From: Saccharopolyspora rosea
GTDB taxonomy: Bacteria > Actinomycetota > Actinomycetes > Mycobacteriales > Pseudonocardiaceae
Assembly: GCF_025643595.1 (NCBI RefSeq)
Contig: NZ_CP102826.1
Location: 3,224,001-3,288,000, forward strand
Direction: 5' to 3'
DNA: 64,000 nt
The notes below the pieces were generated by a model, which saw nothing but the letters and a program-made list of their open reading frames with translations, was not told where the DNA came from and did no database searches. Made by a program: the position numbers and the translations under genes. Of this stretch, positions 1 to 64,000 are shown one piece after another. Position 1 is the stretch's first letter. The number at the start of each line of letters is the position of its first letter.

Positions 1-13
1 CTGGGAGTTGATC

Positions 14-1270
14 ATGGCTGAGCTCTCGCCGGTGCTGAAGCAGGCGACACCGGTCCTGGCCGCCCGCGGGGAAGGTGTCCACCTCTACGACGAACAGGAC
101 CGCCGCTACCTCGACTTCACCGCCGGGATCGGAGTCACCAGCACCGGCCACTGCCACCCGCGCGTGGTGGAAGCCGCCCAGCGCCAGGTGGGTACCCTGA
201 TCCACGGCCAGTACACGACGGTCATGCACCGCCCGCTGCTGCGGCTGACCGAACGCCTCGGCGAAGTGCTGCCCGACGGGCTGGACCGGCTGTTCTACGT
301 CAACTCCGGCAGCGAAGCGGTCGAGGCCGCGGTGCGACTGGCCCGGCAGGCCACCGGGCGGCAGAACATCATCGCCTTCCAGGGCGGGTTCCACGGGCGC
401 ACCATGGGCGCCGGCGCGCTGACCAGCTCCGGCACCAAGGTCCGGTCCGGGATCGGCCCGATGATGCCCGGCGTGGCCTTCGCGCCCTTCCCGGAGACCT
501 ACCGGCACGGCTGGAGCGAGACCGAGGCGGTGCGCTTCGCGCTCGGCGAGCTCGACCAGCTGCTGGTCACCGTCAGCTCCCCCCGCGACACCGCGGCGAT
601 CATCGTCGAGCCGGTCCTCGGCGAGGGCGGCTACATCCCCGCGCCCCCGGAGTTCCTGGCCGGGCTGCGCGACCGCGCCGACCGGCACGGCATCCTGCTC
701 ATCCTCGACGAGGTGCAGACCGGCGTGGGCCGCACCGGCCGGTTCTGGGGGCACGAGCACGCCGCGATCCGCCCCGACATCCTCATCACCGCCAAGGGGC
801 TGGCCAGCGGCTTCCCGCTGTCGGCGATCGCGGCGGGCCAGGAGCTGATGAGCCGGGCGTGGCCGGGCTCGCAGGGCGGCACCTACGGCGGCAACGCCGT
901 CGCCGCCGCGGCCGCCGTGGCCACCCTGGACGTGGTCCGCGACGAGAACCTGGTCGCCAACGCGGCCGAACAGGGCAGCCGGCTGCGCGAGGGGCTGCAC
1001 AAGGTCGCCGCCGAACACCCGGTCATCGGCGACGTGCGCGGCCTCGGGCTGATGCTGGCCAACGAGTTCACCACGCCCGACGGGCAACCCGACACGACCA
1101 CCGCCACCCGCGCCCACGCCGCCGCGGCCGAGCGCGGCCTGCTGCTGCTGACCTGCGGGCCGCACGGCAACGTGGTGCGCATGATCCCCCCGCTGATCGT
1201 CACCGCCGACCAGGTCGACGAGGCGGTCGGGCTGTGGAGCCAGGCCGTGCACGACGCGGTGTCGGCCTGA
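14..1270 (+). CDS. Class III PLP-dependent aminotransferase (GABA/acetylornithine type)
   Basis: A 418-residue fold-type I, class III aminotransferase, full length for the family. It should move an amino group from an omega-amine or amino acid to a 2-oxo acid in the cytoplasm using PLP. Visible motifs are the cofactor glycine/serine turn NSGSEAVEAA near residue 100, the DEVQTGVGRTG block near 232, and the PLP lysine (K261) in TAKGLASGFP. The start is taken at ATG 14, seven bases after GGGAG; an in-frame TTG at 8 lies too close to that site. The motif set is closest to 4-aminobutyrate aminotransferases, but the substrate cannot be set from sequence. Upstream context is outside the window, so operon membership is unknown. 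Confidence 0.85.
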   Translation: MAELSPVLKQATPVLAARGEGVHLYDEQDRRYLDFTAGIGVTSTGHCHPRVVEAAQRQVGTLIHGQYTTVMHRPLLRLTERLGEVLPDGLDRLFYVNSGSEAVEAAVRLARQATGRQNIIAFQGGFHGRTMGAGALTSSGTKVRSGIGPMMPGVAFAPFPETYRHGWSETEAVRFALGELDQLLVTVSSPRDTAAIIVEPVLGEGGYIPAPPEFLAGLRDRADRHGILLILDEVQTGVGRTGRFWGHEHAAIRPDILITAKGLASGFPLSAIAAGQELMSRAWPGSQGGTYGGNAVAAAAAVATLDVVRDENLVANAAEQGSRLREGLHKVAAEHPVIGDVRGLGLMLANEFTTPDGQPDTTTATRAHAAAAERGLLLLTCGPHGNVVRMIPPLIVTADQVDEAVGLWSQAVHDAVSA

Positions 1271-1276
1271 CCGGCC

Positions 1277-1310
1277 GGTGGTGGGCGGCGCTGCGTGACC
1301 GCTCACCACC
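1277..1310 (+). terminator. Hairpin downstream of the aminotransferase gene
   Basis: Arms GGTGGTGGGC (1277-1286) and GCTCACCACC (1301-1310) can pair over 10 bp with one G-U pair and a 14-nt loop, starting 7 bp after the stop codon. There is no T-run, as is common for actinomycete terminators. Inferred from position and pairing only. Confidence 0.45.
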
Positions 1311-1458
1311 CTCTCACCAGCCCGAATGAGTGATCCGCGGCCACGGTTTGGTAGCGGTGCGTGCTCTTGCTGCGGTCGTCTGGGATGCTTGCACGCCGAA
1401 GTCCGGCACGCACCTGCGCGTGCCGGGGAGTCGACGCGACGCAGGTGTGGACAAGCTC

Positions 1459-2601
1459 ATGAGCGATTGGTCGGCGGGAGGCCCGCCGCGAGGCCGCGGT
1501 CAGCGCGGTCGAGGTGGCTACGACTACTACCGGGAGGCCCGCGGAGGCACTCCCGCAGGCAGGCGGCCGCCCCAGCAACCCCCTCCACCACCCGGCCGCG
1601 GCGCCCGACAGCGCCCCGACACGCCGCCACCGCCGCGCAAGCGCCCCCGGTGGGGCCGGCGCATCGGCATCACCCTGCTGGTGCTGGTGGTGCTGCTGGG
1701 CGGCCTGGTGTTCTACTTCGACAGCATGCTCCAGCGCACCAATGCGCTGGACTACCCCGGCCGCACCAGTGCGGACTCGCCGGGCACCAACTGGCTGTTG
1801 GTCGGCTCCGACAGCCGGGAAGGACTCGACGACGCGCAACGCCAGGAGCTGTCGGCCGGTGACGCCGCGGGCAAGCGCACCGACACCATGATGTTGCTGC
1901 ACGTACCCGCCAGCGGTGGTCAGGCCGCACTGATCAGCCTGCCCCGCGACTCCTACGTGAGCATCCCCGGTCACGGCAAGGACAAGCTCAACGCCGCCTT
2001 CTCCTACGGCGGACCGCAGCTGCTGTCCCAGACCATCGAGGGCGCCACCGGCGTGCACATCGACCACTACGCCGAGATCGGCTTCGGTGGTTTCGCCGGA
2101 CTGGTCGACTCCGTCGGCGGGGTCAACATCTGCCTGGACAAGCCGATGGACGACGAGAAGGCCAACGCGCACCTGCCCGCCGGGTGCCAGGACCTCGACG
2201 GCCCCAAGGCGCTGGCGTTCGTGCGGGCCCGCTACTCGCTGGCCGGCGGCGACCTGGAACGCGCCGAGAACCAGCGCAAGCTGCTCGGCGCCCTCGTGCA
2301 CCAGGCCACCAGCCCGGCCACGCTGATCAACCCGTTCCGGCTGTTCCCCGCCGCCTCGGCGGCCAGCCAGACGTTCCTGGTCAACGATGGTGACCACCTG
2401 TGGCACCTGTTCTCGCTGGCGATGGCGATGAGCGACGTCAGCAGCGGGCAGGGCGTGACCACTGCGGTACCCATGCAGCGGTTCGGCACCGCGCCCAACG
2501 GCGCCTCGGTGATCATCTGGAACAAGACCAAGGCGGCTCAGCTGTTCGGCGCGATCTCCGAGGACAAACCCATCCCGCCGGACCTGATCGGCAACAAGTA
2601 G
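1459..2601 (+). CDS. LCP (LytR-CpsA-Psr) family cell-wall polymer ligase
   Basis: A 380-residue membrane-anchored LCP protein. Family members transfer lipid-linked glycopolymers onto peptidoglycan on the outer face of the membrane. The N-terminal ~65 residues are a cytoplasmic Gly/Arg/Pro-rich tail (GGPPRGRG, PPPPPG). One membrane helix follows (GITLLVLVVLLGGLVFYF), then the LCP domain with KRTDTMMLLHV, the pyrophosphate-binding SLPRDSYV, and KLNAAFSYGG. ATG 1459 begins MSDWSAGG; GTG 1447 in the same frame is an alternative, and neither has a strong ribosome site. The frame stays open upstream to 1330, but that part lacks LCP-like character. It converges on a lysozyme gene, with a strong hairpin between the two. 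Confidence 0.88.
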   Translation: MSDWSAGGPPRGRGQRGRGGYDYYREARGGTPAGRRPPQQPPPPPGRGARQRPDTPPPPRKRPRWGRRIGITLLVLVVLLGGLVFYFDSMLQRTNALDYPGRTSADSPGTNWLLVGSDSREGLDDAQRQELSAGDAAGKRTDTMMLLHVPASGGQAALISLPRDSYVSIPGHGKDKLNAAFSYGGPQLLSQTIEGATGVHIDHYAEIGFGGFAGLVDSVGGVNICLDKPMDDEKANAHLPAGCQDLDGPKALAFVRARYSLAGGDLERAENQRKLLGALVHQATSPATLINPFRLFPAASAASQTFLVNDGDHLWHLFSLAMAMSDVSSGQGVTTAVPMQRFGTAPNGASVIIWNKTKAAQLFGAISEDKPIPPDLIGNK

Positions 2602-2618
2602 GACCGTCCAGCGCGCAC

Positions 2619-2653
2619 GAGGCGGGCCGCCCCTGGCTGGGGCGGCCCGCCTC
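2619..2653. terminator. Bidirectional terminator between convergent LCP and lysozyme genes
   Basis: A perfect 15-bp inverted repeat, GAGGCGGGCCGCCCC (2619-2633) and GGGGCGGCCCGCCTC (2639-2653), with a 5-nt loop. It begins 17 bp after the LCP stop and ends 25 bp before the stop of the opposing gene. Its symmetry and position suit termination in both directions. Confidence 0.8.
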
Positions 2654-2678
2654 GCCGTTGGGAGGGACGACTCGGAGA

Positions 2679-3545
2679 TCAGGACACGAACCGGGTCAGC
2701 TGGGCGATGTCGCCGTTGAACACGTCCTGCCCACCCGGCAGCGGCCCGTTGTTGGAGTTCTGCCACACCGTGTGGTAATCCCAGCCCGCCGGAAGCGGCC
2801 CGATCTGCGGCCCGTAGCGGGCCACCCACAGCGGGTTGTTCGGCGCGAAGTCCGGATTGCCGCCGGTGCAGCGGTTCCACCAGTTCGCCGTGGTGTAGAT
2901 GACCGGGAAGCGACCGGTGCGCGCCCGGTAGGTGTTGGAGAAGTCGGCGATCCACCGCGACATCGCCCCCGGGTCCATGCCGTAGCAGACCTCGCCGTAG
3001 GGGTTGTGCTCCATGTCCACCGCACCCGGCAGCGTGCGGCCGTCGGCCGGCCAGCCGCCGCCGTTGTCGACGAAGAAGTTGGCCTGCTGCGCGCCGGGTG
3101 ACCGGTCGGGCAGCGCGAAGTGGTAGGCCCCGTGCACCAGCCCGGCACCGGCCGAACCGTTGTACTGCTGGCCGAAGTGGTCGTTGCGGAACCCGGTTCC
3201 CTCGGTGGCCTTGACGTAGGCGAACTGGGCCCCGTCGGCCCGGGCCTTGCCCCAGTCCACGTCGCCCTGGTGACCGCTGACGTCCATGCCGCGCAGCGCC
3301 CCGGCGGGCAGCGCCCGCGGCGCGGTCGAGGCCCCACCGGCCCCTTCGATGCTGTACCCGGCCCACGCGCCACCGGGATCGCGGGGATCCAGGCGCGGCG
3401 CGCTGCGGGTGCTCAGCGGCTCGCCGATGGCCGGGGCGGCGCACACCGCCGTGGCCAGCAAGGCGGCCAGCACCGGGCCGAGCGGTCGGCGGCGTCGACG
3501 GCCGGATCGGGGGGACCGGGTATTGCTGCGATCTGAACGGACCAC
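2679..3545 (-). CDS. Secreted glycoside hydrolase family 25 lysozyme
   Basis: A 288-residue GH25 (Chalaropsis-type) muramidase that would cut the MurNAc-GlcNAc bond of peptidoglycan outside the cell. A signal sequence is visible: a run of arginines (RSGRRRRRP), then the hydrophobic GPVLAALLATAVCAAPA. The domain opens with GMDVSGHQGDVDWGKA, the conserved DxSxxQ start, followed by YVKATEGTGF, AYHFALPD, the catalytic-strand AVDMEH and PVIYTTANWW. Start is GTG 3545, preceded by GAGGAGG at 8 nt; an ATG nearby belongs to another frame. The reading frame runs far upstream without a stop, but only this part is a recognisable protein. Confidence 0.9.
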   Translation of the reverse strand: MVRSDRSNTRSPRSGRRRRRPLGPVLAALLATAVCAAPAIGEPLSTRSAPRLDPRDPGGAWAGYSIEGAGGASTAPRALPAGALRGMDVSGHQGDVDWGKARADGAQFAYVKATEGTGFRNDHFGQQYNGSAGAGLVHGAYHFALPDRSPGAQQANFFVDNGGGWPADGRTLPGAVDMEHNPYGEVCYGMDPGAMSRWIADFSNTYRARTGRFPVIYTTANWWNRCTGGNPDFAPNNPLWVARYGPQIGPLPAGWDYHTVWQNSNNGPLPGGQDVFNGDIAQLTRFVS

Positions 3546-3791
3546 TGCATTCGCCTCCTCGCCACACGCGGCTGGGCCCTGACCTGGATTCCGGGGATCC
3601 CCGGGGACGCAAGCGGGCACCGGGCGTGACCGATCATGTGCGCTCGGAATATAACGCGGGGTCACCGTCGGCGCCGGGACGTCGACGCGGCGTTGCGAGT
3701 GGTTCGCCCTGCCGGGTCCACTGTGGCGGGTCGAGCGTGACGTGGGTCTCCCGATTGGAGAATCGGCGCCACGTCGGGTACGTCTCAGGGC

Positions 3792-5534
3792 ATGGCACAG
3801 CGAACAGGCGGTCCCGGCGGACCGCGAGGCGATCGCAGGCGCGGCGGGCCGCGACCGTCGGCGGGGCGCCGCGACGAGCAGGGGTTGCGGCAGGAACTGC
3901 GCGGCATGCACGGCGCCAGCTACGGCCGGTACAAGGCGCTGAGCGGCCGCTGGTCGTTCCCGGAGTTCACCCTGGAGGTGCAGCGGGTCCAGCCCGACCC
4001 CTACGCCCCGGCCAGCCGGTGCGAGGTGCGCGTTGACCCGGACGTGGCCGGCTTCCCCGCGGCGCTGTGGTCCACGCCGGTGCGCGCGCGGGCGCTGGCC
4101 GGGTTCCTGCTGCGCGCCGCGCACCGCAGGCTGCGCGACAGCCGGCTGCGCGTGGACGCCGGCCGCCAGCAGGTGCTGGACCGCAGCGCGTGCCAGATCG
4201 TCGACGGGACCGTGGTGCTGCGGCTGGGCATCGACCTGCCCGGCCGGGGGCGCACGATCGACGGCAGGCAGGCCGAGCGGGCGTTGTGCGACGAGCTGCC
4301 CGAGGTGGTCTCCGAGGCGCTGCGCCACGCCACGGCCGACCGCGACCGGTTGCGCGAGTTCGTCGAGTCGGTGGAGGACACCGACGCGTTGCGGCGCATG
4401 CTGCCGGGTCTGGGTCTGGTGGCGTTCGTGGCCGACGGGGCGATGCTGCCGCGGCGCAGCGGGGTCGACGACCGGCCGCTGGCCGACGGGGTGCCGTTCT
4501 GCTCGCCGGAGTCGATGCGGGTGGAGGTCGAACTGCCCAACCGCGGCCGGGTGACCGGCATGGGCGTGCCGGAGGGCATCACGCTGATCGTCGGCGGCGG
4601 GTTCCACGGCAAGTCGACGCTGCTGCGGGCGCTGGAGTACGGCATCTACGACCACGTGCCCGGGGACGGCCGGGAACTGGTGGTGTGCCGGGACGACACG
4701 GTCAAGGTGCGGGCCGAGGACGGTCGGCGGGTGCACCGGGTGGACGTCAGCCCGTTCGTCAGCCACCTGCCGACGGGGTCGGACACCGCGGATTTCTCCA
4801 CCGACAACGCCTCCGGGTCGACCTCGCAGGCCGCGGCGATCGTGGAGGCCGTCGAGGCCGGGGCCAAGGTGCTGCTGGTCGATGAGGACACCGCGGCCAC
4901 GAACCTGATGATCCGCGACGCGCGGATGCAGGCCCTGGTGGCCAAGGAGGCCGAGCCGCTGACGCCGTTCGTGGACCTGATCCGCCCGCTGCACACCCAG
5001 CGCGGGGTCTCCACGGTGCTGGTCATGGGCGGCTCCGGCGATTACATGGACGTCGCCGACCAGGTGCTGATGATGGACTCCTACCGGGCGCGCGACGTCA
5101 CCGCGCAGGCCCGCGAGCTGGCGGCCAACCCGACGGGCCGCAACACCGAGGCCGACGGGTTCCCGCCGATCCGGCACCGGGTGGTCGACCCGCGGTCGAT
5201 CAGCACCGACCGGCCGAAGGTGCGCGCCCGCGGGGTGGACGCGCTGACCCTGGGCGAGTCCACTGTGGAACTGCGGGCGGTGGAGCAGCTGGTGGATCCC
5301 AGCCAGGTCACCGGGATCGGCCTGGCGCTGGTGACCTGCGTGCGGCGGGGTCTGGTGGACGGTTCCCGCACTGTGGCCGAGGTGCTCGACGAGTTCGCCG
5401 CCGAGGTCGACAAGCGGGGCGTGGCCGCCGTCGACGACCGCTACGTCGGTGACTTCGCGGTGCCGCGTCGCTTCGAGCTGGCTGCCGCGCTCAACCGGCT
5501 GCGGGTGCTGAAGGTGTCCGGCTTCCGCGCGTAG
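3792..5534 (+). CDS. ABC-class P-loop ATPase (COG3044 / PF09818 type)
   Basis: A 580-residue predicted ATPase of the stand-alone ABC class, a family of unknown role. After a basic, Gly/Arg-rich start of about 35 residues comes the family's N-terminal region (GSYxxYKAL-like YGRYKALSGRW). The Walker A motif GGGFHGKSTLL lies near residue 267. The Walker B-like stretch LLVDEDTAATN near 363 is typical of this family, as is LIRPLHTQRGVSTVLVMGG. There is no membrane segment and no transporter partner nearby. Start is ATG 3792 after the divergent lysozyme promoter region. The family assignment is firm from the motifs; the substrate and partner are unknown. Confidence 0.82.
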   Translation: MAQRTGGPGGPRGDRRRGGPRPSAGRRDEQGLRQELRGMHGASYGRYKALSGRWSFPEFTLEVQRVQPDPYAPASRCEVRVDPDVAGFPAALWSTPVRARALAGFLLRAAHRRLRDSRLRVDAGRQQVLDRSACQIVDGTVVLRLGIDLPGRGRTIDGRQAERALCDELPEVVSEALRHATADRDRLREFVESVEDTDALRRMLPGLGLVAFVADGAMLPRRSGVDDRPLADGVPFCSPESMRVEVELPNRGRVTGMGVPEGITLIVGGGFHGKSTLLRALEYGIYDHVPGDGRELVVCRDDTVKVRAEDGRRVHRVDVSPFVSHLPTGSDTADFSTDNASGSTSQAAAIVEAVEAGAKVLLVDEDTAATNLMIRDARMQALVAKEAEPLTPFVDLIRPLHTQRGVSTVLVMGGSGDYMDVADQVLMMDSYRARDVTAQARELAANPTGRNTEADGFPPIRHRVVDPRSISTDRPKVRARGVDALTLGESTVELRAVEQLVDPSQVTGIGLALVTCVRRGLVDGSRTVAEVLDEFAAEVDKRGVAAVDDRYVGDFAVPRRFELAAALNRLRVLKVSGFRA

Positions 5535-5642
5535 CCGTCCGGTGGTTTGCCCGGTCCGGGGCCGGGGGCATCATCGGGGCAGGAGTTCCCGCGACTCGCC
5601 GTGGCGTGCCGCCCGGTGCGCGCGGTGGACGGGAGGCGTCGG

Positions 5643-6299
5643 ATGCCTCGGATGGGATTTTCGAACCGCACGGGCTATGCCGACCGCAGGCACGCGGGGC
5701 AGGTGCTCGCGCAGCGGTTGAGCGGTGCGGACCTGGTGGACCCGGTGGTGTTGGGGCTGGCCCGCGGCGGGGTGCCGGTGGCCGCGGAGGTGGCGCGGGC
5801 GCTGGGTGCTCCGCTGCGGGTGTGCGTGGCGCGCAAGATCGGCGCGCCGGGCCAGCCGGAGCTGGCCGTCGGTGCGGTCACCGCGGAGGGTCCGCCGACC
5901 TACGACCCCCGGATGGTGCGGTCGTTCCACCTCGACGAGCGGGCGTTGGCCCAGGCGTGCGAGCAGGAGCGGGCGGAGGCCCGGCGGCGGGAGGAGCGGT
6001 TCCGGCCGGGCGAACCGCTGGCGTTGGCGGGCCGGGACGTGGTGCTCGTCGATGACGGTCTGGCCACCGGGGCCACGGCGCGCGCGGCGGTGCGGATGCT
6101 GCGGGAGTCCTCGCCGCGCAGCATCGTGCTGGCGGTGCCGGTGGGGGCGCCGGACGCGGTGGAGGCGCTGCGGTCCGAGGCCGACGTGGTGGTGTGCGTG
6201 CTGCAGCCGGTCGGGTTCAGCGCGGTCGGCCAGTGGTACCGGGATTTCCGGGCGACCAGCGATGCGGAGATCGACCAGGTGCTGCGCGAGTTCGCCTGA
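5643..6299 (+). CDS. Phosphoribosyltransferase-family protein
   Basis: A 218-residue type I PRTase-fold protein. The PRPP-binding signature is VVLVDDGLATGATARAA near residues 135-150, with acidic VDD and the TGAT loop. The N-terminal part has the GLARGGVPVAAEVA block found in bacterial PRTase-like proteins often linked to stress or dienelactone-hydrolase loci. ATG 5643 follows GGGAGG at a good distance; the open frame extends to 5547 but without a better site. The protein lies about 110 bp after the ATPase gene in the same direction. The nucleobase substrate, or even catalytic activity, cannot be decided. Confidence 0.8.
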   Translation: MPRMGFSNRTGYADRRHAGQVLAQRLSGADLVDPVVLGLARGGVPVAAEVARALGAPLRVCVARKIGAPGQPELAVGAVTAEGPPTYDPRMVRSFHLDERALAQACEQERAEARRREERFRPGEPLALAGRDVVLVDDGLATGATARAAVRMLRESSPRSIVLAVPVGAPDAVEALRSEADVVVCVLQPVGFSAVGQWYRDFRATSDAEIDQVLREFA

Positions 6300-6338
6300 C
6301 GCGCCGCAGCGGTGATCGGGAGCCCCGACCGCTGAATG

Positions 6339-6373
6339 TGAAACAATCTATGGTTTCAGTGTTCGGTGAAACC
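6339..6373. promoter_or_regulatory. Regularly spaced TGAAAC / GTTTCA half-sites
   Basis: TGAAAC (6339-6344), GTTTCA (6353-6358) and TGAAAC (6367-6372) alternate in orientation with exactly 8-nt spacers. This gives two overlapping inverted repeats with a 14-bp period; the second extends to GGTTTCA/TGAAACC. They lie in the 238-bp gap between the phosphoribosyltransferase stop and the start of the 133-residue protein. The arrangement looks like a multi-site operator. The protein that would bind is unknown. Confidence 0.4.
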
Positions 6374-6537
6374 ACTGCCTTCGGCCGGTGCACGTCGACG
6401 ACTCAGTCGAACGAAGTAGCCTGGACGCGGCCAAAGGCGCGCCGCTACTGGAAATCGGGTGGTTTCGGACCACCGGTCGAGCGGTGTCGGCGCGTCGGAG
6501 TGGATGTGGGACCGGGTCTCGGGTTGATTGGTTCGCT

Positions 6538-6939
6538 ATGACAGTCGCTGGGCATTCCGACAAGCAGTCGCCGCAGTCGGGCAGGCACGGGCCCGCCGGG
6601 CGGTCCGGGGCCAGACGGAGTGCCGAGTCCGGCCAGGGCTACTCCGCCGAGGTCGCCGGCCAGGTGGGTGAGGCGAGTGCCGCGCTGGGACAGCGGCTGC
6701 GCGACCCGGCCGTGGCGCACGACGTCGCCGAGATCGAACAGGTGCTGCGCGGGTTCTCCACCGCCGTGGAGGGCATGGCCGACGGCGTGGGCGGGGTGAC
6801 CGAGTGGCTGCGGGCCGCCGGGCACGCCGGACCGCTGTCCGGGCACGCCAGCGTCGTCGCCGACCGGTTGGCGCACGCCGGGCGCGAGTTGGAGCGGTTG
6901 GCCGAGGCGATCGGGCAGGCCAGGGAGAAGGCGAGTTAG
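6538..6939 (+). CDS. Uncharacterised 133-residue helical protein
   Basis: I do not recognise this family. The first ~35 residues are polar and Gly/Ser/Arg-rich. The rest (VAGQVGEASAALGQRL, VEGMADGVGGVTEWLRAA, RLAHAGRELERLAEAI) reads as amphipathic helices, so a small helical or coiled-coil protein is likely. No signal peptide or membrane helix is seen. ATG 6538 starts the well-composed part; the frame is open from 6388, but that stretch has poor codon character. Its stop overlaps the end of the convergent 59-residue gene by 4 bp. A regular inverted-repeat array lies about 170 bp upstream. Confidence 0.6.
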   Translation: MTVAGHSDKQSPQSGRHGPAGRSGARRSAESGQGYSAEVAGQVGEASAALGQRLRDPAVAHDVAEIEQVLRGFSTAVEGMADGVGGVTEWLRAAGHAGPLSGHASVVADRLAHAGRELERLAEAIGQAREKAS

Positions 6940-7115
6940 TCCTCGGGCGGCGGCGGGCGCTGCGGGCGTTCCGCGTCCGGGTCGTCGTCGGCGGGGGGTT
7001 CGGCGTCGAGTGCCTCGTCGGCCCGAGTGGGGTGGTTGCCGCGCAGGCGGCCCTCCAGTTCCTTCTCCAGGGCGTCGTCCTGCCGGGGTCCGTGCTTGTC
7101 GCTGCCGCGTCCCAC
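6936..7115 (-). CDS. Small acidic hydrophilic protein (59 aa), conserved actinobacterial type
   Basis: Read directly from the minus strand. GTG 7115 is preceded by GAGGAGG with a 5-nt gap, and the frame ends at TAA 6938-6936. The product begins MGRGSDKHGPRQDDALEKE, continues with LRGNHPTRADEA, and ends in an Asp/Pro-rich tail (PPADDDPDAERPQRPPPPED). The opening SDKHGPR..D, then a short helix and a TRA(D/E)E motif, matches from memory the N-terminus of small actinobacterial proteins of unknown function, some carrying a DUF2795 domain; that domain is absent here. It is highly charged and probably soluble and disordered. Its role is unknown. Confidence 0.7.
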   Translation of the reverse strand: MGRGSDKHGPRQDDALEKELEGRLRGNHPTRADEALDAEPPADDDPDAERPQRPPPPED

Positions 7116-7394
7116 GGCGGCCTCCTCGTGCGTGTCGCGGGTAGGTGTCCCGTCCGGTGGCTACCCGTCGCGGGTGCGGTGAACACGCCGGGCGCGCAAG
7201 TCGGGATCACTTCGGAGCGGTCGCGGACCGCTCAGTATGTTGGGGGCCGACATCGCGGCGGCGGTGATCGAACGCGCCGGTGGCGGCGCGCGGTCCCGCG
7301 GTCGCGGCGACCGGTGCCCGAGGGGGCGGGTCGGCCGGTCGGCCGGACGAGTTCGCGCAGGCGCGGGGGCCTGCTGTGGTGTGGAGGTGCATCG

Positions 7395-9758
7395 GTGGAT
7401 CGCGGCGGTGTCGGGGATTCCTCTGCCGCGTTCGATTCGCTGTTCAGCGAGGTGCTCGCGCAGGGGTCGACGACGGGGCCGCAGCGGGGACTGGAACTGG
7501 GCCAGCTGCTGGATCCCCACGCCCGCGAGGTGCTGTCGCGGGCGGTGCGGGCCACTGTGGAGTTCGGCGGGCGGGAACTGGACAGCGCGCACCTGCTGTG
7601 GGCCGTCATCCAGGTTCCGGCCACCGCGCGGCTGCTGGCCGAATCCGGGGTGCGGGTCGAGGAACTGGCCGGGGCGGTGCGTGGCGCGCTGGCATCGGGT
7701 TCCGGCACCGACCCGGGCGGCAAGCCGGTGCTGTCGGCGGCCGCGCGGCGCGCGCTGCTGGGTGCCTACCAGCATGCCTCCGGTGAGGGCGCGGACGTGG
7801 TGGGCGCGCGGCACGTGCTGCTGGGCCTGGCCACCGACGCGGACTCGGTGGCCGGGCGCGCGCTGGCGCGGGCCATCGAGCAGGGCGACCGGCCCGGTGC
7901 GCGCGGGGTGCTGAGCGTGACGCCGCGGCTGGACGAGTTCGGCATGGACGTCACCGAACTCGCCCGCGCGGGCCGCCTGGACCCGGTGGTGGGCCGGGAC
8001 GAGGAGATCGACCAGGCCATCGAGGTGCTGGGGCGGCGGTCGAAGAACAACCCGGTGTTCATCGGGGATCCCGGGGTCGGCAAGACCGCGATCGTCGAGG
8101 GACTGGCGCAGCGGATCGTGGCCGGGGAGGTGCCGTGGTCGCTGGCCGACAAGCGGGTGGTGTCGCTGGACCTGGCGGGCATGGTGGCCGGGGCGAAGTT
8201 CCGCGGCGAGTTCGAGCAGCGGTTCCGCGACGTGCTCGGCGAGATCCGGGCGCACCGCGAGGACGTGCTGGTGTTCGTCGACGAGCTGCACAGCATCGTC
8301 GGCGCGGGTGCCGGCGAGGGGTCGATGGACGCGGGCACCATGCTCAAACCCGCGCTGGCGCGCGGCGAGGTGCGGTTGATCGGCGCGACCACCGTCGAGG
8401 AGTACCGCAAGCACATCGAGAAGGACCCGGCGCTGGAGCGCCGGTTCGCGCCGATCCTGGTCGCCGAGCCGTCGGTGGAGCAGGCCGTGGTGGTGTTGCG
8501 CGGGCTGCGGGACCGCTACCAGCGCCACCACCGGGTGCGCATCGACGACGAGGCGTTGCAGGCGGCCGCGCGGCTGTCGCAGCGCTACGTCACCGACCGG
8601 TTCCTGCCCGACAAAGCGGTGGACCTGCTGGACCAGGCGTGCTCGCGGGTGCGGTTGCGGCGCGGCGGGTCGGTGCGCGAGCGGGCGGTGTTCGAGCCCA
8701 CGGTGGGTGCCGACGACGTGGCCGACGTGGTGTCGCGGCGCACCGGCATCCCGGTGTCCGACCTCGGTGAGCGCGATGTGGCCCAGCTGTTGGGGTTGGA
8801 GGACCAGCTGCGGTCGCGGGTGGTCGGCCAGGACACGGCGGTGCGGGTGGTGGCCGAGGCGGTGCGGCGGGCCCGGGCGGGGCTGGCCGACCCGGAACGG
8901 CCGATCGGCAGTTTCCTGTTCCTGGGGCCGACCGGGGTCGGCAAGACCGAGTTGGCGCGGGCGCTGGCGCAGGCCATGTTCGGTGACACCGGTCGGCTGC
9001 TGCGGTTCGACATGGGCGAGTTCCAGGAGAAGCACACGGTGTCGCGGCTGGTGGGTGCGCCGCCGGGCTACGTGGGGTACGGCGAGGCCGGGCAGTTGAC
9101 CGACCGGGTGCGGCGCCAGCCCTATTCGGTGGTGCTGCTGGACGAGGTGGAAAAAGCGCACCCGGACGTGTTCAACACGTTGTTGCAGGTGCTGGACGCG
9201 GGTCGGTTGACCGACGCGCAGGGCAGGCTGGTGGACTTCCGCAACGTCGTGGTGATCATGACCTCCAATCTGGGTGCCGAGCGCATCGCGGCGTCCGAGG
9301 ACGCGGATGCGGCGGTGATGGAGGAGTTGCGGGCGTTCTTCCGCCCGGAGTTCCTCAACCGGATCGACGACGTGGTGGTGTTCCGGCCGTTGGCCGCCGA
9401 GCAGCTGCGGACGATCGCGGGGATGTTGGTGGAGCGCACCGGCGAGCAGCTGCGGTTGAAGGGGGTGCGGCTGCGGGTGGACGAGGCGGCGTTGGACTGG
9501 TTGGTGCGCAGGGGGTGGCAGCCGGAGTTCGGGGCGCGGCCGCTGCGCCGCACCATCCAGCGCGAGCTGGACAACCGGTTGGCGTCGATGCTGCTGGAAA
9601 AGCTGCTCTCGCCCGGTGACGAGGTGGCCGTGGGCGTGGCCGGTGCGGAGCTGTCGTTGGGGGTCTCGCAGGTGTGGCGGCCGGTGTCGGGTGGGCGGCA
9701 CGCCGCTCCCGACGACGAAGCGGTGCCGGTGGGTGAGCAGCAACGCGTGTCCGGTTGA
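7395..9758 (+). CDS. Clp/Hsp100 AAA+ ATPase lacking the middle domain
   Basis: A 787-residue double-AAA+ unfoldase. The order is an N-terminal Clp repeat domain (~1-150), NBD1 with [13 protein letters not shown] near 223 and Walker B VFVDELH, then NBD2 with GPTGVGKTE near 510, [11 protein letters not shown] and [10 protein letters not shown], and a C-terminal small domain. The ~40-50-residue helical M domain with UVR motif of ClpC is missing: [10 protein letters not shown] runs almost straight into the TGIPVSDL linker. The ClpP-docking tripeptide ([ILV]G[FL]) expected between TSNLG and FRPEF is also not seen. GTG 7395 has GGAGGT six bases upstream. It is therefore probably neither a standard ClpP partner nor a standard disaggregase. 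Confidence 0.88.
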
Positions 9759-9779
9759 TCAGCGCGTCGGGGGCTGGCC

Positions 9780-10409
9780 ATGCTGGAGCGCATGGGTGTT
9801 GAGGGCGCGGCGTTCGACGCGATCGGTGACCGCTACGAGAAGTGCTTCGTCGAGCGGGACGAGCAGGAGCGGGCCGGGGCGTGGGTGATCGAGCGGCTGC
9901 CGCGTGGCGGCCGGGTGCTGGACCTGGGGTGCGGGAGCGGTGTGCCGACGGCGGCGCAGTTCGCCGCGGCGGGGTTCGAGGTGGTCGGTGTCGACGAGTC
10001 GCCGCGCATGGTGGAGCTGGCGCGGCAGAAGGTGCCGCAGGCGCGGTTCGTGACCGCCGATGTGCGCGAGGTGCCGGCCGAGCTGGGCGAGTTCGACGCC
10101 GCGGTGGCGTTCTTCGCGTTGTTGATGGTGTCGCGGTCCGAGATCGGTGAGGTGCTGGCGGCGGTGCGGCGTCGGCTGCGGGGTCCGCGGCTGGTGGCGT
10201 TGTCGATGGTCTACGGCGATTTCGACCTGTTCCCGATCTCGTTCCTGGGGGTGCCGGTGCGGGTCACGGCGTTGCCGACCGACCAGTTGCGGGACGTGGT
10301 CGTCGAGGCCGGGTTCGAGGTGCGGCGGGTGTGGGAGGCGCGGGCCGAGGTCGAACCCGGGCGCATCGAGCGGCAGGTGTTCCTGTGCGCGCAGGCCCGC
10401 GACGACTGA
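9780..10409 (+). CDS. Class I SAM-dependent methyltransferase
   Basis: A 209-residue Rossmann-fold methyltransferase. Motif I is VLDLGCGSGVPT near residues 45-57. The acidic ribose-binding residue follows in VVGVDESPRM, motif II in ARFVTADVREV, and a post-II region in FDAAVAFFALLM. The C-terminal third, with LFPISFLGVPV and a final strand near VFLCAQ, is typical of small-molecule methyltransferases; the acceptor is unknown. It begins 21 bp after the Clp-like gene and may be cotranscribed with it. The ATG at 9780 is used; ATG 9792 is an internal alternative. Confidence 0.82.
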   Translation: MLERMGVEGAAFDAIGDRYEKCFVERDEQERAGAWVIERLPRGGRVLDLGCGSGVPTAAQFAAAGFEVVGVDESPRMVELARQKVPQARFVTADVREVPAELGEFDAAVAFFALLMVSRSEIGEVLAAVRRRLRGPRLVALSMVYGDFDLFPISFLGVPVRVTALPTDQLRDVVVEAGFEVRRVWEARAEVEPGRIERQVFLCAQARDD

Positions 10410-10519
10410 CCGGCACTCCGATCGGGTGAAGCGGGTCGGGTGCAACGGTCTGCAACCCTTCCGGCCCGGGCACGGGAGTCGGACAGTGGTGTGCGTCACC
10501 GGCTGTTCGAGGAGGAGCA

Positions 10520-11596
10520 GTGCCCGATGCGGTCGCCACCCCCGGTTCGGCGGTGGGCATCGTCGCCAATCCGATGTCGGGCCGCGACGTGCGGCGGCTG
10601 GTCGCTCAGGCGTCGGTGTTCCCCACCGCGGAGAAGGCCAACATGGTGCAGCGGTTGCTGTCGGCGGCCGCGGCGGTGGGGGTGCGGCGAGCGGTGGTGT
10701 CCACCGATCTGGGTGGGATCTCCGCGGCGGTGCTGCGGGCGTTGCGGCAGCGGCGGCCGGGCCGGGACGGTCCGTGGCCGCGCGTGGAGTTCTGCGACCA
10801 GGTGCGGCTGACCGAGACCGCCGCGGACACGGTGCACGCGGTGCGCGCCATGGTGGCCGCCGGGGTGGGCGTGGTGGTGTGCCTGGGTGGTGACGGCACG
10901 GTGCGGGTGGCCGCGCAGGCGTCCGGGCAGGTGCCGCTGCTGGCGTTGTCGACCGGCACCAACAACGCGTTCCCCGAGATGCGGGAGGCCACGGTGGCGG
11001 GGCTGGCGGCCGGGTTGGTGGCCACCGGGGCGGTGCCGGCCGAAGGGGTGTGCCGCCGCGCCGGGGTGCTGCGGGTGCGGGCCGGTGACCGCCGCGAGTC
11101 GGCGTTGGTGGACGTGGCGGTGTCGCGGGCCCGGCACGTGGGCAGCCGGGCGGTGTGGGAACCGTCGTCGCTGGTGGAGTTGTACTGCGTTTTCGCCGAA
11201 CCCGACGGCATCGGTCTGTCCAGTGTGGCCGGTCTGCTGGGGCCGAGTCCCCGGTCCGAGCCCGATGGGGTGGCGTTGCGGCTCGGTGCGGGTGGGCGGC
11301 GGGTGCTGGCGCCGATCGCGCCGGGCCTGGTGCGCGAGGTGGGTGTGGTCGAGCACCGGGTGCTGCCGGTCGGCGAGACCGTGCCGGTGCTCGCCGAGTC
11401 CGGGGTGATCGCCGTGGACGGTGAGCGCGAGATCGAGTTCGGGCCGCGGGTGCGGCCGAGCGTGCGGTTGTGCGCCGACGGGCCGTGGTGCGTGGACGTG
11501 GCGGCGGTGTTGCGGCGCGCGGCGCAGGAGTCGTTGTTGCTGGATCGGACCGAGGTGCCGGCCGCGCCGGTGCCCGAGCACGGAGGACGGCCATGA
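10520..11596 (+). CDS. acoX: AcoX-type ATP-NAD kinase-fold protein of the acetoin operon
   Basis: A 358-residue member of the AcoX family, diacylglycerol/NAD-kinase fold. It shows VGIVANPMSGRDVRRL at the start, the nucleotide-binding GGDGT near residue 123 and LSTGTNNAFPEM near 145. Family genes sit next to acetoin dehydrogenase genes, and their biochemical role is not settled. GTG 10520 follows GAGGAGGAG by a few bases. The stop overlaps the acoA start (ATGA), so translation of the two is coupled. It is the first gene of an acoX-A-B-C run reaching to 14729. Confidence 0.88.
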   Translation: MPDAVATPGSAVGIVANPMSGRDVRRLVAQASVFPTAEKANMVQRLLSAAAAVGVRRAVVSTDLGGISAAVLRALRQRRPGRDGPWPRVEFCDQVRLTETAADTVHAVRAMVAAGVGVVVCLGGDGTVRVAAQASGQVPLLALSTGTNNAFPEMREATVAGLAAGLVATGAVPAEGVCRRAGVLRVRAGDRRESALVDVAVSRARHVGSRAVWEPSSLVELYCVFAEPDGIGLSSVAGLLGPSPRSEPDGVALRLGAGGRRVLAPIAPGLVREVGVVEHRVLPVGETVPVLAESGVIAVDGEREIEFGPRVRPSVRLCADGPWCVDVAAVLRRAAQESLLLDRTEVPAAPVPEHGGRP

Positions 11597-12582
11597 CCGA
11601 CACGATCACCGAGGCCGCGGAGCTGGGCGCGGCCGAACTGGTCGAGGTGTACCGCTCGATGCGCACGATCCGGGTGTTCGAGGAGCGGGTGCACGCCGAG
11701 TTCGCCACCGGCGACATCCCGGGATTCGTGCACCTCTACGCCGGGGAGGAAGCCTCGGCGGTGGGGGTGTGCGCGCACCTGGACGACCGGGACTCCATCG
11801 CCTCGACCCACCGGGGGCACGGCCATTGCATCGCCAAGGGCGTGGATGTCAAGGCGATGATGGCCGAGATCTTCGGCAGGCGGAGCGGGGCGTGCAACGG
11901 CAAGGGCGGGTCGATGCACATCGCCGACTTGAGCAAGGGCATGTTGGGGGCCAACGGCATCGTCGGCGGCGGGCCGCCGCTGATCTGCGGGACCGCGCTG
12001 GCGGGCAAGCTCGCCGGCAACGGGGCGGTGAGCGTGGCGTTCTTCGGTGACGGCGCCAGCAACCAGGGCACCACGCTGGAGGCGATGAACCTGGCGTCGG
12101 TGTGGAACCTGCCCGCGGTGTTCGTGGCGGAGAACAACGGTTACGCCGAGGCCACCGCGAGCACGTGGTCGGTGGCCGCGGACAACATCGCCGACCGGGC
12201 GGCGGGGTTCGGCATGCCCGGGGTGATCGTGGACGGCTTCGACTTCTTCGCCGTGCACGAGGCCGCGGGTGAGGCCGTGGCGCGGGCCCGCGAGGGCGGC
12301 GGGCCGACGCTGATCGAGGTCAAGCTGACCCGCTACTACGGGCATTTCGAGGGGGATCAGCAGACCTACCGGGGTGACGAGGTCGCGCGGGCGCGGGAGC
12401 GCACCGACTGCCTGGCCCGGTTCCGGGCCCGGGTGTGCGAGTCCGGGCAGGTCGCGGCCGCCGAGCTGGACCGCGTCGACGGCGAGGTGGCGGCGCTGGT
12501 CGACGAGGCGGTCACCGAGGCGCGTGCGGCGGCCAAGCCGACCGAGGCGGACCTGCACACCGACGTCTACGTGGCGTACTGA
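11593..12582 (+). CDS. acoA: Acetoin dehydrogenase E1 alpha subunit
   Basis: A 329-residue thiamine-diphosphate enzyme subunit that, with AcoB, oxidatively cleaves acetoin to acetaldehyde and an acetyl group passed to AcoC. The ThDP motif begins GDGASNQGT near residue 152 and closes with AENNGYAE near 180. The substrate-side AGEEASAVG and STHRGHGHCIAKG blocks are typical of the acetoin/2-oxoacid dehydrogenase alpha family. Start ATG 11593 overlaps the acoX stop. The acetoin assignment rests on acoX, on the hydrolase-type acoC and on the GAF regulator; a 2-oxoacid dehydrogenase would be the main alternative. Confidence 0.9.
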   Translation: MTDTITEAAELGAAELVEVYRSMRTIRVFEERVHAEFATGDIPGFVHLYAGEEASAVGVCAHLDDRDSIASTHRGHGHCIAKGVDVKAMMAEIFGRRSGACNGKGGSMHIADLSKGMLGANGIVGGGPPLICGTALAGKLAGNGAVSVAFFGDGASNQGTTLEAMNLASVWNLPAVFVAENNGYAEATASTWSVAADNIADRAAGFGMPGVIVDGFDFFAVHEAAGEAVARAREGGGPTLIEVKLTRYYGHFEGDQQTYRGDEVARARERTDCLARFRARVCESGQVAAAELDRVDGEVAALVDEAVTEARAAAKPTEADLHTDVYVAY

Positions 12583-12598
12583 GCGGAGGAGAAGCGCG

Positions 12599-13612
12599 AT
12601 GGCCAGGTCGATCACGTACCGCGAGGCGATCAACGAGGCGTTGCGGCAGGAGATGCGCCGTGATGAGCGGGTGGTGGTCATGGGCGAGGACGTCGCCGGT
12701 GGCGCCGGGGCGCCGGGCGAATCGGACGCCTGGGGCGGGGTGATGGGGGTGACCTCGGGGCTGTTCGGGGAGTTCCCGGACCGGGTGTTGGACACCCCGA
12801 TCTCGGAGTCGGCGTTCATCGGCGCGGCGATCGGTGCGGCCACCCGCGGTCTGCGTCCGGTGGCCGAGCTGATGTTCATCGACTTCCTGGGGGTGTGCTT
12901 CGACCAGATCTTCAACCAGGCGGCGAAGTTCCGGTACATGTTCGGCGGCAAGGCGGTCACGCCGGTGGTGATCCGCACCATGTACGGGGCGGGGTTGCGG
13001 GCGGCCGCGCAGCATTCGCAGTCGTTGTACTCGATCTTCACCCACATCCCGGGGTTGAAGGTGGCGGTGCCGTCGTCGCCCTACGACGCCAAGGGGTTGA
13101 TGATCCAGGCGATCCGCGACGACGACCCGGTGATCTTCTGCGAGCACAAGGCGATGTACGACACCGGCGGCGACGTGCCCGAGGACTCCTACGCCCTGCC
13201 CTTCGGCGAGGCCGAGATCGTGCGCGAGGGCTCGGACGTCACGGTGGTGGCGATCGGGCGCATGGTGTCGGTGGCCCGGCAGGCGGCCGAGCAGCTGTCC
13301 GGGGACGGCATCGAGGTGGAGGTGGTGGATCCGCGCACGCTCAGCCCGCTGGACTCGGACACGATCCTGGAGAGCGTGGAGGGCACCGGGCGGCTGGTGG
13401 TGGTCGACGAGGCCACGCCGCGGTGCAGCGCGGCCACCGACATCTCGGCGCTGGTCGCGCGGGAGGGGTTCGGCTCGCTGCGGGCGCCGATCGAGATGGT
13501 CACCGCCCCGCACACGCCGGTGCCGTTCAGCGACGCGCTGGAGGACCTGTACGTGCCGGACGCCCAGCGGGTGGCCAACGCGGTCAAGGCCGCGGTCGGC
13601 TACCAGCGGTGA
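12599..13612 (+). CDS. acoB: Acetoin dehydrogenase E1 beta subunit
   Basis: A 337-residue transketolase-fold beta subunit, pairing with AcoA to form the ThDP site. Visible are the TYREAINEAL start, VVVMGEDVAGGAGAPGES, DTPISESAFIGAAIGAA, and the C-terminal VVDPRTLSPLDSDTILES. ATG 12599 lies after GGAGGAG at 7 nt, 16 bp after the acoA stop, and the next gene starts 10 bp after this one ends, so the three form one transcript. Length and motifs are those of an intact enzyme. Confidence 0.9.
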   Translation: MARSITYREAINEALRQEMRRDERVVVMGEDVAGGAGAPGESDAWGGVMGVTSGLFGEFPDRVLDTPISESAFIGAAIGAATRGLRPVAELMFIDFLGVCFDQIFNQAAKFRYMFGGKAVTPVVIRTMYGAGLRAAAQHSQSLYSIFTHIPGLKVAVPSSPYDAKGLMIQAIRDDDPVIFCEHKAMYDTGGDVPEDSYALPFGEAEIVREGSDVTVVAIGRMVSVARQAAEQLSGDGIEVEVVDPRTLSPLDSDTILESVEGTGRLVVVDEATPRCSAATDISALVAREGFGSLRAPIEMVTAPHTPVPFSDALEDLYVPDAQRVANAVKAAVGYQR

Positions 13613-13622
13613 GGAGGCTGCG

Positions 13623-14729
13623 ATGAGCGAGGGCGTGCGGTCGGTGGTGATGCCCAAGTGGGGTTTGTCGATGGCGCAGGGCAAGATCACCGAGTGGCTG
13701 GTGTCCGAGGGTGACCGGGTGGATCCGGGCACCGAGGTGGCCGAGGTGGAGACCGACAAGATCTCCGGGGTGCTGGAGTCGGCCGAGCAGGGCGTGGTGC
13801 GGGCGTTGGTGGCCGAGGTGGGCCAGGACGTGCCGGTGGGGGCTCCGGTGGTGATCGTCGCCGGCGAGGAGGTCTCCGACGAGGAGGTGGCGCGGGCCGT
13901 GGAGCAGGCCCGCGAGCAGGTGGCCAGCGGGGAGCCGGTCGCCGAGGCCGGCCCGGTGCTGTCGGCGGCCGAGGTTGACGGGCGGCGCGTGGCCTACGCC
14001 TCGATGGGGTCGGGTGAGCAGACCGTGGTGCTGGTGCACGGCTACGGCGGGGACAAGAACTCGTGGCTGTTCGCCCAGGAGCCGCTGGCGGGCTCGGCGG
14101 TGGTGCACGCGGTGGACCTGCCCGGGCACGGCGAGTCGAGCAAGGACGTCGGGGACGGTTCGCTGCCGACGTTGGCCGGGGCGGTGCTGGGCGTGGTGGA
14201 GCGCGTCGGCGCGCAGCGGGTGCACCTGGTGGGGCATTCGCTCGGTGGGGCGGTGGTGGCCGCGGCCGCGGCGGCCGATCCCGCTCGGGTGGCGTCGGTG
14301 ACGCTGGTGGCCCCGGCCGGGTTCAGCCCGGAGGTGGATGCGGCGTTCCTGCGGGAGTTCGCCGAGGCCACCTCGCGCCGCGAGCTCAAGCCGGTGGTGG
14401 CCAAGCTGTTCGCCGACCCCGAGCAGGTGACCCGCAGGCTGGTCGACGACCTGGTGAAGTACCTGCGGCTGGACGGGGTCCGCGAGGCGTTGCGCACCCT
14501 GCAGGGCACGCTGCTGGACGGCGACCGGCAGGCGTTGGACACCCCGGCTGTGCTGGAGTCGTGCCCGGTGCCGGTGACGGTGTTGTGGGGTGCCCAGGAC
14601 CGGATCCTGCCCCCGCCGCAGCGGCCGGTGTCCGGTGTGGACCAGTGGGAGGTCGCCGAGGGCGTAGGGCACATGCTGCACATGGAACGGCCGCAGCTGG
14701 TGCGGGAGGCGGTGGCCGCGCGGCTGTAG
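13623..14729 (+). CDS. acoC: Acetoin dehydrogenase E2: lipoyl domain fused to alpha/beta hydrolase fold
   Basis: A 368-residue AcoC-type acyltransferase. The lipoyl domain has the lysine in VETDKISGV near residue 44. A charged linker of about 25 residues follows (EEVARAVEQAREQ). The catalytic part is an alpha/beta-hydrolase fold, not the usual 2-oxoacid-dehydrogenase CAT domain: VLVHGYGGDKNSW near 136, GHSLGGAV near 204, and a final GVGHMLHMERP. Such fusions are known for AcoC and carry the acetyl group to CoA. No E3 (lipoamide dehydrogenase) gene follows, so E3 must come from elsewhere in the genome. ATG 13623 follows GAGGAGG. Confidence 0.9.
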   Translation: MSEGVRSVVMPKWGLSMAQGKITEWLVSEGDRVDPGTEVAEVETDKISGVLESAEQGVVRALVAEVGQDVPVGAPVVIVAGEEVSDEEVARAVEQAREQVASGEPVAEAGPVLSAAEVDGRRVAYASMGSGEQTVVLVHGYGGDKNSWLFAQEPLAGSAVVHAVDLPGHGESSKDVGDGSLPTLAGAVLGVVERVGAQRVHLVGHSLGGAVVAAAAAADPARVASVTLVAPAGFSPEVDAAFLREFAEATSRRELKPVVAKLFADPEQVTRRLVDDLVKYLRLDGVREALRTLQGTLLDGDRQALDTPAVLESCPVPVTVLWGAQDRILPPPQRPVSGVDQWEVAEGVGHMLHMERPQLVREAVAARL

Positions 14730-14808
14730 CGATCCGGCCGGTCTTTACTGCCAGGCGTGTGGCGGATCACACTGGGAGGCCAAATCGTCGGCGCGGGAGC
14801 GGACAGCA

Positions 14809-16077
14809 GTGCACGCGGAACGACTGGAGCCTGCGGTGCCGGTGGGCACCGATCCCCGGACGCGGGCGCGGGCGTTGGCGCGGGTGCACGCCGAGTTCCT
14901 CGGTGGGCAGCGGCCGCACCAGCGGCCCCGGGCGTTGATCTCCGATTCGTGGCGGCGGGTGCTGGGCGCCGGGATGCGCCCGGACCGGCCGCGGGAGGCG
15001 GTGCCGCTGGAGGAACGGGATCTGCGGCACCGCCGGGAGCACACCCGGCTGGCGCGGGTGCTGCCCGCGCTGCGGGGCAGCCTGGCCGCGTTGGCCGAGC
15101 AGGCCGACAACATCATGGTCGTCGCCGACGCCGACGGGCACGTGCTGTGGCGGGAGGGTGCTGCGCAGGTGCGCCGCCGCGCCGACCGGTTGGGGTTCGC
15201 GCCGGGTTCCAGCTGGCGGGAGGACGTCGTGGGCACCAACGCGATCGGCACCGCCCTGGTGGTGGGCCGGGCGGTGCAGGTCTACTCCGCCGAGCACTTC
15301 CTGTGCAGCCACCACCCGTGGACGTGTTCGGCCGCACCGGTGCGGGATCCGCGCAGCGGCGCGGTGGTGGGCGCGGTGGACCTGTCCGGCCCGGTGTCCA
15401 CTGTGCACCCGAGCACGCTGGCGCTGGTCGGTGCCGCCGCGCGGCTGGCCGAGTCGGAACTCGTCCAGGACCACCGGGCGGAGTTGGAGCGGCTGCGGGC
15501 GGTGGCCGCGCCGGTGTTGGCGGGCCTGCGCGGGCGGGCGCTGGTCACCGACCCGCACGGGTGGGTGGCCGCGGCCGGGGGTGTGGCGCCGGTGGACCGG
15601 GTGCTGTTGCCGGACCGGGTGGACCAGCGCACGTGGCTGCCCGCGTTCGGTCCGTGCGTGTGCGAGCCGGTGCCCGGTGGCTGGTTGATCCGCCTGGACG
15701 ACGACGGCCCGGTGCGCCCGTGCGAGGTGGTGCTGGACCTGCGCCGCGGTGGGCAGGCGTGGCTGCGGGTGCACGCCGACAGCGGCAGCTGGCAGCAGCG
15801 GTTGACGCCGCGGCACGCCGAGGTGCTGTACGTGCTGGCCCGTCACCCGGGTGGGCGCAGCGCGGCGCAGCTGGCCGCCGACCTGTTCGGCGACGCGGAC
15901 CGCGCGGTGACGGTGCGCGCCGAGATGTCCCGGCTGCGGCGGCTTTTCGCGGGCATGTTGGCGCACCGGCCCTACCGGTTCGCCGAGTCGGTGCGGGTGC
16001 GGGTGCTCGTCCCGGACGACGGGCCGGTGCTGCCCGCGTCGCTGGCGCCGGAGGTGCGTCGGCTGCGCGGACTGTGA
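14809..16077 (+). CDS. GAF-domain transcriptional regulator, AcoR-like without sigma-54 domain
   Basis: A 422-residue protein. The N-terminal region (RALISDSWRRVLGAGM, ADGHVLWREG, GTNAIGTAL, EHFLCSHHPWTCSAAPV) matches the GAF sensor of acetoin regulators of the AcoR type. The AAA+ sigma-54 activation domain is absent. In its place the C-terminal ~110 residues contain LTPRHAEVLYVLARHPGG and a winged-helix-like stretch (AAQLAADLFGD.. VRAEMSRLRRLF). This suits actinomycetes, which lack sigma-54. GTG 14809 is 9 nt after GGGAG and 80 bp after acoC. It probably controls the aco genes, by inference from adjacency. Confidence 0.82.
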   Translation: MHAERLEPAVPVGTDPRTRARALARVHAEFLGGQRPHQRPRALISDSWRRVLGAGMRPDRPREAVPLEERDLRHRREHTRLARVLPALRGSLAALAEQADNIMVVADADGHVLWREGAAQVRRRADRLGFAPGSSWREDVVGTNAIGTALVVGRAVQVYSAEHFLCSHHPWTCSAAPVRDPRSGAVVGAVDLSGPVSTVHPSTLALVGAAARLAESELVQDHRAELERLRAVAAPVLAGLRGRALVTDPHGWVAAAGGVAPVDRVLLPDRVDQRTWLPAFGPCVCEPVPGGWLIRLDDDGPVRPCEVVLDLRRGGQAWLRVHADSGSWQQRLTPRHAEVLYVLARHPGGRSAAQLAADLFGDADRAVTVRAEMSRLRRLFAGMLAHRPYRFAESVRVRVLVPDDGPVLPASLAPEVRRLRGL

Positions 16078-16150
16078 TCGTTTCGCCGCCGCGGTTGCCG
16101 GGTAGCCGAGGAGCGGAGTTGATCATCCGCGAGGGAGGGTCGGTGCCGCG

Positions 16151-18082
16151 ATGGCGACGGGGACGTTGGCGCAGCAGCTCATCGACGCGCACGTGGTCGA
16201 GGGGCGGACGAGTCCGGGGCAGGAGGTGGCGCTGTCGGTCGAGCAGACGCTGACCCAGGACGCCACGGGGACGTTGGTGATGCAGGAGCTGGAGGCGCTG
16301 GGTCTGGACCGGGCGCGCACCGAGACCAGCGTGCAGTACGTCGACCACAACCTGCTGCAGGCCGATGAGAAGAACGCCGAGGACCACGCGTTCCTGCGCT
16401 CGGCGTGCCGCCGGTTCGGGTTGTGGTACTCGGGACCGGGCAACGGGGTGTCGCATCCCACGCACATGCAGCGGTTCGGCGTGCCGGGCAAGGCGCTGGC
16501 CGGGTCGGACTCGCACACCTGCGCGGCCGGGTCGCTGGGCATGTTGGCGGTGGGGGTGGGCGGTCTGGAGGTGGCGTTGGTGATCGCCGGGCAGCCGTTG
16601 CGGCTGCGGATGCCGGAGATCTTCGGGGTGCGGCTGACCGGCGCGCTGCCGCCGTGGGTGTCGGCCAAGGACGTGATCCTGGAGATGCTGCGCCGCCACG
16701 GTGTGGCCGGCGGGGTGGGGCGGATCATCGAGTACCACGGGCCGGGGCTGGCCGGGTTGTCGGCGATGGACCGGCACGTCATCGCGAACATGGGTGCCGA
16801 GTTGGGGGCGACGACGACGGTGTTCCCGGCTGACGAGCGGGTGCGGGAGTTCCTGCGCGCCGAGGCTCGGGAGGCCGATTTCCGCCCGTTGGCCGCCGAG
16901 GACGGCGCGGTCTACGACGTCACCGACGAGATCGACCTGTCGCGGCTGGAGCCGTTGATCGCGCGGCCGTCGGCGCCGGACGCGGTGGTGCCGGTGCGCG
17001 AGGTCGCGGGCACCGAGGTGGGGCAGGTGGTGATCGGGTCATCGGCCAACCCTGGTTTGCGGGACTTCGCGGTGGCCGCGGCGGCGGTGCGCGGCCGGCG
17101 GGTGGCCGAGGGCGTGAGCTTCGACGTCAACCCGACCTCGCGGGAGATCTTCGAGGACCTCACGCGCATGGGGGCCACGTTCGACCTGATCGCGGCGGGG
17201 GCGCGGATCCACCAGACCGGTTGCCTGGGCTGCATCGGGATGGGGCAGGCGCCGGCGGTGGGGCAGAACTCGTTGCGCACGTTCCCCCGCAACTTCCCGG
17301 GACGGTCGGGCACCCCGGAGGACTCGGTGTGGTTGTGCTCGCCGGAGACGGCGGTGGCCGCGGCGTTGACCGGGGTGATCACCGATCCGCGCGAGCTGGG
17401 CGACGCGCCGCAGGTGGTGCTGCCGGACGCGGCGTCGGTCAACACCGCGATGCTGGTGCCTCCGCCGGCGGAGCCGGTCACCGAGCAGCTGGTGAAGGGG
17501 CCGAACATCTCGGCGTTGCCGGAGCTGGATCCGCTGCCGTCGCGGCTGTCCGGTCCGGTGCTGGTCAAGGCGGGGGACGACGTGTCCACCGACGAGATCT
17601 CCCCGGCGGGTGCGCGGGCGCTGCCGTTGCGATCCAACATCCCGGCGTTGGCGGAGTTCAGCTTCACCCGCATCGACGCGGACTACCCGCGGCGGGCGCG
17701 GGAGCAGCCGGGGGAGCACGTGGTGGTCGGGGGTGCCAACTACGGCCAGGGTTCGTCGCGGGAGCACGCCGCGATCGCGCCCCGCTACCTGGGGTTGCGG
17801 CTGGTGCTGGCCAAGTCGTTCGCCCGCATCCATTGGCAGAACCTGGTCAATTTCGGCATCGTGCCGCTGGAGTTCGCCGACCCGGGAGACTACGACCGGA
17901 TCGAGGCCGGGGACGTGATCGAGGCCCCCGGTCTGCGAGAGGCGTTGCCCCACGAACACGACATCACGCTGCGTAACACCACGCGGGGCGTCGACATCCG
18001 GGCGCGGCACCGGTTGTCACCACGGCAGGTGGACGTCTTGTTGGCGGGCGGTGTGATTCCCTACCTGGCCACTCGATCGTGA
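16151..18082 (+). CDS. Short-type aconitate hydratase (~640 aa)
   Basis: A 643-residue aconitase-superfamily enzyme, much shorter than the ~890-residue AcnA/IRP1 type. Three expected [4Fe-4S] cysteines are visible: one in SDSHTCAAGSLG near residue 122 and two in TGCLGCIGMGQ near 358 and 361. The swivel domain has VLVKAGDDVSTDEISPAG and GGANYGQGSSREHAA, the substrate-binding SSREH. ATG 16151 lies 11 nt after GGGAGGG. It should isomerise citrate and isocitrate, or a related hydroxyacid. Its place beside the aco operon suggests a role linked to acetyl-CoA use, but that is inference. Homoaconitase or isopropylmalate isomerase activity is less likely given the single-chain layout. Confidence 0.83.
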   Translation: MATGTLAQQLIDAHVVEGRTSPGQEVALSVEQTLTQDATGTLVMQELEALGLDRARTETSVQYVDHNLLQADEKNAEDHAFLRSACRRFGLWYSGPGNGVSHPTHMQRFGVPGKALAGSDSHTCAAGSLGMLAVGVGGLEVALVIAGQPLRLRMPEIFGVRLTGALPPWVSAKDVILEMLRRHGVAGGVGRIIEYHGPGLAGLSAMDRHVIANMGAELGATTTVFPADERVREFLRAEAREADFRPLAAEDGAVYDVTDEIDLSRLEPLIARPSAPDAVVPVREVAGTEVGQVVIGSSANPGLRDFAVAAAAVRGRRVAEGVSFDVNPTSREIFEDLTRMGATFDLIAAGARIHQTGCLGCIGMGQAPAVGQNSLRTFPRNFPGRSGTPEDSVWLCSPETAVAAALTGVITDPRELGDAPQVVLPDAASVNTAMLVPPPAEPVTEQLVKGPNISALPELDPLPSRLSGPVLVKAGDDVSTDEISPAGARALPLRSNIPALAEFSFTRIDADYPRRAREQPGEHVVVGGANYGQGSSREHAAIAPRYLGLRLVLAKSFARIHWQNLVNFGIVPLEFADPGDYDRIEAGDVIEAPGLREALPHEHDITLRNTTRGVDIRARHRLSPRQVDVLLAGGVIPYLATRS

Positions 18083-18254
18083 CGGGTTGTCACACGAACG
18101 TGGCGAGCCTTGTTGGCTCGGCCGGTGGCTCCTACCGTGGAAGCAGCGGTTGAGCAGCCGCCACGGCGCACCCCTGGCGTCCGAGCGCAGCGGCGAGTTC
18201 CGGGTCCGTGGCCACATAACCGAACCGTCGATGACCGCACACCAGGGAGGTAGC

Positions 18255-18719
18255 GTGATCGTCTCCAGATCCAGCATGCCTCGTGCCGCCGCCGCTTGGG
18301 CCCCGAGCTCGGCGATCGTGGCGCCACGCACCGCCAGCGACCCCCTCATCGGCCACGCCGCGCGTTCCTCCGCGCTGCGGCTGTCGGTGGAGTGGCCGGC
18401 TCCCGGGGTGGTGGTGGTCAGCATGAGCGGGGAGGTCGATCTGGCCACCGTTCCCCGGCTGACCGAACTGATCCGACAGCGTCTGACCGCGGCCGCACTG
18501 CACGCGGTCGTGCTGGATCTGTCGGAGGTGTCCTTCGCCAGCAGCGCCGCGTTGGAACTGCTGCTGCACTGCGAACGACGCTGCGAGCACCGCGGCATCG
18601 GCCTGTACGTGGTGCCCGGCGAGGGAGCCGTGCGGCGCCTGTTGCGCGTCGCGGGCCTGTGCCGGCACTTCTCCTGCCGCGGCAGCGCCGCCGAGGCGGT
18701 CGCCGACGCCGGCAGGTGA
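18255..18719 (+). CDS. STAS-domain anti-sigma-factor antagonist
   Basis: A 154-residue protein with one STAS domain: VVVVSMSGEVDLATVPRL, then AVVLDLSEVSFASSAALELLL with the serine position usually phosphorylated by an anti-sigma kinase, and IGLYVVPGEGAVRRLL. The first ~50 residues are a low-complexity Ala/Ser-rich leader. GTG 18255 is chosen because AGGGAGG lies 4 nt before it; ATG 18231 is possible. Family members release sigma factors by binding an anti-sigma. No partner kinase or sigma gene is adjacent. It ends 1 bp from the stop of the convergent glycosidase. Confidence 0.78.
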   Translation: MIVSRSSMPRAAAAWAPSSAIVAPRTASDPLIGHAARSSALRLSVEWPAPGVVVVSMSGEVDLATVPRLTELIRQRLTAAALHAVVLDLSEVSFASSAALELLLHCERRCEHRGIGLYVVPGEGAVRRLLRVAGLCRHFSCRGSAAEAVADAGR

Positions 18720-18720
18720 C

Positions 18721-19878
18721 TCACCCGGCGCCGCGCGCCAGGTGGTCGGCCAGCGGCGCCCAACCCCCACCGGGAGCATACGGACCCCACGAGCCGGGAT
18801 CGTTGGACCAGTACCACCAGCCCGCCCGGTATTTCCGGGCCTCGGCCAGCACGTCGTCGACGTAGTCCAACGCACCCGGCTTGGTCGCGTCCAGGCCGAA
18901 CTCACCGACCACCAGCGGCGCGCCCAGCCGCCGCGCGGTGTCGGCGTTGGTGGCGAACCACTGCCGGATCCGGTGGTGCACCAGGGTTTTCACCGCGCCG
19001 GTGTAGGACTGGCCGGAGTCGATCAGCGCCGGGTACAGGTGCGGCGCGTAGGCCAGGCGCGCAGTCCCGGGCCGCGGATCGGACAGCCGCGCCAACGCCG
19101 AGGGCAGCCCCTGGTTGACGCCGAAGGACTGCGGTTCGACGAACACCCAGTGCCCGCTGTCGACGGTGCGGATCGCCTCGATCGTGCGCTGGTACAGCGG
19201 GCCGAGCAGCCGACGCTCGAACACCGGCCACGGCACGCTGCCACCCCACGGCTCGTTGAACAGGTCGTAGCCGAGCACGGCGGGCGAATCGGCGAAGCGG
19301 CCGGCCACGTGCCGCCACGCGGCCGCGAAGTGCTCGGCGAGTTCGGGATGCTGCCCGGTGGTGCCCCAGAAGTGGTCGAAGGCGCGGGTCACGCCCGGCT
19401 GCAGGTAGGTCAGCTCCCACGGCTGCTGGACCGTCGCGGGCAGACCGTCGAAGTGGCTGGCCCACGCCGGGGCGCCGTCGTTGCGGCCGTTGCCGGACAC
19501 CGCCGGGCCCCACATGTCCTGGTGCATGTCCAGCACCACCCGCATCCCGGCCCGCCGGTAGTCCTCGACGCGGCGGGCCACCGCGTCCAGGTAGCCCTCG
19601 TCGTAACGCCCCGGCTCGGGCTCCACGCGCGACCAGTAGATCAGCAGGCGCGCCGAGTCGGACCCGATCCGGTCGGCTTCGGCGGCCAGGTCGGCGGCGG
19701 AGGTCCAGGGCATGGCGTCGGGGGAGTCCTTGGAACTGCCGCCGTTGTTGAACCCGTGCCCGACGAGCGGACGCCCGGAAAGATCGGTGAGCCCGGCGGC
19801 CTCGGCGTGCGCGGGCACGGCCACCGCGGCGGGCAGCAGGAGCGCGGTCAGCGCGGTCAGCCATCGCCGGACGATCAT
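18721..19878 (-). CDS. Secreted GH5-family glycosidase (endoglycoceramidase-like)
   Basis: A 385-residue secreted glycoside hydrolase of clan A. A signal peptide (MIVRRWLTALTALLLPAAVAVPAHA) is followed by a TIM-barrel with VVLDMHQDMWG, the acid/base glutamate E209 in DLFNEPWGG, and the nucleophile E326 in VVGEFG. The DMHQD and FNEPWGG motifs resemble endoglycoceramidases and related GH5 enzymes more than cellulases. ATG 19878 is taken although no clear ribosome site is seen; an AT-rich stretch just upstream (19900-19930) may be the promoter. Substrate is inferred only from the motif pattern. Confidence 0.85.
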   Translation of the reverse strand: MIVRRWLTALTALLLPAAVAVPAHAEAAGLTDLSGRPLVGHGFNNGGSSKDSPDAMPWTSAADLAAEADRIGSDSARLLIYWSRVEPEPGRYDEGYLDAVARRVEDYRRAGMRVVLDMHQDMWGPAVSGNGRNDGAPAWASHFDGLPATVQQPWELTYLQPGVTRAFDHFWGTTGQHPELAEHFAAAWRHVAGRFADSPAVLGYDLFNEPWGGSVPWPVFERRLLGPLYQRTIEAIRTVDSGHWVFVEPQSFGVNQGLPSALARLSDPRPGTARLAYAPHLYPALIDSGQSYTGAVKTLVHHRIRQWFATNADTARRLGAPLVVGEFGLDATKPGALDYVDDVLAEARKYRAGWWYWSNDPGSWGPYAPGGGWAPLADHLARGAG

Positions 19879-19944
19879 GTCCGATCACGGTAACCGAACC
19901 ACCACCAAATGTGAATAACTTTCGTAAAAGTGGGTGTCGGTGCC

Positions 19945-20132
19945 CGGTCAACCTCGGACGGCACGCCCGCCTGCCCATGGCCGACCTCCGCGCCGCCCTG
20001 ACCGCCCTCGGCCACCACGACGTGCGCACCTACCTGGCCAGCGGCAACGCCATGTTCACCGCCACCGGCACCGACACCACCACCCGCAACTGGCGCACCG
20101 TGACCGCCCTGGCCGACCTCGCCACCCGATGA
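19945..20132 (+). pseudogene. Remnant of a DUF1697-family gene with internal deletion
   Basis: The frame reads VNLGRHARLPMADLRAALTA, HHDVRTYLASGNAMFTA and then TTTRNWRTVTALADLA. These match, from memory, the start and the very end of DUF1697 proteins (about 180 residues: GINVGG..KVPMADLR, SGNV.F, and a terminal TTRNWNTV..L). The normal N-terminal LLRGINVG is replaced and about 100 central residues are gone, so this is a decayed copy. It fills most of the 423-bp gap between the glycosidase and GntR genes. No other feature is seen there. Confidence 0.65.
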
Positions 20133-20301
20133 CCGTCCACAGTGCTCACCACGCCCGGTGACCGGGATCACCGCACACCCGCCTACAGCCGCCGACGCCC
20201 AGCTGACACGCTGTCAACGCAAGGGGGCCGCGGACGGACCAGACCGCACGAAACACCGAAACCACCCCGGATCCGGCCGCGGGAGGGGACACTGCACGAT
20301 C

Positions 20302-20997
20302 GTGACCGGATCTGTTGAGCACAGCCCCAGCGCCACGGTGCGCGCACCCGGCATCCAGGCCCCACCCAGCCTCGTCGACCTCGCCACCAGCACGCTGCGC
20401 CGCATGCTCATCACCGGCGACCCGCGCTGCGGCGACCGCATCGTGGAAAACCGGCTCACCCGCGAACTCGGCATCAGCCGCCCACCACTGCGCGAAGCCC
20501 TGCGCGTGCTCGAACACGACGGCCTGGTCCGCCAACTACCCCGCAGAGGCGTCATCGTCACCCCGCTGACGCTGCACGACATCTACGAGATCTGCACCCT
20601 GCGCACCGAATTCCAACGCCTCGCCGTGCACCTGGGCGTCCCCGCCACCCACCCCGCACGCCTGGACCGCTGCCACCGCGCCCTGCACCGACTGCACACC
20701 GCCACCGACCTCGCCGGTCACCTCGAAGCCACCTTCGAGTTCCACCTCGCCCTCGTCGGACTCAGCGGCCACCACCGGCTCGAAGCGGCCTACCGCTGCC
20801 TGCAACTGCAACACATGCTCGCCGCCGCCCTCATCCGCCAACCCCACGTCGACCACGAGACGCTGCGAACCGACACCGAACGGCACCGGCAACTGCTGAC
20901 CACCATCGAACACGGCCACCCCGACCACGTGCTCGCCGAACTCGACCGGCACACCGACCGCACCTTCCTGCACGGCATCGAGACCAAAGTGGACTGA
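20302..20997 (+). CDS. GntR-family transcriptional regulator with FCD domain
   Basis: A 231-residue regulator. The winged helix covers about residues 25-90: LATSTLRRMLITGDP, the family-typical RIVENRLTRELGISRPPLREAL, and VRQLPRRGVIVTPL. An all-helical FCD effector domain follows, with LRTEFQRLAVHLG and the histidine-bearing EFHLALVGLSGHHRL that usually helps hold a metal and a carboxylate ligand. GTG 20302 begins VTGSVEHSP; GGGAGGGG lies about 13 nt upstream, a long gap. It precedes the carbonic-anhydrase-like gene by 50 bp and is probably cotranscribed. The ligand is unknown. Confidence 0.83.
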   Translation: MTGSVEHSPSATVRAPGIQAPPSLVDLATSTLRRMLITGDPRCGDRIVENRLTRELGISRPPLREALRVLEHDGLVRQLPRRGVIVTPLTLHDIYEICTLRTEFQRLAVHLGVPATHPARLDRCHRALHRLHTATDLAGHLEATFEFHLALVGLSGHHRLEAAYRCLQLQHMLAAALIRQPHVDHETLRTDTERHRQLLTTIEHGHPDHVLAELDRHTDRTFLHGIETKVD

Positions 20998-21047
20998 CAC
21001 ACCGACGTGGCGCTGCGCTGGCTGCGCCACCAACGACAGGAGGAGCA

Positions 21048-21581
21048 GTGAACACCCCCCGACCGTTGACCCTCACCCTCGACGGCACCACCCCGCACAT
21101 CGACCCCACCGCCTTCGTCGCACCCGGCGCCACCCTCATCGGACGCGTCCACCTCGCCGCCCGCACCGGCGTGTGGTACACCGCCGTGCTGCGCGGCGAC
21201 ACCGAACAGATCACCATCGGCGCCGACACCAACATCCAGGACGGCTGCGTCGTGCACGCCGACCCCGGCTTCCCAGCCACCCTCGGCCGCGGCGTCACCG
21301 TCGGACACCGCGCCGTCCTGCACGGCTGCACCATCGAGGACCACTGCCTCATCGGCATGGGCGCCGTCGTGATGAACGGCGCCCACATCGGCACCGGCTC
21401 CCTCATCGCCGCCGGAGCCGTCGTCCTCGAAGGCACCCAGATCCCACCCGGCAGCCTGGTCGCCGGAACCCCCGCCAAGATCCGCCGCGAACTCACCGAC
21501 GACGAACGCCGAACCCTGCAGCTGTCCGCCGACCAGTACATCCAGCTCGCCGAACGGCACCGCACCGCCCTCGGCCACTAA
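21048..21581 (+). CDS. Gamma-carbonic-anhydrase family hexapeptide-repeat protein
   Basis: A 177-residue left-handed beta-helix protein. Hexapeptide repeats run from IDPTAFVAPGATLIGRV to SLVAGTPAKIRREL. The zinc-ligand histidines of gamma-CA proteins are present: one in CVVHADPG and two in VGHRAVLHG. The C-terminal helix LSADQYIQLAERH is also typical. GTG 21048 follows AGGAGGAG. Members may hydrate CO2, bind CoA-type cofactors, or be inactive. It follows the GntR gene closely and ends at a hairpin (21601-21624). Confidence 0.85.
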   Translation: MNTPRPLTLTLDGTTPHIDPTAFVAPGATLIGRVHLAARTGVWYTAVLRGDTEQITIGADTNIQDGCVVHADPGFPATLGRGVTVGHRAVLHGCTIEDHCLIGMGAVVMNGAHIGTGSLIAAGAVVLEGTQIPPGSLVAGTPAKIRRELTDDERRTLQLSADQYIQLAERHRTALGH

Positions 21582-21600
21582 CCCCCGCACGCACGACAAA

Positions 21601-21624
21601 GGCCGCGGTCACCCGACCGCGGCC
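21601..21624 (+). terminator. Hairpin after the gamma-CA-like gene
   Basis: GGCCGCGGTC (21601-21610), a 4-nt ACCC loop, and GACCGCGGCC (21615-21624) form a perfect 10-bp stem. It starts 20 bp after the stop and lies before the stop of the convergent zinc-ribbon gene at 21691. The base of the stem is preceded by AAA, so the reverse transcript has a short T-run. Confidence 0.7.
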
Positions 21625-21690
21625 CCGCACACAGGCCGGCGGAGCGCCCAGGGAGGAGGAGACGCCCCGCCGAACACCGCCACCCGCAGA

Positions 21691-21951
21691 TCACCCCGGG
21701 TGGGCGCCCACCGCATCGCGCAACTCGCCACCCATCGCCACATCCGACTGCCGCGCACAATGCGCACAGCAGAAGAACCGGCCGCTGGCCTCCACACCGT
21801 GCCCGAGGATCCGGCACCCGCAGTGCTCGCACAACGGCGCCAACCGCTGCGCCGCGCACTCCAACGAATCGAACGTGTGCACCCCGCCACCTTTGGTGTG
21901 CACCTCGAAGCTCATCCAGTAGTCGTTACCGCACACTTCACACGTCGCCAT
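21691..21951 (-). CDS. Small zinc-ribbon protein (86 aa)
   Basis: Eight cysteines in a short protein suggest two metal-binding knuckles. CEVCGNDY at the start, SLECAAQRL, CEHCGCRILGHGVE and FFCCAHCARQ are visible. The same layout occurs in small actinobacterial proteins sometimes labelled metallothionein-like, though function is unproven. ATG 21951 (MATCEVCG) follows GTGAGGGC. The frame remains open upstream to 22077, but that stretch is unlikely to be translated. It overlaps no other gene and is divergent from the GH38 gene. Confidence 0.72.
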   Translation of the reverse strand: MATCEVCGNDYWMSFEVHTKGGGVHTFDSLECAAQRLAPLCEHCGCRILGHGVEASGRFFCCAHCARQSDVAMGGELRDAVGAHPG

Positions 21952-22088
21952 CGCCCTCACGCCCTCCGCACAACCTGCCGACACCCCGCAGCATGCGACC
22001 CCGCGCATGCATCGGCAACCGCGACCTCCCACCACCCCCACCGGGCTGTGCCATGATCGCCACCACCGGCCGGACACGGGGGAGAACC

Positions 22089-25000
22089 ATGCACGACGAC
22101 CGCACCCACGTCGAACAACGGATCGACCGCGTCCTCACCGAACGCCTGCGCCCCGCCGTGCACCCCCACACCGCACCCTGCGGCCTCGCCGTCTGGCACG
22201 TCCCCGGCGAACCCGTACCCGCCGCCCAAGCCATCCGAGCCGACTACACACCCACCGACATCGGCACCCCCTGGGGACCACCCTGGTCGACCAGCTGGTT
22301 CCGACTGCACGTCACCGTCCCCGAACACTGGCACGACCACACCGTCGAAGTCCTCGTCGACCTCGGCTTCGACGCCGACCGCCCCGGCTTCCACTGCGAA
22401 GGGCTCGCCCACACCCACGACGGCACCCCCATCAAGGCCCTCAACCCCCGCAACACCCACATCCCACTGGGCCACAACGCCGCAGGCACCCACCGCACCC
22501 TCTACGTCGAAGCCGCCGCCAACCCCCTCATCCTCGGCCCCCACGGCTTCCAACCCACCCCGCTCGGCGACCCCGCCACCGCAGGCCACGAACCCCTCTA
22601 CCGCCTCAACCGCGCCGAAGTCGCCATCCTCGACCACACCGTCCACGAACTCGTCCACGACATCGAAGTCCTCGACCAACTCATGCGGCAACTCCCCACC
22701 GACACCCCACGCCGCCACCAGATCCTGCGCGCCCTGGAACGCGCCCTCGACCACCTCGACCTGCGCGACATCAACGGCACCGCCGCCACCGCACGCGCCC
22801 AGCTCACCGACGTGCTCACCCGACCCGCCCACGCCAGCGCCCACACCATCACCGCCGTCGGCCACGCCCACATCGACTCCGCCTGGCTGTGGCCGCTGCG
22901 CGAAACCATCCGCAAAGTCGCCCGCACCACCGCCAACGCCACCGCCCTCATGACCGAACACCCGCGGTACCGCTTCGCCATGTCCCAGGCCCAACAACTG
23001 GCCTGGCTCAAACAACACCACCCCGACCTGTTCGCCCGCGTCCGCACCTTCGTCCACACCGGACAGTTCGTCCCCGTCGGCGGCATGTGGGTCGAATCCG
23101 ACACCAACCTGCCCGGCGGCGAAGCCCTCGCCCGCCAGTTCATCCACGGAAAACGCTTCTACCTCGACGAATTCGGCATCGAAACACGCGAGGTCTGGCT
23201 CCCCGACTCCTTCGGCTACAGCGCAGCCCTCCCACAACTGATCATCCAATCCGGCTCCCGCTGGTTCCTCACCCAAAAACTCTCCTGGAACCAGACCAAC
23301 CGCTTCCCGCACCACACCTTCTGGTGGGAAGGCATCGACGGCACCCGCGTGTTCACCCACTTCCCACCCGCCGACACCTACAACAGCGAACTCACCGGCG
23401 CCGAACTCGCCCACACCAGCCGCAACTTCGCCGAACACGGCCACGCCACCCGCTCCCTGGTGCCCTTCGGCCACGGCGACGGCGGGGGAGGACCCACCCG
23501 CGACATGCTCGCCCGCGCCTACCGCACCGCCGACCTGGAAGGCTCACCCCGCGTCCAACTCGACACCCCCGAAGCCTTCTTCACCGCCGCCGAAACCGAC
23601 CACCGCGACCCCGCGATCTGGACCGGCGAGCTCTACCTCGAAAAACACCGCGGCACCTACACCTCCCAAGCCAAGACCAAACAGGGCAACCGCCGCAACG
23701 AACACCTGCTCCGCGAAGCCGAGCTCTGGGCCACCACCGCCACCGTCCACACCGGACGCGACTACCCCCACGACACCCTCGACAGGCTGTGGAAACACCT
23801 GCTGCTGCACCAATTCCACGACATCCTGCCCGGATCCTCCATCGCCTGGGTGCACCGCGAAGCCGAAACCACCCACCGACACCTGACCACCGAACTCACC
23901 ACCCTGATCACCGAAGCCCAACGAGCCCTGGCCGGAGAACCCGGCGACCGCCCGATCACCTTCAACGCCACCCCGCACACCCACCACGGCATCCCCGCCC
24001 TCGGCGCCACCACCGCCCACCAACCCGCACCGCCCACCACCGCCACCCGCGACACCGACGGCAGCACCGTCCTCGACAACACCCTGCTGCGCGTCACCAT
24101 CGACCCGCGCGGCCTGATCACCTCAGCGCACGACCGCACCGCCGACCGCGAAGCCCTCGCCGCCCCCGCCAACCTCCTGCAACTGCACCCCGACCACCCC
24201 AACGCCTGGGACGCCTGGGACCTCGACGAGTTCTACCGCCACCGCACCCACGACCTCCTCGACCTCGACGAGATCACCCTCGACGGCACCAGCGTCACCC
24301 TGCGCCGCACCACCGGCCGCACCACCATCCGGCAACGCATCACCCTGCCCGCAGGCCAACGACGCATCGACATCGACACCGACATCGACTGGCACGAAAC
24401 CGAAACCGTGCTCAAAGCGGCCTTCCCGCTCGACGTGCACACCGACACCAGCAGCGCCGAAACCCAATTCGGCCACATCCGCCGACCCACCCACACCAAC
24501 ACCTCCTGGGACGCCGCCAAATTCGAGATCTGCGCCCACCGCTGGATCCACGTCGGCGAACCCGACTACGGCCACGCCCTGACCAACGACTCCACCTACG
24601 GCCACGACGTCACCCGCCACCCCCGACCCGGCGGCGGCACGACCACCACCGTGCGCCTGTCCCTGCTGCGCGCACCCCGGTTCCCCGACCCCGACACCGA
24701 CCACGGCCCCCACCAACTGCGCTACAGCCTGCTCATCGGAGCCGACATCACCGACGCCGTCCGCGACGGCTACCGCATCAACCTGCCCACCCGCACCCTG
24801 CCCGGCAGCCGCGACGTCACCCCACTGCTGACCATCGACGCCGACAACGTCATCGCCGAAGCCGTCAAACTCGCCGACGACCGCTCCGGCGACGTCGTCG
24901 TCCGCCTCTACGAAGCCCGCGGAACCCGCACCCGCACCCACCTCACCACCGGCTTCACCACCACCTCGGTCACCCGCACCGACCTGCTCGAACGCCCCCA

Positions 25001-25097
25001 GCACGACCCCGAACCCACCGACGGACACCTGCTCCTGGACCTGCGCCCCTTCGAGATCCGCACGCTGCGCTTCACCCGCGACCGACCCGCGTCATGA
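22089..25097 (+). CDS. GH38 alpha-mannosidase
   Basis: A 1002-residue family 38 glycoside hydrolase, full length for bacterial cytosolic forms. There is no signal peptide. The metal-binding and catalytic part starts with AVGHAHIDSAWLWPLRETI near residue 260. The nucleophile aspartate is in WLPDSFGYSAALP near 373. LVPFGHGDGGGGPTRDM and LLLHQFHDILPGSSI follow, then the large beta-sandwich C-terminal region. It would remove alpha-linked mannose with a divalent metal, probably zinc. ATG 22089 lies after GGGGGAGAAC. Codons end mainly in C, unlike the G-ending aco genes upstream. Confidence 0.92.
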   Translation: MHDDRTHVEQRIDRVLTERLRPAVHPHTAPCGLAVWHVPGEPVPAAQAIRADYTPTDIGTPWGPPWSTSWFRLHVTVPEHWHDHTVEVLVDLGFDADRPGFHCEGLAHTHDGTPIKALNPRNTHIPLGHNAAGTHRTLYVEAAANPLILGPHGFQPTPLGDPATAGHEPLYRLNRAEVAILDHTVHELVHDIEVLDQLMRQLPTDTPRRHQILRALERALDHLDLRDINGTAATARAQLTDVLTRPAHASAHTITAVGHAHIDSAWLWPLRETIRKVARTTANATALMTEHPRYRFAMSQAQQLAWLKQHHPDLFARVRTFVHTGQFVPVGGMWVESDTNLPGGEALARQFIHGKRFYLDEFGIETREVWLPDSFGYSAALPQLIIQSGSRWFLTQKLSWNQTNRFPHHTFWWEGIDGTRVFTHFPPADTYNSELTGAELAHTSRNFAEHGHATRSLVPFGHGDGGGGPTRDMLARAYRTADLEGSPRVQLDTPEAFFTAAETDHRDPAIWTGELYLEKHRGTYTSQAKTKQGNRRNEHLLREAELWATTATVHTGRDYPHDTLDRLWKHLLLHQFHDILPGSSIAWVHREAETTHRHLTTELTTLITEAQRALAGEPGDRPITFNATPHTHHGIPALGATTAHQPAPPTTATRDTDGSTVLDNTLLRVTIDPRGLITSAHDRTADREALAAPANLLQLHPDHPNAWDAWDLDEFYRHRTHDLLDLDEITLDGTSVTLRRTTGRTTIRQRITLPAGQRRIDIDTDIDWHETETVLKAAFPLDVHTDTSSAETQFGHIRRPTHTNTSWDAAKFEICAHRWIHVGEPDYGHALTNDSTYGHDVTRHPRPGGGTTTTVRLSLLRAPRFPDPDTDHGPHQLRYSLLIGADITDAVRDGYRINLPTRTLPGSRDVTPLLTIDADNVIAEAVKLADDRSGDVVVRLYEARGTRTRTHLTTGFTTTSVTRTDLLERPQHDPEPTDGHLLLDLRPFEIRTLRFTRDRPAS

Positions 25098-25149
25098 CCC
25101 CCCACCCGACCAGTCCCACGCGCGCACACCCCGCGACGAAAGGGACGCC

Positions 25150-25452
25150 GTGGACCGGTTCGCCGACTTCCTGCGCCTGCAGATCGACATCGACCTCGAA
25201 CTGCTCCGCCTGGCCCGCGAACGAGCCGAAGCCGGAACCGAACCCGCAGCCGCACACCTGCGCGGCTTCCGCGAATGCGAGCTCAAAACCCGCCTGCTCA
25301 CCACCCACCGCTGGTGCGGCCGCGGCAGCGGACCCTGCGACCGGCTCGGCGAGAGCTACCCACCCGAGGACGAACGCGGCTGCCCGACCCGCGCCCTGCT
25401 CGGCCTGCCCTACGCCGACCGCCCCGGCTACGCACCCCGCTGGCGACCCTGA
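25150..25452 (+). CDS. Uncharacterised 100-residue protein
   Basis: I do not recognise this family with confidence. The N-terminal half is a charged helix (FADFLRLQIDIDLELLRLARERAE) and the C-terminal half is rich in Gly, Pro and Arg with two cysteines (HRWCGRGSGPCDRL). The overall look resembles small actinobacterial proteins such as the DUF6221 type, but I cannot confirm that. GTG 25150 follows GAAAGGGA, 52 bp after the mannosidase. The end overlaps the convergent aminopeptidase gene by 25 bp. Confidence 0.6.
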   Translation: MDRFADFLRLQIDIDLELLRLARERAEAGTEPAAAHLRGFRECELKTRLLTTHRWCGRGSGPCDRLGESYPPEDERGCPTRALLGLPYADRPGYAPRWRP

Positions 25453-26222
25453 ACCCGGGGGAGAGCGGTCAACACCCGGGGCCCGCCATCGGTGACCGCC
25501 ACCGTGTGCTCGGAATGGGCGGTGCGCGAACCATCGGCCGACCGGATCGTCCACCCGTCGGAATCCACCACGATCCGGTCCGTCGTCCGCGCGAACCACG
25601 GTTCCAATGCCAGCGTCATGCCCGCCCGCAACCGCAGCCCCCGGCCCGCCCGACCCCGGTTGGGCACGTGCGGATCCTCGTGCATCGTCCGGCCCAACCC
25701 GTGCCCGCCGAACTCCGTGTTGACCGGATAGCCGTACTCCGCGGCCACCGCCTCGATCGCCGCCGACACATCCCCCAACCGGTTGCCCGGCCGCATCGCG
25801 GACACAGCGGCCTCAAGCGCCTCCTCGGTCGCCCGCACCAGCCGGAGATCCTCGGCCGCCGCGGTGCCCACCACGACCGTGCGCGCGGCGTCGGCGACCC
25901 ACCCGTCGATCTCCACCGCGAGATCCATCGTCAGCACGTCCCCGTCGGCCAGCGCGTAGTCGTGGGGGAGCCCGTGCAGCACCGCGTCGTTGACCGACAG
26001 GCAGATCACGTTGCGGAACGGACCGTCGCCGAACGACGGGGCGTAATCCCAGTAGCACGACCGGGCCCCGCGACGGCGGATCCGGTCGCGCACGTAGTGC
26101 TCCAGATCGAGCAGGTTCACCCCCACCCGGGCCCGCTCGCGCAGCTCGTCCAGGACCTCCGCCACGAACGCCCCGGTGATCCGCATCCGCTCGATCTCGG
26201 CCGGGGACTTCAACTCGATCAC
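25428..26222 (-). CDS. map: Type I methionine aminopeptidase
   Basis: A 264-residue pita-bread-fold metallopeptidase that removes the initiator methionine. All five metal ligands are visible: D100 and D111 (MDLAVEIDGWVADAA), H174 (FGGHGLGRTMHEDP), E207 (LALEPWF) and E238 (TAHSEHTV), plus the substrate-side H83. Numbering is only +3 from the E. coli enzyme. GTG 26222 is chosen because GGAGG lies 5 nt before it; GTG 26234 contains that site. It is divergent from an XRE regulator, with two operators between them, so it is probably a regulated second copy and not the housekeeping gene. Confidence 0.9.
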   Translation of the reverse strand: MIELKSPAEIERMRITGAFVAEVLDELRERARVGVNLLDLEHYVRDRIRRRGARSCYWDYAPSFGDGPFRNVICLSVNDAVLHGLPHDYALADGDVLTMDLAVEIDGWVADAARTVVVGTAAAEDLRLVRATEEALEAAVSAMRPGNRLGDVSAAIEAVAAEYGYPVNTEFGGHGLGRTMHEDPHVPNRGRAGRGLRLRAGMTLALEPWFARTTDRIVVDSDGWTIRSADGSRTAHSEHTVAVTDGGPRVLTALPRVQGRQRGA

Positions 26223-26241
26223 GCACGCCTCCACAAGGATC

Positions 26242-26255
26242 GGTATAGTTATACC
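26242..26255. promoter_or_regulatory. Operator-like palindrome 1 between map and XRE gene
   Basis: GGTATA-GT-TATACC, with 6-bp arms and a 2-nt spacer. It lies 20 bp upstream of the aminopeptidase start. It shares arm length, spacer length and the GGTAT/ATACC ends with a second copy 30 bp away. Probably bound by the adjacent XRE protein. Confidence 0.65.
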
Positions 26256-26271
26256 AATCGTAGCGGGTAGC

Positions 26272-26285
26272 GGTATTCAAATACC
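26272..26285. promoter_or_regulatory. Operator-like palindrome 2 between map and XRE gene
   Basis: GGTATT-CA-AATACC, the same design as the copy at 26242-26255, centre to centre 30 bp apart, or about three helical turns. It ends 4 bp before TATCCT (26290-26295), a likely -10 box for a leaderless XRE transcript starting at 26303. Binding here would block that promoter. Confidence 0.65.
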
Positions 26286-26302
26286 AACCGTATCCTGGTG
26301 AC

Positions 26303-26569
26303 GTGGTCCGCAACCCGCTCACCCCTCAACAGATCGAGGCCGGACGGCGCCTCGGAGCACTGCTGCGCGAAGCGCGAGCCGACCGCGAGCTCGCCGAAGT
26401 CGCCCACGCTGCGGGCATCTCACCGGAAACGCTGCGCAAGATCGAGACCGGTCGACTCCCGAGCCCGTCGTTCGGCGCCATCGTCTGCCTCAGCGACGCC
26501 CTCGACCTGCCCCTCCAGCACCTCGCCACCACCTGGCGCGACGGCCTGCGCCTGCCGGCCGCCTCCTGA
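26303..26569 (+). CDS. XRE-family helix-turn-helix regulator
   Basis: An 88-residue Cro/C1-type DNA-binding protein, little more than the HTH domain: RRLGALLREARADRELAEVAHAAGI, SPETLRKIETGRLPSPSFGAIV and LSDALDLPLQHLA. GTG 26303 sits 8 nt after a TATCCT -10-like box with no ribosome site, so the transcript is probably leaderless. It is divergent from a methionine aminopeptidase gene and shares an 80-bp gap with two matched palindromes. It most likely represses itself and the aminopeptidase. There is no separate sensor domain. Confidence 0.83.
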   Translation: MVRNPLTPQQIEAGRRLGALLREARADRELAEVAHAAGISPETLRKIETGRLPSPSFGAIVCLSDALDLPLQHLATTWRDGLRLPAAS

Positions 26570-26848
26570 CCGCCGGCAACAGGGGAGCGGTGGCCCGCTT
26601 CGCACGTCGCACGACTGCGCGAACGACTCCTGGGGTCGGGACGCGACCGGTCGCAACGGCCGAACCACCCTCGGCGAGGAACTGTGGGGGAGCCGACCAT
26701 GGCCAAGCGCATCGTCACCAGCACCGGCGAGTACGAACAGGCCGGTTCCGCAACCGGGGCTGTGCCTCGGGGAGCTGACCTACTTCTACGACGCCATCCA
26801 CCTCGCTGGCGGCCACCGAGCACGCCCGCACGGCGGCCGAACTTTCTC

Positions 26849-26882
26849 CATTTGATGGATAATGTACGTTATCCATCAAATG
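26849..26882. promoter_or_regulatory. 34-bp AT-rich near-perfect palindrome
   Basis: Arms CATTTGATGGATAA (26849-26862) and TTATCCATCAAATG (26869-26882) match over 14 bp around a 6-nt centre TGTACG, itself palindromic but for one pair. The central ATAATGTACGTTAT is nearly the same as the palindrome at 27400-27413. It stands out in a region of over 70% GC and looks like a high-affinity dimer site of a TetR- or GntR-type protein. Confidence 0.6.
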
Positions 26883-27399
26883 TGGACAGGGGTGCGGGTC
26901 CTGCCTTCCCGGGGGATCGGACTCCGCGCCCCGGTGATCGGCGCCTCCGCGTGCGCTCCCGTCGCCGATGTCCGGGTCATCGCAGCCGCCGTTGCTCCGA
27001 AGCGCCGACAGCTCCGAAGTGTCCTGCGGGCCGCCTCGGACCCGGGGCTGTTCGACGCCGAGCTGATCACGCATCGCGGCGAGGAACCGTGCGACGCCGC
27101 TCTCAGGATCATCACGACAGATCCGTCACAGTGACGAATATGCGGTGCTTGTCCTGGTCCCGCTGGAGCCGGGACGGGAGATCCGCTGCGGCGTCCCGAC
27201 GGCCTTCTTGCCGGGCGTCCGCCCGTTCCTCGCCGTCGCGGCCGGCGCTGGAGTCAGCGCGCGGCACCGACCGCGGCGGCCGCGACGCGGCGGAGTCGCG
27301 CGCCCATCGCCGACGTGCGGAATTCCTTGTTGTGCGGTGTTTTCCGAGGCGCCCGGCGACGTCTCCCCGGGATGATCATCGCAGGTCAACTGAGCGCCG

Positions 27400-27413
27400 A
27401 TAATGTACATTAT
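27400..27413. promoter_or_regulatory. Second copy of the ATAATGTAC palindrome
   Basis: ATAATGTACATTAT is a perfect 14-bp palindrome, one base different from the centre of the larger palindrome 540 bp upstream. It lies 147 bp before the alpha/beta hydrolase start. The same factor could bind both and loop the DNA between. Confidence 0.55.
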
Positions 27414-27559
27414 GTCAAGTAGTTGATCTGCGGGCCTCCTCCGCCGGGTCCGCGTGCCGCGTCGTGCCGGTGTCGGGAGCTGCTACCGGGCGACGCGTTC
27501 TGCCGTGCGGGGAAACGACGTCTGCCGCGAACGTGTCGGGGGGCTTAGTGTTGTGCGGT

Positions 27560-28267
27560 ATGGCAGCGACGGTGGTGTTGGTGCACGGCAGTTTTCTCGG
27601 GCCGTGGTCGTGGAGCGACGTGACGGAAGTTCTGGAGCGGTTCGGGGTCGGGTCCGTGGTGGTCGATCTGCCCAGCGGGTTCGACGGGGTTCGGGGTGCG
27701 GCCGGGGATCTGCACGACGACGCGGCGTCGGTGCGCGAGGCGCTGGACGCGGTGGGTGGGCCGGTCGTGCTGTGCGGGCATTCGTACGGTGGCGCGGTGA
27801 TCACGGAGGCGGGTGCGGGGCCGCATCCGGCGGTGCGGCACCTGGTGTACGTGGCGGGGGCCGTGCCGGATGCCGGGCAGAGTTTGACCGACCTCTCCCC
27901 TCCCCCTGTGCTCGGTGTTCGGGAGTCGGTGCGGTGGCGTCCGGACGGGATGTTGGAGCTGGACGCGGTGTCGGCCCGGCAGGCGCTGTTCCACGACTGC
28001 TCGGTGGAGCGGGCCGAGCAGGCGGTGGCGTTGTTGCGGCCGAGCAATCCGGTGATCGGTGGTCAGGCGGTGCGGGCGGCGGCGTGGCGGGGCGTGCCGT
28101 TGACGTTGGTGCGGGGTTCTCGGGATCGGATGCCCGAGTTGGTGTCGCGGGCGGTGCCCCGCGGTGAGGTGGAGACGGTGGTCCTGCCGACGGGGCACTG
28201 TCCGAATTGGAGTCGTCCGGACCTCCTCGGCGAGGTGCTGGCCGAGGTGGCGTGTTCGACCGGGTAG
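27560..28267 (+). CDS. Alpha/beta hydrolase
   Basis: A 235-residue hydrolase. The oxyanion loop VLVHGSFLGPWSW begins near residue 6, the nucleophile serine is in LCGHSYGGAV near 75, an aspartate is in RGSRDRMPEL and the histidine in LPTGHCPNWSRPDLL. This triad layout is typical of small esterases of the MenH/EstA-like group. ATG 27560 opens directly on the first beta strand. No ribosome site is seen, and a TTAGTG/TAGTGT box 8-12 nt upstream hints at a leaderless transcript. The substrate is unknown. Upstream lies the palindrome region. Confidence 0.8.
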   Translation: MAATVVLVHGSFLGPWSWSDVTEVLERFGVGSVVVDLPSGFDGVRGAAGDLHDDAASVREALDAVGGPVVLCGHSYGGAVITEAGAGPHPAVRHLVYVAGAVPDAGQSLTDLSPPPVLGVRESVRWRPDGMLELDAVSARQALFHDCSVERAEQAVALLRPSNPVIGGQAVRAAAWRGVPLTLVRGSRDRMPELVSRAVPRGEVETVVLPTGHCPNWSRPDLLGEVLAEVACSTG

Positions 28268-28390
28268 GCGGTCGGTGGAGAGGCGCGCGGGACGGGTTCG
28301 CCGTGGGTGGTGTTCACGGGCGTTCCTCGGGACCGGGTGCGGCGCCGAGGTGGTCGTTCCGCTGCGCGGTGCGCGGTTCGGTCTTCGAGG

Positions 28391-28822
28391 TCACGGGGTG
28401 AACCGGGCGGCGTAGCGCTTCTGCCAGGGTGTTTCCACGGCTCGGTGGTGGTAGTGGCGGCGGACGAAGGCGACGGCCTCCTCCCCCGGCACTCCGTCGA
28501 TCACGGCCAGGCAGGCCAGGGCGGTGCCGGTGCGGCCGCGTCCGCCGTGGCAGGCGATCTCGACGCGTTCGGTGGCGGCGCGTTCCCAGGCTTCGTGCAG
28601 CACGGCGCGGGCCTGGTCGTGGTCGGTGGGCAGGCGGAAGTCGGGCCAGCGCAGCCAGCGGCTCTCCCAGGTGACCTCGGGCGGGGTGCGGCCGAGCAGG
28701 TGGACGGCGAAGGTCGGGTCCGGGCCGTCGGGGCGCGGGTCGCGCAGGCCGCGGCCGCGGACGAGGCGTCCGGACGGTAGCCGCAGCACGCCGGTGGCCG
28801 TCGGGTCCCAGGTGTGGATCAT
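28391..28822 (-). CDS. Protein-tyrosine-phosphatase-family protein
   Basis: A 143-residue small phosphatase. The CX5R active-site loop is CHGGRGRTGTALAC with C91 and R97. A general-acid aspartate may be in WPDFRLPTDHD near 61-67. The rest (AVIDGVPGEEAVAFVRRHY) fits actinobacterial dual-specificity-like phosphatases. The start ATG 28822 gives MIHTWDP. It stands alone, upstream of no clear operon partner. The substrate, protein or small molecule, is not known. Confidence 0.78.
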   Translation of the reverse strand: MIHTWDPTATGVLRLPSGRLVRGRGLRDPRPDGPDPTFAVHLLGRTPPEVTWESRWLRWPDFRLPTDHDQARAVLHEAWERAATERVEIACHGGRGRTGTALACLAVIDGVPGEEAVAFVRRHYHHRAVETPWQKRYAARFTP

Positions 28823-28861
28823 GTGGTCACTGTAGGCGCCGGCCGGGTTGTGTTCCGCCGG

Positions 28862-29587
28862 TCACGTGTGCTGTTGGGGTCGTGCGCGGTTCAGGGCGGC
28901 GGTGACGAGTTCGGCGGTGTCGGCGGCGATCTGGCCGTCGGGCAGTTGGAGGGTGTCCTCCAGGCCGATGCGGGTGTCCAGGCCGCGGCGGGTGGCGAGG
29001 TCGAACACCGGCCACGCGCCGGCGGCTTGGCCGTGCAGCAGGACCGGGACGGTGGCGGGGCGGAGTCGTTCCAGCAGTGCTTCGGCGGTTCTGGGGGCGC
29101 CGCGGGCGGTGCGGTCGGTGACGCGGGCGTGCACGCGCAGCACGTGGTGGCGCAGGGGTGAGCGCAGGAACTGCTCGTCTGCGTCGGTGCCGGAGTGCAG
29201 CACGGCTTCCACGGCGATGCCGCGGTCGAGCAGGGCGCGGGTGATGTCCTCGGCGCCGGGCTGGTGCCAGGTGACGGTGGCGTGGTCGGGCAGGACGGTC
29301 CAGGCGCGGATGGCGGTGGTGCGGGTGCGCGCGTCGGGTGCGGTCCAGGCGTTGGTGGTGATGCCGACGGGTGTGGTGGGGGCCGCGGCGCGCACGGCGC
29401 GGAGGGTGGCGGCGACGAGGTGGGGGTCGAGGCTGTCGGTGCCGTCGGGTGCTTTGGGGTGCAGGTGCAGGTCGGTGGCGCCGGCGGCGGTGCTGTCGGC
29501 CGCTGCTTTGGCGAGTTCTTCGGGGCGCACCGGCAGGTGGTGGTGCTCGCGCGGGGATCGGGAGCCGTTGAGGCACGCCTGCAGCAT
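28862..29587 (-). CDS. Short DUF849 / beta-keto-acid cleavage enzyme family protein
   Basis: A 241-residue TIM-barrel protein resembling the BKACE (DUF849) family. The MLQACLNGSRSP start is typical, as is the metal-binding HxH in ATDLHLHPK, the SLDPHLVAATL block, VGITTNAW and the late GLEDTLQLPDG. Family enzymes condense a beta-keto acid with acetyl-CoA. This copy is about 30-40 residues shorter than classical members, as seen in several actinobacterial paralogues. ATG 29587 is preferred over the upstream frame opening because it begins on the conserved strand. The substrate is unknown. Confidence 0.75.
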   Translation of the reverse strand: MLQACLNGSRSPREHHHLPVRPEELAKAAADSTAAGATDLHLHPKAPDGTDSLDPHLVAATLRAVRAAAPTTPVGITTNAWTAPDARTRTTAIRAWTVLPDHATVTWHQPGAEDITRALLDRGIAVEAVLHSGTDADEQFLRSPLRHHVLRVHARVTDRTARGAPRTAEALLERLRPATVPVLLHGQAAGAWPVFDLATRRGLDTRIGLEDTLQLPDGQIAADTAELVTAALNRARPQQHT

Positions 29588-29648
29588 GTCGTGATTGTCC
29601 CCTGTTCCGGCCGGGTGCGGGTAGCCGGACACGTGGCGTGGTCTCGGG

Positions 29649-30281
29649 TCAGCGGGGTCGGATGATGCCGCGTTGCAGTGCGGTGGTGATCGCGGCGGTG
29701 CGGTTGTCGACGCCGAGTTTGTCGTAGATGTGCACGAGGTGTGTTTTGACGGTGGCTTCGCTGATGTAGAGGGCTTTGGACAGGGCGCGGTTGGACAGGC
29801 CCTGGGCGAGCATTTGCAGGATTTCGACTTCGCGGGGGCTGAGTGCGGGTTCGGGGCGGCGCAGGCGGCCGAGCAGGCGTGCGGCGACGCCGGGTGCGAG
29901 GGCGGTTTGGCGGCGGGCGGCGAGTTTTACGGCCTGGCACAGCTCGTCGGGTGGGGCGTCTTTGAGCATGTAGCCGGTGGCGCCGGCTTCGACGGCGGCG
30001 AGGATGTCGGCGTCGGTGTCGTAGGTGGTGAGCACGAGCACGGGTGGTCCGCCGTTGGCGGTGATGCGGCGGGTGGCGGTGACGCCGTCCATGCCGTGGG
30101 GCATCTGCAGGTCCATGAGGACGGTGTCGATGTCGGTGGTGGTGAGGGTGTCGAGGGCGGTGTGGCCGTCGGGTGCTTCGGCGACGACGGTCATGTCGTC
30201 GCGGTCGTCGAACATGGCGCGCAGTCCGCGGCGCACCACGGGGTGGTCGTCGACGAGCAGCAGGCGCAGCGGGGTGGGCAT
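29649..30281 (-). CDS. NarL/LuxR-family response regulator
   Basis: A 210-residue response regulator. The receiver has acidic DD near 11-12, the phosphorylated aspartate D57 in VLMDLQMP, threonine in LVLTTYD and lysine in YMLKDAPP. The C-terminal LuxR helix-turn-helix is LSPREVEILQMLAQGLSNRAL through SEATVKTHLVHIYDKLGV. Its ATG overlaps the stop of the upstream sensor kinase by one base (TGATG). That kinase gene is frameshifted, so the regulator may now be orphaned or only weakly phosphorylated. Confidence 0.9.
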   Translation of the reverse strand: MPTPLRLLLVDDHPVVRRGLRAMFDDRDDMTVVAEAPDGHTALDTLTTTDIDTVLMDLQMPHGMDGVTATRRITANGGPPVLVLTTYDTDADILAAVEAGATGYMLKDAPPDELCQAVKLAARRQTALAPGVAARLLGRLRRPEPALSPREVEILQMLAQGLSNRALSKALYISEATVKTHLVHIYDKLGVDNRTAAITTALQRGIIRPR

Positions 30282-31479
30282 CAGGGCGTCTCCTGGCCGG
30301 TCAGGGGCAGGCGGATGGCGACGGCGGTGCCTTCGCCGGGGGCCGATTCGACGTCGAGGTGTCCGCCGAGGGCGGTGATGCGTTCGCGCAGTCCGGTGAG
30401 TCCGAAGCCGGTGCCGTCGGGTCGGGGGTGGGCGGTGGCGGGGTCGAAGCCGGTGCCGTCGTCGTAGATGTCGAGGGTGACTTCGGTGTCGAGGTAGGCG
30501 AGGGTGAGCACGGCGGTGCGGGCGGCGGCGTGGCGGGTGACGTTGGCGAGGCTGGCTTGGGCGGCGCGCAGCAGGGCGACGTCGTAGTGGGAGGGCAGGG
30601 CGGTCGGGTGGCCGTCGAGGTGCAGGCGGCAGGTGGTGCCGGTTTCGCGTTCGGTGCGTTCGCAGAGGCGTTGCAGGGCTTGTGGCAGGGGTGCGGTGCT
30701 CAGTGACGGGGGGCGCAGGTCGCGGACGAAGCGGCGGGCTTCGTCGAGGTTGTCGGCGGCTACGCGGCGGGCCTCGTCGATGCGGTCGCGGGTTTTGGCG
30801 GGGTCGTCGGCGGTGTCGGCGGCGCGCAGCAGCAGGACGATGCTGGAGAGTCCTTGGGCGAGGGTGTCGTGGATTTCGCGGGCGAGGCGTTCGCGTTCGG
30901 CGGCGATGCCGGCTTGGTGTTGGGAGGTGGCCAGTTCGGCGCGGGTGCGGGTGAGGTCTTCGATGAGTCTCGGCGGCGTTGTTCGTTCTCGGTATAGAGG
31001 GCGGTGTAGGCGGAGGTGATGATGACGGCGAACAGGGCGCCGAGGACGGGTCCGAGGACCATGCCGGTGGTCCAGGTGCCTGCGTGGGCGATCTGGGCGG
31101 TGATGACCAGGCCGGTGACCGTGGCGACGGCGAGGACGGCGTGTTTGCCGCGCAGCAGGTGCATGTGCAGGAAGAACAGCGGGAAGGCCAGCCAGGAGTA
31201 GTCGGTGCTGGCGGCGAGCAGGGCGGCCCACAGGGTGGTGACGGTGGCCAGCCAGGCGGTGGCGGCGCGGCGCGCGCGGTGGCGGCGGACGAGTTCTCCG
31301 GCGGCGTAGACCGCGGCGAGTGCGGTGGCGCCGGCGAGGGCGGCGAGGCCGTGGGCGGGGGTGTCGCGGGTGAGCAGGACGCGGGTGGTGGCGAGTGCCA
31401 GCAGGGCGAAGAAGCCGGCGTGCAGGCCCAGTCGCAGCAGCCGCAGGATTGTCGCTCCGGGTGGTTCGTGGCTGGTCAT
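30281..31479 (-). pseudogene. Sensor histidine kinase with a frameshift after the membrane domain
   Basis: The first frame, from ATG 31479 (AAGGAG just upstream), encodes a membrane domain of several helices (LLRLGLHAGFFALLALATT to GALFAVIITSAYTALYTENEQRRR). The kinase core is in another frame: LIEDLTRTRAELATSQ, the HisKA_3 box EREREIHDTLAQGLS-like with REIHDTLAQ, and the HATPase motifs DDGTGFDP and GFGLTGLRERI, ending at 30281. The switch falls near 30967-30975 and fits a one-base deletion. Either the gene is inactive, the sequence has an error, or both halves are made separately. Confidence 0.8.
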
Positions 31480-31627
31480 GGGCTCCTTTCGCACGGTGTG
31501 GACACCCTAGTGGGCTCCAGGCTGCCCGCCGGGTGGTGGTTCGGGCATCGATCGTTCGGTTGAGTGCGGGGTGGGTGGGAAATGCGTTGCCGGGTGGCGG
31601 GGGTGGTGACTACCGTCTCCCCTGTCA

Positions 31628-31639
31628 TTTAGATCTAAA
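31628..31639. promoter_or_regulatory. Palindrome TTTAGATCTAAA before the SDR gene
   Basis: A perfect 12-bp palindrome that overlaps the start of the AAAGGAG ribosome site of the dehydrogenase gene. AT-rich TTAGATNTAA-like palindromes are common MarR-family sites, and a MarR gene lies just downstream. Probably the operator for that regulator. Confidence 0.55.
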
Positions 31640-31648
31640 GGAGTTGTG

Positions 31649-32368
31649 GTGCGAGAGATCATCGTGACGGGCGGCGGCACGGGCATCGGCTACGCGGTGG
31701 CGGCGCAGTTCGCCGCGGCGGGTGACGCGGTCACCATCACCGGGCGGCGTCGAGAGGTCCTGCGTGCGGCCGCCGAAGAGCTCGGGGCGCGGCCGGTGGT
31801 CTTCGACGCGGCCGACCCGGACGCGGTCACCGCTGCCCTGCCGGAGCTGCCGGAGCGGGTGGACGTGCTGGTCAACAACGCCGGGGGCAACGTCGATTTC
31901 GACGATGCCGGGGCCGGTGACGGGCTCGCGGACGAGGCCCGGCGGTGGCAGGCCAACTGGCGGGCGAACGTGCTCTCGACCGTGCTGATGACCAGGGCGC
32001 TGACCTCGCGGCTGGCCGACGACGCGCGGGTGGTCACCATCGGGTCGATCGCGGCCCGCACGGGCGCCGGGTCCTACGGGGCGGCCAAGGCGGCCGTGGA
32101 GGCGTTCACCGCGGATCTGGCCGCGCAGCTGGGACCGCGCGGGATCACCGCCAACGTGGTGGCCCCGGGCCTGGTGGGGCGCACGGAGTTCTTCCGCGAC
32201 CGGCTCAGCGACGAGCGCCGCGACGCGCTGGTGGACGCGACGTTCACCAAGCGGGCCGGGGTGCCCGAGGACGTCGCGTCGTTGGTCGGGTTCCTGGCCT
32301 CCCCGCAGGCCGGGCACGTCACCGGCCAGGTGGTGCACGTCAACGGAGGTGCCTACCTGGGCCGGTGA
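31649..32368 (+). CDS. SDR-family oxidoreductase
   Basis: A 239-residue classical short-chain dehydrogenase/reductase. The cofactor motif is TGGGTGIG near residue 7, then LVNNAGGN near 78. The catalytic serine is in TIGSIAARTGAGS, and Tyr-Lys in the active-site SYGAAKAAVE. The C-terminal HVTGQVVHVNGGAY is standard. R/D residues after strand 2 (TGRRREVL) favour NADPH. GTG 31649 is 5 nt from AAGGAG; GTG 31646 is too close. It is followed, convergently, by a MarR gene, and its leader holds a MarR-like palindrome. Substrate unknown. Confidence 0.88.
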   Translation: MREIIVTGGGTGIGYAVAAQFAAAGDAVTITGRRREVLRAAAEELGARPVVFDAADPDAVTAALPELPERVDVLVNNAGGNVDFDDAGAGDGLADEARRWQANWRANVLSTVLMTRALTSRLADDARVVTIGSIAARTGAGSYGAAKAAVEAFTADLAAQLGPRGITANVVAPGLVGRTEFFRDRLSDERRDALVDATFTKRAGVPEDVASLVGFLASPQAGHVTGQVVHVNGGAYLGR

Positions 32369-32392
32369 CGGTGGGCCCGGGTGTCGGGTCGG

Positions 32393-32926
32393 TCAGGGGC
32401 GGTCGTCGGCGCCGAAGCGTTCGGTGAGGTCGCTCAACAGGATCCGCAGCAGGTCGGCGAGCTGGTCGCGTTGCCGGTCGTCCAGGGCTCGCAGCAGCGT
32501 CTCCTCGTGGCGCAGCAGGTCCTCGACGCGGTCCTCGATGAGCTGGTGGCCGGCGTCGGTGAGTTCGACCTGCACCTGGCGGCCGTCGGCGCCGCCCTTG
32601 TGGCGGCGCACCAGGCCGCGTTGTTCGGCGCGGGCCACCCGCTGGGAGATCGCGCCCGCGCTGACCAGCGACTGGCGGGCGATCTCCCCGGCGGGCAGCC
32701 GGTAGGGCGGGCCCGCGCGGCGCAGCGTGCTGAGCAGGTCGCGGGTGGCGGCGTCGAGCCCGAGTCGGGCGTTGGTGCGGCGGCGTTCGTCGTCGAGCAG
32801 TTTGGCCACCCGCCAGATCCGGGTGATCACGCCGATCGAGGACACCGGAATGCCGGGGCGTTCGCGCTGCCAGGCTTGCTGGATGCGGTCCACGCCGTCC
32901 TGGTGCGGGGCCGTGCTGTCGGACAT
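32393..32926 (-). CDS. MarR-family transcriptional regulator
   Basis: A 177-residue winged-helix dimeric regulator. IWRVAKLLDDERRRTNARLGL forms the dimer helix, then LPAGEIARQSLVSAGAISQRVARAEQRGLV is the recognition region and RHKGGADGRQVQVELTDAG the wing. A late helix (LRALDDRQRDQLADLLRILL) completes the fold. ATG 32926 is used; TTG 32935 in frame is an alternative and no ribosome site is visible, so it may be leaderless. It lies tail-to-tail with the SDR gene, 24 bp apart, and probably senses a ligand related to that enzyme. Confidence 0.83.
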   Translation of the reverse strand: MSDSTAPHQDGVDRIQQAWQRERPGIPVSSIGVITRIWRVAKLLDDERRRTNARLGLDAATRDLLSTLRRAGPPYRLPAGEIARQSLVSAGAISQRVARAEQRGLVRRHKGGADGRQVQVELTDAGHQLIEDRVEDLLRHEETLLRALDDRQRDQLADLLRILLSDLTERFGADDRP

Positions 32927-32999
32927 GTCGGCCAAGCCTAGCGGCGCGCCCGTCGTCCACAGTGGTCGCCGGGGGACGGCTCTCCCCCGCCGGTCCGGG

Positions 33000-34433
33000 T
33001 CACGTTCGAGCGCGTTGCCGGGTGGGGTGGCGTTGTGCGGATGTCGCGGTCGGGGGGTGCACCAGGGTGCTGAGCACCACGGCGATCAGCCACAAGGCGG
33101 CGCCGAGCAGGGCCGCGTGGTGCAGGCCCGTGGTGAATGCGTCGCGCGCGGCGGGGTTTCCGGCAAGAGCGCCGAACACCGCCACGCCCAGGGCCGTGCC
33201 GGTCTGGCGGGCGGTGTTGTTCACCCCGCTGGCCAGGCCCGCGCGTTCGGCGGGCAGCGCGCCGACGGCGGCGGCCACCAGTGCGGTGGTCAGCAGCCCG
33301 GCGCCGATGCCGCAGCACACCAGGACCGGCAGCACGCGCGGGTAGTCGCCGTCGGCGGTGGCCAGCAGCCAGCAGGCGGTGCCGAGTGCGGCGACGGCGG
33401 CGCCGGCCACCATCGGTGGCCGCGATCCCCACCGGGCGACCATCCGCCCGGCCACCGGGGCGAGCACGACCAGCGGGACCAGCAGCGGCAGCACCAGCAG
33501 CCCGGCGCGCATCGCCGACTCGCCGCGCACCTCCTGCAGGTACTGGGTCAGCACGAACAGCGACCCGTTGATGCACAGGTTCATGATCAACCCGACCGCG
33601 TTGGCGGCCGCGAACGTGCGGTTGACCAGCGCGGACGCGGCCCGGCCCAGCCGTGACCACAGCACGGCTGCGGCCAGCGCGGCCACGCCCGCCGCGATGC
33701 CGACCACGGCGTCGACGCCGGACCGGCCGGTCTCGATCACCGCGAACACCAGGGCGGTCAGGCCGACCACCGCGAACACCAGGGCGGTCAGGCCGACCAC
33801 CGCGCAGACCAGCGCGTCGGCCCGCACCCGTTGCGACCGGTCGCCGGGCACCGCGGGCACCAGCCGGGCGATCACCGCCACCGCGACGGCCACGACCGGG
33901 ACGGCCACGACCGGGACGTTGACCGCGAACACCGCGCGCCAGCTCACGGCCTGCACCAGCAGGCCGCCCAGCAGCGGGCCGGCGGGCAGTGCCAGCGAGG
34001 ACACCGCCGACCACACCCCCAACGCCCGGGCCTGCGCGCAGCGTTGCGGGTAGGCGCGGGTGATCAACGCGACGCTGCCCGGCAGCAGCACCGCGGCCGC
34101 GGCTCCCTGCGCCGCCCGGCAGGCCACCAGCACGGCCACGTCCGGGGCGAGTGCGCACCCCAGCGACGCCGCGCCGAACAGCACCAGGCCGGCCAGGACC
34201 AGGGCGCGGTGTCCCCAGCGGTCCCCCACCGCGCCCGCCGCCAGCAGCAGTCCGGCGATGGTCACCGCGTAGGCGTCGACGACCCACTGCATCCCGGCGG
34301 TCGAGGTGTGCAGGTCCGCGCGGATGGCGGGCAGTGCCACGTTGACCACGGTGACGTCCAACAACACCAGGAACATGCCCGCGCACATCACCGTCAGCGT
34401 CAGCGCGGGCCGCTCGTCACGTCTGCTCGTCAC
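33000..34433 (-). CDS. DHA2-type MFS drug transporter (14 TM)
   Basis: A 477-residue major-facilitator protein of the EmrB/QacA group. The first helix carries the family motif FLVLLDVTVVNVALPAI. The cytoplasmic loop GDRWGHRALVLAG is motif A, and the motif C region AVSSLALPAGPLLGGLL is clear. A 30-bp tandem duplication (33739-33798) doubles ten residues, AVVGLTALVF, within a central membrane helix. It is divergent from a winged-helix regulator gene 64 bp away, which may control it. Drug or metabolite export is inferred from the family. Confidence 0.88.
   Translation of the reverse strand: MTSRRDERPALTLTVMCAGMFLVLLDVTVVNVALPAIRADLHTSTAGMQWVVDAYAVTIAGLLLAAGAVGDRWGHRALVLAGLVLFGAASLGCALAPDVAVLVACRAAQGAAAAVLLPGSVALITRAYPQRCAQARALGVWSAVSSLALPAGPLLGGLLVQAVSWRAVFAVNVPVVAVPVVAVAVAVIARLVPAVPGDRSQRVRADALVCAVVGLTALVFAVVGLTALVFAVIETGRSGVDAVVGIAAGVAALAAAVLWSRLGRAASALVNRTFAAANAVGLIMNLCINGSLFVLTQYLQEVRGESAMRAGLLVLPLLVPLVVLAPVAGRMVARWGSRPPMVAGAAVAALGTACWLLATADGDYPRVLPVLVCCGIGAGLLTTALVAAAVGALPAERAGLASGVNNTARQTGTALGVAVFGALAGNPAARDAFTTGLHHAALLGAALWLIAVVLSTLVHPPTATSAQRHPTRQRART
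33739..33798. repeat. 30-bp tandem duplication inside the MFS gene
   Basis: Two identical 30-bp units at 33739-33768 and 33769-33798, with a partial third start (ACCGCG). On the coding strand this gives two copies of AVVGLTALVF in a row, keeping the frame. The result is a longer, strongly hydrophobic stretch in the middle of the protein. Confidence 0.85.
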
Positions 34434-34497
34434 GCCCCCACCCTGGCCCGGTGACGGTTCACGGTGGCCTGAAACGTCGCGGGCGCATCATGGGGGC

Positions 34498-35298
34498 ATG
34501 GCGATCCAGGGAGACAGCGACATCGCCGCGGTGGCGGTGCTGTTCGCCGAGCCCGGTCGGGCGCGGGTGCTGCAGGCGCTGGCCGACGGGCGGTCGTTGC
34601 CCGCGTCGGTGCTGGCCGCCGAGGCGGGACTGTCGCCCAGCGCGGCCAGCGCGCACCTGGCGCGGTTGCGCGAGGGCGGGCTCATCGAGGTCGAGCGCAG
34701 CGGGCGGCACCGCTACCACCGGCTGGCCGACGATCGGGTGGCCGCGGTGCTGGAGGCGTTGGCCACGATCGCTCCTGCCCGGCCGGTGCGGTCGCTGCGC
34801 GAGGGCACCCGTGCTGCGGCGCTGCGGCAGGCCCGCACCTGCTACGACCACCTGGCGGGGCGGTTGGGCGTGGCGGTGACCGCGGGATTGCTGCGCCAGG
34901 GCGCGTTGCGCAGTGTCGACGGGGTGCCCGACACGCGTCGTCGCCGTGGTGAGGCGCTGTCGAAACCGCTGGCCGATGTCCCGTACGAGCTGGGGCCGCG
35001 TGCCGAGGAGGTGTTGGCCGCGCTCGGGGTGGACCTCGACGCGGTGCGCGGTGCGTCGTCGCGGCGGCCGCTGCTGCGGTTCTGCCTGGACTGGAGCGAG
35101 CAGCGCCACCACTTGGCCGGGCGGCTCGGGGCGGCCGTGTTGCAGGCCCTGCTCGACGCGGGGTGGCTGTGCCGCAGGCCGGGGCAGCGTGCGGTGACGC
35201 TCACCGAGCCCGGTGAGCGCGGGTTGCGCGACCTGCTCGGTGTGGTGGCGCGGGAGGAGCCGGGGGCGTGCGCCGAGTGGCGCGGATCTCGGACCTGA
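34498..35298 (+). CDS. ArsR-like winged-helix regulator with C-terminal extension
   Basis: A 266-residue regulator. The N-terminal ~90 residues form an ArsR-type winged helix: ARVLQALADGRSLPASVLAAEAGLSPSAASAHLARLREGGLI with the wing SGRHRYHRLADD. The C-terminal half (RTCYDHLAGRLGVAVTAGLL, FCLDWSEQRHHLAGRLGAAV) contains two related HLAGRLG helices, which are seen in ArsR-like regulators of this size. CYDH and DWSEQRHHL could bind metal or a small ligand. ATG 34498 is used; the frame is open further upstream without homology. Divergent from the MFS pump, it may regulate it. Confidence 0.82.
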   Translation: MAIQGDSDIAAVAVLFAEPGRARVLQALADGRSLPASVLAAEAGLSPSAASAHLARLREGGLIEVERSGRHRYHRLADDRVAAVLEALATIAPARPVRSLREGTRAAALRQARTCYDHLAGRLGVAVTAGLLRQGALRSVDGVPDTRRRRGEALSKPLADVPYELGPRAEEVLAALGVDLDAVRGASSRRPLLRFCLDWSEQRHHLAGRLGAAVLQALLDAGWLCRRPGQRAVTLTEPGERGLRDLLGVVAREEPGACAEWRGSRT

Positions 35299-35378
35299 AT
35301 CGGTCCGGGCGGGTGTCCACTGTGATCTCCGGCGGTGCCGCAACGGCGACGTCGCGCTGGGGATAGCATCCCGCCTAG

Positions 35379-36401
<1,023 letters not shown>

Positions 36402-36416
36402 TCATCGCGACCTTGC

Positions 36417-36448
36417 GGGGCCGCGTCCGGGGCACCGGGCGCGGCCCC
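36417..36448 (+). terminator. Terminator hairpin after mdh
   Basis: GGGGCCGCG (36417-36425) pairs with CGCGGCCCC (36440-36448) over 9 bp. The loop can extend the stem by a further CCGG/CCGG pairing. It starts 16 bp after the mdh stop codon. Confidence 0.7.
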
Positions 36449-36500
36449 CGTCGTGTGCGGGGCGGGGAAAACCGGTTGCGCGTGCTGCCAGGCTGGGAGC

Positions 36501-37067
36501 ATGGACCGTCCCGCCGAGAGCATCGAACGTCCGCCGGTGTTGCTGCGCCGTTGGCGGCAGTCCGACCTGTACCGGGCGCACCACGTGGTCACCGAGTCGT
36601 TGCCGCACCTGCGGCCGTGGATGGCGTGGGCGGTCGGTGAGTACACGTTGGACACCATGGCCCGGTTCCTGGACGACAGCGACCGCAAGTGGCGGGACGG
36701 GGCGGAGTTCGGCTATGCGATCACTGTCGGGGGCGCGATCGTCGGCTGCATCAGCCTGATGGACCGGGTGGGCCCGGGTGGTCTGGAGATCGGGTACTGG
36801 CTGCACCCCGCCCACACCGGGCGGGGGCTGGTGACCACCGCGGCGGCGGCGCTGGTCGAGCAGGCGTTCGCGCTGCCGGGTGTGGAGCACGTCGAGATCT
36901 GGCACGACGCGGCCAACACCGCCAGCGGGGGTGTGCCGCACCGGCTCGGGTTCACCGAGGTGGAGCGGCGCAGCCCGCCGCGCGAAACCCCGCTGACTTC
37001 TGGTGAGTGCGGTGTCGACGTCGTCTGGCGGTTGACCCGTCGCCAGCACGCCGCGGCCGGGTCGTGA
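36501..37067 (+). CDS. GNAT-family N-acetyltransferase (RimJ/RimL type)
   Basis: A 188-residue acetyltransferase. The start (LLRRWRQSDLYRAHHVV) and the W-rich PHLRPWMAW are typical of RimJ/RimL-like enzymes. The acetyl-CoA site is LEIGYWLHPAHTGRGLVTTAAAALVEQAF, and HDAANTASGGVPHRLGF holds the usual late motif, though the common (N)xxS residue before RLGF is GVPH here. ATG 36501 follows GGGAG by 3-4 nt. It may acetylate a protein N-terminus or an antibiotic. It lies after the mdh terminator and is probably transcribed on its own. Confidence 0.82.
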   Translation: MDRPAESIERPPVLLRRWRQSDLYRAHHVVTESLPHLRPWMAWAVGEYTLDTMARFLDDSDRKWRDGAEFGYAITVGGAIVGCISLMDRVGPGGLEIGYWLHPAHTGRGLVTTAAAALVEQAFALPGVEHVEIWHDAANTASGGVPHRLGFTEVERRSPPRETPLTSGECGVDVVWRLTRRQHAAAGS

Positions 37068-37101
37068 CGGGGGACGCGGTCGGCGCGGGTGCGGTCACCG
37101 G

Positions 37102-37413
37102 TCACTGGTCGCCGGGTGGCGCGGTGGGGACGTCCGGCGGGCGCCAGAACCGTTCGTAGTGGCTCAGCCAGCGGGAGACGTCGCGCAGCGGCTCGGGGCG
37201 CAGTGCGTAGAGCCGGTAGCGGCCGCTCTTGGTCTCCTCGACCAGTCCGGCGTGGCGCAGCACGCGCAGGTGTTCGGACAGGCTGGGGCGGCGCATCGCG
37301 AAGTGCTCGGCGAGCTGGTTGACCGGGCGGGGCCCGTCCAGCAGCAGGCGCAGGACCTCGCGGCGCACGGGGCTGGCCAGTGCGGCGAACACCTCGTCGG
37401 CCGGTGTGCTCAT
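37102..37413 (-). CDS. ArsR-family transcriptional regulator
   Basis: A 103-residue ArsR/SmtB-type winged helix: VFAALASPVRREVLRLLLDGPRPVNQLAEHF, MRRPSLSEHLRVLRHAGLVEETKSGRYRLYAL, then a C-terminal helix (LSHYERFWRPP). No metal-binding cysteine motif is seen, so it belongs to the non-metal group often paired with glyoxalase or SRPBCC proteins. Its ATG overlaps the stop of the upstream VOC gene (ATGA), so the two are translationally coupled and transcribed together from the promoter before 37796. Confidence 0.88.
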   Translation of the reverse strand: MSTPADEVFAALASPVRREVLRLLLDGPRPVNQLAEHFAMRRPSLSEHLRVLRHAGLVEETKSGRYRLYALRPEPLRDVSRWLSHYERFWRPPDVPTAPPGDQ

Positions 37414-37796
37414 GCGGGCCTGTCGCCGTGCGGGGACGGTTCCAGCAGGGTCAGCGGGTTGCCGTCGAGGTCGGTGAGCGAGGCCATCCGGCCCCACGGC
37501 TGGTCCTGCACGTCGCCGACCTCGACGCCCGCGGCGCGCAGTGCGGCGATGTCGGCGTCCAGGTCGGTGGTGTGGAACTGCAGGTGGACCGGTCCGCCGA
37601 AGCTGCGGCCCGCGACGGTGGAGTCGACCAGCACCACGCCGGTCTGGGCGCCCGGCGGGCACACCATGACGAACCGGCCGTGCGGGCCCGCCACGTCGAC
37701 GGCGAGGTCGAAGCCGAGGGTGTCGACGTAGAAGTCCCGGGCGCGGGCGTGGTCGGCCACCGGGACGGATACGAATTGCAGTCGTGAGATGTGCAT
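37410..37796 (-). CDS. VOC-family (glyoxalase/bleomycin-resistance) protein
   Basis: A 128-residue vicinal-oxygen-chelate protein. The first module starts RLQFVSVPVADHARARDFYVDTLGF, the second PVHLQFHTTDLDADIAALRAAG and ends LTDLDGNPLTLLEP, the hallmark C-terminal strand. Histidine and glutamate at the usual metal positions (QFH, LLEP) are present. It could be a lyase, dioxygenase or binding protein. ATG 37796 precedes MHIS. It heads a two-gene operon with an ArsR gene, and an inverted repeat GTAGG-N6-CCTAC sits 15 bp upstream of the start. Confidence 0.85.
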   Translation of the reverse strand: MHISRLQFVSVPVADHARARDFYVDTLGFDLAVDVAGPHGRFVMVCPPGAQTGVVLVDSTVAGRSFGGPVHLQFHTTDLDADIAALRAAGVEVGDVQDQPWGRMASLTDLDGNPLTLLEPSPHGDRPA

Positions 37797-37810
37797 GTCC
37801 ACCACAATAG

Positions 37811-37826
37811 GTAGGCAAACTCCTAC
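37811..37826. promoter_or_regulatory. Inverted repeat upstream of the VOC-ArsR operon
   Basis: GTAGG (37811-37815), a 6-nt spacer and CCTAC (37822-37826). On the operon strand it is followed by TATTGT, a possible -10 box, 10 nt before the ATG. The position fits an ArsR operator for self-regulation. Confidence 0.4.
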
Positions 37827-38013
37827 ACGCCAAGGTCGACGCCCCGGAGGACCTCGACCAGGTGACACGGCCGTCATCCGATCACTGTGGACGGTCCGAT
37901 CGGGACTCTCCCCCACCGCGCGGTGCGACCGCGGCAGCCGACTTGGCGCGAACCGCACCACGCCACCCCGCCGACGCCCTATCGTGGTGGCCCCCGGTGG
38001 AGGAGGTTCGGCA

Positions 38014-38442
38014 GTGGACGGTGCCGTGCACGCGCGACAGATCGCGATCCCCGACGACGTCGGGCAGCACACCACCCTGCAGCGCCCCGACTACCACGAC
38101 GCGTTCAGCGTGCCGCCCGGCGCCCTCGCCGGCCTGCCGGCCGAAGCCGTGCTGCGGAGGGTGCTGGAGCAGTCCCGGCCCGCGCTGCGACGGTTCGTGC
38201 GCACCGGGTGGCGCTTCGGGCTCGGCTTCCCGCTCGCCCCGTTCCCCGCGCCCGGCCACGTCCTGGGCTGGCCGATCTCCGCCAGCACACCGCAGGCGGT
38301 CACCGGCGACCACGCCGTCGTGTTCGCCACCTTCGTGCGCTACGAACACCCCGCCGCCTCGGTGCTGTGGGCGGCCGCCGGCCCCCTGCACCGCCGCATC
38401 GTCCCGGCCCTCCTCCGCGACGCCGCCCGGGGGCACCGGTGA
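38014..38442 (+). CDS. DUF2867-like protein
   Basis: A 142-residue protein that looks like the small DUF2867/DUF1990 group, of unknown function. The visible landmarks are DYHDAFSVPPG, VRTGWRFGLGFPLAPFP and FVRYEHPAASVLWAAAGPLHRRIVPALL, the last being the most conserved C-terminal block of such proteins from memory. GTG 38014 follows GGAGGAGG by 7 nt. Its TGA overlaps the GTG of the esterase gene, so both were coupled before that gene broke. Confidence 0.68.
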   Translation: MDGAVHARQIAIPDDVGQHTTLQRPDYHDAFSVPPGALAGLPAEAVLRRVLEQSRPALRRFVRTGWRFGLGFPLAPFPAPGHVLGWPISASTPQAVTGDHAVVFATFVRYEHPAASVLWAAAGPLHRRIVPALLRDAARGHR

Positions 38443-39625
38443 ACCGGCTGCACGACCGCACCCGGCCGCTCACCACCGTCGACCCCGCCGCGACCGGCAC
38501 CGGCGACCTCGACGCACTGGCCGACGTGGTGGGCGACGCCCGCGTGGTGTGCCTCGGCGAAAGCGACCACGGCCTGTCCGAGATCATCCGGCTCACCGAC
38601 CGCATCACCCGTTTCCTCGTGCAGCACAAGGGATTCTCCGCGTTCGTGCTGGAATCCGGGTTCGCTGAAGGGCTGAAGGGCTGCTCGTCGACCAGTGGGT
38701 GCGCGGCGGGCCCGGCGACCTCGACACCGCCGCCGGACACGGCATCACCTACCGGTTCGGCGAACGCGCCGAAACCCGCGCGCAACTGCGGTGGATGCGC
38801 CAGTGGAACACCACCGGTCACCGGCTGGCCTTCCACGGCATGGACCTGCCCGGATCCAGCGCCGCACCCGGCCCGGCCGTGCGCACCTGCCTGCACCGCC
38901 TGCCCGCCCGGGACGGCGACGCCGACCTCGCCGCGGCCGCCGACCTCGGCCCGCCACCCCTGGCCGCGCGCCGCTGGGCCGAACTGCCCCGGCACGACCG
39001 CACCCGCCTGACCGCCGCGTTCACCGACCTCGTCCGGCGCGCCGCGGACCACGGCGACGAGATCGCCCTGCGCTGCGCCCGGTCGCTGTGCGCGCTGGCG
39101 GACCTGGCCTGCGGGGTCAACCGCCGCGACGAGTTCATGGCCGACTCGGTGCGCTGGATCCTCGACCGCGAAGACCGGATCGTCCTCAGCGCGCACAACG
39201 GCCACCTGCAACGAAGCCCCCGAGCCGGGCAGGCCACGCTCGGCGGTCTGCTCGCCGAGGAGCTGGGCGAGGAGGTGGTCGTGATCGGCACCACCTACGG
39301 CAGCGGCCCGGAACTGCGCATCACCCCGCGCAGCCACCGCCCCTACGACTGGGACGTCGCAGTGCGCCGGCGGCGTCTCGAACCCACCGACGTCGAAGCC
39401 GTCCTGGACGCCTCGGGCCTGCCCGTGTCCCTGGTCGACCTGCGCGGCGCGCCGGCCGACCTGCTCGCCCCGGCGCGGGGCTGGCGCGCCCAGGGCGGCC
39501 GGGTGCCCCTCGACGACATCCCCGCCGCCTTCGACGCGCTCATCCACGTCCAGCGCGCCGACCTCGCCCACGGCGTGGTCGATGCGCTGCGCGCCGACGT
39601 CGCCACCGCGCGCGGCGACCGCTGA
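38439..39625 (+). pseudogene. Erythromycin-esterase-family gene broken by an 8-bp duplication
   Basis: GTG 38439 starts a frame with the family's ARVVCLGESDHGLSEI and FSAFVLESGFAEGL. The frame then shifts into nonsense, and the right one resumes with LLVDQWVRGGPGDLDTAAG, MRQWNTTGHRLAFHGMDLPGSS, a mid DEFMADSVRWIL and SAHNGHLQRSP, down to 39625. The cause is visible: TGAAGGGC occurs twice in tandem (38666-38673, 38674-38681). Removing one copy restores GFAEGLLVDQW exactly. The intact protein would have been about 392 residues, a predicted macrolide-esterase or related hydrolase. Confidence 0.9.
38666..38681 (+). repeat. 8-bp tandem duplication that shifts the esterase frame
   Basis: TGAAGGGC repeated twice without gap. 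One unit less puts both halves of the surrounding coding sequence in a single frame. Such short tandem repeats can be lost again by slippage, so the defect could be reversible. Confidence 0.9.
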
Positions 39626-39627
39626 AC

Positions 39628-39641
39628 CCGCCCCGGGGCGG
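39628..39641. terminator. Short GC palindrome between convergent genes
   Basis: CCGCCCCGGGGCGG is a perfect 14-bp palindrome filling most of the 20-bp gap between the esterase pseudogene and the convergent coiled-coil gene. It may act as a weak terminator in both directions. Confidence 0.4.
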
Positions 39642-39645
39642 CCGG

Positions 39646-40755
39646 TCAGGACGAGGCCGGTGGTTCGGCGCGGGCGCCATCCAGCCGGGCCCGCAGGGTG
39701 CGCAGCTGCTCGGTGGCCTCGTCCAGCTGGCGTTCGGCGCGTTCGGCGCGGGCCAGGGTCTGGTCCCGGGCGTCGCGCAGCGCGGCGAGCTGCTGGGCGG
39801 CGGCGTCGCGTTCGGCCGCCAGCCGCTGCTCGGACTCCTCCCGCAGCCGCCGCAGTTCGGCGGCCTGCTCGGCGCGCACCCGCTCGGTGTCCTCGCGGTG
39901 CCGCTGCGCCTGCTCGGCGGCCTGCCGGGCGTCGCGCTGGGCCTGGTCGAGCTGCGCTCGGGCGTCCTCGGCGGCCTGCTCGGCGCGGGCGGCCCGCTCC
40001 ACCGCCGCGTCCCGTTCCCGGGCGGCGGCGGTGCTGTCCCGCCGCGCCTGCTCCTGGGCGGTGCGCACCTGCTCGGCCGCGGTCCGCTCGGCCTGCTCCT
40101 GCTGCCGGCGCGCCTGCTCGACCAGGTCCGCGGCCTCCCGTCGCGCCGCCTCGACGGCGACCTCAGCCTCGTTGCGGGCGGCTTCGACGTCCTCGGCGGC
40201 CCGCTGTTCGGCGGCCCGCGCCCGCTGCTGGGCGGCGTCGCGTTCCGCGCGGGCCGCTTCGGCCTCGCGCGTGGCGTCCTCGGCGGCGGCCTCGGCCGCG
40301 CCCCGGGCCTGTTCGGCTTCCCGGCGCTGCCGCTGGGCCTGGGCCAGTGCTTGCTCGGCTTGGGCGACCCGGTGGGCCGCTTCGGCCTGCGCGGCCTGCA
40401 CCTGCGCCTCGGCGGCGCTGGGATCGGCGATCGCCGACAGCTCCTCGATCGCGCTGCGCACGTTGCGCGACAGCTGCTCGGACAGCGACCGGTACTGGCG
40501 CAGCAGTTCCTCGGCCCGCATCCGCGCCCCGTCGAACTCGGCGGCCACGATCGGGGGGTCGTCGGGTTCGCTGCGCTGCGCGGCCAGCCGTTGCCGTTCC
40601 TTCCACGCCCGCCACCGGGTGTGCTCGGGCAGGTCGCAGTACTCCGCGGGCCGACCGGGGCCGCCGCCGCGCAGCACCGGCCGCTCGCAGCCGGGGAACT
40701 TGCACACCCCGTCGCGGACCTGCTCGGACGCGGTGTCGACCGGCTGCTCGCTCAT
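39646..40755 (-). CDS. Long coiled-coil protein with N-terminal cysteine motif
   Basis: A 369-residue protein. Residues ~15-55 hold a possible metal-binding motif (VCKFPGCERPVLR then AEYCDLPEHTRWRAWKERQR). From about residue 75 to near the end it is a continuous Ala/Glu/Arg/Gln-rich coiled coil (AEAAHRVAQAEQALAQAQRQ, AERDAAQQRARAAEQRA). There is no membrane segment or ATPase motif. The N-terminal pattern resembles actinobacterial proteins of unknown function that combine a replication- or DNA-linked zinc knuckle with a coiled coil. ATG 40755; divergent from the PHP-UvrD helicase, 117 bp apart. Confidence 0.75.
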   Translation of the reverse strand: MSEQPVDTASEQVRDGVCKFPGCERPVLRGGGPGRPAEYCDLPEHTRWRAWKERQRLAAQRSEPDDPPIVAAEFDGARMRAEELLRQYRSLSEQLSRNVRSAIEELSAIADPSAAEAQVQAAQAEAAHRVAQAEQALAQAQRQRREAEQARGAAEAAAEDATREAEAARAERDAAQQRARAAEQRAAEDVEAARNEAEVAVEAARREAADLVEQARRQQEQAERTAAEQVRTAQEQARRDSTAAARERDAAVERAARAEQAAEDARAQLDQAQRDARQAAEQAQRHREDTERVRAEQAAELRRLREESEQRLAAERDAAAQQLAALRDARDQTLARAERAERQLDEATEQLRTLRARLDGARAEPPASS

Positions 40756-40872
40756 AGCCGCCGACGGTACCAACACCGCATCGCCGAGCCGTCGAACGGC
40801 GTTGCCGCCCAGGCGTTTCGGGCCGCGGCCCCCGCGCGGGCCGGCCGGTGGCGCTTTGGCAGGATCGGCCGG

Positions 40873-43972
<3,100 letters not shown>

Positions 43973-43986
<14 letters not shown>

Positions 43987-45145
43987 CCGCCAGCGCGTCG
44001 TGACCGTGGATCCACCGCAGCGTGGTGTCGATGGCGGCCAGGTCGCTGTCGCGGCGGTCGGCCCGCGGCCCGTCGGACAGGTGCAGCAGGTCGGAGGCCA
44101 CCCACGAGCTGCGCTGCACCTGGCGGGTGCGGGTGCGGCGCAGCTGTTCGTAGCGGCGCAGCGCGGTGGCGTGGTCGTCGTGGCGGGCCAGCAGGGCGGC
44201 CAGCGCGGCGGCGTCCTCGATGGTCTGGTTGGCGCCCTGGCCGTGGTGCGGGAGCATCGCGTGCGCGGCGTCGCCGAGCAGCGCGATGCGGCCCTGCTGC
44301 CAGCGGTGCAGCGGGGTCTGGCCGAACAGGGCCCACCGCTGGTGCAGGCTGGTGGCCGCGACCAGCTGCCGCACCGCGGGGTGCCAGCCGTCGAACGCGG
44401 CGGTGATCTCCGCGGGCGAGGCGGGCAGCACCCACTCCGGGGTGTCCCAGCGGTCGGGGCCGTCGACCACGGCCAGGAAGTTGATGACCTCGCCGTCGCC
44501 GATCGGGTAGTGCAGCACGTGCCCGCCGGGGCCCATCCAGAACTGGATCGCCGCCGGGTCGGGCAGCAGGTCCAGCCGCTCCCGGGGCACCAGGCCGCGG
44601 AAACCGCTGGTGCCGGAGTACACCGCGGGGTCGGTGCCGGTGAGGTGGGTGCGCACCGCCGAGTGCACCCCGTCGGCGCCGACGACGATCTCGGCGCTGG
44701 TGCGGGTGCCGTCGGCGAAGTCCAGCCGGACCCGCTCGCCGGTGTCGTCGAGGCCCACCAGGCGGTGGCCGAGGTGCACGTGCTCGGCCCCGACGGCGCG
44801 GGAGAGCAGTTGTTGCAGGTCGGCGCGGTGGATGCCGCAGTAGGGGGCGCCGAACAGGCGGGTGTAGGTCTCGCCGACGGGGTGCGCGGCGATGCGGTGG
44901 GCGTCGCGCCAGTGGCGGTAGACCAGCTCGGTGGGCGCGGCTGAGCTGCGGGCGATCCCGTCGGCCAGGCCGAGGCGCTGCAGCACGCGCGTGCCGTTGG
45001 CCGACAGGGCGACCGCGGCGCCGACCTCGCGCAGTTCGGGAGCCTGCTCGTGGACCTCGGCGGTGATGCCGTGCTCGCGCAGCGCCAGGGCGAGCGTGAG
45101 CCCGCCGATGCCGCCGCCGATGATCGCCACGGTTGCTGGGGACAT
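43973..45145 (-). CDS. FAD-dependent monooxygenase (salicylate-hydroxylase-like)
   Basis: A 390-residue class A flavoprotein monooxygenase. The Rossmann GGGIGGLTLALAL is at residues 9-22, the NAD(P)H/FAD DG motif is IVVGADGVHSAVR, and the second FAD motif is LLGDAAHAMLPHHGQGANQTIEDA. Members hydroxylate aromatic compounds with NAD(P)H. The HxxGQGAN loop places it near salicylate and 6-hydroxynicotinate hydroxylases. ATG 45145 follows GGGAG. It is divergent from a TetR gene with two matched palindromes between them, so expression is probably induced by its substrate. Confidence 0.88.
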
Positions 45146-45165
45146 CGGTTCTCCCGTTCCACTCG

Positions 45166-45189
45166 GGTTTGTACCGATCGGTACAAACC
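45166..45189. promoter_or_regulatory. 24-bp perfect palindrome, TetR operator 1
   Basis: A perfect 24-bp palindrome centred on CCGATCGG, containing TTGTACCGATCGGTACAA. It lies 20 bp upstream of the monooxygenase start. The core ACCGATCGGT is typical of TetR-family sites. It repeats 31 bp away (centre to centre). Confidence 0.8.
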
Positions 45190-45200
45190 TGGACGGTAGA

Positions 45201-45216
45201 TGTACCGATCGGTACA
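45201..45216. promoter_or_regulatory. 16-bp perfect palindrome, TetR operator 2
   Basis: TGTACCGATCGGTACA, identical in its 16 bp to the centre of the palindrome at 45166-45189. It ends 8 bp before the regulator's GTG start, so binding would block the regulator's own transcription. Confidence 0.8.
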
Positions 45217-45224
45217 GTCAAGGG

Positions 45225-45815
45225 GTGTCCGCCAAACGCCACGACCTGCTGCACCGTGTCGTGCATTACCTGGAGACCCACGGCATCGCCGACCTGTCGC
45301 TGAGCCCCCTGGCCGCCGACCTGGGCACCAGCAAACGCATGCTGCTGTACTACTTCGGCAGCCGCGAGAACCTGCTCGCCGAGGCCATCGCGATCAGCCG
45401 GCCCGACATCGCCGACCTGTTCGGCGACGTGCACGATGCCGCCGGACTGCGCACCGCCGCCCACCGGCTGTGGCGGACCATCACCACCGGGCGGCAGCAG
45501 GGCCCGATCCGCATCCTGTTCCAGGTGCTGAGCCTGGCCCCCACCCAACCCGACCGCTACGCCGCCCCGGCCGCCGAGGCGGTCACCGTCATGATCGACC
45601 CGCTCACCGCGGTCTACCGGCGGCTGGGCTGCGACGACCGCGACGCCCAGGCCCGGGCCAGCCTGCTGATCTCCGGGCTGCGCGGCCTGTGCCAGGACCG
45701 GCTGGTCACCGGCGACACCGACCGCACCGACGCCGCCGCCGAGGCGCTCATCGACTCCGCCACCGCCCTGCCCGACCCGCTGGCTCCCACGGCCGCGGGC
45801 GGGGCGGGGCGGTGA
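45225..45815 (+). CDS. TetR-family transcriptional regulator
   Basis: A 196-residue TetR-fold repressor. The HTH reads LLHRVVHYLETHGIADLSLSPLAADLGTSKRMLLYYFGSRENLLAEAI, the YYF being the family signature. The C-terminal helices form the ligand pocket and dimer face. GTG 45225 has AAGGG just before it. It is divergent from the FAD monooxygenase, and two copies of TGTACCGATCGGTACA lie in the gap. It almost certainly represses both genes until an aromatic or similar ligand binds. The ligand itself is unknown. Confidence 0.9.
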   Translation: MSAKRHDLLHRVVHYLETHGIADLSLSPLAADLGTSKRMLLYYFGSRENLLAEAIAISRPDIADLFGDVHDAAGLRTAAHRLWRTITTGRQQGPIRILFQVLSLAPTQPDRYAAPAAEAVTVMIDPLTAVYRRLGCDDRDAQARASLLISGLRGLCQDRLVTGDTDRTDAAAEALIDSATALPDPLAPTAAGGAGR

Positions 45816-45835
45816 CGCGCTGGCCGTCGATCGCC

Positions 45836-46020
45836 TCAGTTCCCCGGCCGCGGCGGCACCCACATCCCCCGTGGTGATCAGCGGCAGGGGCACTTCGGGG
45901 TCGAACGGCGCGGTCATGCGGCCACGGCGCATCGACGGCACGTGGACGAGCAGGTTCTCCATGAAGTAACCCGGGCGCAGCACAGTGGTGTCCACATCGG
46001 ACACCGATGACAGGCGTCGC
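45836..46020 (-). pseudogene. Fragment of an NmrA-like NAD(P)-binding protein
   Basis: The minus-strand frame reads VDTTVLRPGYFMENLL, MTAPFDPEVPLPLITTGDVGAAAA. This matches the central part of NmrA/atypical-SDR proteins (TILRPG.FMEN, P..PLPLI...DIGAAAA). There is no cofactor motif GATG, no start codon and no C-terminal part. The upstream part degenerates (GLHGFERRLSS). It is a truncated remnant between the TetR and DUF5701 genes. Confidence 0.65.
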
Positions 46021-46090
46021 TCGAAGCCGTGCAGCCCGGCGACCGGGCCGGGAGTGCGGCACCCACCCTCCGGGGCGGCGGCGAGGTGCC

Positions 46091-46702
46091 TCAGCCGAGG
46101 CGGGTCGTGCAGGAGGCCATGCCCAGCCAGGAGTGCGGGTTGCCGCCCCAGCACCAGCCCAGCCGCGGCGCTGTCCTGCTCACCCACACGCCGGTGACGC
46201 GCTTGTCCCCGGCGCGCGAGCCCAGCATCTGAAAGCAGGTGCGCTCGACCAGCCAGCGCGGGAACTGCACGGCCACCGCCAGTCCCTCCTCCAGGGTCAG
46301 CGGGCTGGCTCCGGCGTCGCGGAGCAGGTCGGCGGCGTCGTCGGGCCGCACACCGCGGGTCCGCTGCCCGGCGTCCACGCCGCACAGCAGGTACAGCGGG
46401 GAGTCCGGCAACCGCAGGCCGTCGACCGGCGCGAACCGGGCCAGATCGGCGGATTCCATCGTGGTGAAGCCGGTCTTGCCGCCCAGCCGGGCGCTGCGGA
46501 TCATCGTCTCCGGTGTGACGAGTCCCCGGCGCGGGGTCAGCACGAACTCCCCGTCCGGCAGCCGGGGCGCCAGGCCGGTCGCCAGTTCGCGGAACCGGTC
46601 ACGGCGCATCCCGGCCGCCTCGGCCCACCCGGCGGCGACGAGGACCTCGGTCTGGCGGTGCAGCTCGCGCAGCTGCGGGGAGGTTTCGACTGCGATGTTC
46701 AC
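46091..46702 (-). CDS. DUF5701-family protein
   Basis: A 203-residue protein of unknown function. From memory its blocks match DUF5701: RQTEVLVAAGWAEAAGM, MESADLARFAPVDGLRLPDSPLYLLCGVDAG, PLTLEEGLAVAVQFP, FQMLGSRAGDKRVTGVWVS and RLGWCWGGNPHSWLGMASC. No catalytic motif or membrane segment is evident. GTG 46702 (VNIAVETS) is chosen, 12 nt after GGGAG; the frame runs on upstream but with no homology. The family is found in many actinobacteria as a single gene. Confidence 0.75.
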   Translation of the reverse strand: MNIAVETSPQLRELHRQTEVLVAAGWAEAAGMRRDRFRELATGLAPRLPDGEFVLTPRRGLVTPETMIRSARLGGKTGFTTMESADLARFAPVDGLRLPDSPLYLLCGVDAGQRTRGVRPDDAADLLRDAGASPLTLEEGLAVAVQFPRWLVERTCFQMLGSRAGDKRVTGVWVSRTAPRLGWCWGGNPHSWLGMASCTTRLG

Positions 46703-46778
46703 CCGGGCACGCTCCCGTCGTGGTAGCGGTGCGGTGGTGCTTCGGCCGGGACGATCAACGCGCCCGCGGCGGGCGTTG

Positions 46779-46792
46779 TTCCCGCGCGGGAA
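46779..46792. promoter_or_regulatory. Palindrome TTCCCGCGCGGGAA
   Basis: A perfect 14-bp palindrome, followed by AAAACC, 77 bp upstream of the DUF5701 start. Possible operator or hairpin. Confidence 0.35.
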
Positions 46793-46841
46793 AAACCGGT
46801 GGCGCCGGTGGGTAGGATCAGGACGTCCGGTTCGCCCCGGC

Positions 46842-46859
46842 CTCACTCGTTCGAGTGAG
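46842..46859. promoter_or_regulatory. Palindrome CTCACTCG-TT-CGAGTGAG
   Basis: Two perfect 8-bp arms around a 2-nt centre, 157 bp upstream of the STAS start. Its size and symmetry fit a dimeric repressor site. No partner is identified. Confidence 0.45.
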
Positions 46860-47015
46860 AGCCGATGGCCGCGAACACTCTTCGTATTGTGATGGTGACC
46901 AAAGGTCATCTCCCCTGTTGATCTGGGTTGGTGTCGTAGCTTGGGAAGCGGTCTCGCCGCCACCACCGGCGGAGGCCGCCAAGCGAACCCGGCCGAACAT
47001 CCGTGGAGGCTGTGC

Positions 47016-47426
47016 ATGTCCGAGCCCGGCATTCCCGTGCCGCGCCCCGCGACCGGCGACGTGCTGCACCTGAGCACGCGCTACCCCGCCGAGGACGTCG
47101 AGGTCCTGCGGGCCACCGGAGTCGTCGACATCGACGGCGCGACGGCCTTCGCCGAAGCGCTGCGCGGCGTGCTCAGCGGCGACGCCCGGCAGGTCGTGCT
47201 CGACCTGTCCGGTCTGTCGGTGCTGTCCACGCACGGGGTCGTGGCGCTGCTGGAAGCCGGTCACCGCGCCCTGATGCGCGGTATCGCGCTGGCGCTGGTC
47301 ACCGGCGGCAACACCGCGGTGGACCGGATGCTGCACATGCTCGACGTGGCCGACCGGTTCCACTGCGCCGACACCGTCGAGGCCGCCGTGGCGCCCGCGC
47401 GCCCCACCCGGCTGCCGGTGGGCTGA
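47016..47426 (+). CDS. STAS-domain anti-sigma antagonist-like protein
   Basis: A 136-residue single STAS domain: EVLRATGVVDIDGATAFAEAL, QVVLDLSGLSVLSTHGVVALLEAGHRAL and IALALVTGGNTAVDRML. The DLSGLSVLSTHGV segment is the usual site of Ser/Thr phosphorylation. The start MSEPG (ATG 47016) follows GGAGG. Its TGA overlaps the ATG of the following P-loop gene, so the two are translationally coupled. That coupling suggests the STAS protein and the nucleotide-binding protein act together. Confidence 0.82.
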   Translation: MSEPGIPVPRPATGDVLHLSTRYPAEDVEVLRATGVVDIDGATAFAEALRGVLSGDARQVVLDLSGLSVLSTHGVVALLEAGHRALMRGIALALVTGGNTAVDRMLHMLDVADRFHCADTVEAAVAPARPTRLPVG

Positions 47427-47959
47427 TGGACCGGTTCGTGGTCATCACCGGTGGCCCCGGTTCCGGCAAGACCACCCTCGTCGACCACCTGGCCCGCGCC
47501 GGGCACACCACCCGCCCGGAAGCCGGACGGGCCATCATCACCGACCAGCTGGCCATCGGCGGCCGGGCCCTGCCCTGGGCCGACACCGGCCTGTTCGCCG
47601 AACTCATGCTCGGCTGGGAACTGCGCTCGCACCGCCAGGCCCGGCAGTGCGCCTCGACGGTGTTCTTCGACCGCGCCATTCCCGACGTCGCCGGGTACCT
47701 GCGCCTGCTCGGCCGCCCGGTCCCCGACCACGTGCACACCGCCGCGCGGACCCACCGCTACCGCACCGAGGTGTTCGTCGCCCCCTTCTGGCCGGACATC
47801 TACACCCGCGACGCCGAACGCAGGCAGTCACCCGCCGAAGCCGAACGCACCTACCGCACCATGCTCGCCACCTACCGCGACTACGGCTACCGGCCCGTCG
47901 AACTGCCCCGCGCGGGAGTCGACGAACGCGCCCGCTTCGTCCTCGACGCGCTGGCGTAG
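47426..47959 (+). CDS. AAA_28-type P-loop ATPase/kinase
   Basis: A 177-residue NTP-binding protein. Walker A is VVITGGPGSGKTTLVDHL at residues 5-22. It carries the AAA_28 landmarks TRPEAGRAIITDQLA, VFFDRAIPDVAGYLRLL, FVAPFWPDIYTRDAERRQS and TYRTMLATYRDYGYRPVELP. Related proteins include predicted kinases similar to NadR C-terminal domains. No receptor or sigma-factor domain is present. The start overlaps the STAS stop (ATGA). Substrate is unknown. Confidence 0.83.
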   Translation: MDRFVVITGGPGSGKTTLVDHLARAGHTTRPEAGRAIITDQLAIGGRALPWADTGLFAELMLGWELRSHRQARQCASTVFFDRAIPDVAGYLRLLGRPVPDHVHTAARTHRYRTEVFVAPFWPDIYTRDAERRQSPAEAERTYRTMLATYRDYGYRPVELPRAGVDERARFVLDALA

Positions 47960-48004
47960 CCCCGCGTCAGCGCGCTGCCGGACCCACCACGACCCTGCGC
48001 CGCC

Positions 48005-48010
48005 TAGGAT
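48005..48010 (+). promoter_or_regulatory. -10 box of a leaderless GNAT transcript
   Basis: TAGGAT lies 7 nt before GTG 48018 with no ribosome site between, the usual spacing for actinomycete leaderless promoters. ATG 48009 within it is a weaker alternative start. Confidence 0.5.
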
Positions 48011-48017
48011 GCGGCGC

Positions 48018-48524
48018 GTGGACGTGATCGACCTCGCCGACTACGGCCCGGCGCTGCGCGCCGAGATCGCCGACGGCGACCCGGACCCCGCCGGGGTGGC
48101 CCACCTCGGCCTGGTCTGGCGGGACAAGACCGGCCACGTCGGGGTACGCCACCGAGGACGCCTCGTCGCCCACGCCGGATGGCTGCCGATCCACCTGCGG
48201 CTGGGCGAGCGGCGCGTGGCCGCGGCGGGCCTGGGCGGGGTGCTGGTGCATCCGTGGCTGCGCGGCCAGGGCGTCGGCGCGCTGGTCGTGCGGGCGGTGA
48301 TGGACCGCATGCGCGAGGCCGGGCTGCCGGTGGGCGTGCTGTTCTGCCGCGAGCAGCTGGTGCCCTACTACGCCCGCCTCGGGTGGCAGTGCGTGGACGG
48401 CGAGGTGGTTGTCGACCAACCGGACGGACCCGTCGCGATGCCGCTGCGCACCTGCTGGTCCGCGCTGCACCCGCACCCGCCGGCGGTCCACGCGCCGCTG
48501 ACCGTCGACGGCCTGCCCTTCTGA
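48018..48524 (+). CDS. GNAT-family N-acetyltransferase
   Basis: A 168-residue acetyltransferase. It has VGVRHRGRLVAHAGWLPI, the acetyl-CoA loop in LGGVLVHPWLRGQGVGALVVRAVMDRM (Q/RxxGxG/A form) and CREQLVPYYARLGWQCVD at the end. The pattern is like aminoglycoside 2'-acetyltransferase-like GNATs, but the substrate is not known. GTG 48018 follows a TAGGAT box by 7 nt, so the message is probably leaderless. ATG 48009 would add three residues. It is adjacent to, and in the same direction as, the STAS-AAA pair but likely has its own promoter. Confidence 0.8.
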   Translation: MDVIDLADYGPALRAEIADGDPDPAGVAHLGLVWRDKTGHVGVRHRGRLVAHAGWLPIHLRLGERRVAAAGLGGVLVHPWLRGQGVGALVVRAVMDRMREAGLPVGVLFCREQLVPYYARLGWQCVDGEVVVDQPDGPVAMPLRTCWSALHPHPPAVHAPLTVDGLPF

Positions 48525-48541
48525 AATCAGTCCACTGTGGA

Positions 48542-49138
48542 CTAGGCGGGCCGGTAGCAGCGGTCCTCCACGCCCCATTCGCCGAACGGCGGCCTGCACC
48601 CGCGGTCGATCGCGCGGATCGACGGGCGGCCGATGTGCGCGAAGACCAGCCGGCCGACACCCCGTTCACGGGCCCGCTCGGCGGTGTCGAGCACGCACGC
48701 GTGCCCGCCGACACCCCCGACGAAGCGGATCGGCCGGTCCCACCCGGCTGCATCGGCGAACACCAACCCGGCCCCGTCCGCCCAGTCCGGCCACGTCCGG
48801 AACTCCGGCGCCCACACCACCCGTCGATCTCCCTGCTCGACGAGGTAGCCGAACGTGGGGTGGTTGGTGTGGTCCACCGGCAGCGGCCGCAACCGCACCC
48901 CGGCCGCGGCGAACGCCACCGCCCCGCACGGCACACCCAGCTGCACCGCGCGGCGGCGGATCGCCGGCATCAGCTCGGCGCGCTCATCGCAGACCAGCCA
49001 GGCGTCCACCCGGCCTCCCGGATCGGCCGCGCCACCACCGTCGAGCACCACCCGCCGGCCCGCCCAGGCCACCAGCAGTCCGGCGGGCCGGTAGCGGGGC
49101 GAGTTCATCGCCCCCACGCCCAGCAACGTCATCCGCAC
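48542..49138 (-). CDS. Degenerate metallo-beta-lactamase-fold protein
   Basis: A 198-residue protein with RNase Z-like features: MTLLGVGAMNSPRYRPAGLLV and a GRRVVLDGGG strand like the MBL first strands, LPVDHTNHPTFGYLV, and HACVLDTAERARERGVGRLVFAHIGRPS at the C-terminus. The classic HxHxDH metal motif is missing, so it may be a pseudoenzyme or use another site. GTG 49138 is chosen, with ATG 49132 an alternative. Its family appears in actinobacteria as an unclassified MBL-related group, from memory. Confidence 0.65.
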   Translation of the reverse strand: MRMTLLGVGAMNSPRYRPAGLLVAWAGRRVVLDGGGAADPGGRVDAWLVCDERAELMPAIRRRAVQLGVPCGAVAFAAAGVRLRPLPVDHTNHPTFGYLVEQGDRRVVWAPEFRTWPDWADGAGLVFADAAGWDRPIRFVGGVGGHACVLDTAERARERGVGRLVFAHIGRPSIRAIDRGCRPPFGEWGVEDRCYRPA

Positions 49139-49206
49139 ACCCACCACCGTCCCGCCGTTGTCCCCGGCCTGCCCGCCGGTCGATGATGTGAAGCGGGGAT
49201 GCGGTG

Positions 49207-49833
49207 ATGCGAGCTGGTCCGCGGGAACTGGTCGACGCGGCACGTCGTGCGGGAGTGACCGACGAGCGCGTGCTCACCGCCCTGCGCGCCGTGCCGCGCG
49301 CGGAGTTCCTGCCCGAGAGCACCGACGCCGACGTCCCGGTGTCCATCGGACACGGCCAGGTCAGCACCCAGCCGTCGCTGTCGGCCCAGATGCTGGCCGG
49401 ACTGGCGCTGACCGGCACCGAGCACGTCCTGGAGATCGGCACCGGCTGCGGCTACCAGACCGCGCTGCTGGCCCACCTGGCCGCAGACGTGGTCACCGTC
49501 GAGTGGTGGGCCGAGTTCGCCGCCCGCGCCCAGCGCGACCTGGCCCGCTTGGGCATCACCAACGTCATCGTGCAAACCGGCGACGGCACGCTCGGCGCGC
49601 CCGCCCACGCCCCGTTCGACGCGGTGCTGGTCTCGGCCGCCGCCCAGCACGTGCCCGAACCCCTGGTCCGCCAGCTGCGCGTGGGCGGGCGCCTGGTGCA
49701 ACCCATCGGGCCCGGCGGGCAGGAGGAGGTCGTGCTGTTCAGCCGCGACGAACACGGCCTGCACCGGCGCGGAGTGCTCACCGAGGCCCGGTTCGTCCGG
49801 CTGCGCGGCCGCCACGGCGCGACGTCATCGTGA
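49207..49833 (+). CDS. Protein-L-isoaspartate O-methyltransferase family protein
   Basis: A 208-residue PCMT-fold enzyme, repairing isoaspartyl residues by methylation in known members. It has VLTALRAVPRAEFLPE, the substrate-side GHGQVSTQPSLSAQML, SAM motif I VLEIGTGCGYQTALLA, and the late DAVLVSAAAQHVPEPLVRQLRVGGRLVQPIG. All standard blocks are present, and length matches the family. ATG 49207 is 7 nt after GGGGA; GTG 49204 is too close. The stop overlaps the end of the convergent recombinase gene by 9 bp. Confidence 0.9.
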   Translation: MRAGPRELVDAARRAGVTDERVLTALRAVPRAEFLPESTDADVPVSIGHGQVSTQPSLSAQMLAGLALTGTEHVLEIGTGCGYQTALLAHLAADVVTVEWWAEFAARAQRDLARLGITNVIVQTGDGTLGAPAHAPFDAVLVSAAAQHVPEPLVRQLRVGGRLVQPIGPGGQEEVVLFSRDEHGLHRRGVLTEARFVRLRGRHGATSS

Positions 49834-50868
49834 CGACGCGTCCCGCTCGGCCGGTTCGGTGGCGGCGGCGACCAGGTGCGCCGGGTCCCGGCTCAACGAC
49901 AGGGCCACGTGGTCGTAGAGCTGGGTGATCGCGGCCGAGGAATGCCCCAGCGCGTCGCGCCGGTCCTCCAGCGCGGCGCCGCGTTCGCGGGCGATCGTGT
50001 TGAACGCGTGCCGCATCGAGTGCGGGGTGATGCGCTCGGGCATCGGCACCCCGGCCGCGGCCGCGACCGCCTGCACCAGCCGGTAGATCTGGTGGCGGTT
50101 GACCCGACGGCCCCGGCGGGTCACCACCAGCGCCGGATCCCCGTCGCTCGGGCGCGTCCGCAGGTAGGCGTCCAGCACCGGTTCCAGCGGAGCCGGGATC
50201 GGCCGGGTGCGGACCTTGCCGCCTTTCATCCGCACCGTCAGCACCCGCATCCCGTCGCGCTGCCCGAGATCGGCCAGGTCCGCGTGGCACACCTCCGACA
50301 CGCGCACCCCCAGGTCGATCAGCAGCATCATCACCAGCGCCGCGGCCTCCGGGCCGAGCGTGCGGTGCCGGTAGCGGCCCGCCTCGGACACCATCGCCGA
50401 CGCCTGCTCACCGGACACGCTCGCCGTCGCCGAATGCCCCCGGTCGTAGCGGGGCCGGGCCGCGTCCCGCGCCGGGTTGGCGTCGATCGCGCCCGCCCGC
50501 ACCAGGAACGTGTACCAGCTGGACACCGCGGCGAGCTTGCGGGCCCGCGTGGAGGCGGCGAAACCCCGCCCGGTGCGGGGATTCTGCGCCGCGGCCAGCT
50601 CGGCGGCGTACATCTGCACCTCGGGCAGCCGCACCGCCAGCGGGTCCAGCCTGCGGCGCGTGCACCACGCCACGTACTCGCGCAGGTCCCGCGCGTAGGC
50701 CGCGCGCGTGTCGGCGGAGTCGGCGAACGACCCCAGCCACGCCGAGACCAACGCCGCCACCGTGTGCCCGGTGCGGGCCGCGGCGCCGAGCAGTTCGGCC
50801 TGTCCCGCCTCGACGACCGGCGTGCCGTCGCCGGTGTGTGCTGCCGTCATCGGACTCGTCCCCGTCAT
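49825..50868 (-). CDS. Tyrosine recombinase (XerC/D-like integrase)
   Basis: A 347-residue site-specific recombinase. An N-terminal SAM-like core-binding domain covers ~35-130 (WLGSFADSADTRAAYARDL). The catalytic domain has R189 in GVRVSEVC, a lysine in MKGGK, H283 and R286 in TPHSMRHAFN, H309 in DALGHSSAAIT and the nucleophile Y318 in QLYDH. All key residues are in place. No excisionase, att repeats, tRNA or phage genes are nearby, so it is more likely a chromosomal stand-alone recombinase than the marker of an island. ATG 50868 is used; ATG 50850 is possible. Confidence 0.88.
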   Translation of the reverse strand: MTGTSPMTAAHTGDGTPVVEAGQAELLGAAARTGHTVAALVSAWLGSFADSADTRAAYARDLREYVAWCTRRRLDPLAVRLPEVQMYAAELAAAQNPRTGRGFAASTRARKLAAVSSWYTFLVRAGAIDANPARDAARPRYDRGHSATASVSGEQASAMVSEAGRYRHRTLGPEAAALVMMLLIDLGVRVSEVCHADLADLGQRDGMRVLTVRMKGGKVRTRPIPAPLEPVLDAYLRTRPSDGDPALVVTRRGRRVNRHQIYRLVQAVAAAAGVPMPERITPHSMRHAFNTIARERGAALEDRRDALGHSSAAITQLYDHVALSLSRDPAHLVAAATEPAERDASSR

Positions 50869-50910
50869 GATCCGGCGTCCACAGTAGCCGATCCGCCGGT
50901 GCGCACCGCC

Positions 50911-52253
<1,343 letters not shown>

Positions 52254-52257
<4 letters not shown>

Positions 52258-52490
52258 GGGGTCACCTCCACGATGTCCTCCCCGGCCGAGACCTCCTCGC
52301 CGTCGTCGACGAGGAACCGCGCCACGGTGCCCGCCGCGTCCGCCTTGACCTCGTTGAACGTCTTCATCACCTCGATCAGCGCGATCGTCTGCCCCGCGAC
52401 GACCGCAGCTCCCTCGGTGACGTAGGGCTCGGCGTCCGGGGACGAGCGGTGGTACAGCACGCCGGGCATCGGGGCCTTGATGGTGGGCAT
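52254..52490 (-). CDS. Short biotin carboxyl carrier protein
   Basis: A 78-residue biotinyl domain without the long Pro/Ala linker of AccB. The biotin lysine is K43 in LIEVMKTFNEV, the classic VMK. The opening IKAPMPGVLYHRSSPDAEPYV and the closing GEEVSAGEDIVEV match the half-barrel. ATG 52490 is used. It sits 26 bp after pxpC and overlaps the biotin carboxylase start. It is probably loaded by that enzyme and delivers a carboxyl group to a carboxyltransferase partner. Confidence 0.9.
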
Positions 52491-52516
52491 CGGACTTCTC
52501 CTCTCTGCGGTGCTGC

Positions 52517-53485
52517 TCAGGACACCAGCGCGGCGCGCACCCGGTCCAGCCGGTCGCGCCGCCGACGCCGCGCGGCCAGCGCGGCCTGCAGGTCGACCGG
52601 GCGGAACCGCACCCGGTCCCCGGTGCGGGCCTGGCCGAAGACGTCGCGGTCGACCGAGATGACCGTGGCGATCGTGGCGTAGCCACCCGCGGTGACCGCG
52701 TCGTTGAGCAGCACGATCGGCTCGTCCCCGCCCGGCACCTGCACCGAACCCAGCGGGTAGCCGAGGTCGACGACGTTGGCCGGATCGCTGCCCGCCCCGG
52801 CCGGCTGCTCGCGTTCGACGAAGTCCAACCGGCCACCGCGCAACCGGTAGCCGACCCGGTCGGCGTCCTTGGTGACCTTCCACGACGTGTCCAGGAACGA
52901 CCGCAACGCCTCCGCGGTCAGCCGGTAGGAGCACAACCCCACCACCGCGCGCACCTGAGCCTCGGAGGTCAGGACGGGACGCAGGTCCTCGGGCACGACC
53001 GCCCCGACCCGCGCCGCACCCGGGTCGTCGCCGAGCGGGAGCCGGTCGCCCTCGGCGAGCTTGCTGCCACCGATCCCGGTCAGCGTGTACGTCGACCGCG
53101 ACCCGAGGTAGGCGGGGATGGCGATGCCGCCGCTGACCGCCACGTACAGCCGCGCACCCGCGGTCAGCATCCCGAAACCGAGCACGTCGCCGGCCCGCAC
53201 CGGCACCGCCCGCCACTGCTCGACCGGCTCGCCGTTGACCGTCACCGGCGCGCTCGCCCCGGTGACCGCCACGACGCGGTCGTCGGTGAACTCCACCTCG
53301 GGCCCGATGTAGGTGGCCTCCAGCACGGCCGCCCCGTCGGGGTTGCCGACCAGCAGGTTCGCCACCGCGTAGGAGTACTGGTCCATCGCCCCGGACGGGG
53401 GCAGGCCGATGTCGTAGTAGCCGTCGCGCCCGGCGTCCTGCACGGTCGTGGACAACCCTCCGGAGCGCACGATCAGCTCGCTCAC
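52517..53485 (-). CDS. pxpC: PxpC/KipA-family 5-oxoprolinase subunit (carboxyltransferase fold)
   Basis: A 322-residue cyclophilin-like-fold protein of the biotin-dependent carboxyltransferase (CT-D/KipA) type. It has LSTTVQDAGRDGYYDIGLPPSGAMD, ANLLVGNPDGAAVLEAT, VSGGIAIPAYLGSRSTYT and the ending GGDEPIVLLNDAVTAGGYATIATV. That last block is of PxpC, not urea-carboxylase, type. With PxpA and PxpB it forms the ATP-dependent 5-oxoprolinase that turns 5-oxoproline to glutamate. GTG 53485 overlaps the pxpB stop. Linkage to biotin carboxylase genes is notable, because 5-oxoprolinase itself is not known to need biotin. Confidence 0.87.
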   Translation of the reverse strand: MSELIVRSGGLSTTVQDAGRDGYYDIGLPPSGAMDQYSYAVANLLVGNPDGAAVLEATYIGPEVEFTDDRVVAVTGASAPVTVNGEPVEQWRAVPVRAGDVLGFGMLTAGARLYVAVSGGIAIPAYLGSRSTYTLTGIGGSKLAEGDRLPLGDDPGAARVGAVVPEDLRPVLTSEAQVRAVVGLCSYRLTAEALRSFLDTSWKVTKDADRVGYRLRGGRLDFVEREQPAGAGSDPANVVDLGYPLGSVQVPGGDEPIVLLNDAVTAGGYATIATVISVDRDVFGQARTGDRVRFRPVDLQAALAARRRRRDRLDRVRAALVS

Positions 53486-54384
53486 CGGTACAACACCTCC
53501 AGCAGCTCGCTGTTGACCGCGTCCGGGTCGGCCAGGAACTCGGCCGGGCTGAACTCGACCTCGCGGACGCGGTAGCGGAACGTGCCGCTGTCCACTTCGG
53601 ACCGCACCTGGTCGTACTCGGCCCGGTCGACCGCCCGGTACCGCAGGATGTCGCCGGGACGCGGGAACGCGATGCCGGAGGCGAAGTCCGGCAACCGCTG
53701 CTGCAGGTCGAACACCGGTGCCGGGGCGATCCCGAACAGCTGGTAGCCCCCGGCCCCGCGCACCGGGTACACCACGGCGAACGCACCGCCGAACCCGAAC
53801 GCCCGCTCCGGGGTGTCGGTGCGCGGCCGCACGTACTTGGGCACCTCGATCTGCCGCTGCGGTGGCACCATCTGGTAGCAGAACGGCAGACCCGGCACGA
53901 ACCCGATCATGGTGACCAGGTAGGGGGCACCGGACAGCGCCTCGACGAGCTCGTCGACACCGGCGAAACCGTTGATCCGCGCCGCGTACTCCAGGTCGGT
54001 GGCCTGCGGGTCCTGGTGCCGGTCGCGGAACCGCAGCAGCGTCTCGCGGGTCCACGGGTCGTCGAACAGCACCGGCACGTCGACCACCCGCGTGGGCAGC
54101 ACGTAGTCGGCGGGCAGCGACCCGGCCGAGCGCTCCAGCTCCCGCAGGTGCTCGACCAGCTCCACCGGGTCCAGCCGGTCCGGGTCCACCCGGATCATGT
54201 ACGAGGCGTTGGACGGGCAGATGTCGACCACCCCGTCGAGGCCCTCCTCGCGCAGGGCCGCGGTGATGGTCATGGCCTTGAAGTTCGCCTCCAGGCTCAT
54301 CGCCTGGTCGATCTCGACGAACACGAACTCGTCGGCGCCGTGGTCATAACGCGCCGGTGGCAGCGCGAGTGGTGTCGTGCCCAC
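53482..54384 (-). CDS. pxpB: PxpB/KipI-family 5-oxoprolinase subunit
   Basis: A 300-residue KipI-like (CT-C) protein. After an N-terminal ~80 residues comes VPVLFDDPWTRETLL, APYLVTMIGFVPGLPFCYQM, EVPKYVRPRTDTPERAFGFGGAFAVVYPV and GGYQLFGIAPAPVFD, the family's conserved core. GTG 54384 is chosen because CAGGAGGGAG lies 5 nt upstream; GTG 54390 is too close to it. It is first of a four-gene operon (pxpB-pxpC-BCCP-BC). A 194-bp gap separates it from pxpA on the other strand, where both promoters must lie. Confidence 0.87.
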   Translation of the reverse strand: MGTTPLALPPARYDHGADEFVFVEIDQAMSLEANFKAMTITAALREEGLDGVVDICPSNASYMIRVDPDRLDPVELVEHLRELERSAGSLPADYVLPTRVVDVPVLFDDPWTRETLLRFRDRHQDPQATDLEYAARINGFAGVDELVEALSGAPYLVTMIGFVPGLPFCYQMVPPQRQIEVPKYVRPRTDTPERAFGFGGAFAVVYPVRGAGGYQLFGIAPAPVFDLQQRLPDFASGIAFPRPGDILRYRAVDRAEYDQVRSEVDSGTFRYRVREVEFSPAEFLADPDAVNSELLEVLYR

Positions 54385-54578
54385 GAGCACTCCCTCCTGC
54401 CGATCGAACGTCGCTGCCACCTTTGGGGGTGAACGCGGTCGGCCGCCAGTGGCCCGCTTGGCCAACAACACCCCGCCGATGTGGCCGAACCGCTGATATC
54501 GACTCCTCCCGGCCGCGCCCACGGTGTTCTCGACGCCCCTGCGGGGCACGCCGCCGGACACGTCGAAGGGAAGGTGCC

Positions 54579-55349
54579 GTGACCACGACCATCGATCTCA
54601 ACGCCGACGCCGGGGAGAGCTTCGGGCGCTGGCGGCTCGGCGACGACGACCGGCTGTTCCCGCAGGTGTCCTCGGTCAACGTCGCCTGCGGCTGGCACGC
54701 CGGCGACCCCGCGACGATGCGCCGCTCGGTCGAGCTGGCCCGCACCCACGACGTCGCGCTGGGCGCCCACCCCGGCTTCCCCGACCTGGCCGGGTTCGGC
54801 CGCCGCCCCATCGGGTTCAGCCCGCAGCAGGCCGCCGACGCCTGCCTGTACCAGCTCGGAGCGCTGCGGGCCTTCGCCGACGCGCAGGGCGTGCCCGTCA
54901 CGCACGTCAAACCGCACGGCGCCTTCTACGGGCTGACCGCGCGCGACGGCGAGGTCGCCGCGGCGGTGGGCGAGGCGGTGCGCGCGGTCGACCCCGATCT
55001 GATCGTCGTGCTGCTGGCCGGGCCGACCGCCGACGCCGTGGCCGCGCGCGGCGTTCGCGTCGCGCGGGAAGCGTTCGCCGACCTCGACTACCGCGACGAC
55101 GGCACGATCATCATCGAACCCGACCCGGTGGCCAAGGACCCGCACGCCTGCGCCGAGCAGGCCATGGCGATCCTCGCCGGCGAGGTCACCTCCACCGAGG
55201 GGCACGCCGTGCCGGTGCGCGCCGACTCGATCTGCCTGCACGGCGACCGTCCCAACGCCGTGGACATCGCCCGTGCGATCCGCCAGCGGTTCGCCGCCGA
55301 AGGCGTCGAGGTCGCACGCATGGCGCGGGTGCTGGCCCGCCGCGGCTAG
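54579..55349 (+). CDS. pxpA: 5-oxoprolinase subunit A (LamB/YcsF family)
   Basis: A 256-residue LamB/YcsF protein. It opens DLNADAGESFGRW, with NVACGWHAGDPATMR, GAHPGFPDLAGFGRR, HVKPHGAFYG and a late HGDRPNAVDIARAIR, all standard. It binds and helps open 5-oxoproline in the PxpABC complex. GTG 54579 follows GAAGGGAAGG. It is divergent from pxpB, so the complex is made from both strands of one promoter region. Intact by motif and length. Confidence 0.92.
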   Translation: MTTTIDLNADAGESFGRWRLGDDDRLFPQVSSVNVACGWHAGDPATMRRSVELARTHDVALGAHPGFPDLAGFGRRPIGFSPQQAADACLYQLGALRAFADAQGVPVTHVKPHGAFYGLTARDGEVAAAVGEAVRAVDPDLIVVLLAGPTADAVAARGVRVAREAFADLDYRDDGTIIIEPDPVAKDPHACAEQAMAILAGEVTSTEGHAVPVRADSICLHGDRPNAVDIARAIRQRFAAEGVEVARMARVLARRG

Positions 55350-55484
55350 GGGTTTGCGGAACATCGCAACGGCGGCGCTGGATTGCGGCAGCGCTCCCGG
55401 CGAGGAACCGCGGAACTCACGGGATGTCGCACAGCACGAGAGGCTTTCGGTCGATGCGGCCGCCGCATCGTGCACCCACCGGGA

Positions 55485-56003
55485 TCAGTGCTTCAGCGCG
55501 AACTTGAGGGCGACGATCAGCAGGCCGATCACGAGGTTGACCGCGTCGGTGAGGGCCACTTGGCGCCAGGCGGCGCCTGCGCGCCGCGCGGCTGCGGCTG
55601 CCCAGCCCATCTGGCTGATCAGAGCGACGGCGAGGGCGAGCCAGGCGGTGCCCTGGACGTCGAGGCCCAGCAGGGGGCTGACGAGCACGGCGACCGTGGA
55701 AGGCACGGCGGCCTCCACGATGGGCCACTCCTCACGGCACACGTGCAGCACGGTTGCTCTGTTCAGGCAGCGCTGCGCCATGCGTGCGCCGAAGAGCTGG
55801 GCGTGGACGTGCGCGAGCCAGAAGACGATCCCGGTGGCCATCAGCAGCAACGCCAGCTCCAGCCTCGGGAAGGCTCCGAGCGTACTGGCTCCGACCACGA
55901 CGGAGGCGGCGAGCAGCGACCCGTAGACGCCACCGGTGTAGTCGGCGTGAGCTCGGCGTTCCACCCTCCACGCCCGGGCCTGCGCCCTGAACTTCTCCAG
56001 CAT
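55485..56003 (-). CDS. Small four-helix membrane protein
   Basis: A 172-residue protein of unknown function with about four membrane helices: VYGSLLAASVVVGAST, LALLLMATGIVFWLAHVHAQLF, STVAVLVSPLLGLDVQ and TAWLALAVALISQMGWAAAA, with a final VIGLLIVALKFAL. The N-terminus is basic (KFRAQARAWRVERR). ATG 56003 follows GGGAG. It is divergent from the DyP operon. It resembles uncharacterised membrane proteins of streptomycetes, but I cannot name the family. Confidence 0.7.
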   Translation of the reverse strand: MLEKFRAQARAWRVERRAHADYTGGVYGSLLAASVVVGASTLGAFPRLELALLLMATGIVFWLAHVHAQLFGARMAQRCLNRATVLHVCREEWPIVEAAVPSTVAVLVSPLLGLDVQGTAWLALAVALISQMGWAAAAARRAGAAWRQVALTDAVNLVIGLLIVALKFALKH

Positions 56004-56286
56004 CCTTCGCTCCCGAGGTCAGCGAACCGGACACGCGACGTCCACCGTCGTGCCGGTCTTCGCGCGGCCGGGACATTTCGGTCCGGAAAGCCGGGCCACC
56101 TCCGCAATCCTCGTCAACCAGTGGTGCAGCCGCCGCCCAGCGCTTTCGCGCAGGTCAGCAGCCCACCACACGCCGGTCGCGGTGCGACGGGACGCACGTG
56201 CCCTTCTCCCCGCTCGGCAGGCGCGCCCAGTGATGGGGCGCGAGGATGGAATCGTCCCGGCCCAGTGGCTGGCGGGAGGAACGGAC

Positions 56287-56820
56287 ATGGAGATCAAGCC
56301 GCAGGCGGTCGTCCTCCCCAAGGAGACGGATCATCTCGAACAGGGGAAGTACGGGCCTGTTTTCCCGAGGACTCCGGCGTGCTACGGGTTCACCATCGTC
56401 GCGCGGGTCAAGCCCGGGCACGCCGATGCGATGCGCCAGTACGGCTACGCGCTGGCCGAGGCGCTGGAACAGGATCCGTACCTGCTGGCGCCGTTGAAGC
56501 TGCACTACCTGCGCTGGGTCCTCTTCGACGACGACACGCGCTTCATGTACCAGGGGATCTTCGACACCGACTTCGACAAGTACACCGAGGACGCCGTCGC
56601 GCTGTTCTCGAAGGCGGGCGTGAGCACGGCGTTCGAGCACCTGGAGGGGTTCCCGGAGGACTGGCGGACCAATCCGGAGGCGTTCGTCAGGTTCGTCCGC
56701 GAGCACCACTGTCCGAGCTTCATCGAGTACGGGGAGTATCCGTACGTGACGGCGGACGAGATCAAGAAGGCTTTGCGGATCAAGAGCGCTCTATCCGAGA
56801 TGCTCGACCAGATGCAGTGA
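56287..56820 (+). CDS. Unrecognised 177-residue protein of the DyP operon
   Basis: I do not recognise a named family. It begins MEIKPQAVVLPKETDHLE, then has a ferredoxin-like-fold pattern: FTIVARVKPGHADAMRQYGY, HYLRWVLFDDDTRFMYQGIFD and DFDKYTEDAVALFS, with FEHLEGFPEDWR and a charged C-terminal helix. That alternation of strand and helix suggests a dimeric alpha/beta-barrel relative, the fold also used by DyP. ATG 56287 follows GGGAGG. It is first in a four-gene run, 16 bp before the next gene. A helper or partner of the peroxidase is a fair guess. Confidence 0.65.
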   Translation: MEIKPQAVVLPKETDHLEQGKYGPVFPRTPACYGFTIVARVKPGHADAMRQYGYALAEALEQDPYLLAPLKLHYLRWVLFDDDTRFMYQGIFDTDFDKYTEDAVALFSKAGVSTAFEHLEGFPEDWRTNPEAFVRFVREHHCPSFIEYGEYPYVTADEIKKALRIKSALSEMLDQMQ

Positions 56821-56836
56821 GGCTGGGAGCTGGGCG

Positions 56837-57847
56837 ATGAGCGAGACCAACACAGCGCGCGTCTACAACCAGCGGCACCTTCCCCGCAAGTACACCCCTG
56901 CCGGGCGGCGCGTGAGCATCTACGTCTCGTGGAGCTACCCGGCCGAGGCGGGCCGCAACGCCGCCGAGCTGGACAACCGGTTCTCCACCCTGACGGAGGT
57001 GCGTCGGGTGGCGTGGCCGGCCTACGAGGACCCGAAGTGGTCGGACCCCTATCGGTTCCAGCAGGGCATCGCGGGCTCGCTGGAGTTGTTCTTCTGGGCC
57101 TGGGTGGCGTTCCAGGACTTCGCCGAGGAGGTCACCGGGCATGCCGTCCCGGTCTACCAGCGCATCGACCAGGCCGGTTTCCCCACTCCGCTCGATGAAC
57201 GGGTACTCGACGACACCGACGTCCTGTTCGTTTTCGGACTGGACCACATGATCACCGGGCAGGAGGCGCAGCCGGAGGAGATCGAGGCGCTGCGGGCCTT
57301 CCTCGCCCGGGAGGACGCCCGCCTGGTGCTGGGGCCCCATCACGATGTCGGTGCGTCGGACGATCTGTCGGTGCGGGAGGTGGAGTACCGCCACCACGGC
57401 GATCCCCTGGTGCCTCGCCAGCAGCGGTTCGCCACCTACGTCAGGGATTTGATGAAGGGCTTGGGTGTCCCGGTCGTCAACCGGTACGGGCTGCGTCCCG
57501 CCACCGGTGAGGACAACCGGATCGCTCCGCTGTCGACCGTCCGGGATCTGGACGAGAAGGGGTGGCTGAACGGGGTCACGAACTTCAACTTCCACATGCA
57601 CCTGCCGCACTACGCGGTGACGACAGACGAGCCGAAGGCCATCCGCGTGCTGGCCCGGCAGCCGATCGACACCTCCCGGCCCCATCCGTTCACCGAGGAC
57701 GGGAACGCCGAGTTCAACATGTTCCTGTGGATGCCCCCGAGCGGTGACCGCGCGGCCGACGTGCTGCTGGCCGACTCCACGATCTTCAGCACCCTCTTCG
57801 GAGCCGACGACAGCCTGCGGAACTTCTGGCGCAACCTCGTTACGTAG
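56837..57847 (+). CDS. Unrecognised 336-residue protein of the DyP operon
   Basis: No known family is evident. The start has an Arg/Tyr-rich stretch (VYNQRHLPRKYTPAGRRVSIYVSWSYP-like, with SWSYPAEAGRN). A mid region, VLFVFGLDHMITGQEAQPEEIEALRAFLAREDARLVLGPHHDVG, reads like the ThuA or glutamine-amidotransferase-like flavodoxin fold, where a gene product senses or binds a small molecule. Later NFNFHMHLPHYAV and RPHPFTEDGNAEFNMFLW hold several histidines. There is no signal peptide. It lies between the 177-residue gene and the DyP gene, with only 16 bp and 2 bp gaps. Confidence 0.65.
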   Translation: MSETNTARVYNQRHLPRKYTPAGRRVSIYVSWSYPAEAGRNAAELDNRFSTLTEVRRVAWPAYEDPKWSDPYRFQQGIAGSLELFFWAWVAFQDFAEEVTGHAVPVYQRIDQAGFPTPLDERVLDDTDVLFVFGLDHMITGQEAQPEEIEALRAFLAREDARLVLGPHHDVGASDDLSVREVEYRHHGDPLVPRQQRFATYVRDLMKGLGVPVVNRYGLRPATGEDNRIAPLSTVRDLDEKGWLNGVTNFNFHMHLPHYAVTTDEPKAIRVLARQPIDTSRPHPFTEDGNAEFNMFLWMPPSGDRAADVLLADSTIFSTLFGADDSLRNFWRNLVT

Positions 57848-57849
57848 CG

Positions 57850-59202
57850 ATGCCGCAGGAGGCCGACGTGAGCGCAGCCACGGACGTCACACTGGAACTC
57901 CACGACATCCAACGCGGGGTCCTCAGCCCCCGCCCCACCCCGTACGCGGCCACGTACCTGGTCTTCCGCATCGACGACCCCTCCCAGGGCCGGGAATTGA
58001 TGCGGCGGGCGAGCGCGGCGGCGACCTCCGCCGCCGACACCTCCAGCCCCCTCGGGGACACCTGGGTCAGTGTCGCCGTCACCTACTGGGGCCTTAAGGC
58101 ACTGCGGGTGCCGCGCTGCTCGCTGGAGTCGTTCGCCTGGGAGTTCCGGCAGGGCATGGCCGCCCGCGCCAGGGCGCTGCGCGACGAGGGAGCGAGCAGC
58201 CCACAGCACTGGGAAGCACCGCTCGGCACGCGCGACGTCCATGTGGTGATCACGGCGATCGCCCCCGACCCCCCGCGTCTGGAGGCGGCCATCGACCGCG
58301 CCCGGCCCGCCTACGACCACCTGTCCGGCGTGACGGCGATCTGGCGACAGGACTGCTCCGCACTGCCCACCGAGAAGGAACACTTCGGCTACCTCGACGG
58401 CATCAGCCATCCGGCCGTCGAAGGCAGCGGCATCCCAGGGTCCAACAGGCTGGAAGCGCCTCTGAAGGGCGGGGAGTTCGTCCTCGGCTACCCGGATGAG
58501 ATCGGCGGTGTCCAGACGCCGCAGCCGGCCGCGCTGGGGCGCAACGGCAGCTACGCGGTCTTCCGCAAACTCCACCAGAACGTCGCCGCGTTCAGGCGCT
58601 ACCTGAGGGACAACTCCACCGGCGCCCAGGACGAGGAACTGATCGCGGCGAAGATCATGGGCCGCTGGCGCAGCGGTGCCCCGCTGGCGCTCGCTCCGCA
58701 GCACGACGACCCCGCACTCGGCACGGACTCCCGCCGCCGCAACACCTTCCTGTACGCGCAGGACGATCCGATGGGATTCACCACGCCGGGCGGCTGCCAC
58801 ATCCGCCGGGCCAATCCGCGCGATTCCGCGGTGGCCGGGGAGGTACGGCTGCACCGCATGATCCGGCGCGGCGCCGTCTACGGACCGCCGCTGCCCGAAG
58901 GCGTGCTCCAGGACGACGGAACCGACCGCGGCCTGATGTTCGCGTTCATCGGCGCCCACCTGGGGCGGCAGTTCGAGTTCGTCCAGTCGCAGTGGATGAA
59001 CGACGGCGTCTTCTTCGGGGCCGGCAACACGAAGGACCCCGTCGTCGGCGTCGTGGACGGACAGACCGGCTACACCATCCCCCGGCGGCCCGTGCGGCGC
59101 CGTCTCGCCCCGCTGCCCAGCTTCGTCGTCTCCCGTGGAGGCGAGTACTGCTTCCTGCCGAGCCTGAGCGCTCTGCGCTGGCTCGGGGACCTCCACGACT
59201 GA
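57850..59202 (+). CDS. DyP-type heme peroxidase
   Basis: A 450-residue dye-decolorizing peroxidase. The distal GxxDG motif is FGYLDGISHP near residue 180, with D183 as the acid-base. The proximal heme histidine is probably H335 in RLHRMIRRG. The tail GLMFAFIGAHLGRQFEFVQSQWMND is the usual late block. There is no Tat signal, so the enzyme is cytoplasmic or encapsulated. It would use H2O2 to oxidise an aromatic or sulfur compound. It follows the 336-residue gene by 2 bp and precedes a carrier gene by 18 bp, all in one run. Confidence 0.9.
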   Translation: MPQEADVSAATDVTLELHDIQRGVLSPRPTPYAATYLVFRIDDPSQGRELMRRASAAATSAADTSSPLGDTWVSVAVTYWGLKALRVPRCSLESFAWEFRQGMAARARALRDEGASSPQHWEAPLGTRDVHVVITAIAPDPPRLEAAIDRARPAYDHLSGVTAIWRQDCSALPTEKEHFGYLDGISHPAVEGSGIPGSNRLEAPLKGGEFVLGYPDEIGGVQTPQPAALGRNGSYAVFRKLHQNVAAFRRYLRDNSTGAQDEELIAAKIMGRWRSGAPLALAPQHDDPALGTDSRRRNTFLYAQDDPMGFTTPGGCHIRRANPRDSAVAGEVRLHRMIRRGAVYGPPLPEGVLQDDGTDRGLMFAFIGAHLGRQFEFVQSQWMNDGVFFGAGNTKDPVVGVVDGQTGYTIPRRPVRRRLAPLPSFVVSRGGEYCFLPSLSALRWLGDLHD

Positions 59203-59220
59203 CAGGGCGGGCAAAGCGCC

Positions 59221-60114
59221 ATGGACACCCCGCATCTCGTCCTCAACGCGGTCACCGTCATCTTCATCGCGGCCACCATGTTCGCCGCCGGCCTGCGCGC
59301 CACCATCCCCGCACTGCGCGGCGTCTTCGCCACTATTCCGCTTCTGCTGCTGGCGCTGATCGCCAACATGGTGGTCATCCCGCTGCTCGGCTGGGGCATC
59401 GCCGCGCTGTTCGGCCTTCCCTCGGCAGCCTTCATCGCCCTCGTCCTGATCGCCTCGTCCCCGGGCGGCCCCTTCGGGGCGAAACTGGCCGCGGTGCAGC
59501 AGGGCGACGTCGTCGCGGGCGCGGCGATGCAGGTGCTGCTCGCCTCCCTCGGCAGCCTCACCTTCGCCCCCACCGTCAACGCCATCCTCACCGCCGCCGA
59601 CACCGGCACCAAGGTCTCCCTCGACGTCGGCGCGCTGGTGCGGACGGTGGCACTGCTGCAACTCGTCCCGTTCGCTATCGGTCTGCTCCTGCGCCGTTAT
59701 GCCGAACCCACCGCACAGGCATGGCACCCCACGGCAGCCGCCGTCTCCAACATCACCTTCCTGATCGTGCTGGCAGGCATGCTGCTCGGCAGCTGGCGCG
59801 ATGTCGCCGACCTCTTCGGCTCACTCGCCCTGCTCGCCGGCTTCCTGCTCGCCGTGTTCGCCTTCGCCGTGGGAACTCTGCTGGCGACCGGCCCGACCCC
59901 GCGCCGCACCACCATGGGAGGCGTCGCCTCGGTACGCAACGCCGGCCCCGCCCTGGCCGCCATCGGCCTCGCCTTCGCCGACCAGCCCGCCGTCCTGGGC
60001 GCACTCGCCGCGATCCTCCTCAGCGGCCTCGCAGCAGCCCTCCCCATCGCCATACTGCTCAGCAGGCGCAGGAGGGCCCCTGACGCCGCCGCCCCGAGCA
60101 GGAACTCACCGTGA
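59221..60114 (+). CDS. Bile-acid:sodium symporter (BASS) family carrier
   Basis: A 297-residue membrane carrier with about nine helices. It has LNAVTVIFIAATMFAAGLR, VVIPLLGWGIAALFGL, the crossover-like ASSPGGPFGAKLAAV, NITFLIVLAGMLLGS and SVRNAGPALAAIGLAF, which are BASS landmarks. Such proteins move organic anions with sodium. Its place as fourth gene after two unknown proteins and a DyP peroxidase suggests that it imports the peroxidase substrate or exports its product. ATG 59221 is used; a GGGCGGG lies before it. Confidence 0.83.
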   Translation: MDTPHLVLNAVTVIFIAATMFAAGLRATIPALRGVFATIPLLLLALIANMVVIPLLGWGIAALFGLPSAAFIALVLIASSPGGPFGAKLAAVQQGDVVAGAAMQVLLASLGSLTFAPTVNAILTAADTGTKVSLDVGALVRTVALLQLVPFAIGLLLRRYAEPTAQAWHPTAAAVSNITFLIVLAGMLLGSWRDVADLFGSLALLAGFLLAVFAFAVGTLLATGPTPRRTTMGGVASVRNAGPALAAIGLAFADQPAVLGALAAILLSGLAAALPIAILLSRRRRAPDAAAPSRNSP

Positions 60115-60275
60115 AGCAGAAGTCGCTCAACCCGGCTGCGGTGCCCGGTCGAGCGCGGGCGGTCACCGTCAACTGGCGCATCTTCCGCCGCGCCCGCCGC
60201 GGCCCCAACCGGCTCACGTCCGCAGCCCGAGCAGGTTCATGCGTCCGAGTTCCTCAAACCCCGGCTGGCTAGCGC

Positions 60276-61268
60276 TCACACCTCGTCCAGGTTGCGCGGG
60301 TCCAGCACGTACTCGACGTGCTCGGCCAGCGACTGCGCCCGGTCGAGGTCGACCTCCCGGAACCGCACCGTGTCCCGGCCCGGCCGCAGCTGGCCGACCC
60401 GCCACAGGCCGGCGTGCACCACGGTCGCCACGACCGCGAAACCACCGGACGTCGGCCCGTCCGGGCCGAGGATCATCGGCGTGTCCCCGTTGATGTGCAC
60501 CCCGCCCAGCGGGTATCCGCCGTCGAGCACGTTCGACGGGTGCGCCCCCGCCGCCCCGCCGTCCGCGCGCGACCAGGTGAACCGGTGCGGGCCGAGCCGG
60601 GTGACCACCCGGTCGGAGTTCAGGCCCACCCGCCAGGTCGCGGAGACGAACTCGGCCCAGTCGGCCGAGGTGAGGAAGTCGGGATCGGCGTGCGGGCCCC
60701 GCATCACCTCGATCTCCCAGTGCTCGGCGTAGGCCGGACGCAGCGCCTGCGGCACCCGCCGCCGACGCGGCCGGCGGACCGGTCGGGCGGTGAGCACGTC
60801 GTGGCGCACCAGCGCTCTGCCGTCCACGCCGCCGATCCCGGCCACCAGGTGGGTGGCGCGCGAACCGAGCACCTCGGGCACCTCGAAACCACCGGAGAAG
60901 GCCAGGTAGAGCCGAAATCCCGGGCCTTTGGCCGGGCCGCAGGTCAACCGGTCCCCGGCGCGCACGTCGAAGCCCTCCCACAGCGGCACCGGTTCGCCGT
61001 TGAGCACCGGTGCCGCACCGTCGGCGCCGCACAGCGCCACCACACCGTCGGCGGCCACGCGCGCGGCGAACCGGCCCATCGGGATCTCCAGCGCCGCCGC
61101 CCCGACATCGTTGCCGACCAGCAGGTTCGCCACCCGGAACGCGAGGTGGTCCACCGGCCCGGACGGGAAGAAACCACGGCGCTGCAGCCCGGGCCTGCCG
61201 GGCCAGTCCTGCACGGTGGTCTGCACACCCGGGTCGACGACCTCCAACGCCGCGACCGCACCGCTCAC
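60276..61268 (-). CDS. KipA-type subunit with urea-carboxylase-like carboxyltransferase motifs
   Basis: A 330-residue biotin-dependent carboxyltransferase-fold protein. It starts LEVVDPGVQTTVQDWPGRPG and has FFPSGPVDHLAFRVANLLVGN. The C-terminal half has MRGPHADPDFLTSADW, LNSDRVVTRLG, GAHPSNVLDGGYPLGGVHINGDTPMILGPDGPTSGGF and LWRVGQLRPG. These match the CT domain of urea carboxylases far better than PxpC, where GPDGP is replaced. GTG 61268 overlaps the stop of its KipI partner. It probably acts with that partner on a urea- or amide-type substrate. Confidence 0.83.
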   Translation of the reverse strand: MSGAVAALEVVDPGVQTTVQDWPGRPGLQRRGFFPSGPVDHLAFRVANLLVGNDVGAAALEIPMGRFAARVAADGVVALCGADGAAPVLNGEPVPLWEGFDVRAGDRLTCGPAKGPGFRLYLAFSGGFEVPEVLGSRATHLVAGIGGVDGRALVRHDVLTARPVRRPRRRRVPQALRPAYAEHWEIEVMRGPHADPDFLTSADWAEFVSATWRVGLNSDRVVTRLGPHRFTWSRADGGAAGAHPSNVLDGGYPLGGVHINGDTPMILGPDGPTSGGFAVVATVVHAGLWRVGQLRPGRDTVRFREVDLDRAQSLAEHVEYVLDPRNLDEV

Positions 61269-62170
61269 GGCGACCCCGCATCTGCGGCGAGGTGGTCGGC
61301 GACCGAGAACGCGACGTCGTCCACCTGGTACTCGTAGCGGTTGTCGAACACGTCCCGCCGCGCGGCCAGCAGCTCCTCCTCGGACACCCGCGTGAACCGC
61401 ACCTGATCGCCCGGCCGCACCAGGAACGGGTCGTCGTGGAAGATGTCGTGCCGCCCGTGCGGGTCGTAGACGGGCACCGTGCGGCCGAACAGCTGGAAGC
61501 TGCCGGGGGATTCGACGGGGAAGATCGCCACGCACCGCCCGCCGATGCCCACGGCCCCCTCGGCGGTCCACGCCCGGGTGGGGTTGTACTTCGGCGCGAA
61601 CAACCGCTGCCGGGCGCGCAGCGGGAACAGGAACGGCAGGCCGGGGAAGAACCCGATGAACGCGGTCCACCACGAGGTGGCGGTCACCGCCGCGAACAGC
61701 TCCTCCGGGTCGGACAGGCCGCTGCGCTCGACGATGTAGTCGATGTTGCTGCCGCCCCGGGTGTTGGGCGCGTCGCGGCGGATGGTGGCCGTGTAGCGGG
61801 CCACGGCCTCCCGCGAGGCGGAGTCGTCGAAGGCGATGGGCAGCGTGATGCGCCGTCCCGGCAGCACCAGCGACGAGACCGCGGGTTGGCGCGCGTGGAC
61901 GTCGTCGAGCGCGTCGAGCAGCGCGCGGCGCGTGGTGCGGGCCGGGTCGAAGCCCACCACGATCGACCGGAATCCCGGTGCGGCCTCGACGAGTCCGTCC
62001 GGTGGTTCGGCCAGCAGCGCGCCCAGCACGCCCAGCACGAAGAAGTTGACCCGCAGGTCCACATCGGACTCGCCGTATTCGACGAGGACCGCGCGGTCCC
62101 CGGCCTGCCGGTAGGTGATCGCCGGGCGTTCACCGTCGGCCTCGACGCGGCCGAGCACCGTCGCCGACAT
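61265..62170 (-). CDS. KipI-type subunit with urea-carboxylase-like motifs
   Basis: A 301-residue KipI-like protein. It contains TYRQAGDRAVLVEYGE, SSLVLPGRRITLPIAFDDSASRE, SWWTAFIGFFPGLPFLFP and KYNPTRAWTAEGAVGIGG, then GSFQLFGRTVPVYD. KYNP-R-W-T-GAVGIGG is a hallmark of the urea carboxylase CT domain, from memory. The PxpB at 53-54 kb has KYVRPRTDTPERAFGFGG at that position. ATG 62170 overlaps the PucR stop (TGATG), and the stop overlaps the KipA-like start, so three genes are coupled. Sequence divergence from pxpB rules out a recent duplicate. Confidence 0.83.
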   Translation of the reverse strand: MSATVLGRVEADGERPAITYRQAGDRAVLVEYGESDVDLRVNFFVLGVLGALLAEPPDGLVEAAPGFRSIVVGFDPARTTRRALLDALDDVHARQPAVSSLVLPGRRITLPIAFDDSASREAVARYTATIRRDAPNTRGGSNIDYIVERSGLSDPEELFAAVTATSWWTAFIGFFPGLPFLFPLRARQRLFAPKYNPTRAWTAEGAVGIGGRCVAIFPVESPGSFQLFGRTVPVYDPHGRHDIFHDDPFLVRPGDQVRFTRVSEEELLAARRDVFDNRYEYQVDDVAFSVADHLAADAGSP

Positions 62171-63696
62171 CACCGGTCACCGTCCTGGTCGCGCAGCCGC
62201 AGCGCCAGCCACAGCTCGGCGCGCGTGGTGGGGTCGTCCAGCGTGCAGTCGAGCAGGTCGGTGATCCGCCCGAGCCGGTAGCGCAGGGTGTGCCGGTGGA
62301 TGCCCAGCTCGGTGGACGAGGAGTCGACGTGGCCGTTGTGGCGCAGGAACACCCGCAGCGTGGAGATCAGGTCCAGTTTGGACCGCTGCGCGTGCCGGTC
62401 CAGCGGTTCCAGCAGTGCCGCGGCCCAGCCGCGCGCACTGGGGTTGTCCAGCTGCGCCAGCAGTCCGGCGGTGGTGACGTCCTCGGCGAGCACCAGCCGC
62501 GCGGTGTGCCCGGACGAGCCGAAATACACCGAGCGGGCCCGGCGCAGCGCGTCGGAGACCTCGTCGGCGCGCACACCCTCGGTCACCACCGCGCGGGCCT
62601 GCGGAACCCGGTGCAGCACCTCGTCGAGGGCCTGCAGATCGCCTTCGGCCACCGGCAGCAGGACCGCCGCGCTGTGGCTGTCGTACTGGGCGGTGAGCGC
62701 TCCGGCCTGCCGCAGGCCGTGCTGGTCCTCGGCCACCCGCAGCAGCCGCGGCAGCGCCTCCCGCGGGCATCCGACGAACGCCACCCGCAGCGGTGCCGGT
62801 GGCATGGGCACCCCGAGCGTGTCGGCCACCAGCTCGGCCAGGTCGGGGTGCCCGTCGACCGCGAGCCGCAGCACGGCGCGGCGTTCGCGCCGCTGCGCTT
62901 CCTGCTCGTCGAGTTCGCCCGCCAGGTCCAGGGCGAGTAGCCGGACCGCGCTGGTGAGCACCGATCGTTGCACCGGTGCCAGCGCGCTCGTCCGCCCGAT
63001 GGCGAGGTATCCGCCGAGGTGTCCGCGCACGTCGATCGGCAGCACGGCGACCTGGTCGCCGGCGACGGTCAGCGACGCCGCCTGCAGCCGGGTGCGCAGC
63101 CCGAGTGCGTCCAGGTCCATGCGGATCCGCGCCGCGTGGCCGCGGGCCCGCGCGGGAGCCGCGTGCCGGACCTGGCCGTCGGCGTCCAGCAGCAGGACCC
63201 ACGCGTCGAGCGCCTGCGCGAGCCGGCCGACGACCGCGCGCGACCCGGTGGTCGACAAGGCGGCGTGCACGAGGTCGGCCTGCGTCTCCAACGCGTGGGT
63301 GAGCAGCCGTTCCTGTCCGCGGGTGATCTCGGCGGCGACGGTCTCGCTGATCGCGATGAACGGTGTCGCGCGCGGCACGGCCAGCAGCGGCAGGTCGTGG
63401 TGGGCGGCGGCGTCGACGAGGTCGCGGGGCACCTCGGCGTGGGCGTGGCCGACGCCGAAGCCCAGCCCGGCGGCCTCGCGCGCGGTCAGCCGCCGGACGT
63501 AGTCGTCCCAGTGCCCGCCACGGGCCGGGAAGCCCTTGCCGGTGGTGAGCAGCAGTTCGCCGCCGGACAGGTGCGGGGTGGGGTCGTCGAGTTCGCTGAC
63601 GTGCACCCAGCGGATCTCGGGGTCCGCGCGGCCCGGTACCAGGGGGTGCAGGTGCAGTTCGCGTCGTTGCACCAGCCAGTGCAGGGTCGGGCGCAT
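62170..63696 (-). CDS. PucR-family transcriptional regulator
   Basis: A 508-residue PucR protein. It has the N-terminal PucR sensing domain (WVHVSELDDPTPHLSGGELLLTTG, AEVPRDLVDAAAHHDLPLLAVPRATPF), a middle region, and the C-terminal HTH_30 (LRVFLRHNGHVDSSSTELGIHRHTLRYRLGRITDLL). The family often controls purine, uracil, urea and other nitrogen-source pathways. ATG 63696 follows GGGGAGG by 4 nt. It is the first gene of the run with the urea-carboxylase-like pair, and so probably its regulator. The 268-bp leader holds a CGTCAC-G-GTGACG repeat. Confidence 0.88.
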   Translation of the reverse strand: MRPTLHWLVQRRELHLHPLVPGRADPEIRWVHVSELDDPTPHLSGGELLLTTGKGFPARGGHWDDYVRRLTAREAAGLGFGVGHAHAEVPRDLVDAAAHHDLPLLAVPRATPFIAISETVAAEITRGQERLLTHALETQADLVHAALSTTGSRAVVGRLAQALDAWVLLLDADGQVRHAAPARARGHAARIRMDLDALGLRTRLQAASLTVAGDQVAVLPIDVRGHLGGYLAIGRTSALAPVQRSVLTSAVRLLALDLAGELDEQEAQRRERRAVLRLAVDGHPDLAELVADTLGVPMPPAPLRVAFVGCPREALPRLLRVAEDQHGLRQAGALTAQYDSHSAAVLLPVAEGDLQALDEVLHRVPQARAVVTEGVRADEVSDALRRARSVYFGSSGHTARLVLAEDVTTAGLLAQLDNPSARGWAAALLEPLDRHAQRSKLDLISTLRVFLRHNGHVDSSSTELGIHRHTLRYRLGRITDLLDCTLDDPTTRAELWLALRLRDQDGDR

Positions 63697-63963
63697 CGGA
63701 CCTCCCCGGAGGCGAGCTGCGGTGTCCCGCGTCCGCGTCCTCCGGGCCCGTCGCGGGCCCGGGCGGGGTACCTGCTCCTCCCGCGTCCGAGGGGAGCCGA
63801 TCAAGAGTTCCCCGGATCGTAGCCGCCAGCACCCCCATGCCGTCCACTCTCGACGAAGATTCCTCAGAAAGATCGATCGAACTTCATCAAAAAATGGGCA
63901 CGGAGAGACCGCTCCATTCCGTCACGGTGACGATCACGCCGCCGCGTCCCCGATCACCTTCTG
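63697..63963. other. Intergenic region upstream of the PucR-type gene
   Basis: A 267-bp stretch with no convincing gene. It holds an AT-rich segment at about 63855-63895, unusual for this window, a GATCGATC and the repeat CGTCAC-G-GTGACG at 63920-63932. It should contain the promoter of the PucR gene and perhaps of a divergent gene starting near the window end. Confidence 0.5.
63920..63932. promoter_or_regulatory. Inverted repeat CGTCAC-G-GTGACG
   Basis: Two 6-bp arms around one central base, 224 bp upstream of the PucR gene start and about 30 bp before ATG 63964. It is a candidate operator for PucR or for a divergent gene. Confidence 0.35.
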
Positions 63964-64000
63964 ATGACGGACGGCACCGTCACCCAGGTCGACTCGCCAT
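63964..64000 (+). CDS. Possible start of a divergent gene, cut by the window end
   Basis: ATG 63964 opens MTDGTVTQVDSP and runs to the end with no stop. No ribosome site is clear. If real it would be the 5' end of a gene divergent from pucR, often a transporter or catabolic enzyme in such loci. Only 12 codons are present, so this is tentative. Confidence 0.3.
   Translation, partial: MTDGTVTQVDSP

Follow-up and report, generated by a model that had tools for sequence, protein, structure and literature searches.

A stand-alone carboxyltransferase pair of the urea carboxylase type in Saccharopolyspora rosea, probably directed at an amide other than urea and sharing the biotin subunits of a neighbouring operon

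Two adjacent KipI- and KipA-like genes in a 64,000-nucleotide stretch of the Saccharopolyspora rosea genome (contig NZ_CP102826.1, positions 3,224,001 to 3,288,000; hereafter the window) encode, as judged by sequence comparison, a carboxyltransferase (CT) of the urea carboxylase type. We consider it reasonably likely that this pair serves as CT module in an N-carboxylase that is split, depends on biotin and acts on another amide, most likely a cyclic one resembling a lactam or nucleobase, and that biotin carboxylase (BC) and biotin carboxyl carrier protein (BCCP) are borrowed from the neighbouring operon (Table 1). Both chains are stand-alone proteins and not parts of a single BC-CT-BCCP chain, and their operon holds no BC, BCCP or hydrolase gene of its own. 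Four-base overlaps (GTGA) were found at the PucR/KipI-like and the KipI-like/KipA-like junctions. Gene positions, taken from a simple purpose-made caller, agree with an earlier sequence-only reading of this DNA, the genes lying on the minus strand, and all four motifs quoted there for the two CT genes were recovered. The PucR-type protein, which exceeded the Pfam cut-offs for PF07905 (N-terminal domain, 93 bits) and PF13556 (HTH, 71 bits) and has a homologue no more than about 3 kb from the pair at 29 of 31 loci, is probably the controller of the operon.

Table 1 Features of the pair's operon, the second CT operon and the intervening stretch in the window.
Feature	Coordinates	Strand	Remarks
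PucR-type transcription regulator, 508 aa	62170..63696	-	first gene of operon; PF07905 and PF13556
KipI-like CT subunit, urea-carboxylase-type, 302 aa	61265..62173	-	catalytic Lys195 in KYNP
KipA-like CT subunit, urea-carboxylase-type, 330 aa	60276..61268	-	His at KlUA 1330 position
SBF transporter	59221-60114		in five-gene stretch
DyP-type peroxidase	57850-59202		in five-gene stretch
Five-gene stretch between pair and PxpA	55485..60114	.	includes the peroxidase and SBF transporter above
PxpA-like (LamB/YcsF) hydrolase	54579..55349	+	NF003814 305 bits, cut-off 226 (query from 54591)
Second KipI-like CT subunit (c pair)	53482..54390	-	separate tree clade; profile query with longer start
Second KipA-like CT subunit (c pair)	52517..53485	-	separate tree clade
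Biotin carboxyl carrier protein (BCCP), 78 aa	52254..52490	-	NF005457 107 bits, cut-off 87
Biotin carboxylase subunit (BC), 448 aa	50911..52257	-	NF006367 644 bits, cut-off 597; BC tree

The sequence-only reading had assigned the pair to the CT domain of urea carboxylases and not to PxpB/PxpC, and scores, alignments and trees agree with this assignment. Against the urea carboxylase model TIGR02712, the KipI-like chain reached 236 bits and the KipA-like chain (query with a longer start, from 61286) 317 bits, values at which the likeness is not a matter of chance, compared with 63 bits for the PxpB and 152 bits for the PxpC model. The NCBIfam cut-offs for the latter two (146 and 500 bits, respectively) were missed, and TIGR00724, a broader domain model of the 5-oxoprolinase/urea amidolyase family, was barely reached (231.9 versus a cut-off of 230.2). 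For both chains the best PDB match was 3va7 (E 1e-43 for KipI-like, E 8e-59 for KipA-like). A two-chain tree puts the pair's clade beside, and not inside, that of the CT from single-chain urea/guanidine carboxylases, as its sister group (support 100/99); the CT pair of the second operon (c pair) forms a separate clade with support of 100. Grouping the pair with PxpBC, the outcome that was to speak against the assignment, was rejected in the AU test (p 0.0007), as was placing it in the group of the c pair (p 0.0007). The first tree was built from 78 of 147 distinct pairs, and the second from 53 of those 78, leaving out four long-branch rows and keeping 16 single-chain and 12 Pxp rows. PxpBC membership is rejected on tree and AU test.

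The closest known systems are the urea/guanidine carboxylases (TIGR02712; K. lactis 3va7, urea amidolyase 5i8i), whose homologous CT chains form the nearest clade and share the KYNP lysine as well as the GD.P..L.PDGP and GQL.PG-type motifs, although the pair differs from them in its separate chains lacking BC and BCCP. With 5-oxoprolinase PxpABC the pair shares the two-gene KipI/KipA layout and a PxpA-type hydrolase nearby, but it sits on the other side of the tree, and its KipI chain is 302 aa long compared with 203 aa in the PxpB of its own genome and 218 aa in that of E. coli.

Whether urea-carboxylase-specific active-site residues are conserved had been proposed as a further check, and the answer is affirmative for the catalytic lysine only. 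K1605 of KlUA, described as the general base of the urea carboxylase CT in passages of PMC5770610, aligns with Lys195 of the KipI-like chain. KYNP is present in 116 of the best 120 of 680 stand-alone homologues, with RYNP in three of the remaining four, a count that is biased in that the stand-alone homologues were found by shared words and most of the fused enzymes by a KYNP-containing pattern. The PxpB rows shown in the alignment carry Arg in place of this lysine. Asp1584 of KlUA, a mark of urea or guanidine use according to passages of PMC11410670 and PMC12186494, falls into an alignment gap in the pair (position counted by hand from K1605), and its motif occurs in 0 of the best 120 of 680 stand-alone homologues versus all 85 fused enzymes; an FxPG loop takes its place, as in PxpB. 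At position 1330, which according to the same passages is Asp in carboxylases of guanidine and Asn in those of urea, the KipA-like chain of the pair has His (counted by hand on the alignment). Across the loci compared, the residue is mostly hydrophobic (L16 I7 N3 A2 H1 T1, no Asp; 30 of 31 loci, since L083 yielded no residue), in contrast to the fused enzymes (D66 N16 M2 P1; n = 85), a set which is made up mostly of the best 80 of 588 pattern matches and does not include L227, a fused PxpB-PxpC.

A genome-wide search with the allophanate hydrolase model TIGR02713 gave no match over the cut-off (best of 14: 178 versus 511 bits), so that the earlier statement that the window holds no allophanate hydrolase stands, and a DUF1989 protein was likewise not found in the genome. 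Together with the missing urea/guanidine residues, this leads us to conclude that the pair is probably neither a urea nor a guanidine enzyme. From the urea/amide/guanidine-type carboxylase originally suggested, the amide survives, and urea and guanidine are rejected as substrates on the residues at 1584 and 1330. That the pair is a true urea/guanidine CT merely split from its BC and BCCP is accordingly very improbable: the sister-clade position, the retained lysine and the urea-type Asn at 1330 in three of 30 loci, the window's not among these, would fit, but the absent Asp1584 motif, the His in the window, the lack of Asp at all 30 loci and a genome with neither a DUF1989 hit nor an allophanate hydrolase match over the cut-off all weigh against it, as does the PxpA gene, here the hydrolase neighbour, that 23 of 31 loci have in the stretch read.

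Separate BC and BCCP genes, which the sequence-only reading had placed near the pair, were found 7.8-9.4 kb from the pair's end within a second CT operon, itself about 5 kb away. The PxpA-like hydrolase gene, absent from that reading's description, is divergent from this KipI/KipA-BCCP-BC operon, and its product groups apart from canonical PxpA. The BCCP carries EVMK, which we take to be the biotinylation site. The second KipA-like chain matched no NCBIfam family at E 1e-5. Both this operon and a complete paralogous copy at 2.79 Mb have a split CT pair, as here, and would supply BC, BCCP and PxpA; the c pair differs, in addition to its clade, by a PxpC-like Gln at 1330. A canonical pxpABC operon is present elsewhere in the genome (L043), which encodes 10 BC domains in total.

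The proposal that BC and BCCP are common to both operons is supported by the neighbourhoods of relatives, if not proven. In four of 31 loci (L075, L251, L255, L256; L080 and L251, which share length and layout and look like the same contig, were counted once) both CT pairs belong to a cluster that has just one BC and one BCCP, and a fifth such cluster (L081) is without BC only. The two CT operons are further apart in the window and in G695, and at 15 more loci the second-operon type of BC and BCCP occurs within about 10 kb of the pair. The pair directly adjoins PxpA in L075, L251 and L256. Overall, BC was present in the stretch read in 23 loci (one a C-terminal fragment and several cut by the stretch edge) and BCCP in 22. 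The eight loci with no BC in the stretch read speak against this reading: L083, L252, L259 and L260 sit on a short contig or where a contig ends, L257/L316 has a c operon 9-15 kb away, but L078 (G027), L081 and L253 have no such explanation. In G035, PxpA and a BC fragment are located beside the pair, and the c pair and BCCP are not there.

At two loci the pair adjoins its own BC, and at one of these BCCP is present too; in the BC tree the BCs of the two operons owning one belong to a different clade from the neighbour-operon BC. BCs that look similar by eye also sit with acyl-CoA CT-like genes; together with the clade difference, this means that pairing by BC type is loose. In Streptomyces Ru72 the gene order is PucR-transporter-KipI-KipA-PxpA-BC-BCCP; the 20.9 kb examined contain no further CT pair. 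No BC of the S. rosea genome with at least 55% identity to the Ru72 operon BC was found among the matches listed, the best-scoring being the window's own (414 bits, 52%) and another reaching 406 bits and 54%. A BC of the Streptomyces operon type in this genome was therefore rejected (47-54% among the matches listed versus 55-66% in relatives). For the Ru72 transporter, Pfam gave no name and the PDB one chance-level match; together with two related transporters it showed weak NCBIfam matches to NCS1/cytosine permeases, far under the cut-off.

Three further explanations bear on how the pair would be supplied with activated carboxyl groups, or whether it is supplied at all. It might work free of biotin, as assumed for PxpBC, with ATP phosphorylating or activating a lactam that PxpA then opens. 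The KipI/KipA homology with PxpBC, the nearby PxpA, the FxPG loop and the absence of a local BC at some loci are in keeping with this, but the tree position on the urea carboxylase side, Lys instead of the PxpB Arg in KYNP, and the BC adjoining the pair at two loci, with BCCP at one, make it rather unlikely. Carboxybiotin could also come from another carboxylase of the cell, namely the 2.79 Mb paralogous operon or an acyl-CoA carboxylase, and not from the window neighbour; the number of BC domains, one of them in the complete paralogous operon, and the loci L078, L074 and L253, which have the pair and no BCCP in the stretch, would allow it. Against this, most of the 31 loci have BC, BCCP and PxpA genes near the pair, and we regard such a supply as unlikely to a somewhat greater degree.

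Finally, the pair could be a relic heading for loss, in line with its distance from the proposed partners and its patchy distribution (25 of 390 same-family genomes, own included). Its intact, overlapping reading frames, identities of up to 65% (KipI) and 68% (KipA) to relatives of other genera, and the retained PucR gene render this highly improbable. Across 394 genomes drawn from the class, matching at E 1e-65 recovered no genome other than that of S. rosea itself.

In the preferred reading of a split N-carboxylase, BC would load BCCP-bound biotin with a carboxyl group from bicarbonate, using ATP, and the carboxylated carrier would dock on the KipI/KipA pair, where Lys195 may act as base in the transfer of the carboxyl group to the amide nitrogen. 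The activated amide would then be opened by the PxpA-type hydrolase with release of CO2. BC, BCCP and hydrolase would probably be taken from the second operon 5-9 kb away. More tentatively, two distinct CT pairs might plug into one set of BC, BCCP and PxpA as a modular system of lactam opening, each pair setting the substrate. A toluene-monooxygenase-like cluster sometimes accompanies the second CT operon in relatives, and one branch could follow such an enzyme, which would make a lactam by hydroxylating an N-heteroaromatic ring.

Our search of titles and abstracts in the open-licence literature found no biotin-dependent PxpA-linked carboxyltransferase among the matches listed. Presumably, the Pseudomonas aeruginosa run PA0492-PA0496 holds LamB/YcsF and KipI/KipA genes, and we take Aspergillus lamA/lamB to be a candidate analogue of the proposed system. 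Passages of PMC5521831 list the P. aeruginosa genes as neighbours, one encoding a probable biotin-requiring enzyme and another a probable subunit of an acyl-CoA carboxylase.

If correct, the assignment would add a further chemistry to the KipI/KipA superfamily, in which interchangeable CT modules use biotin to open stable cyclic amides, and thereby a new breakdown route for lactams and N-heterocycles. It would also help to correct annotations: among the best 120 of 680 KipI-like homologues, the source name, where there is one, is allophanate hydrolase subunit 1, urea carboxylase, 5-oxoprolinase subunit B or carboxyltransferase. On the residues and trees, the first two of these names do not fit, and 5-oxoprolinase subunit B is probably a misnomer as well.

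Compared against the NCBIfam models, the KipI-like chain of the pair scored 236 bits with urea carboxylase vs 63 with PxpB, and the KipA-like chain 317 bits vs 152 with PxpC, all of these scores lying below the curated cut-offs, of which the one for urea carboxylase was made for a whole chain of 1201 positions. The KipA-like chain barely exceeded the cut-off of the broad domain model TIGR00724 (231.9 vs 230.2), and the nearest solved structures were 3va7, the urea carboxylase of K. lactis, and 5i8i, a urea amidolyase. In a first tree of joined KipI and KipA chains, for which 78 of 147 distinct pairs were used, four groups each formed one side of a branch: 11 rows of the pair's clade, 31 of single-chain urea carboxylases, 14 of the second-operon type and its kin, and 22 of PxpBC. 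Urea carboxylases were the sister of the pair's clade. A bootstrapped tree of 53 rows supported the union of these two sister groups with 100/99, and trees of each chain by itself gave the same split (KipI alone 92, KipA alone 99), although KipI alone supported the pair's clade itself with no more than 54 and also had long branches meeting. Constrained trees placing the pair with PxpBC or with the second-operon type were both rejected (p-AU 0.0007 each). Model scores, structure matches, trees and the rejected PxpBC grouping thus bear out the sequence-only reading of a urea-carboxylase-type carboxyltransferase (CT) rather than PxpBC. Split CT pairs as such are already known, since work published in 2011 on the biotin carboxylase family noted, for some bacteria and some archaea, two often adjacent genes resembling the urea carboxylase CT halves, and reported no functional data for them (PMC3199775); among the open-licence literature matches listed, we found no paper on the pair's clade or on CT sharing.

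Features of the pair and the neighbouring operon (window positions)
Feature	Position	Strand	Basis or remark
PucR regulator gene	62170-63696	minus	gene calls
KipI-like gene	61265-62173	minus	gene calls
KipA-like gene	60276-61268	minus	gene calls
PxpA-like gene	54579-55349	plus	~5 kb from pair; divergent from second operon
Second operon (KipI, KipA, BCCP, BC)	54390-50911	minus	gene calls and family searches

Because neighbouring genes overlap by GTGA at both junctions, the PucR, KipI-like and KipA-like genes probably form one translationally coupled operon. Of the genes between the pair and PxpA (55485-60114), one encodes a DyP-type peroxidase, another an SBF transporter, and the remaining three gave no match in Pfam or NCBIfam. 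The genome, a single contig of 6.56 Mb holding the window at bases 3,224,001-3,288,000, contains four KipI (CT_C_D) genes: those of the pair and of the second operon, one in a paralogue of that operon (2.79 Mb, together with genes for PxpA, BCCP and BC), and one in a canonical pxpABC operon located at 1.36 Mb. None of the three places in this genome matching the pair's KipI at E 1e-30 is a fused urea carboxylase, a profile search returned no allophanate hydrolase above the model cut-off, and no DUF1989 protein was found in the genome. The 2.79 Mb paralogue (contig stretch L041:7939-12363) is complete, lies near carbon-nitrogen hydrolase, PLP-dependent decarboxylase and luciferase-like monooxygenase genes, and its KipI type recurs at 73-79% identity in 17 of 21 other genomes of the genus. 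A VdcB/C/D-type hydroxyarylic acid decarboxylase cluster lies 6-8 kb past the PucR gene, outside the window (L042:10752-13083; genome 3.29 Mb), and UbiX/UbiD-like genes were seen by eye in locus L076 too, possibly by chance.

At the active site, numbered after the K. lactis enzyme by hand-counting from alignments with the structure matches, K1605, most likely the general base (PMC5770610), corresponds to Lys195 in the pair's KipI and to Arg in the PxpB rows shown. The KYNP motif was present in 116 of 120 stand-alone homologues (the best 120 of 680), a count favoured by the way they were found; P0033, P0041 and P0042 carry RYNP where the rest have the catalytic Lys. In PMC11410670, Asp at 1584 was set as a requirement for guanidine carboxylases, and Asp at 1330 served to distinguish them from urea carboxylases, for which a review names Asn without position numbers (PMC12186494). 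The 1584 motif occurred in 85/85 fused enzymes vs 0/120 stand-alone homologues (again the best 120 of 680), which mostly carry an FxPG-type loop in its place. Position 1330 is His in the window's KipA-like chain, L16 I7 N3 A2 H1 T1 across 30 loci, and D66 N16 M2 P1 in the 85 fused enzymes. Judged from these positions, the substrate pocket is probably altered and, for most members, lined by less polar residues. The urea/guanidine label initially attached to the pair is therefore unsupported: the 1584 motif is absent (0/120), and position 1330 is His here, with Asp in 0/30 and Asn in 3/30 loci.

The pair was present in 25 of 390 genomes of the family, our own included, and 31 loci were read (26 from these genomes, five from other records). 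A PucR gene lay within ~3 kb in 29 of the 31, while the stretches read contained BC and PxpA in 23 each (one BC being a fragment) and BCCP in 22. Three settings recurred. The first, PucR-KipI-KipA-PxpA-second KipI-second KipA-BCCP-BC, is compact in genomes G014, G774 and G686, holds three intervening genes in G687 and is spread further apart in the window and G695; BC is absent from the stretch in Actinomadura (L081), and G035 lacks the second pair and BCCP. In the second (15 loci), PucR adjoins a toluene-monooxygenase-like cluster (PF02332, TmoB and Rieske matches in L076), with BC and BCCP within ~10 kb in 15/15 and PxpA in 14/15. L076, L077 and L082 carry a complete additional CT pair of second-operon kin, and at least the KipI of such a pair is partly visible in L254, L258, L266, L269 and G723 (via L315); the remaining stretches stop short of it. 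The third setting, PucR-transporter-KipI-KipA, in which the transporter gave only weak NCS1/cytosine-permease matches, continues with PxpA, BC and BCCP in Streptomyces Ru72 (L079), without a second pair in the stretch, and has no adjoining BC in G625 (L253). In Leucobacter L084 the contig breaks off within PxpA, after an ABC transporter, BC and the pair; G027 (L078) has just PucR and the pair. Genes after the pair in L262:12377-16893 encode an HpaB-type hydroxylase, a DUF2848 protein, a cupin and a carbon-nitrogen hydrolase, assigned by Pfam there and for one L254 gene, with L254, L259-L261 and L266 similar by eye.

In a BC tree, the L079 and L084 enzymes formed their own clade apart from second-operon BC, weakly (74) beside urea carboxylase BC. 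Since the best matches to this type in our genome reach 52-54% identity (the window's own BC, top-scoring at 414 bits and 52%, and another at 406 bits and 54%), the pair, if it uses biotin here, would rely on a BC of another type. BC type is no strict marker of partnership, because other genomes have BCs near the L079 type next to acyl-CoA CT-like genes, and one stands alone in G027 (both by eye). By its recurrent position, the neighbouring operon's BC would then be the most likely partner. The substrate label aside, the proposed sharing of BC and BCCP between the pair and the second operon remains the best explanation, and we hold it to be somewhat probable. PxpA of pair-bearing operons separated from canonical PxpA (95), subject to a long-branch warning and to one row being two-thirds empty.

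Biotin carboxylase chemistry and the kept lysine suggest that an amide nitrogen receives the carboxyl group carried by BCCP-biotin. For 5-oxoprolinase, the assumption is that the lactam is phosphorylated by PxpBC and opened by PxpA (PMC13274462); by analogy, the pair may follow a biotin version of this logic, with carboxylation instead of the assumed phosphorylation: the pair would carboxylate an amide or lactam via biotin, and PxpA would then open the carboxylated product. The PucR family, the NCS1-like transporter, PxpA and the ring hydroxylase of one branch point loosely to a nucleobase-like lactam as a possible substrate. A further CT lineage in G014 (L308:6884-12737) has the same layout of transporter, KipI, KipA, PxpA, BC and BCCP.
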